A DNA stretch of 23,315 nt from Sedimenticola sp. Lineage in GTDB: Bacteria > Pseudomonadota > Gammaproteobacteria > Chromatiales > Chromatiaceae. The stretch spans positions 1 to 23,315 of the forward strand of contig JALWGP010000357.1 in NCBI GenBank assembly GCA_027038775.1, given 5' to 3'. Position 1 is the first letter of the stretch. Every line of letters begins with the position of its first letter. The position numbers were made by a program, and so were the translations under genes. Below, piece by piece: positions 1 to 23,315 of this stretch. The notes below the pieces were generated by a model. The model ran no database searches, had not been told where the DNA came from, and saw nothing but the letters and a program-made list of their open reading frames with translations.

Positions 1-32
1 GTCCGCCCGCGGCGCCGGCGCCGCGGGCGGAC
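1..32. repeat. Perfect 32-bp palindrome inside the glycerate kinase gene
   Basis: Bases 1-16 are the exact reverse complement of bases 17-32, with no spacer. All bases are G or C except the outermost AC/GT pair. It encodes the Gly/Ala-rich loop of glycerate kinase, so part of the symmetry may come from that motif in GC-rich codons. Confidence 0.85.
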
Positions 33-409
33 TGGGCGCCGGCCTGCTGCTCCTGGGCGCCCGCCTGGTGCCCGGCTTCGAGCTGATGGCGGAGCTCACC
101 GGTTTCGAGGAACGCTTCCGCCGACACCCATTCGACCTGGTGATCACCGGCGAGGGCCGTCTCGACGGGCAGAGCGCCCACGGCAAGGTACCGGTGGAGG
201 TGGCAAAAGTGGCGGCCCGCCACGGCGTGCCGGTGGTGGCGGTGGCCGGCGACGTGGCCCTTCCGGCGGAGGCGGCGGCTGCAATGGGCTTCCAGGAGAT
301 CCTGGCCCTCGGGAACGACACCCTGCCGGTGGAACGGCGCATGGCAGAGGCGGAGCGGCTGCTGGCCGGGACCGTCGCCACGCTGGTCGGCCGCCGCTGG
401 AACCCGTAG
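2..409 (+). CDS. Glycerate kinase, C-terminal part (5' end outside window)
   Basis: The open frame runs in from the left edge, so only about the last 135 residues are present. Glycerate kinase type 1 (GarK/GlxK) phosphorylates D-glycerate with ATP in the cytoplasm and feeds it into glycolysis or photorespiratory-type salvage. The family signature is visible: a Gly/Ala-rich GAGAAGGLGAGL stretch at the start of the fragment, then DLVITGEGRLDGQSAHGKVP, which is the typical glycerate kinase GEGxxDxQSxxGKxP motif, then a hydrophobic VPVVAVAGDV strand. The end at TAG 407-409 gives a normal-looking C-terminus. The next gene is convergent and starts 80 bp away, so operon partners would lie to the left of the window. 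The codons at the window edge lie in a perfect 32-bp palindrome. The family is clear; GarK and GlxK cannot be separated here. Confidence 0.88.
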   Translation, partial: SARGAGAAGGLGAGLLLLGARLVPGFELMAELTGFEERFRRHPFDLVITGEGRLDGQSAHGKVPVEVAKVAARHGVPVVAVAGDVALPAEAAAAMGFQEILALGNDTLPVERRMAEAERLLAGTVATLVGRRWNP

Positions 410-489
410 GAGGCCCGCCCGCGGGCCGAACTCCAAACCCATTCGCGGCGAGGGCGCTGCTCCTGCATCCTGCGTGGGCAGGCCGAACC

Positions 490-1356
490 TCAGGCCATGC
501 CCGCTTTGCCGTGCCAGTAGCCGCTGCAGCCGCCCACCGGCATGAGCTTCTCCAGGTCCGCGGCCCCGTCCCCCTCCAGCGCCCGGCGGAAGGCCTCCAC
601 GATGCGACCGGTGTGATGGGCCTGGGGACTGACGCGCAGCAGCCCCACCCCGATCCCGCGCGCCGCCTCCACCTCGGGCAGCAGGTTGCAGGTGAGCGCC
701 GACTGGGTCTGGATGCCGTTCACCGCCAGGAAGGCCTCCCCCTCCTGGGTGCGCAGGGTGAAGCCATCGGGATGGTCCAGGCAGCGGTACTGGCAGTCGT
801 CCTTGGGCAGGTCGTAGGCGCGCGCGGTGTAGCAGCGCGCGGAGAAGGCCAGCGGCATGCGTCCCCAGGCGAAGAGTTCGGTCTCCAGCCCTTCCGGCTG
901 CTCCGCCACCACGGCGGCGATGGTCTCGCGGTCCAGCTCCACCGGTGGCACCCACCGCTTCAGTCCGCGCCGCGCCAGCACCTCCAGGGCGCGGGGGTTG
1001 TAGAGGTTGGCCGTGGGACCGGCGACGAAGGGCTGACCCGCGGAGGAGAGGAGCTGCACCGCCGCCATGTCGTTGGCCTCCACCAGGAACTCGCCGTTGC
1101 CGCAGATGCGGCGCAGGGTCTTGAGCTCGGACTCGGCCTCCAGCAGCGCCAGGGTGGAGAGCACCACCTCCTTGCCGGCGTCGGCCAGGCGGCGGGCCAC
1201 GGCCATCCAGTCGTCGAAGCGGAAGCTGCGCCGCTTGGAACAGACGGTCTCGCCCAGGTAGACCACATCCACCGGCCAGGTGGCCGCCTCCTCGTAGAAC
1301 CGGTGCAGGGTCTCCGCCGGCCAGTAGTAGAGCACGGGTCCCAGGGTGATCTTCAT
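490..1356 (-). CDS. ubiV: O2-independent ubiquinone hydroxylation protein UbiV (U32 family)
   Basis: UbiV forms a heterodimer with UbiU that, with UbiT, hydroxylates the ubiquinone ring without oxygen, probably using prephenate as the hydroxyl source. The 288-residue protein starts MKITLGPVLYYWP and matches E. coli UbiV (YhbV) along its whole length, including VVYLGETVCSKRR and VLSTLALL. The four cysteines that bind the 4Fe-4S cluster in UbiV are present: C39, C175, C188 and C192 (ARCYTAR...DDCQYRC). It lies 10 bp downstream of ubiU on the minus strand, third in the yhcC-ubiU-ubiV operon. The lipid-binding partner UbiT is not in the window. The gene is probably under the FNR box at 3395-3408. 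The name is secure from the sequence and from its neighbour. Confidence 0.95.
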   Translation of the reverse strand: MKITLGPVLYYWPAETLHRFYEEAATWPVDVVYLGETVCSKRRSFRFDDWMAVARRLADAGKEVVLSTLALLEAESELKTLRRICGNGEFLVEANDMAAVQLLSSAGQPFVAGPTANLYNPRALEVLARRGLKRWVPPVELDRETIAAVVAEQPEGLETELFAWGRMPLAFSARCYTARAYDLPKDDCQYRCLDHPDGFTLRTQEGEAFLAVNGIQTQSALTCNLLPEVEAARGIGVGLLRVSPQAHHTGRIVEAFRRALEGDGAADLEKLMPVGGCSGYWHGKAGMA

Positions 1357-1366
1357 GGCCGCCTCT

Positions 1367-2362
1367 TCACTGCCAGGTCCGGTGGTAGGCGCCCAGGGTG
1401 GTCTGCTGCCCCTCGGAGACCAGCCCCAGGGCCTGCATCCACTCCGCTTTCGGCCGGAACTGCTCCGGCGCCGCCAGGCAGGCGTCGATGGCCTGGCGCC
1501 AGACCCGGGTCACCTGGCGCACGTAGGCGGGGCTGCGCTGACGCCCCTCGATCTTGATGGCCGCCACCCCCGCGGCATGGAGCCGCGGCAGCAGGTCCAG
1601 GGTGTTGAGGCTGGTGGGCTCCTCCAGGGCGTAGTAGGTCTTGTCGAAGGCCTGGTAGCGCCCCTTGCAGATGGTGGGATAGCCCGCCTTCTCGCCCTGC
1701 CCCACGCGGTCCACCAGCACACCGCCGAGGCGCGTCTCCAGCCCGCGGGCCGTCTCCTCGTAGCGCACCTCCCCCGCCGGCGAGCAGCAACCGTGGGTGT
1801 TGGGCGACTGGCCGGCAGCGTAGGAGGAGAGCAGGCAGCGTCCCTCCACCATGATGCAGAGGCTGCCGAAGCCGAACACCTCGATCTCCACCGGCGAGTG
1901 TGCCAGCAGGTGCTCCACCTGGCTCATGGAGAGCACCCGCGGCAGCACCGCGCGCGTGATGCCGAACTGCTCGTGGTAGAAGCGCAGCGCCTCGTAGCTG
2001 GTGGCCGAGCCCTGCACCGAGAGGTGCAGCTTCAGCTGCGGATAGCGGCGGGCGGCGTAGTCGAGCACCCCCAGGTCGGCGGCGATGAGGGCGTCCACCT
2101 CCAGTTCGGCGGCGCGGTCCACCGCCTGCTGCCACTGTTTCCACCCCTGCGGCCGGGGATAGGTGTTGAGGGCCAGGTAGACCTGGCGGCCGCGGCCGCG
2201 CACGTAGTCCAGCCCCTCGGCCAGCCTGCGGTCGTCGAAGTTGAGCCCGGCGAAGTTGCGCGCGTTGGTCTGGTCTTTGAAACCGAGGTAGACCACGTCG
2301 GCGCCTTCGTCGATGGCCGCCTTGAGGGAGGGAAGATTGCCTGCGGGACAAACCAGCTGCAT
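1367..2362 (-). CDS. ubiU: O2-independent ubiquinone hydroxylation protein UbiU (U32 family)
   Basis: UbiU is the partner of UbiV in anaerobic ubiquinone synthesis in the cytoplasm. The 331-residue protein starts MQLVCPAGNLPSLKAAID and has the U32 family core FGFGSLCIMVEGRCLLSSY. Cluster cysteines are present at C169, C176, C192/C193 and C232, which matches the positions known in E. coli UbiU (169, 176, 193, 232). The former annotation as a peptidase or collagenase is a family label only. It begins 24 bp after yhcC and ends 10 bp before ubiV, so the three are almost certainly co-transcribed. This route lets ubiquinone be made during nitrate respiration, and the nap operon sits about 6 kb away in the same window. 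Confidence 0.95.
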   Translation of the reverse strand: MQLVCPAGNLPSLKAAIDEGADVVYLGFKDQTNARNFAGLNFDDRRLAEGLDYVRGRGRQVYLALNTYPRPQGWKQWQQAVDRAAELEVDALIAADLGVLDYAARRYPQLKLHLSVQGSATSYEALRFYHEQFGITRAVLPRVLSMSQVEHLLAHSPVEIEVFGFGSLCIMVEGRCLLSSYAAGQSPNTHGCCSPAGEVRYEETARGLETRLGGVLVDRVGQGEKAGYPTICKGRYQAFDKTYYALEEPTSLNTLDLLPRLHAAGVAAIKIEGRQRSPAYVRQVTRVWRQAIDACLAAPEQFRPKAEWMQALGLVSEGQQTTLGAYHRTWQ

Positions 2363-2386
2363 GATCGTCGTCGAAGCGTGAGAGGA

Positions 2387-3361
2387 TTAACGGGAATTGG
2401 CGATGGCGGCCATCGGCGGCTGCAACCGGTCTCCCTGACGGGCGTCCAGCGCCTCCAGCCGGCGGGTGATGGCGTTGAGCACCCGCCACTTCCAGGAACA
2501 CCACTGCGGCGCCAGGAGAATCCGCTCGGCCGCGGTACCGGTGAGGCGATGGAAGACCACCTCCCCGGGCGTTCGGCGCACCATCTCCACCACCGTCTCC
2601 ACGTAGTGGTCGAACTCCAGGGGCTCGTATTCGCCGCGGCGCCACTGGTTGGCCAGCAACGTGCCTTTCACCACGTGCAGGGGATGGATCTTGAGGCCCT
2701 CCACCCCCAGTTCCAGCACCCGTTCCAGGCTGAGCAGGCTGTGGTCGGCCACCTCGCCCGGCAGCCCCACGATGAGGTGGGTGCAGACGGGCAGGCCACG
2801 ATCATGGGCACGCGCCACGGCGTCCCGGTACTCGGCGAAGCCGTGGCCGCGGTTGACCCTGTCCAGGGTCTCGTCGAAGGCCGACTGCAGCCCCAGCTCG
2901 AGCCACACCTCGTGGCCCCGCTCCCGGTACCCCGCCAGCAGGTCCAGCACCTCGTCGGGCACGCAGTCGGGGCGGGTGCCCACCGACAGGCCCACCACGT
3001 CGGGTTCGGAGAGCGCCTGCTCGTAGAGCCGGCGCAGCTCGGCCACGTCGCCGTAGGTGTTGGTGTAGGCCTGGAAGTAGGCGATGAAACGACGCGCCCC
3101 GGTGCGGCGGGCGAGTACCGCGCGCCCCGCCTCGACCTGGGCGGCGACATCGGGCTCCCTGCGTGCGTTGGGACTGAAGGAGACGTTGTTGCAGAAGGTG
3201 CAGCCGCCCCGCCCCTTGCTGCCATCCCGGTTGGGGCAGGTGAAGCCGGCGTTGATGGCGATCTTGTGCACGCGCTCGCCAAAGCGGGCCAGCAGATACT
3301 GTCCCAGCGTGTGGACGCGACCGGAAAGCACCGACTGCCGGAATGTGCTGCTCGAAGCCAT
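2387..3361 (-). CDS. yhcC: Radical SAM protein YhcC (TIGR01212 family)
   Basis: This 324-residue protein matches the YhcC/TIGR01212 radical SAM family along its length. Recognisable stretches are HKIAINAGFTCPNRDG, GRGGCTFCNN, VGLSVGTRPDCVPDEVLDLL, EVWLELGLQ and KIHPLHVVKGT. The cluster cysteines have the family's unusual wide spacing, C-x10-C-x2-C (first Cys near residue 42), instead of CxxxCxxC. The substrate is not known. It leads the operon yhcC-ubiU-ubiV, and an FNR box lies 34 bp before the start. No Shine-Dalgarno sequence precedes the ATG, and the predicted transcription start falls within a base or two of it, so translation may be leaderless. A GTG at codon 11 (3331) is an alternative start. 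The link with ubiUV suggests an anaerobic role, which is inference. Confidence 0.9.
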   Translation of the reverse strand: MASSSTFRQSVLSGRVHTLGQYLLARFGERVHKIAINAGFTCPNRDGSKGRGGCTFCNNVSFSPNARREPDVAAQVEAGRAVLARRTGARRFIAYFQAYTNTYGDVAELRRLYEQALSEPDVVGLSVGTRPDCVPDEVLDLLAGYRERGHEVWLELGLQSAFDETLDRVNRGHGFAEYRDAVARAHDRGLPVCTHLIVGLPGEVADHSLLSLERVLELGVEGLKIHPLHVVKGTLLANQWRRGEYEPLEFDHYVETVVEMVRRTPGEVVFHRLTGTAAERILLAPQWCSWKWRVLNAITRRLEALDARQGDRLQPPMAAIANSR

Positions 3362-3366
3362 GCGGC

Positions 3367-3372
3367 TTTATG
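3367..3372 (-). promoter_or_regulatory. Probable -10 element for yhcC-ubiUV
   Basis: CATAAA on the minus strand matches TATAAT at 4 of 6 positions and is correctly placed after the FNR box. No -35 is needed for a class II FNR promoter. It puts the transcription start at about 3360, essentially on the ATG at 3361. Confidence 0.5.
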
Positions 3373-3394
3373 TCACAAAACCACCGGCGCCTGG

Positions 3395-3408
3395 TTGACC
3401 TCGATCAA
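3395..3408 (-). promoter_or_regulatory. FNR/ANR-type box upstream of yhcC-ubiUV
   Basis: The plus strand reads TTGACCTCGATCAA, which matches the FNR consensus TTGAT-N4-ATCAA at 9 of 10 positions. Its centre (3401.5) is exactly 32 bp from the centre of a CATAAA -10 hexamer on the minus strand, which is the spacing of a class II activated promoter (site at -41.5). Confidence 0.75.
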
Positions 3409-3422
3409 ATTGGCAAGGGGCG

Positions 3423-3650
3423 TCAGCGGTCCGGTTTGAGGTTGGGCAGGTCGGCCCGCCCCATCACGTGGAGAACGATGCCGCCACCAATGAAAAAGAC
3501 CACCGAGGCGGAGAAGGCGGCCACTGCCGGACTCTGTCCCCCCCGGGTCCAGCCGAACCAGGCCGCCGCGGCGACACAGGCCACCGCCGCCAGGTAGAAA
3601 CAGTAGGCAAAGAACACCGAAACACGCTGGTATCTGTTGGGCCGGGCCAT
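3423..3650 (-). CDS. Small two-helix membrane protein, unrecognised
   Basis: The 75-residue product starts MARPNRYQRVSVFF and has two hydrophobic segments, roughly residues 11-32 (VSVFFAYCFYLAAVACVAAAAW) and 42-62 (VAAFSASVVFFIGGGIVLHVM), joined by a short loop with RGGQSP. It is therefore probably an inner-membrane protein with both ends on the same side. A good ribosome site (GAGGCGAGG) directly precedes the ATG. It lies downstream of the sulfur globule genes on the same strand, but the terminator at 3694-3730 separates them. It ends before the yhcC promoter region. I do not recognise a family. The ribosome site and membrane-helix composition support a real gene. Confidence 0.65.
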   Translation of the reverse strand: MARPNRYQRVSVFFAYCFYLAAVACVAAAAWFGWTRGGQSPAVAAFSASVVFFIGGGIVLHVMGRADLPNLKPDR

Positions 3651-3693
3651 CCTCGCCTCTCTCGGTTCACGTCGGAACAGGGATTCTCACACG

Positions 3694-3730
3694 AAAAAAC
3701 GCGCAGTCCAAGAACCGGACTGCGCGTTTT
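3694..3730 (-). terminator. Intrinsic terminator after the coiled-coil sulfur globule protein gene
   Basis: A perfect 14-bp inverted repeat (arms 3696-3709 and 3717-3730, core CGCGCAGTCC, 7-nt loop) ends on the minus strand in six T residues. It sits 26 bp downstream of the stop codon at 3756. The arms carry A/T runs on both sides, so it may work in both directions. Confidence 0.85.
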
Positions 3731-3755
3731 CCGGAAAAGGAAACCGAGCGGCTGC

Positions 3756-4394
3756 TCAGATGTCCTTGCGCTTGCGGGCGAACTCGGCGTGGCGAGCCTC
3801 CATCTCGGCGCGACGGGCTTCCATCATCTTCTCCATCTCGGCGCGCTGGGCCTCCATCTGCTTCTCAAACTCAGCGCGACGGGCTTCCATCTCCTTCTCC
3901 ATCTCGGCACGACGGGCCTCCATCTCCTTCATGATCTCCTCGTGGCTCTTGAAGCCGGGAAACTCGGGAGCCTCGAAGGAAGCGGGCATGGCCTGGGGCG
4001 CCGGGGGCTGGAACTGCTTGAACAGCTCGGCCCGCTGCTTGGCGAAGGCCTCGGCAGCCTTGCGCTGGGCCTCGATGGCCTTGGCGTACTGCTCCTGGGC
4101 CGCCTTGCGCTGCTCGTCGCTCATGGCAGGAGCGACGGGCGCCACGGGGGCGTAGTAGGGAGCATAACCATAATAGTAGGGAGCGTAGTAGTCGTAGTAA
4201 CGGTTGTAACCATAACCATGGCCACGGGCATCACCACGGGCACGCACGTTCATGTTGAAGTCGAAGTCGCCGAACATGTCGCCCAGGAAGTCACCGAAGC
4301 CGTCATCGTTCCAGCTGTCGCCCCACCAGGCGGAAGCGGAAGCCGATGCAGCGGCCAGGACGGCGGCGGCGCCGATTTTCGCGATCTTTTTCAT
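3756..4394 (-). CDS. Sulfur-globule-family secreted protein with coiled-coil tail
   Basis: This 212-residue exported protein has a 22-residue signal peptide ending ASASASA before WWGDSW. An Asp/Phe/Gly stretch follows (residues 25-47), then the Gly/Tyr-rich block [11 protein letters not shown] (60-70) and [13 protein letters not shown] typical of sulfur globule proteins, which coat periplasmic sulfur stores in Chromatiaceae and related thiotrophs. From about residue 92 it turns into a charged Ala/Gln/Glu/Arg helix, and residues 158-201 are four tandem 11-residue repeats of the type [11 protein letters not shown]. The tail is absent from the paralog at 4488-4844 and is unusual for small Gly/Tyr-rich globule proteins. 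AAGGAG lies 8 nt before the ATG. The family is assigned from composition and motifs; the role of the tail is unknown. Confidence 0.75.
3792..3923 (-). repeat. Four tandem 33-bp coding repeats (11-residue hendecads)
   Basis: The units encode [33 protein letters not shown] and [11 protein letters not shown] (residues 158-201 of the sulfur globule-type protein). A degenerate fifth unit, [11 protein letters not shown], ends the protein. Methionines, or Met/Phe, recur at 3- and 4-residue spacing, fitting a long coiled coil. Confidence 0.85.
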
Positions 4395-4442
4395 CTCTCA
4401 CACTCCTTGGGGAATAAGGTGTTGCACGACCAGTCCGAAAGG

Positions 4443-4477
4443 AAAAAACGGGGCATACCCGAAAGCATGCCCCGTTT
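4443..4477 (-). terminator. Intrinsic terminator between the two sulfur globule protein genes
   Basis: Arms 4446-4456 (AAACGGGGCAT) and 4467-4477 are perfectly complementary with a 10-nt loop, and the minus-strand transcript ends in six U residues. It begins 11 bp after the stop of the upstream gene. Only about 48 bp separate it from the next start, so the downstream gene needs either read-through or a very compact promoter. Confidence 0.85.
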
Positions 4478-4487
4478 CCTCACATCC

Positions 4488-4844
4488 TTACTTGGCGGGA
4501 GCTGCAGGCGCCTGAGGAGCCTGGGGAGCAGCAGGAGCGCCGTAGGGAGCGCCATAAGGAGCGCCGTAAGGAGCAACCGGCGGATAAGGCGCGTAGGGGT
4601 AGCCGTAGGGGCCGTAGTAGTCGTAGTAGCGGTTGTAACCGTAACCCCGGCCGTAACCGCGGCCGCGGCCGGACATGTTCATGCCGAAGTCGAAATCACC
4701 GGCACCGTCGCCCCAACCGTCCCAGGCGTCGTCCCAGGAGCGGTGACCCCAGCCGTCGTTGTCCCAGGGACCCCACCAGGCGGAAGCAGAAGCGGAAGCG
4801 GCAACCAGAGCTGCAACGGCAGCAACCTTGATCATTTTTTTCAT
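4488..4844 (-). CDS. Sulfur-globule-family secreted protein
   Basis: The preferred start is the ATG at 4844, giving 118 residues, because GGAG lies 6 nt before it. An in-frame ATG at 4856 has no ribosome site, and its own sequence contributes to that GGAG. The protein has a 22-residue signal peptide [22 protein letters not shown] before [10 protein letters not shown], then Asp/Trp/Gly-rich sequence, a [20 protein letters not shown] stretch, the shared [11 protein letters not shown] block and a Pro/Tyr/Ala tail with repeated APYGAPYG. This matches sulfur globule proteins, small structural proteins that form the coat of periplasmic sulfur globules. It is a clear paralog of the 3756-4394 product, sharing signal peptide, N-terminus and central block but lacking the coiled coil. 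It has its own upstream promoter candidate and its own terminator, so it is probably the more strongly expressed of the pair. Confidence 0.82.
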
Positions 4845-4914
4845 CGGATTCTCCATTTCAGTGGAACTTTAGGTTTATGTCACGACGATGGGGCAGGCCC
4901 GTCATCTGCAAATC

Positions 4915-4943
4915 AGTATTTCAGTTTTTGCTAATATTGTGAA
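4915..4943 (-). promoter_or_regulatory. Candidate sigma70 promoter for the sulfur globule protein gene
   Basis: On the minus strand TTCACA (-35, 5 of 6 matches) and AATACT (-10, 4 of 6) are 17 bp apart. The start would be near 4908, giving a leader of about 60 nt to the ATG at 4844. Local AT-richness contrasts with the surrounding DNA. Confidence 0.45.
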
Positions 4944-4954
4944 GTGCTTTTATT

Positions 4955-4978
4955 CTATCGACCCAAAATTGTCGATAG
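4955..4978. promoter_or_regulatory. Inverted repeat CTATCGAC-N8-GTCGATAG, candidate operator
   Basis: Two perfect 8-bp arms flank an AT-rich 8-nt spacer (ccaaaatt). It lies between the divergent sulfur globule gene and the M16 operon, centred about 58 bp upstream of the predicted sulfur globule transcription start. No T-run follows, so it is not a terminator. The cognate regulator is unknown. Confidence 0.45.
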
Positions 4979-5104
4979 CTTTGATTATTGCCATGCCACA
5001 TACAGGGAGATGGCGAGGAGGAAGGCGTCGTGGAGGGTGCTAGAATCCGCAAGCACCAGCCTAACACACGAGCACCTCGTTCATACAGGAGTGCCGATCA
5101 GCGC

Positions 5105-6472
5105 ATGCCCACCCGTCACCTCCCTCACAGGCTGAAGACCCTTTTTCTGCTGCTTCCACTTTCCCTCCTGGCGGGAGCGATAGCGGCAGAGCCGGAGATC
5201 ACACGTTTCCGGCTGGAGAACGGTCTCACGCTCGTGGTCGTGGAAGATCACGCCAGCCCCACTTTCGGTCTCTCCGTGGTCTACGGGGTGGGTTTCCGCC
5301 TCGAGCCGAAGGGCCGCACCGGCTTCGCCCACCTCTTCGAGCACATGATGTTCGAAGGCACCCCCAGCGCCCCCAAGGGCACCTTCGACCGGGTGGTGGA
5401 AGGCGGTGGCGGCGTGCTCAACGGCTCCACCCGTTACGACTACACCAACTACATCTCCACCGCGCCCGTCTCGGCCCTCGAGCCCGTCCTCTGGCTGGAA
5501 GCAGACCGCATGCGCCACCTGGACTTCTCCGAGGAGAACCTGCAGAACCAGAAGGACGTGGTGAAGGAGGAGATCCGCGTCAACGTGAAGAACCGGCCCT
5601 ACGGCCTCTTCTTCTGGACCGACCTGGCGGCGCTGGCCTTCGACCGGTGGGAGAACGCCCACGACGGCTACGGCTCCTTCGGGGACCTGGACCGGGCCAC
5701 GGTGGAGGAGGTGAAACAGTTCCACGACACCTACTACGTACCCAACAACGCAGTGATCGCCGTGGTGGGCGACGTGGACCCAAAGCAGGTCCGCACCTGG
5801 GTGGAGAAATACTTCGGCACCATCCCGCCCGGCAAGGTGCCCCCCCGCCCCGACGTCTCCGAAACACCCAACACCGCGGAGCGGTTCCTGCGGCAGACCG
5901 ACGCCCACGCCACGGTACCGGCGCTGGCGGTGGGCTGGAAGATGCCGCCGCCCCACAGCCCCGACTACTTTCCCCTGGCGGTGACGGCCAGCCTGCTCCT
6001 CGACGGCGAGGCCAGCCTGCTCCACCAGGAGCTGGTGAAGCAGGAACAGACCCTGCTCGAGATCTCGGGCGGCCTCAACTGGCCCCTGGGTGACGCCCTC
6101 ACCAACGGCGGCCCCTCCCTGCTGGTGGCCTTCGGCCTCTACAAGCCGGGGAAACCGGCCCGCTACAGCGTGGGGGTGATGCAGCGGGTCATCGACGAGC
6201 TGGCAAGAAAGGGACCGGATCCCCGCCGGCTGGAAGCAGTGAAGACCAAGATGAAGGCCGACTTCTACAAGACCCTCGCCCGCTCGATCCGGCGGGCCGA
6301 CTACCTGGCCGTGACCCAGCTGCTCTGGGGGGACGCCGCCATGGTGGAGAGGTACGGCGAACGCATCGACGCCGTCACCGCCGACGACGTGAAACGGGTG
6401 GCGGCCCGCTATCTCACGCCGGAGAACCGCAGCTGGATCGACCGCCAGGTGGCGAAGGGGAAAGGGTCATGA
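5105..6472 (+). CDS. Periplasmic M16 zinc metallopeptidase (active subunit)
   Basis: The start at 5105 (MPTRHLPHRLKTLFLLLPLS) is chosen because it begins a clean signal peptide ending about residue 28 (AIAA/EPE); the longer frame from 4988 adds non-homologous sequence. The ribosome site is weak (GGAG 13 nt upstream). The 455-residue product is a pitrilysin/insulinase-like M16 peptidase. Zinc ligands are in the inverted motif HLFEH (H76, E79, H80), and E156 in VVKEEIRVNV is the third ligand at the usual spacing. The second M16 domain follows at about residues 210-390. M16B enzymes work as pairs of an active and an inactive subunit forming a chamber for peptides, and the next gene is that inactive partner (4-bp overlap). 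The substrate is unknown. Confidence 0.92.
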   Translation: MPTRHLPHRLKTLFLLLPLSLLAGAIAAEPEITRFRLENGLTLVVVEDHASPTFGLSVVYGVGFRLEPKGRTGFAHLFEHMMFEGTPSAPKGTFDRVVEGGGGVLNGSTRYDYTNYISTAPVSALEPVLWLEADRMRHLDFSEENLQNQKDVVKEEIRVNVKNRPYGLFFWTDLAALAFDRWENAHDGYGSFGDLDRATVEEVKQFHDTYYVPNNAVIAVVGDVDPKQVRTWVEKYFGTIPPGKVPPRPDVSETPNTAERFLRQTDAHATVPALAVGWKMPPPHSPDYFPLAVTASLLLDGEASLLHQELVKQEQTLLEISGGLNWPLGDALTNGGPSLLVAFGLYKPGKPARYSVGVMQRVIDELARKGPDPRRLEAVKTKMKADFYKTLARSIRRADYLAVTQLLWGDAAMVERYGERIDAVTADDVKRVAARYLTPENRSWIDRQVAKGKGS

Positions 6473-7866
6473 AGACCGGGCTGCTGTTCCTGCTGCTGTT
6501 CCTGGCCGCGCCCCTGCCTGCGGCACAGCCGGCACCAGGCTTGCCGGACTACGGCCCCGACAGGCCCCTGCCCCTGCCCGAGGTGATGCAGGACCACCTG
6601 GACAACGGCCTCGAGCTCTGGCTCCTCCGCCGCCCCGGGCTGCCCCTGCTCTCCCTTCGCCTGGCGGTACGCGGCGGCACCGCCAGCGACCCGCCGAAGC
6701 GCCGGGGCATCTCCGAGCTGCTGGCTGACACCCTCGCCTCCGGCACCCGCACGCACGACGCGCGACAGATCGCCGAATCCCTCCAGGCGCTGGGGGCCGA
6801 GCTGGAAGCGAGTGCAGGGGACGACGGCATCACCCTGGCCGTCACCGGCCTCTCCGAACATGCCGACTCCATGCTCGACCTCCTCGCCGAGGTGGTCACC
6901 CGGCCCACCTTCCCCGAATCCGAGGTGAAGTTGGCCGTCGCCAACAAGCTGCAGGCGCTCAAGGCCAGCGAGAACGACCCCGACTTCATGACCGACAGGG
7001 TCTTCTACCGGGTACTCTTCGGCAACCACCCCTACCGCTTCAGCCACGCCGACGAGGCGGTGGTGAAAGGCGTCACCGCGGAAGCACTGCGCAGGCTGCA
7101 CCGACGGCGTTTCCAGCCCGGGCGCACCCTGCTGGTGATGGTGGGCGACCTGCCGGTGCAGCAGATGCGCCGGCTGGCGGAACACGCTTTCGGCGGCTGG
7201 AAAGCGGAACCCGAACCCATGGCGGAAGTGCCCGAAGCCCCCCTCATCCCCGTCACCACCCGCCTCCAGCTGGTGAACCGGAAGGGCTCGGTGCAGTCCA
7301 CCCTCCGCGCCGGACGTCCCCTGCCGCCCGCCAGCCACCCCGACTACCCTGCCCTGATGGTGGCCAACACCATCTTCGGCGGCTCCTTCGGCAGCCGGCT
7401 CACGCGCAACATCCGCGAAGAGAAGGGCTACACCTACAGCCCCCGCTCCAGCATCGCCCGCCTGGCCCGCGGCGGCTGGTTCTCGGTGCAGGCCTCGGTG
7501 CGCAACGAGGTCACCGCCGCCACCCTGGTGGAGATCTTCTACGAGCTGGACCGCCTGGCCACCACCGAGCCCGAAGAGGAGGAGCTGCGGCGCGCCCAGC
7601 GCTACCTCAAGGGCATCTTCCTGCTGCGCAACGAGACCCCCTCCAGCCTCGCCGCCACCCTGGCCGCCTACTGGCTGAAGGGCCTCGGCGTGAAGGACCT
7701 GCGTGCCTACGTGCCGCGCATCGAGGCAGTGACCGCAGGGCAGGTGAAGCAGGTGGCGGCGGAGTATCTCGCTTCCCGCCGGCAGGCGGTGGTGATCACC
7801 GGCGACCGCGCCGCGGTGCGCGAACAGCTCGTTCCCTTCGCCCCCCTGGAGGAGGCCACCCCCTGA
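6469..7866 (+). CDS. Periplasmic M16 family protein lacking the metal site (partner subunit)
   Basis: This 465-residue exported protein has a signal peptide MKTGLLFLLLFLAAPLPAAQ. It overlaps the preceding M16 gene by 4 bp (ATGA), so the two are translationally coupled. It has the M16 fold sequence (LDNGLELWLL, LRLAVRGGTASDP, then GSFGSRLTRNIREEKGYTYSPRSS, the Arg/Tyr motif of the C-terminal domain). The HxxEH position is replaced by GISELLADT (from residue 80), so it cannot bind catalytic zinc. The conserved R/Y substrate-binding motif is intact, as in the non-catalytic chain of M16B heterodimers such as mitochondrial processing peptidase. It probably pairs with the upstream protein. The radical SAM gene starts 1 bp after its stop. 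Confidence 0.92.
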   Translation: MKTGLLFLLLFLAAPLPAAQPAPGLPDYGPDRPLPLPEVMQDHLDNGLELWLLRRPGLPLLSLRLAVRGGTASDPPKRRGISELLADTLASGTRTHDARQIAESLQALGAELEASAGDDGITLAVTGLSEHADSMLDLLAEVVTRPTFPESEVKLAVANKLQALKASENDPDFMTDRVFYRVLFGNHPYRFSHADEAVVKGVTAEALRRLHRRRFQPGRTLLVMVGDLPVQQMRRLAEHAFGGWKAEPEPMAEVPEAPLIPVTTRLQLVNRKGSVQSTLRAGRPLPPASHPDYPALMVANTIFGGSFGSRLTRNIREEKGYTYSPRSSIARLARGGWFSVQASVRNEVTAATLVEIFYELDRLATTEPEEEELRRAQRYLKGIFLLRNETPSSLAATLAAYWLKGLGVKDLRAYVPRIEAVTAGQVKQVAAEYLASRRQAVVITGDRAAVREQLVPFAPLEEATP

Positions 7867-7867
7867 C

Positions 7868-8467
7868 ATGCAGAGAATCGCCTACCCCATCGGCAACCGC
7901 CTCTACCTCAACATCACCGACCGCTGCACCCTGGTCTGCGGGTTCTGTCCAAAGAACACCGACCAGGGTCCGAAGGTGCACGACTACGATCTCACCCTGG
8001 ACCACCGTCCCGAGGTGGAGGAGATCATCGCCGCCATCGGCGATCCCACCGACTACGAGGAGGTGGTCTTCTGCGGCTTCGGCGAACCCACCCTGCGCCT
8101 GAAGGTGCTCAAGGCGGTGGCGGGCTGGATCAAGGAACGGGGCGGCCGCGTGCGCCTCAACACCGACGGCCTGGGCAGTCTGGTGAACAAGCGCAACATC
8201 CTGCCCGAGCTGGAGGGGCTGGTGGACAGCGTCTCCGTCTCCCTCAACGCCCAGGACGCCGGGGTCTACGACCGCCACTGCCGGCCCCAGCTCAGGGGCT
8301 CCTGGCGGGCGGTACTGGATTTCCTGGCCGAAGCGCCGCAATATATCCCCCGCGTCACCGCCACCGCCATTGACGGACTGGAGGGGGTGGACATCGAAGC
8401 CTGTGAACGGCTGGCCCGTGAACTGGGCGTCGAATTCCGGCGCCGCGAACTGGACAAGGTAGGATGA
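7868..8467 (+). CDS. TatD-linked-type radical SAM protein
   Basis: This short 199-residue radical SAM protein has the classic cluster motif C18-x3-C22-x2-C25 (RCTLVCGFCPKNT), a GFGEPTLR glycine motif for SAM, and the stretches VRLNTDGLG and LVDSVSVSLNAQD. These match the TatD-linked radical SAM family (TIGR04038), in which the enzyme usually neighbours or is fused to a TatD-type hydrolase. No tatD gene is in this window. The protein ends soon after the barrel core and has no SPASM or other accessory cluster domain. It starts one base after the M16 stop and overlaps the next gene by 4 bp. The reaction is unknown; the operon context points to a small-molecule or peptide modification, but that is inference. 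Confidence 0.85.
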   Translation: MQRIAYPIGNRLYLNITDRCTLVCGFCPKNTDQGPKVHDYDLTLDHRPEVEEIIAAIGDPTDYEEVVFCGFGEPTLRLKVLKAVAGWIKERGGRVRLNTDGLGSLVNKRNILPELEGLVDSVSVSLNAQDAGVYDRHCRPQLRGSWRAVLDFLAEAPQYIPRVTATAIDGLEGVDIEACERLARELGVEFRRRELDKVG

Positions 8468-9339
8468 ACGGCAATCCCTTCGATCTCGACGACGACGACG
8501 CCTACCGGCGCTGGCGCGACCACAAGCTGGAGAACCACCCCGCCTCCATCGAGGAGCTCATCGTGGAGGTGAAGGATCCCCGCCAACTCACCCCCGCCGA
8601 GCGTGAAGCCCTGGCCGAGCGCATCGCCCGGGCCAACATGGTCATCTATGCCGGCACCACGGGCGAAGACCCGGACAAGGAGATCGTGCGCCGCCTGGGG
8701 CTGCAGTTCGGCCTGGAGCGGCTGGACCACAACATGTGTGCCGACAACGACGCCATCTCCTCGCTGGAGCAGGCGGACACCGAGCCGCGCACCGGCTACA
8801 TCCCCTACACCAACCGGCCCATCGCCTGGCACACCGACGGCTACTACAACGACCTGGACCGACAGATCCTGGGCCTGCTGCTCCACTGCGTGCGCCCGGC
8901 ACGCGAGGGAGGCATGAACCAGCTTCTCGACCACGAGATCGCCTACATCCTGCTGCGCGACGAGAATCCCGACTACATCCGCGCTTTCCAGCATCCCGAG
9001 GCCATGAGCATCCCGCCCAACGTGGTGGACGGGAAAGAGCTGCGTGGCTGGTCCACCGGCCCCGTCTTCATGACCGCCCCCGACGGCAGCCTGCACATGC
9101 GCTACACCCACCGCAAGCGCAACATCCGCTGGCGCGACGACGAGACCACCCGCGCGGCAGTGGCCTTCCTCGGCACCGTCATGAGCCCGGAGAACCCCTA
9201 CTGCTTCGAGGGCACCCTGCAGCCGGGCCAGGGGCTGATCTGCAACAACGTGCTCCACACCCGCACCGGCTTCGAGGAAGGGAGCCCGAGGCTGCTCTAC
9301 CGGGGCCGCTATTTCGACCGCATCCGGCTGGCCGCCTGA
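8464..9339 (+). CDS. TauD/TfdA-like Fe(II)/2-oxoglutarate oxygenase
   Basis: The 291-residue protein has the non-haem iron facial triad: H123 and D125 in AWHTDGYYND and the distal H265 in CNNVLHTRTGF. R276 lies 11 residues after the distal His, the usual position of the 2-oxoglutarate carboxylate ligand in TauD. The N-terminal 60 residues are acidic and then Arg/Ala-rich, and HNMCADNDAISS is conserved-looking lid sequence. Such enzymes hydroxylate or cleave small substrates with O2 and 2-oxoglutarate; the substrate here is unknown. The ATG overlaps the radical SAM stop (ATGA), making it the last gene of a four-gene operon. An O2-using enzyme coupled to an O2-sensitive radical SAM enzyme is an odd pair. 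No terminator is visible before the nap promoter. Confidence 0.88.
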   Translation: MNGNPFDLDDDDAYRRWRDHKLENHPASIEELIVEVKDPRQLTPAEREALAERIARANMVIYAGTTGEDPDKEIVRRLGLQFGLERLDHNMCADNDAISSLEQADTEPRTGYIPYTNRPIAWHTDGYYNDLDRQILGLLLHCVRPAREGGMNQLLDHEIAYILLRDENPDYIRAFQHPEAMSIPPNVVDGKELRGWSTGPVFMTAPDGSLHMRYTHRKRNIRWRDDETTRAAVAFLGTVMSPENPYCFEGTLQPGQGLICNNVLHTRTGFEEGSPRLLYRGRYFDRIRLAA

Positions 9340-9398
9340 GCGGGATTCGCACCGCACACACCCGGAGACGGAAAAATCCCATTTATTTTACAGGTTGT

Positions 9399-9416
9399 TA
9401 TAAGACGTTTCTTATA
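9399..9416. promoter_or_regulatory. 18-bp palindrome upstream of the nap FNR box
   Basis: TATAAGACGTTTCTTATA has perfect 7-bp arms around CGTT. Its centre is 37 bp (about 3.5 turns) upstream of the FNR box centre and near -78 from the predicted nap transcription start. This placement suits a second activator, for example a nitrate-responsive one, but the sequence does not match a consensus I can name. Confidence 0.45.
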
Positions 9417-9437
9417 TTCCGGATTTCTGCATCACTC

Positions 9438-9451
9438 TTGATCAACGTCAA
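9438..9451 (+). promoter_or_regulatory. FNR/ANR-type box of the nap promoter
   Basis: TTGATCAACGTCAA matches TTGAT-N4-ATCAA at 9 of 10 positions. Its centre (9444.5) is exactly 32 bp before the centre of the extended -10 at 9474-9479, as expected for class II FNR activation at -41.5. Confidence 0.8.
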
Positions 9452-9470
9452 AGCCCATACATTTTGCCTG

Positions 9471-9479
9471 TGATTTAGT
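9471..9479 (+). promoter_or_regulatory. Extended -10 element of the nap promoter
   Basis: TGATTTAGT is a TGn extension followed by TTTAGT, 4 of 6 matches to TATAAT. It predicts a transcription start near 9486 and a leader of about 27 nt before napF. Confidence 0.55.
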
Positions 9480-9512
9480 ATGCCCTGACCTAGGGCAGCC
9501 GGACTTCGGTAC

Positions 9513-10055
9513 ATGTTGCGGGCCACTCCCAAAAACACGGATCTCCATCGGCGACAGTTGTTGCGCGGGGATCCCTGTGGCAACCGCATCCCCCGCCGCC
9601 CCCCTTGGGCCCGGGCCGAAACCCGCTTCATCGAACTCTGCACCCGCTGCGACGACTGCATCCACGCCTGCGAAGCCGGCATCCTCCATCGCGGTTCCGG
9701 CGGCTTCCCCGAGGTCCGATTCGAGGAATCGGGCTGCGACTTCTGCGGAGACTGCCTGGAAGCCTGCCGCAGCGGCGCCCTGGATGCTCCCCATCCGGCT
9801 CCCTCCCTGGCTTGGCAGTGGAAGGCGGAAATCGCCGACAGCTGCTTCAGCATACGCGGGATCGTCTGCCGCGCCTGCGGCGACGCCTGCGACACCGACG
9901 CCATCCGCTTCGAACTCAAGCCGGGAGGAAAGGCCATACCCACGGTGGATGCAGGATCGTGCAACGGTTGCGGCGAGTGCCTGGTCGTCTGCCCCGAGAA
10001 TTCCGTTTCCCTTCGGATCCCGAAATCCACATTCACCAACGAGGAGTACAGATGA
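9513..10055 (+). CDS. napF: Ferredoxin-type protein NapF
   Basis: NapF is a cytoplasmic iron-sulfur protein that helps mature NapA before Tat export. The 180-residue protein starts with LHRRQLLRGD, aligning with the N-terminal RRGILTGR of E. coli NapF. It has cysteine motifs at C43/46/49/53 (CTRCDDCIHAC), C75/78/81/85 (CDFCGDCLEAC), C119/122/126 (CRACGDAC, plus C111) and C150/153/156/160 (CNGCGECLVVC). The ribosome site before the ATG is weak. It is the first gene of napFDAGHBC, 27 bp after the predicted transcription start, and its stop overlaps the napD start (ATGA). Length and motif order fit the family. The FNR box upstream indicates anaerobic induction. Confidence 0.93.
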   Translation: MLRATPKNTDLHRRQLLRGDPCGNRIPRRPPWARAETRFIELCTRCDDCIHACEAGILHRGSGGFPEVRFEESGCDFCGDCLEACRSGALDAPHPAPSLAWQWKAEIADSCFSIRGIVCRACGDACDTDAIRFELKPGGKAIPTVDAGSCNGCGECLVVCPENSVSLRIPKSTFTNEEYR

Positions 10056-10315
10056 ACCTGTGCAGTCTCATCGTTCATACACGGCCCGAAAAGGGTCCGC
10101 AGGTGGAACAGTCGCTCAATCGCATCCCCGGCGTGGAAGTCCATGGCGGGGTGGATGAAGGCAAGCTGATCGTCACTGTGGAGGACACCGACGAGAGCCC
10201 CGCCAGTGACACCATGATGAGCTTTCATGACATTGAGGGCGTAGTCAGTGCAACCCTGATTTACCACTACGGTGGGGATGATCTTAACGAGGAGGTAATC
10301 CGTGAGCTTAACTAG
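10052..10315 (+). CDS. napD: NapD, chaperone for the NapA Tat signal peptide
   Basis: NapD is a small cytoplasmic ferredoxin-fold chaperone that binds the twin-arginine signal peptide of NapA and delays export until the cofactors are in. The 87-residue product begins [13 protein letters not shown], typical of NapD (CSLIVHxRPE), and continues with the predicted beta-alpha-beta pattern [19 protein letters not shown] and [12 protein letters not shown] strong GAGGAG ribosome site precedes the ATG, which overlaps the napF stop by 4 bp; its own end overlaps the napA start by 14 bp. This tight overlap couples production of chaperone and client. It lacks a longer flexible C-terminus. Confidence 0.92.
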
Positions 10316-12848
10316 ACGAGACTTCATCAAGAGCAACGCCATCGCGGCAGCCGCGGCTACCGCAGGCGTGACAGTGCCGGCCGGCAAGACCGCACTGGCC
10401 GGAGAAGATGCTGGCGTACGCTGGGACAAGGCCGCCTGCCGTTACTGTGGCACTGGCTGCAGTGTGCTCATCGGCACCAAGGATGGCAAGGTGGTGGCCA
10501 GCCAGGGGGACCCCGACGCACCGGTGAACAAGGGCCTGAACTGCATCAAGGGCTACTTCCTGCCCAAGATCCTCTACGGGCAGGACCGCCTCACCCAGCC
10601 GCTGATGCGCAAGAAGAACGGCAAGTTCGACAAGAACGGCGACTTCGAGCCGGTAAGCTGGGAAGAGGCCTTCAAGACCATGGCGGAGAAGTTCGTCAAG
10701 GCCCGCAAGGAGAAAGGCCCCAAGGGCATCGGCATGTTCGGTTCGGGCCAGTGGACGGTGTGGGAAGGCTACGCCGCTTCCAAGCTGATCAAGGCCGGCT
10801 TCCGTTCCAACAGCCTGGAGCCCAATGCCCGCCACTGCATGGCTTCCGCCGTGGGAGCATTCATCCGCGGCTTCGGCATCGACGAGCCCATGGGCTGCTA
10901 TGACGACCTCGAGCACGCCGACGTCTTCGTGCTCTGGGGCTCCAACATGGCGGAGATGCACCCGATCCTCTGGTCGCGTCTCACCGACACCCGCCTGACC
11001 AAGCCCGGCTGCGAAGTGCACGTGCTCTCCACCTACAAGCACCGCTGCTTCGAGCTGGCCGACAACGGCATGGTGTTCAAGCCCCAGACCGACCTGGCGA
11101 TCCTCAACTTCATCGCCAACTACATCATCCAGAACAAGGCGTACAACAAGGAGTTCATCGAGAAGCACGTCCAGTTCAACAAGACGCCCACCGACATCGG
11201 CTATGGCCTGCGTCCGGAGGATCCGCGCGAGAAGAAGGCCAAGAACCGCGCCAAGGGCAAGCTGACCAAGATCACCTTCGAGGAGTATGCCAAGTCGGTG
11301 GAGCCCTACACGGTGGAATACGCTTCCAAGCTCTCCGGCGTGCCCAAGAAGAACCTGTTGCGGCTGGCCAAGGCCTACGCCGATCCCAAGAAGAAGGTCT
11401 CTTCCTACTGGACCATGGGCTTCAACCAGCACACCCGGGGCGTGTGGGTGAACGGCCTGCTCTACAACGTGCACCTGCTGATGGGCAAGATCTCCGAGCC
11501 CGGCAACAGCCCCTTCTCCCTCACGGGCCAGCCCTCGGCCTGCGGTACCGCCCGCGAGGTGGGCACCTTCACGCACCGGCTGCCGGCCGACCTGGTGGTC
11601 AAGAGCGACGCCCACTGCAAGTTCGCGGAGAAGGTGTGGAAGCTCCCCGAAGGGACCATTCCACGCGCCAAGGACCCCAAGATGGGCAAGACCCTGATCC
11701 ACGCGGTGGCCATGCACCGGGCCCTCAAGGACGGCAAGATGAACTGCTTCTGGGTCATGTGCAACAACAACATGCAGGCCGCCGCCAACATGAACGTGGA
11801 GTCCTACCCCGGCTGGCGCAACCCGGACAACTTCATCGTGGTGTCCGACCCCTATCCCACGGTCTCGGCCCAGGCCGCCGACCTTATCCTGCCCACCGCC
11901 ATGTGGATCGAGAAGGAGGGCGCCTATGGCAACGCCGAGCGTCGTACCCAATTCTGGCGCCAGCAGGTGAAGGCACCCGGTGACGCCAAGTCCGACCTGT
12001 GGCAGATCATGGAGTTCTCCAAGTACGTCAAGGTCGACGACGTCTGGGACGAGGAGCTGCTGGCCAAGGCACCGGAGTACAAGGGCAAGACTCTCTACGA
12101 CGTGCTCTACACGAACGGCCAGGTGGACAAGTTCCCCTTCGAGGGCAAGATCAAGGACGACCGCGGCAACGAGTACGACAACGACGAATCGGCCCACTTC
12201 GGCTTCTACGTGCAGAAGGGCCTGTTCGAAGAGTATCGTCTCTTCAACTCGGCGCCCGGCATTCCCAAGAAGGGCCACGAGATGGCGCCCTTTGAGGCCT
12301 ACCACAAGGCCCGCGGCCTTCGTTGGCCGGTGATCGACGGCAAGGAGACCCTCTGGCGGTTCCGCGAAGGCTACGATCCCCATGTACCGAAGGGCAAGGG
12401 CGTGTACTTCTACGGCAACGCGAAGAAGAACGGTGGTCGCGCCAACATCATCTTCGCACCCTACGAGCCGCCGGCGGAGAGCCCGGACAAGGAGTACCCG
12501 CTGTGGCTGTGCACCGGCCGCGTCCTGGAGCACTGGCATTCCGGTTCCATGACCCGCCGGGTCCCCGAGCTCTACCGGGCCATGCCGGACGCCGTGGTCT
12601 ACATGAACAAAAAGGACGCCAAGAAGTACAAGCTGCGCAACGGCCGCCTGGCGAAGATCCAGTCCCGCAGGGGCGAGATCATCTGCAAGGTGGAGACCCG
12701 GGGCCGCAACCAGCCGCCCGAGGGGCTGATCTTCATCCCCTGGTTCGACGCTGGCCGGCTGGTGAACAAGCTGACGCTCGACGCCACCGATCCGCTCTCC
12801 AAGGAGACGGATTACAAGAAGTGCGCGGTGCGAATCAGCAAGGCGTAA
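10302..12848 (+). CDS. napA: Periplasmic nitrate reductase catalytic subunit NapA
   Basis: NapA reduces nitrate to nitrite in the periplasm with a bis-MGD molybdenum cofactor and one 4Fe-4S cluster. The start is a GTG at 10302 behind a strong AGGAGGT. The 848-residue product has a Tat motif, RRDFIK (residues 5-10), and a signal sequence to about residue 33. Cluster cysteines are C46, C49, C53 and C81 (CRYCGTGC and NCIKGYF). The molybdenum ligand is C179 in [13 protein letters not shown], and the lysine after C81 (K83) that relays electrons is present. The C-terminal MGD-binding part contains [20 protein letters not shown]. Length is close to the usual 830. It lies between napD (14-bp overlap) and a hairpin preceding napG. 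Confidence 0.97.
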
Positions 12849-12856
12849 AAGTGGGT

Positions 12857-12883
12857 GGCCCGCCCTGCGGGGCGGGCCGTTTT
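12857..12883 (+). terminator. Hairpin with short U-tract between napA and napG
   Basis: A 9-bp all-GC stem (GGCCCGCCC at 12857-12865 with 12870-12878) and a 4-nt loop are followed by GTTTT. It looks like a partial intrinsic terminator inside the operon, or a stabilising 3' end for the napFDA part of the transcript. Confidence 0.65.
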
Positions 12884-12901
12884 CCAACCGGACTCTGAAT
12901 C

Positions 12902-13777
12902 ATGGCAGAATCGGACAGCAAGAGCAGGGGCATGAACCGGCGGCAGTTTCTCAGCACCACGCTGAAGACCGTCTGCAGCGTGGGCCTCATGGGCGTGGGA
13001 CTGGGATTTTACGCCCAGCGCGCCAATTCGCTGCCGCCCATGGCGATTCGCCCCCCGGGCGCCCTGCCGGAAGAGGATTTTCTCAGCGCCTGCATCCGGT
13101 GTGGCCTCTGTGTCCGTGATTGCCCCTACGACATTCTCTTCCTGGGCCAGCTCGGGGATGACATACCCACTGGCTCGCCCTATTTCATCGCTCGCACGGG
13201 TCCCTGCGAAATGTGCGAGGACATTCCCTGCGTGAAGGCCTGCCCCACCAATGCCCTGGACCACTCCCTGACCAACATCGAAGACGCGCGCATGGGGCTG
13301 GCCGTCGTGGTGGACCAGGAGACCTGCATCGCCTTCCAGGGGCTGCGTTGTGAAGTCTGCTTCAACGTGTGCCCCATCCGCGGCAAGGCGATCACCCTGG
13401 ACATGCAGCACAACGTGCGCTCCGGCAAGCACGCGCTCTTCATTCCGGTGGTCCATTCCGAGGCGTGCACCGGCTGCGGTCTCTGCGAAAAGGCCTGTAT
13501 CCTCGAAAAGGCGGCCATCAAGGTGTTCCCCCGCGATCTGGCCAAGGGTGAACTGGGACAACACTACAGATTTGGCTGGAAGGAGAAGGAAAAGGCGGGC
13601 AAGGCGCTGGTGACCCCCGATGTGGAACACCAGTACAACCTGCCGGAAGGGGTGCGCTATGAACTGCAGGGAGAAGGGCTGATCATCGAGAAGAAGGCAG
13701 AGGCTCCCCCCCAGGATTCCCCCTTCTCGAGCAACCCGCTGGATACGTTGAACCGCAAGAACAAGGAGCCCAACTGA
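12902..13777 (+). CDS. napG: Ferredoxin-type quinol dehydrogenase subunit NapG
   Basis: NapG is a Tat-exported iron-sulfur protein that works with membrane-bound NapH to pass quinol electrons to NapB/NapC and NapA. The 291-residue product has RRQFLS at residues 13-18 and a hydrophobic segment after it. It has four cysteine motifs, CIRCGLCVRDCP, CEMCEDIPCVKACP, CEVCFNVCP and CTGCGLCEKAC, plus the family stretch AKGELGQHYRFGW. The body aligns with E. coli NapG up to that point, but about 55 residues follow it, rich in Lys/Glu and Pro, which the E. coli protein lacks. The ATG at 12902 has a weak ribosome site; an in-frame ATG at 12932 would still keep the Tat motif. The stop overlaps napH by 1 bp. 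Confidence 0.94.
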   Translation: MAESDSKSRGMNRRQFLSTTLKTVCSVGLMGVGLGFYAQRANSLPPMAIRPPGALPEEDFLSACIRCGLCVRDCPYDILFLGQLGDDIPTGSPYFIARTGPCEMCEDIPCVKACPTNALDHSLTNIEDARMGLAVVVDQETCIAFQGLRCEVCFNVCPIRGKAITLDMQHNVRSGKHALFIPVVHSEACTGCGLCEKACILEKAAIKVFPRDLAKGELGQHYRFGWKEKEKAGKALVTPDVEHQYNLPEGVRYELQGEGLIIEKKAEAPPQDSPFSSNPLDTLNRKNKEPN

Positions 13778-14691
13778 TGGCCAACCTTCCCCAGGATGTC
13801 GGGCGCGAAGCCGTTCAGGCCAAGGGCTGGTTCAAGGCACACCGGTGGCTGCTGCTGCGCCGTGCCAGCCAGCTGGGCATCATCGCCCTCTTCCTGGCCG
13901 GCCCCCTGCTGGACATCTGGATCGTCAAGGGAAATCTCGCCTACAGCTACACCCTGGACGTTCTGCCCCTCACCGATCCTTACGTGCTTCTGCAGGCGCT
14001 CGTCGGAGGCGTCATCCCCGAAGCGGTCGCCATCGTGGGTGTCGCCATCGTGCTGGCCTTCTACAGCCTGGTTGGAGGCCGTGTCTACTGCTCCTGGGTA
14101 TGCCCGGTGAACATGATCACCGATGCCGCCGCCTGGCTCCGCCGCAAGCTCGGAATCCGCGGCACCAGCCATGCCTCGAGGAGCACCCGGTTCTGGATAC
14201 TGGGCGCCACCTTCCTTCTGTCGGCCATCACGGGCAGCATCGTTTGGGAGCTGGTGAATCCCGTATCCATCACCTTGCGGGCCATCCTGTTCGGCGTGGG
14301 CCTGGCATGGATTCTGATTCTCGCCATTTTCCTGTTCGACCTGCTGGTGGCACGGGATGGATGGTGTGGCCACTACTGCCCGGTCGGGGCTTTCTACAGC
14401 CTGCTGAGCACGTGGGCCCCCCTGCGGGTGGTGGCAGCCAACCGGGAGGCCTGCGACGACTGCATGGATTGCTTCAACGTCTGCCCGGAGCCCCAGGTCA
14501 TCAAACCCGCCCTGAAGGGCGCGGCCAAGGGCATCGGGCCCGTGATACAGGCCAATCAGTGCACCAACTGCGGCCGTTGCATCGACGTCTGTGCCGAAGA
14601 GGTATTCCGGTTCGGCAATCGTTATTCCACTGACCCAGGGATCGACACGAAACCCAAGCCTGTCGATCAAGTTCAACCGACAAGTTCCTGA
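13777..14691 (+). CDS. napH: Membrane quinol dehydrogenase subunit NapH
   Basis: NapH is an inner-membrane iron-sulfur protein that oxidises quinol and hands electrons to NapG. The 304-residue protein has four predicted membrane helices at about residues 30-48, 76-102, 137-158 and 168-190. Cytoplasmic CxxxCP motifs are CSWVCP and CGHYCP, typical of NapH/NosR-type proteins. Two 4Fe-4S motifs lie near the C-terminus (CDDCMDCFNVCP and CTNCGRCIDVC). The ATG overlaps the napG stop (TGATG), so translation is coupled. The presence of both GH and C modules means two quinol-oxidising routes are available, which in E. coli allows use of ubiquinol and menaquinol. Confidence 0.94.
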   Translation: MANLPQDVGREAVQAKGWFKAHRWLLLRRASQLGIIALFLAGPLLDIWIVKGNLAYSYTLDVLPLTDPYVLLQALVGGVIPEAVAIVGVAIVLAFYSLVGGRVYCSWVCPVNMITDAAAWLRRKLGIRGTSHASRSTRFWILGATFLLSAITGSIVWELVNPVSITLRAILFGVGLAWILILAIFLFDLLVARDGWCGHYCPVGAFYSLLSTWAPLRVVAANREACDDCMDCFNVCPEPQVIKPALKGAAKGIGPVIQANQCTNCGRCIDVCAEEVFRFGNRYSTDPGIDTKPKPVDQVQPTSS

Positions 14692-14730
14692 ATGTTCCAA
14701 CCCCAGCTACTTGAGTTGATGGAGATGAAG

Positions 14731-15171
14731 ATGAAAAAAACACTTACCGCAGCCATCGTGGCTTCCGGCCTGCTTTTCACCATGGGTTCCACCACTGTTT
14801 TCGCCGGTGAGAAAGTGGCTTCGCTTCGCGGCGCTTATGACATCAAGGCGGAATCCCTGAAACCGACCAAGAAAAAGGTCGTGTCCCAGGAAGGCGGCTT
14901 CGAGCGATCGTACAAGCAGCAACCGCCCATGATTCCCCACAAGATCGACAAGTACCGCATCACCCTCAAGAACAACGGATGCATGAAGTGCCACGACGAG
15001 AAAAACTACAAGAAGGAGAAGGCACCCCTGGTCGGTGAAAGCCACTTCATCAGTCGTGACGGCAAGAAGCTCGATCACATTTCCAGCCGCCGCTACTTCT
15101 GCAACCAGTGTCACGCACCCCAGGTCGACGCCAAACCGCTGGTAGAGAATGAATTCGCCGGCCTGAAATAA
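14731..15171 (+). CDS. napB: Dihaem cytochrome c subunit NapB
   Basis: NapB is the periplasmic dihaem electron-transfer subunit of the nitrate reductase. I choose the ATG at 14731 (MKKTLTAAIVASG, 146 residues) because GGAG lies 6 nt upstream and it starts directly with a signal peptide cleaved near residue 25 (TVFA/GEK). The longer frame from 14692 would add 13 residues before it. Haem-binding CxxCH motifs are at C84-H88 (CMKCH) and C124-H128 (CNQCH), with H70 (MIPHKID) and H105 (GESHFI) as likely distal ligands. Length and motif positions match NapB. It follows napH by 39 bp and is separated from napC by 87 bp with a hairpin. Confidence 0.94.
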   Translation: MKKTLTAAIVASGLLFTMGSTTVFAGEKVASLRGAYDIKAESLKPTKKKVVSQEGGFERSYKQQPPMIPHKIDKYRITLKNNGCMKCHDEKNYKKEKAPLVGESHFISRDGKKLDHISSRRYFCNQCHAPQVDAKPLVENEFAGLK

Positions 15172-15188
15172 TATAATTTTTTCTTGGC

Positions 15189-15219
15189 GGGCCGCTTTTC
15201 CCACTGGGTAAAGCGGCCC
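15189..15219 (+). terminator. Hairpin between napB and napC
   Basis: Arms 15189-15198 (GGGCCGCTTT) and 15210-15219 are perfect complements, and CCC/GGG inside the loop can extend the stem. The following ATTCTT is a poor U-tract, so this is more likely an RNA-processing or stabilising structure, or a leaky terminator, than a full stop. Confidence 0.45.
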
Positions 15220-15258
15220 ATTCTTGGATAATTCAACTTCGATTCGGATAAACAAATC

Positions 15259-15822
15259 ATGACCAAAGGGCAGCAAAAGGGCACCTTGTCCATTCTCATT
15301 GTCGGCATCATCCTGGGTATTGCACTCTGGGGTGGTTTCAACTGGACCTTGGAACTGACCAACACGGAACAGTTCTGCATCTCCTGCCACGAGATGCGGG
15401 ACACCCCCTACGAAGAGTTGCAGGACACCATCCACTTCACCAACCGCACCGGTGTTCGTGCCACCTGTCCCGACTGCCACGTGCCCCGGGAGTGGATCCA
15501 CAAGATCGTCCGCAAGATCAAGGCTTCCAACGAGCTCTACCACCATTTCATCGTGAAGGACGTGGACACCCCGGAAAAATTCGAAGCCAAGCGCCTGGAG
15601 CTGGCACAACACGTGTGGAAGGCGATGAAGGACACCGATTCCCGCGAGTGCCGCAACTGCCACGATTTCGACTCCATGGACTTCGAACGCCAGGAGAGCC
15701 GCGCGGCGGATCGCCACGAAGAGGCCATAGACAACAACTACACCTGCATCGATTGCCACAAGGGCATTGCGCACCAGCTGCCGGAGGGCTACGTGCCCGA
15801 AACCCCGGGAGAAGAAGAGTAA
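15259..15822 (+). CDS. napC: Tetrahaem quinol dehydrogenase NapC
   Basis: NapC is a membrane-anchored tetrahaem cytochrome of the NapC/NirT family that oxidises quinol and reduces NapB. The 187-residue protein has one N-terminal membrane anchor (residues 11-27, ILIVGIILGIALWGGFN). Four CxxCH motifs follow: C40-H44 (CISCH), C70-H74 (CPDCH), C131-H135 (CRNCH) and C163-H167 (CIDCH). ELTNTEQFCISCHEM is the typical first-haem context. It is the last gene of the nap operon and is followed by a clear terminator. The ribosome site is weak, and 87 bp with a hairpin separate it from napB, so its level may differ from the rest. Confidence 0.95.
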   Translation: MTKGQQKGTLSILIVGIILGIALWGGFNWTLELTNTEQFCISCHEMRDTPYEELQDTIHFTNRTGVRATCPDCHVPREWIHKIVRKIKASNELYHHFIVKDVDTPEKFEAKRLELAQHVWKAMKDTDSRECRNCHDFDSMDFERQESRAADRHEEAIDNNYTCIDCHKGIAHQLPEGYVPETPGEEE

Positions 15823-15843
15823 CGAAGCGGTTGCCAGGAACAG

Positions 15844-15874
15844 AAAAGGCGGTCCTGCTGGGCCGCCTTTTCCA
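15844..15874 (+). terminator. Intrinsic terminator of the nap operon
   Basis: AAAAGGCGG (15844-15852) pairs perfectly with CCGCCTTTT (15863-15871), with a 10-nt loop. It sits about 20 bp after the napC stop and ends in TTTT. Confidence 0.8.
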
Positions 15875-15939
15875 TTCCCGACCGCCTTCTCATGACTGCA
15901 ATCAAGGACAACCCCGAAACGAGGATATAGATTTTCCCG

Positions 15940-16006
15940 AGGTTGGATGAAGTATCCGGCCTTTTCCGGTGGATTGTGTGGTGGCCCGATGGCCACCACT
16001 TTTTTT
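15940..16006 (+). ncRNA. Candidate small RNA downstream of nap
   Basis: A possible promoter (AGGACA at 15905-15910, 17-bp spacer, TAGATT at 15928-15933) lies after the nap terminator. A textbook terminator follows at 15978-16006. The transcript would be about 67 nt, with a CCGG-type inner hairpin and no credible reading frame. The promoter is weak (4 of 6 at each box), and the terminator may instead be a backup for nap. Confidence 0.3.
15978..16006 (+). terminator. Strong plus-strand intrinsic terminator
   Basis: GTGGTGGCC (15978-15986), a CGAT tetraloop and GGCCACCAC (15991-15999) are followed by seven T residues. It points rightward and ends 1 bp before the stop codon of the convergent minus-strand gene. 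That gene has no T-run on its side. Confidence 0.88.
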
Positions 16007-16007
16007 G

Positions 16008-16808
16008 TCAGGCCCGGTGCCGTTCCAGGATCACGGGGTCGCTCAGGCCGTGGAGCACCTGGAGCTCCCTCTTCCGCATCGCCACGTCCGACACGGCCCG
16101 GCTGAAGAACCCCCTCAACGGCCGCTTGAGGTGCGGCAACACCTCGCGCTTGGGAATTCTCTTCAGGGCACAGAAAATGGCCAGCGCGTAGGTTGCATCC
16201 CACCTGGAGAGGTGGTCCTCCTCCACCAGCCGCCCCCCCCGGATGTCCAGGGCCGCTCCCCGCAGGAACAGGGGGAGGCTGTTGGCGTAGATCACCCCGA
16301 ACCCCATGAAGATCGCCACCAGGTCGATGCCGTGCGACCACCTGGGGGCACCACCCGGCGGCAGCTCCCCGAGGCCGCGAACCAGGTACTCGGCAAGCAT
16401 CCGGGAGAAGCTGGCGACGAGCACCTCCCGGTTTGCCACCAGGCGCGCCTCGTAGATGATGGGCAGGGCGGCATCCAGCTTCAGCCTGTGCGCTCCGTGA
16501 AAGGCCTGCCTGGCGTCCCTCGGCGGGACCACCTTGGTGCGCAGATGGTAATGCGTGGAATCCAGAACCTGCCAGGGCCAGTGCGACATGCCCGCGTACT
16601 CGGCCGCCTTGGAGAAGATCAGTTCCGCCCTGCCCTGGACGCTCTGAACCTCTGCCGGAAAGTGGGCGTCGTCCGCCAGTACCAGTCGCGTCTGTAGATG
16701 GAAGATGCTGCCCGAGAGGTTTCGAAAAGCCCAGCCGTACGCATCGAAGAGCCACCGAATGGAGTGCTCGTTGAGCGGCGGCCTCCTGTTGAACAATGCT
16801 GAAAACAA
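16008..16808 (-). CDS. Unrecognised protein with degenerate zincin-like layout
   Basis: The start is a TTG at 16808 with AGGA 8 nt upstream; no in-frame ATG lies nearby. The 266-residue product is soluble, with no signal peptide. An aromatic N-terminal half includes EYAGMSHWPW (70-79). The segment LVASFSRMLAEYL (130-142), followed by HGIDLVAIFMGFGVIYANS (159-177), resembles a metallopeptidase-like layout in which a HExxH helix precedes an H/E-xxDL...GFGVxxAN helix. Here the expected HExxH position reads RMLAE, so zinc binding would be lost. That comparison is from memory and uncertain. The gene is divergent from the DUF3581 gene (46 bp between starts). The function is unknown. Confidence 0.72.
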   Translation of the reverse strand: MFSALFNRRPPLNEHSIRWLFDAYGWAFRNLSGSIFHLQTRLVLADDAHFPAEVQSVQGRAELIFSKAAEYAGMSHWPWQVLDSTHYHLRTKVVPPRDARQAFHGAHRLKLDAALPIIYEARLVANREVLVASFSRMLAEYLVRGLGELPPGGAPRWSHGIDLVAIFMGFGVIYANSLPLFLRGAALDIRGGRLVEEDHLSRWDATYALAIFCALKRIPKREVLPHLKRPLRGFFSRAVSDVAMRKRELQVLHGLSDPVILERHRA

Positions 16809-16854
16809 GTTCGCTTTCCTGCTAAACTCTGGGCCGGAATTTCAGGGTACCTGC

Positions 16855-17559
16855 ATGATACTAGAAAACTATTACAGAATTAACCAGAACAGGGTGCTGG
16901 TGTCCCGGCAGCAGGCCAGCAATTTTGCCAAGCAGATCGCCAACGACTTCAACCCGATCCACGACGTAGACTCCAAGCGCTTCTGCGTACCCGGTGATCT
17001 TCTCTTCAGCCTGGTCCTCAACCATTACGGTCTCAACCGGCACATGCGTTTCGTCTTCTCCGGCATGGTCAACGACAACATCCAGCTGATATTCCCCGAC
17101 TCGGATGCACACGAACTGACCATCACGGGCGACAACGGCAAGGAGTATCTGCACCTGGAACGCCACGGAGAGGCCACCCGGGAACCGGGGGTGATCGAAA
17201 GGCTGGTCAAAGTCTACGTGGCCTTTTCCGGGCAGGCCTTCCCGCATATCCTGGTGCCCCTCATGGAAGAAAAGGGGGTGATGATCAACCCGGACCGGCC
17301 GTTGATCATCTACGAGAGCATGGAGATCCACCTGGACAGGCTCGACCTGGAAGACCCCGTCCTGAACCTGAGCGGTACCTCGCTCGAGGTTCAGGGCAAG
17401 CGCGGCAAGGTCGCGCTGGAATTCACCCTGGACGACGGCGGAAAGACCGTGGGGCACGGCATCAAGAACATGGTGCTCTCGGGGCTGCGTCCCTTCGACG
17501 CGGAACGCATGCAGGAGGTGGTGGAGGATTATCACCGGCGCATGCAGCAGGGCGCCTGA
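16855..17559 (+). CDS. DUF3581 family protein with MaoC-like motif
   Basis: I take the ATG at 16855 (MILENYYRINQNRVLVSRQQ, 234 residues) because homologous-looking sequence begins there; the open frame to 16705 overlaps the divergent gene. The sequence matches the DUF3581 family of gammaproteobacteria (FAKQIANDFNPIHDVDSKRF, CVPGDLLFSLVLN, AFSGQAFPHILVPLM, PLIIYESMEI). ANDFNPIHDVD has the D-x-N-P-I-H-x-x-D pattern of MaoC/hydratase-2 hotdog enzymes (D31, N33, H36), and a second half with beta-rich ESMEIHLDRLDL could form the second hotdog. No enzymatic role is known to me. It is a single gene with divergent and convergent neighbours. Confidence 0.88.
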   Translation: MILENYYRINQNRVLVSRQQASNFAKQIANDFNPIHDVDSKRFCVPGDLLFSLVLNHYGLNRHMRFVFSGMVNDNIQLIFPDSDAHELTITGDNGKEYLHLERHGEATREPGVIERLVKVYVAFSGQAFPHILVPLMEEKGVMINPDRPLIIYESMEIHLDRLDLEDPVLNLSGTSLEVQGKRGKVALEFTLDDGGKTVGHGIKNMVLSGLRPFDAERMQEVVEDYHRRMQQGA

Positions 17560-17574
17560 ATCCGCGGCTTCGGC

Positions 17575-17754
17575 TCAGCGCTTTCTCTTCGATTCCCGGT
17601 ACCGCACCACCAGCGTGGTGATGCCCAGTGCAATTCCCGTCGAGAGCGTCATGCGCGCCAGCCACTCCGGCCACGCCGGATTCGGCGTGAGCAGTGCGAA
17701 GGCGCCGATGACGACGAGCCAGAAGGAGACCTTGATGAGGAGCGAGGTTTTCAT
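17575..17754 (-). CDS. Small 59-residue membrane protein, unrecognised
   Basis: The short frame ATG 17752-17754 to TGA 17575-17577 encodes MKTSLLIKVSFWLVVIGAFA, then a LTPNPAWPEWLARM loop and a second helix of about 15 residues (TLSTGIALGITTLVV), ending in a basic tail RYRESKRKR. This is a plausible two-helix inner-membrane protein with a positive-inside C-terminus. It starts 10 bp after the folX stop on the same strand, so it is probably third in folE-folX. The ribosome site is weak. Its convergent neighbour (DUF3581) ends 15 bp away. The function is unknown, but hydrophobic pattern and operon position support translation. Confidence 0.6.
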   Translation of the reverse strand: MKTSLLIKVSFWLVVIGAFALLTPNPAWPEWLARMTLSTGIALGITTLVVRYRESKRKR

Positions 17755-17764
17755 CCCGGAATGA

Positions 17765-18115
17765 TCAGCGGCTGGCGCTCACCGTCGCCGAAACCGAGTC
17801 TGAGAAACGCAGCGCGTGGGGCTTGTCCACCTCCACCTCGGCATGGCGGATCTCGGGGTTGGACATCACTAGGTCCAGCACCTCTGCCGCCAGCCGTTCC
17901 AGCAGCAGGAAGCGCCCGCCTTCCACCATGCTGATGATCTCCTTGGTGATGGTACGGTAGTTGACCGCATACTTGACGTCATCTGTCTCCGCAGCGTCGT
18001 CGGCCTTGTAGCTGAAACGCACGTTGATCACCACGTCCTGACGTTTCTGCAGCTCGTCGTCGTTGAAGCCGATGTAGGTGCGAAGCCTCAGGTCCTTGAT
18101 CTTGATCGTGATCAT
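17765..18115 (-). CDS. folX: Dihydroneopterin triphosphate 2'-epimerase FolX
   Basis: The 116-residue protein starts [18 protein letters not shown] and is closer to E. coli FolX (IRIKNLRLRTFIGI, NYRTVTKNII, AEVEIDKLHALRYADSVS) than to FolB. FolX epimerises dihydroneopterin triphosphate to dihydromonapterin triphosphate, the first dedicated step to tetrahydromonapterin, a pterin cofactor for example of bacterial phenylalanine hydroxylase. Visible motifs are [34 protein letters not shown] and [16 protein letters not shown]. The start overlaps the folE stop by 4 bp (ATGA), so GTP cyclohydrolase product is made next to its epimerase. A FolB-like dihydroneopterin aldolase activity is the alternative. 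The second monapterin gene, folM, is not in the window. Confidence 0.85.
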
Positions 18116-18681
18116 CGCAGCTTGACGAGGGTAAGGAATTCTTCCCTTGTGCTCTGATTCTCCCGGAAGGTTCCGAGCATCATGGAGGTAGTGGTCAACG
18201 AGTTCTGCTTCTGCACACCGCGCATCATCATGCACAGGTGGGATGCCTCGATGATAACACCCACCCCCTTGGCACCGATCACCTGCTCGATGGCCAGGGC
18301 GATCTGGGTGGTGAGCTGTTCCTGGATCTGCAACCGCCTGGCGTACATGTCGACGATACGAGCCACCTTGGAGAGGCCGATCACCTTGCCATCGGGCAGG
18401 TAGGCGACGTGTGCCTTGCCGATGAAGGGCAGCATGTGGTGCTCGCACAGGGAATAGAGCTCGATGTCCTTGACAATCACCATCTCGTCGTTATCCGAGG
18501 GAAAGATCGCGTCGTTCACGATCTCTTCCAGGGACTGCTCGTATCCCCGGGTGAGGAACTCCATCGCCTTGGCCGCCCGCTCTGGTGTCCTCAGCAGCCC
18601 TTCACGTGAGATGTCCTCCCCGACCTGCGTGATGATCTCACGGTAGCACCGCGCCAGCCCCTCGATGTTCTCTTCGCTCAT
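18112..18681 (-). CDS. folE: GTP cyclohydrolase I FolE
   Basis: FolE converts GTP to dihydroneopterin triphosphate, the first step of folate and pterin synthesis. The 189-residue protein starts [20 protein letters not shown]; the ATG at 18681 is chosen over the longer frame because family homology starts there. Zinc ligands are C79 and H82 in [10 protein letters not shown] and C150 in [10 protein letters not shown]. Catalytic-core stretches are [34 protein letters not shown] and [12 protein letters not shown]. The size is normal for the type I enzyme. It overlaps folX by 4 bp. A TATACT -10 lies 27 nt before the predicted leader end, so the pair likely has its own promoter. Confidence 0.96.
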
Positions 18682-18714
18682 GTTTGGTGTATCCCTCTCG
18701 TCGAGATCGGCTCG

Positions 18715-18720
18715 AGTATA
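18715..18720 (-). promoter_or_regulatory. Candidate -10 element for folE-folX
   Basis: TATACT on the minus strand matches TATAAT at 5 of 6 positions and gives a leader of about 27 nt before the folE ATG. No convincing -35 is visible 16-18 bp upstream. Confidence 0.4.
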
Positions 18721-18763
18721 GCGGGAAAAAGGTCGTGGTTCCCGCAAGGATGACCCAGGATTT

Positions 18764-18825
18764 CGGGCATGAAAAAAGCCCACCACACGGTGGGCTTTTC
18801 TGCTGTATGGCGCGCCAGGAAGGAT
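18764..18825 (-). repeat. Direct repeat copy 1: truncated tRNA-Arg 3' end plus terminator
   Basis: These 62 bp are identical to 18917-18978 except at one base (18793/18946). They contain the last 18 nt of the tRNA-Arg gene (18808-18825, including the encoded CCA) and its downstream terminator hairpin GCCCACC-ACAC-GGTGGGC followed by T residues on the minus strand. The rest of the tRNA is missing, so this is a remnant and not a gene. Confidence 0.9.
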
Positions 18826-18866
18826 GGCTCACGCTTCGCGTTCGCTCTGCGCGCCTTCGGCGCTTG
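18826..18866. mobile_element. 41-nt palindromic insert in the T-loop of the tRNA-Arg remnant
   Basis: In the intact tRNA the T-arm complement reads GGAAGGAT/TCGAACC without a break. In the remnant the same two halves (ending 18825, resuming 18867) are separated by 41 GC-rich nt that start GGCTC. Two short hairpins are visible in it: ACGC-TTC-GCGT and GCGCC-TTC-GGCGC. It is too short to code for anything. Confidence 0.55.
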
Positions 18867-18889
18867 TCGAACCGAGCCTTTTGGATTTC

Positions 18890-18905
18890 GTCGGAGGTTC
18901 GAATC
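18890..18905 (+). repeat. Inverted copy of the tRNA-Arg T-arm
   Basis: GTCGGAGGTTCGAATC on the plus strand is identical to the tRNA-Arg T-arm, which is read from the minus strand at 18976-18991. A second match, CGAACCGAGC (18868-18877), corresponds to the anticodon-stem 3' strand. The spacer unit therefore holds an opposite-facing fragment of its host tRNA. Confidence 0.75.
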
Positions 18906-18916
18906 TCCTTCGTAGC

Positions 18917-18978
18917 CGGGCATGAAAAAAGCCCACCACACGGTGAGCTTTTCTGCTGTATGGCGCGCCAGGAAGGAT
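18917..18978 (-). repeat. Direct repeat copy 2: 3' end of the intact tRNA-Arg plus terminator
   Basis: This is the second copy of the 62-bp repeat found at 18764-18825 (offset 153 bp). It includes the true tRNA 3' end and the terminator at 18925-18952, in which base 18946 creates a wobble pair. Confidence 0.9.
18925..18952 (-). terminator. Terminator of tRNA-Arg
   Basis: On the minus strand the stem GCTCACC/GGTGGGC (one G-U pair, 4-nt loop) is followed by six T residues, about 9 nt after the encoded CCA. Confidence 0.8.
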
Positions 18979-19037
18979 TCGAACCTCCGACCGCTCGGTT
19001 CGTAGCCGAGTACTCTATCCAGCTGAGCTACTGGCGC
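18961..19037 (-). tRNA. tRNA-Arg (anticodon ACG)
   Basis: The 77-nt gene starts GCGCCAGTAGCTCAGCTGG and ends with an encoded CCA. The acceptor stem GCGCCAG/CTGGCGC is perfect. The anticodon arm is CTCGG-CTACGAA-CCGAG with anticodon ACG at 19001-19003 (A34 normally becomes inosine and reads CGN codons). The T-arm has GGTTCGAATC. It follows tRNA-Ser(GCU) on the same strand, the order found downstream of csrA in E. coli (serV-argV). Confidence 0.96.
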
Positions 19038-19083
19038 GTGGGTGGCAAATTTTGCGGCTTTGCCGGCCGTTTGTCAATGGAGG

Positions 19084-19106
19084 CAGATGGCGGAGAGCGA
19101 GGGATT
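19084..19106 (-). repeat. Truncated tRNA-Ser 3' end (remnant copy)
   Basis: These 23 bp are identical to 19220-19242, offset 136 bp. They carry the acceptor 3' strand with CCA (19088-19090) and the T-stem start of tRNA-Ser, after which the sequence departs at the T-loop. Confidence 0.85.
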
Positions 19107-19135
19107 GGCTCCCTGCGGTCGCCTCTGCTCCGCGG
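19106..19135. mobile_element. 30-nt insert in the T-loop of the tRNA-Ser remnant
   Basis: The intact gene reads GGGAT/TCGAACCC. The remnant has GGGAT (19101-19105), then 30 nt starting TGGCTC and ending CCGCGG, then TCGAACCC (19136-19143). The position and the GGCTC start match the insert in the tRNA-Arg remnant, and both share TCGC-CTCTGC-like sequence. Confidence 0.55.
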
Positions 19136-19154
19136 TCGAACCCGGCCTGTTTGA

Positions 19155-19176
19155 ATCGAAGGTTCGAATCCCGCTC
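19155..19176 (+). repeat. Inverted copy of the tRNA-Ser T-arm
   Basis: The plus strand carries AAGGTTCGAATCCC followed by GCTC, preceded by ATCG. It matches the tRNA-Ser T-arm (ATCGAGGGTTCGAATCCC, then TCGCTC, read from the minus strand) with one substitution and a 2-nt deletion. It is opposite in direction to the host tRNA, as in the tRNA-Arg unit. Confidence 0.65.
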
Positions 19177-19223
19177 ATTTCAGGGCCAGTGCTGCTTCAG
19201 CTTCGCGGCATTGTCCCAACAGA

Positions 19224-19313
19224 TGGCGGAGAGCGAGGGATTCGAACCCTCGATGGGCGTTAACCCATACACCCTTAGCAGGGGTGCGCCTTCAGCCACT
19301 CGGCCAGCTCTCC
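19224..19313 (-). tRNA. tRNA-Ser (anticodon GCU)
   Basis: The 90-nt class II tRNA gene starts GGAGAGCTGGCCGAGTGG and ends in an encoded CCA. The acceptor stem GGAGAGC/GCTCTCC is perfect. The anticodon GCT is at 19277-19279 in the loop CTGCTAA. A long variable arm (TATGGGTTAACGCCCAT) is typical of serine tRNAs. It lies 74 bp downstream of csrA. Confidence 0.96.
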
Positions 19314-19387
19314 GGTACGGACCTTCCTGCATCCGCAAACGAATCAGGGGCGCAATTCTAGCCGCCCCTGACCGATTTTGCCAGTGC

Positions 19388-19600
19388 TTATGACTCCCCG
19401 GTTCCTTCCGTGGAAAGGTTTCCCGCCTCTTCCAGCTGTTCCGCCTTGATGCGCTCGTAGATCTCCTCCCGGTGAACGGAGATGTCCCTTGGGGCGTTCA
19501 CGCCGATGCGCACCTGGTTGCCTTTCACACCGAGCACGGTAACGGTGACATCGTCACCGATCATCAGGGTCTCCCCGACCCTGCGCGTCAATATCAACAT
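19388..19600 (-). CDS. csrA: Carbon storage regulator CsrA
   Basis: CsrA is a small dimeric RNA-binding protein that recognises GGA motifs in mRNA leaders and controls translation and stability of metabolism, motility and biofilm genes. The 70-residue protein begins [17 protein letters not shown] and contains [19 protein letters not shown]. The RNA-binding residues L4 and R44 are present. The Glu/Thr/Ser-rich tail is a few residues longer than in E. coli (61). AGGAG precedes the ATG. It lies between lysC and tRNA-Ser, the position conserved in gammaproteobacteria. The leader holds several GGA motifs, which suggests self-regulation. Confidence 0.97.
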
Positions 19601-19610
19601 GAGTCAAAAC

Positions 19611-19648
19611 TCCTCGTCTAAGTTCCTTTCGGCTCCCGGCCACTTTCC
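19611..19648 (-). promoter_or_regulatory. GGA motifs in the csrA leader (candidate CsrA sites)
   Basis: On the minus strand GGA occurs four times in 38 nt before the start: at 19646-19648, 19634-19636, 19624-19626 and within the Shine-Dalgarno at 19611-19613. Two lie in GCCGGGA contexts near a GC-rich inverted repeat. E. coli csrA is autoregulated through comparable multiple sites. Confidence 0.5.
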
Positions 19649-19691
19649 CGGCGGCCGGGATCACCCGGTCAAACCAAGCCTGGTCCGTTTG

Positions 19692-19697
19692 ATTATA
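19692..19697 (-). promoter_or_regulatory. csrA promoter -10 element
   Basis: A perfect TATAAT on the minus strand predicts a start near 19685 and an 85-nt leader. The -35 region is poor (TAGAAT at 17 bp). The hexamer overlaps TTGAT-TATA-ATCAT (19689-19702), which is 9 of 10 to the FNR consensus. Confidence 0.55.
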
Positions 19698-19755
19698 ATC
19701 ATTGACGACGCCTCATTCTACTGTTCACTTGAATAATCCACATTGGATTTTTGAA

Positions 19756-20982
19756 TCAGGCATCGACCCGATCGAGGTGAAAAGCTTCGTGGAGCGTACG
19801 GACTGCCAGCTCCAGGTATTTCTCCTCGACGATGACGGAAATCTTGATCTCCGAGGTGGAGATCATCTGGATGTTGATCTGCTCGTCGGCAAGGGCCTTG
19901 AACATGGTGCTGGCGATGCCGGCGTGGGAGCGCATGCCCACCCCCACGAGGGCGATCTTGACGATCTTGTCATCGGCCTCCACTTCCCGGGCCCCCAGTT
20001 CGTCCGCGGTCCTGCGCAGAATCTCGAGGGCGCGGTCCAGGTCGTTGCGGTGCACGGTGAAGGTGAAGTCGGTGGTGCCGTCCTTGCCGATGTTCTGGAC
20101 GATCATGTCCACCTCGATGTTGGCCTCACCGATGGGACCGAGGATCTGGTAGGCCACGCCGGGGTGGTCGGGCACGCCCCGGATGGTGAGCTTGGCCTCG
20201 TCGCGGCTGAAAGCGATGCCTGAGATCTTTGCCTGTTCCACGTTCTCGTCCTCTTCCAGGGTGATGAGCGTCCCCTCGCCCTCTTCGAAACTGGAGAGAA
20301 CGCGCAGGGGCACATTGTACTTGCCGGCAAACTCCACCGAGCGGATCTGCAGCACCTTGGAGCCCGAGCTGGCCATCTCCAGCATCTCCTCGAAGGTGAT
20401 GCGGTCGAGGCGGCGCGCCTTGGGTTCCACGCGCGGGTCGGTGGTGTAGACGCCGTCCACGTCGGTGTAGATCTGGCACTCGTCCGCCTTCAGCGCCGCC
20501 GCCATGGCCACCGCCGTGGTGTCGGAACCGCCGCGCCCCAGGGTGGTGATGGCGCCGGTCTCGTCCACGCCCTGGAAGCCGGCCACCACCACCACGCGCC
20601 CGGCCTCGAGGTCGGCGCGCACCCGGGTTCCGTCGATGTCCATGATGCGCGCCTTGCTGTGAGCGCTGTCGGTGCGGATGTGGACTTGGCCGCCGGTGTA
20701 GGAGCGGGCGTCCATCCCCAGGCGGTGCAGCGCCATGGCCAGCAGGGCGATGGTCACCTGCTCACCGGTGGAGAGCAGCACGTCCATCTCGCGCGGGCTG
20801 GGGTCGGGATTGATCTCCCTGGCCAGTTCGATGAGCCGGTTGGTCTCGCCCGACATGGCGGAGACCACCACCACCACCTGGTTGCCGCGGTCGTGCCAAG
20901 ATTTCACCTTCTCGGCCACAGCGCGAATGCGTTCCACGCTGCCCACCGAGGTGCCGCCGTATTTCTGAACGATGAGTGCCAT
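19756..20982 (-). CDS. lysC: Aspartate kinase LysC
   Basis: Aspartokinase phosphorylates L-aspartate, the first step to lysine, threonine and methionine. The 408-residue protein starts at the ATG at 20982 ([19 protein letters not shown]), since KYGGTS is the family N-terminus; the longer frame is non-homologous. Other motifs are [30 protein letters not shown] and [13 protein letters not shown]. Two ACT domains follow at about residues 265-330 and 345-405 ([19 protein letters not shown]), where feedback inhibitors bind. The length fits the monofunctional alpha/beta-type enzyme of pseudomonads and relatives. It lies between alaS and csrA, the order known in many gammaproteobacteria. A hairpin separates it from alaS. 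Confidence 0.96.
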
Positions 20983-21007
20983 CTGTCTAGGGTTCCAGGA
21001 TGTAACG

Positions 21008-21031
21008 AAACGGCCCGGCAATGCCGGGCCG
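21008..21031 (-). terminator. GC hairpin between alaS and lysC
   Basis: A perfect 9-bp stem, CGGCCCGGC/GCCGGGCCG (21011-21019 with 21023-21031), and a 3-nt loop are followed on the minus strand by only TTT. It is a possible weak terminator of alaS. Confidence 0.5.
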
Positions 21032-21058
21032 CGGCGAATTATAACCGGCGGCCGACGC

Positions 21059-23315
21059 TTATCCCAACCGCTCCCTCACCCAGGGTTCCACCGAGGCCAG
21101 GGCCGCGGGCAGGGCGCCGGGATCGGTGCCGCCCGCCTGGGCCATGTCGGGCCGCCCGCCGCCGCGCCCGCCCACCTGCTCGGCCACCCTCTTGACCAGG
21201 TCGCCTGCCTTTACCCGGTCGGTGAGGTCCCTGGTGACACCGGCCACCAGGTTCACCTTGCCGTCGTTCACCGTCGCCAGCACGATGACGGCGGAACCGA
21301 GCTTGTTCTTGAGCTGGTCCAGGGTATCGCGCAGGGTCTTGACGTCGGCCCCCTCCAGGGTGGCGGCCAGCACCTTCGCCTCGCCCAGGTTGACGGCCTG
21401 CGAGGCCAGGTCGGAGCCGGCCGCCGAGGCCAGCTTCGCCTTGAGCCGTTCCATCTCCTTCTCCTGCCGGCGGCTCTTCTCCAGCAGGGCGCGGACCTTC
21501 TCCTCCACGTCGTCGAGGCCGGACTTCACCAGGCCGGCGATCTCCTGCAGCCGATCCTCGGCCTGCTGGACCCACTCGATGGCGCGCTCGCCGGTGACCG
21601 CCTCGATACGGCGCACGCCCGAGGCGATGCCCCCCTCGCTGACGATCTTGAACAGGCCGATGTCGCCGGTGGCGCGCACGTGGGTGCCGCCGCACAGCTC
21701 GATGGAGAAATCACCCATGCGCAGCACCCGCACCTGCTCCTCGTACTTCTCGCCGAAGAGCGCCATGGCGCCGGCGGCCTTGGCGTCCTCCAGGGCCATG
21801 ATGCGGGTCTCCACCACCAGGTTCTCGCGGATCTTGTCGTTCACCAGCCGCTCGATGGCGTGGAGCTGCTCGCGGGTGAGCGGCTCGAAATGGGAAAAGT
21901 CGAACCGCAGCCGTTCGGCCTCCACCAGGGAGCCCTTCTGCTGCACATGCTCGCCCAGGAGCTGGCGCAGGGCGGCGTGGAGCAGGTGGGTGGCGGAATG
22001 GTTGAGGGCGATGGCGCGCCGGTTCTCGGCATCCACCTCCGCCTCCAGGGTGTCGCCCACATGCAGCTCGCCGCGCACCACCCGGCCCAGGTGGCCGATC
22101 ACCTTGCCGCCCTGCTTGCGGGTGTCCTCCACCTCGAAATCGCCCTGCTCCGCCCGCAACCAGCCGCGGTCGCCCACCTGGCCACCCGACTCGGCGTAGA
22201 AGGGGGTCTTGTCCAGTACCACCAGGCCGCTTTCGCCCTCGCCCAGGGTCTCCACCGACTCGCCGTTGCGGAACAGGCCGATGATGGTGGCCTGGTCGCG
22301 CAGCCGCTCGTAGCCGGTGAAGTCGGTCTCCCCTTCCACCTGGAGCTGCCCCTGGTCGTCCATGCCGAAGCGGCTGGCGGCCCGGGCGCGCTGGCGCTGG
22401 GCGTTCATCTCCCGCTCGAAGCCCAGCTCGTCGATGTGCAGCCCCCGCTCGCGGGCGATGTCGGCGGTGAGATCGGCGGGGAAGCCGTAGGTGTCGTAGA
22501 GCTTGAAGACCAGCTCGCCGGGCAGGGTGTCGCCTTCGAGCCGGTCGATGGCCTCTTCCAGAATGCGCATCCCCTGCTCGATGGTCTCGGCGAAGCGCTC
22601 CTCCTCCAGGCGCAGCACCTTGACCACGGTATCGCGCGCCTTGGGCAGCTCGGGATAGGCGTCGCCCATCTGCTCGATGAGGGGGTCCACCAGCTTGTGG
22701 AAGAAGGGTTCCTTACAACCGAGCTGGTAACCGTGGCGGATGGCGCGCCGGATGATGCGGCGCAGCACATAGCCCCGGCCCTCGTTGCTGGGGGTCACCC
22801 CGTCCACGATGAGAAAGGCGGTGGAGCGGATGTGGTCGGCGATCACCCGCAGGGACTTGCTCTCCAGGTCGGTGGCGCCGGTCACCTCGGCGGCGGCGCG
22901 GATCAGCGCCTGGAAGAGGTCGATCTCGTAGTTGGAGTGGACCCCCTGGAGCACCGCCGCCAGCCGCTCCAGCCCCATGCCGGTGTCCACCGAGGGCTTG
23001 GGCAGGGGGGTGAGGTTGCCGTCGGCGTCGCGGTTGTACTGCATGAAGACCAGGTTCCAGATCTCGATGTAGCGGTCACCGTCCTCTTCGGGCGTGCCGG
23101 GCGGACCGCCTGGAACTTCGGGGCCGTGGTCGTAGAAGATCTCGGAACAGGGGCCGCAGGGGCCGGTGTCGCCCATGGACCAGAAGTTGTCGCTCTCGTA
23201 GCGCTTGCCGCCCGGCTTGTCACCGATGCGGGAGAAGCGCGCCGGATCGACGCCGATCTCCTCCAGCCAGACGCGGGCCGCCTCCTCGTCCTCTTCGTAG
23301 ACGGTGATCCAGAGG
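21059..23315 (-). CDS. alaS: Alanyl-tRNA synthetase AlaS, C-terminal part (5' end outside window)
   Basis: AlaS charges tRNA-Ala. The frame runs to the right edge, so about the last 751 residues are present and roughly 115-120 N-terminal residues are missing. The class II catalytic core is visible from [16 protein letters not shown] onward ([20 protein letters not shown] and [18 protein letters not shown]). The editing domain has [15 protein letters not shown] and the zinc-binding [13 protein letters not shown]. The C-terminal part has a Lys/Glu-rich helix ([20 protein letters not shown]) and a Gly-rich [16 protein letters not shown] near the end. The stop is TAA at 21059-21061. It is followed by lysC and csrA. 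Confidence 0.98.

Follow-up and report, generated by a model that had tools for sequence, protein, structure and literature searches.

Host-matched antisense arms in tRNA-linked repeats downstream of tRNA-Ser and tRNA-Arg genes of a Sedimenticola genome

The two repeat structures located between csrA and folE in the window, by which we mean the whole 23,315-nucleotide stretch of Sedimenticola DNA analysed here, are almost certainly tRNA-linked repeats (TLRs), the family of E. coli rttR. Ahead of its hairpin core, each unit carries an arm antisense to part of the T-arm and variable loop of its own host tRNA. The TLR family itself is already known. Judged from sequence comparison, what appears to be new is its range beyond the enterics, the host-matched arm, and the sharing of cores that bear locally matched arms.

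According to the available parts of PMC8144298, TLRs have been known since 1978 and had no known function as of 2021; E. coli K-12 has 22 of them at ten loci, with one to five per locus. The same parts of that source state that the 5S-linked TLRs are expressed by read-through of terminator T1 and then processed, and that deleting them had modest effects only.

Repeat units downstream of tRNA-Ser(GCU) and tRNA-Arg(ACG)

On the minus strand of the window, the order was csrA, tRNA-Ser(GCU), a unit, tRNA-Arg(ACG), a second unit, and folE; all coordinates below refer to this strand. tRNA-Arg(ACG), the host of the Arg unit, was found at 18961..19037 (ARAGORN; Rfam RF00005, 64.7 bits), and its trailer contained a terminator-like hairpin and a T run, recognised by eye, at 18925..18952. 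The antisense arm ATTCGAACCTCCGAC (15 nt, 18890..18904) was the exact reverse complement of 18977-18991 and corresponded to tRNA-Arg positions 46-60. It was followed by GGTTCGA, a short direct copy of the T-stem end and the T-loop (18867..18873), by a hairpin insert of 41 nt (18826..18866), and by a second copy of the tRNA 3' end, from ATCC to CCA, with its trailer and terminator-like hairpin (18764..18825). The last part belonged to a 62-bp direct repeat (18764-18825 and 18917-18978; 98% identical, one difference), which comprised the T-loop end, the acceptor, CCA, the trailer, and the terminator-like hairpin.

The host of the Ser unit, tRNA-Ser(GCU), was located at 19224..19313 (ARAGORN; Rfam RF00005, 56.5 bits). 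Its 15-nt antisense arm (19155..19169) corresponded to tRNA-Ser positions 46-60 with one change, which was G-U compatible. GGTTCGA (19136..19142) was preceded by G as in the host, the hairpin insert was 29 nt long (19107..19135), and the second 3' end (AATCCC...CCATCTG, 19084..19106) was a 23-bp direct repeat of 19220-19242. Thus, each unit began past an intact tRNA and its trailer and closed with a second copy of the 3' end of the same tRNA, and the parts stood in one order in both: the antisense of positions 46-60, a spacer (16 nt in Arg, 12 nt in Ser), GGTTCGA, the insert, and (A)ATCC of the second 3' end.

The first-pass annotation had placed here two T-loop inserts of 41 and 30 nt, each continuing with TCGAACC and accompanied by an inverted T-arm stretch. 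All of these elements were present, and the Arg length was correct, but the Ser insert measures 29 nt. The structures had been taken as remnants of two different tRNAs; instead, the pieces are partial repeats of the intact tRNA directly upstream, Arg in one case and Ser in the other. The insert had further been regarded as shared between the two. The likeness proved to be loose, with 63% identity against a shuffle mean of 54%, a score reached by 8 of 2000 shuffles.

The annotation could match the structures to no named element. They agree, however, with the TLRs. A TLR locus lies immediately downstream of a tRNA or rRNA gene and holds one to several units, each of which closes with a repeat of approximately 18-19 bp from the 3' end of its host RNA (PMC8144298, on E. 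coli). Both window units lay directly 3' of a tRNA gene on the same strand, ended in repeats of 62 and 23 bp, and occurred once per locus, whereas relatives had two to four units (for example, L030, L039, and L105). In the metagenome-assembled genome to which the window belongs (89% complete), an exact 11-mer repeat of the 3' end within 500 nt was found for 2 of the 19 tRNA genes called, that is, for the window pair; two of the 19 had a 3' flank of just 57 and 0 nt. The locus is shared with a named Sedimenticola contig, L133 and L024 having the same Ser and Arg stretches.

E. coli K-12 showed comparable units. Downstream of tyrV, three 178-bp repeats, one of which is annotated as rttR, had their parts ordered as in the window units. 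When twelve further tRNA regions were read, units were found at argQ, argZ, argV, lysT, lysW, lysY, lysZ, lysQ, lysV, serX, and proK. At lysV and lysQ, ATTCGAACCTGC was the exact antisense of the T-loop and the 5' strand of the T-stem, and the variable-loop bases differed. In the arm at serX, proK, and tyrV, both T-stem strands were present around TGAGAA. No antisense arm was found in the seven units at argQ, argZ, argV, lysT, lysW, lysY, and lysZ (regions argV-argQ, L190, and lysT-lysQ, L193), nor did the final 60 nt of 5S recur in inverted form in the 5S-linked rrB; the arm is therefore not essential to a TLR. As judged by eye, four of the five armed E. coli units (lysV, lysQ, serX, proK, and tyrV) come after a terminator-like hairpin.

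The Rfam model RtT (RF00391) did not match the window at its gathering score of 45 bits, and L021, which covers the same region, gave no match at E values up to 0.1. Over the whole length of the model, three units of L039 scored 30.8-32.2 bits, below 45 but the best among the seven non-E. coli loci tested.

As a separate observation, csrA (19391-19600, minus strand) lies directly upstream of the tRNA-Ser/tRNA-Arg pair, and E. coli has the likewise arranged csrA, serV, and argV/Y/Z/Q. Binding of E. coli 5S-linked TLR RNAs to Hfq and CsrA is reported in the available text of PMC8144298.

Match between the antisense arm and its host tRNA

The arm was compared with its host at six informative bases per unit, namely, three in the variable loop and the outer three on the 5' side of the T-stem. 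In the 44 units fetched without the stricter pattern, 243 of 264 informative bases matched the own host, and 5000 shuffles of the hosts gave a mean of 162.9 and a maximum of 191. In the adjoining 5 nt, where a longer arm would complement the T-stem 3' strand, the match was 103 of 220, at the level of the shuffles (mean 100.4, maximum 114). The matched span is hence positions 46-60, which take in the T-loop, the 5' strand of the T-stem, and 3 variable-loop nucleotides. The inverted T-arm that the annotation had called host-specific is so within this span and not as a whole T-arm.

The match was also observed with reduced sets. When each combination of tRNA type and host sequence was represented by a single unit (18 units), the match was 91 of 108 against a mean of 57.3 and a maximum of 75, and 17 units found with the stricter pattern, in which two bases only were free, gave 32 of 34 (shuffle mean 14.0, maximum 23). 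A version with 61 units, which includes loci whose fetch pattern already fixed four of the six tested bases, reached 339 of 366 (mean 235.3, maximum 267; 2000 shuffles). Of 13 different six-base host sequences, 10 had at least one unit with an exact arm.

When the inverted match was scored over 15 nt, 53 of 62 real units, some of them fetched with patterns that already held part of the arm, had 0 or 1 mismatches, and the best match in shuffled units had at least 3 mismatches in all 3100 trials. This test used 62 of the 64 tRNAs with a direct repeat because of unit length limits; one more was dropped later for a weak anchor (61). Three units without a recognisable GGTTCGA were dropped in delimiting the inserts. 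On these comparisons, chance is excluded as the origin of the inverted match. In 43 of 44 loci, the units themselves measured 134-197 nt. Some units fitted poorly: L119 (Pro-GGG) showed no match, L084 a poor one, and several Ser units were off in the variable loop. The arm-host differences included 7 G-U of 30, with no clear G-U bias.

Conservation was examined at orthologous loci. At the Arg locus of 10 congeners, the arm was 100% identical, compared with 53% for the 5 nt preceding it, 65% for the spacer, 72% for the trailer, and 83% for the insert; GGTTCGA (97%), the second 3' end (96%), and the tRNA itself (97%) were also well kept. At the Ser locus of five congeners, the arm was 93% and the insert 73% identical. 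Since the arm is conserved and host-matched while the adjoining 5 nt stand at chance, the arm is constrained, with a sharp border at position 60. Additionally, the base before GGTTCGA followed host position 51 in 28 of 58 units (shuffle mean 14.5, maximum 24; 5000 shuffles), so that a possible small hairpin, TCGAACCN...N'GGTTCGA, is extended.

Distribution of the units and character of their cores

A 102-base query of the Arg unit matched 17 of 55 genomes, its own included, at E values below 1e-5. Most of the further matches up to an E value of 1 spanned just the 16-nt T-arm part. Two of the 17 genomes, G020 and G021, had no tRNA call in the vicinity of the match.

Across the class, a pattern search hit 39 of 369 genomes (own included) and listed 59 places, compared with 11 for the backward pattern that served as a control. 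Two of the 59 (G068:C230 and G379:C148) were left out of the reading, and 56 distinct sites were read: 33 lay downstream of a tRNA in the same orientation, 10 on the antisense strand of a tRNA, 11 were without a tRNA within 700 nt, and 2 were at a contig start. At least two of the eleven sites without a tRNA (L060 and L080) still showed unit 3' ends and hairpins. The pattern selected for RATTCRAACC, and the conservation of this motif is thus partly built in; the bases tested for the host match were outside the selection. A stricter scan of a collection of 84,980 species returned 39 stretches, in Sedimenticola, Thiodiazotropha, other Chromatiales, Thiotrichales, Ectothiorhodospiraceae, Lysobacterales, Solimonas, and others. 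Its 42 distinct sites comprised 28 located 3' of a tRNA, 7 contig starts, 5 without a tRNA, and 2 antisense. The matches in Dehalococcoidia, Aenigmatarchaeota, Eremiobacterota, and Sphingomonadales (L127, L144, L146, and L157) were without a tRNA call upstream in the same orientation. L128, L137, and L152 include units and are named as Proteobacteria only, a name that does not resolve the class. The repeat family at tRNA 3' ends that the annotation had proposed, interrupting a T-loop copy at TTCGA/ATCC, was found again in both scans. The annotation had named the lack of further instances or of a link to tRNA genes as the outcome that would speak against it, and neither occurred (33 of 56 and 28 of 42 sites 3' of a tRNA).

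In a draw of 160 genomes across the phylum, the strict pattern hit the own genome, 0 of 39 other class members, and 7 of 120 genomes outside the class, with 8 genomes for the backward control. None of the seven outside matches showed the T-arm antisense signature by eye, and two looked like the antisense strand of a tRNA. This draw (0 of 39, and none of 120 by eye) indicates that TLRs of the exact form seen in the window are patchy. From the sequences, TLRs occur patchily in many gammaproteobacterial lineages, and the family extends well outside Enterobacterales. No match was found in phage records with the Arg region as the query, nor in plasmid records with the Arg core. Viral contigs gave 2 pattern matches, and no tRNA was called upstream of either one within the locus.

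The hosts were tRNA-Ser (GCU, GGA, CGA, UGA), tRNA-Arg (ACG, CCG, UCU, UCG, CCU), and tRNA-Lys (CUU, UUU), and further TLRs were hosted by tRNA-Pro (UGG, GGG), tRNA-Met, tRNA-Thr, and also tRNA-Tyr (E. coli tyrV). Arrays of up to four units were found at tRNA-Ser and tRNA-Arg of relatives; in L030, three units followed Arg and four followed Ser, as counted by the inverted arm.

Several individual loci deserve mention. L034 and L108, which are the same place, contain a TLR unit with GGCGCGCCA upstream and no tRNA called in the locus, perhaps an orphan left after loss of the tRNA. L145 and L136 have much longer inserts (163 nt at Arg-UCG, with many GNA hairpins), which suggests modular gain of hairpins. 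In Lys-type arrays of Sedimenticola relatives (L126, L131, and L156), the T-stem letters of both the arm and the 3' end change from one unit to the next, as if older host sequences were recorded in the arrays. The draft contigs at L177 and L178 (G009 and G006) end on the folE side of the locus and gave no clean empty site for the genus; repeat arrays may therefore break assemblies and hide units.

Near-identical inserts were found at different tRNAs. The identity was 89% between Arg-ACG of L095 and Pro-UGG of L150, 88% between Arg of L030 and Met of L103, and 86% between Ser-GCU of L089 and Arg-ACG of L095, against a shuffle mean of 51% and a 99th percentile of 65%. The arms of these five loci fitted their own hosts, except for one variable-loop base in L095. 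Because the similar cores come from different genomes, the pairs point to spread between tRNA types over time, not to a recent jump. The proposal that the repeat copies the T-arm of its host fits such cores with locally matched arms, but not the complement of the T-stem 3' strand, which stood at chance in the 44 units. By sequence, an arm copied at insertion and an arm kept by selection would both be compatible with shared cores bearing local arms.

The hairpins of the cores were counted by running a strand-symmetric stem finder on each sequence; RNAalifold returned no structure for the core alignments. Removal of near-duplicates (>85% identity) reduced the set from 59 to 45 units, and the core alignment was made without two units with very long inserts and one lacking GGTTCGA. 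The stems of the 45 non-redundant inserts contained 4 G.T and 7 A.C mismatches beside 735 Watson-Crick pairs. In the controls, the G.T:A.C counts were 56:8 in tRNA genes, 88:25 in 60-nt trailers, and 73:63 in distant flanks. With a minimum of 3, 4, or 5 pairs, the counts were 4:8, 4:7, and 7:9 for TLRs and 22:4, 56:8, and 55:24 for tRNA genes, so that the ratio depends little on the threshold, although the counts are small and related sequences are not independent. Among 125 loops, 57 were GNA triloops and 0 were TNC, compared with 18 and 10 of 466 in distant flanks. The tRNA-sense strand folded better than its complement in 42 of 45 inserts with DNA parameters and in 35 of 45 with RNA parameters. 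GNA loops reportedly make unusually stable DNA minihairpins. Both positive controls showed a G.T excess, as expected of RNA hairpins selected on the tRNA strand, and the core hairpins lack it, so that selection may act on something other than the RNA. These results suggest that the hairpin core is selected or maintained at the DNA level, or on both DNA and RNA.

Possible role of the arms and relation to known elements

As for the mode of action, we tentatively lean, at somewhat less than even chances, towards a palindromic core of DNA type combined with two host-fitted arms, the antisense arm pairing with the T-arm of its own tRNA. The antisense arm complements tRNA positions 46-60 and the direct arm repeats positions 59-76 plus the trailer, with the core between them. 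The antisense arm would be retained because of its pairing with the T-arm, most likely in the smaller share of transcripts that extend beyond the first terminator. In such read-through RNA, the arm would take the T-arm and the second 3' end would take the acceptor 5' strand, giving an alternative form of the pre-tRNA, and the second 3' end with its CCA would supply a tRNA-like 3' end for RNA processing. The core might spread among tRNA genes as a DNA palindrome, either with the help of some enzyme or because similar tRNA 3' ends recombine.

With RNA energies, the predicted duplex was stronger with the own host (-24.4 kcal/mol) than with other hosts (-18.1 kcal/mol), the own host giving the stronger one in 59 of 60 units. 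The competing hairpins, that is, the T-arm (-5.2 kcal/mol) and the arm with GGTTCGA (-9.9 kcal/mol), were both predicted to be weaker than the own-host duplex. For both window loci, the minimum free energy fold from the tRNA start to the second CCA joined the T-arm to the antisense arm and the 5' strand of the acceptor to the second 3' end; such folds ignore kinetics and would act only in transcripts past the first terminator, where one exists. The anatomy of E. coli tyrV, lysV, lysQ, serX, and proK, which is the same, is consistent with this reading. Against it, the core hairpins lack an RNA wobble signature, and an arm behind a terminator would presumably be transcribed rarely. The armless E. 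coli units, the misfits L119 and L084, the variable-loop differences of several Ser units, the absence of a clear G-U bias, and the modest effects of deleting the 5S-linked TLRs also weigh against it.

As the reason for the arm match, we place RNA pairing slightly ahead of homing at the DNA level, which we consider possible but unlikely. In the latter case, the TLR would be a selfish palindromic repeat moving as single-stranded DNA, with GNA hairpins read by a recombinase or transposase and with arms that anneal to opposite strands flanking the T-loop and are remade from the host at each insertion. The near-perfect hairpins without wobble bias, the 57 GNA loops against no TNC among 125, the more stable sense strand (42 of 45 and 35 of 45), and the near-identical cores with local arms would be expected of such an element, and GNA DNA minihairpins are said, after work by Yoshizawa in 1997, to be stable. 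No mobile enzyme was found, however, the Arg region and Arg core had no match in phage and plasmid records, respectively, the Arg-locus units of the genus look inherited with the locus, and homing offers no reason for a constraint on the arm after insertion. Y1 transposases were present in 37 of 55 relatives; a requirement for a Y1 (RAYT) transposase was rejected because no Y1_Tnp match was found in the TLR-bearing genomes G013, G014 (84% complete), and G030.

A related proposal, to which we give a rather low probability, is that TLRs are retargetable: one core would move among tRNA genes, and both arms would be rebuilt from the new host (antisense 46-60, direct 59-76). Arms rebuilt per host would act as an address to the opposite strands on either side of the T-loop.

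It seems improbable that the inverted repeats are functionless and simply kept perfect by template switching during replication (quasipalindrome correction). Hairpins and arm alike are near-perfect Watson-Crick complements, and direct-repeat arrays flanked by inverted repeats are expected to slip. Nevertheless, such correction should not respect a border, and the match stops at position 60, with the contiguous next 5 nt at chance in 44 units; of the explanations, we infer that this one is the least able to account for that border.

Slightly less probable still is a topological element that ends highly transcribed genes, such as a REP/BIME-like gyrase or cruciform site of which the arms are only hairpin parts. 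The position at the 3' ends of tRNA and rRNA transcription units and the DNA-like palindromes agree with it, and the available part of PMC12306157 lists rttR as holding a REP. It fails to explain why the arm follows the T-stem and variable loop of the host, when the direct copy within the unit holds little beyond GGTTCGA. Finally, although direct repeats from the T-loop to past the tRNA 3' end resemble att cores, attL/attR scars of integrative elements using the T-loop as attB are very improbable, because the units are often tandem, short with regard to the length given above, conserved in their inverted arm and hairpins, and spread over many tRNAs and lineages, and because the Arg region has no phage match and the two viral pattern matches have no called tRNA upstream.

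The host-matched arm with its sharp borders indicates what a TLR must recognise and thereby offers a handle on the question of its function. As E. coli lysV and lysQ carry the T-loop/T-stem part of the arm exactly, direct experiments are possible. If the arms act in RNA, tRNA operons would bear a built-in antisense to their own product. If they are remade at each new tRNA, this would be an unrecognised retargeting mechanism, by which an element of less than 200 nt switches targets in a new way, even in such common bacteria as E. coli.

In comparison with known systems, REP/BIME elements with RAYT share intergenic palindromes and DNA-like hairpins with TLRs, whereas TLRs are tied to tRNA 3' ends, carry host-matched arms, and need no Y1-type gene in the genome. 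Integrative elements targeting tRNA genes share the direct repeat from the T-loop to the 3' end; unlike them, TLR units of 134-197 nt are too short for an integrase gene and possess the inverted arm. The 5S-linked TLRs RrA, RrB, and RrF have, according to the available text of PMC8144298, a direct copy of the host 3' end, hairpins, and a place after the terminator in common with the window family, although RrB is without the inverted copy. The open PMC literature searched yielded no account of a host-matched arm, and the words "inverted" and "T-arm" have 0 occurrences in the text of PMC8144298; for E. coli, the inverted stretch may already be described in Egan and Landy 1978, Bosl and Kersten 1991/1994, or Rudd 1999. 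The closest likeness is to the E. coli TLRs (rttR of tyrT/tyrV, RtT), which also lie 3' of a tRNA, are often tandem, and end in a copy of the host 3' end. The rttR-type units share the hairpin-rich core ending in GAG-T(A/C)ATCC, and those at lysV, lysQ, serX, proK, and tyrV share the inverted T-arm stretch ahead of the core. In most non-enteric units, the arm is the antisense of positions 46-60 including the T-loop, whereas the loop reads TGAGAA at serX, proK, and tyrV.
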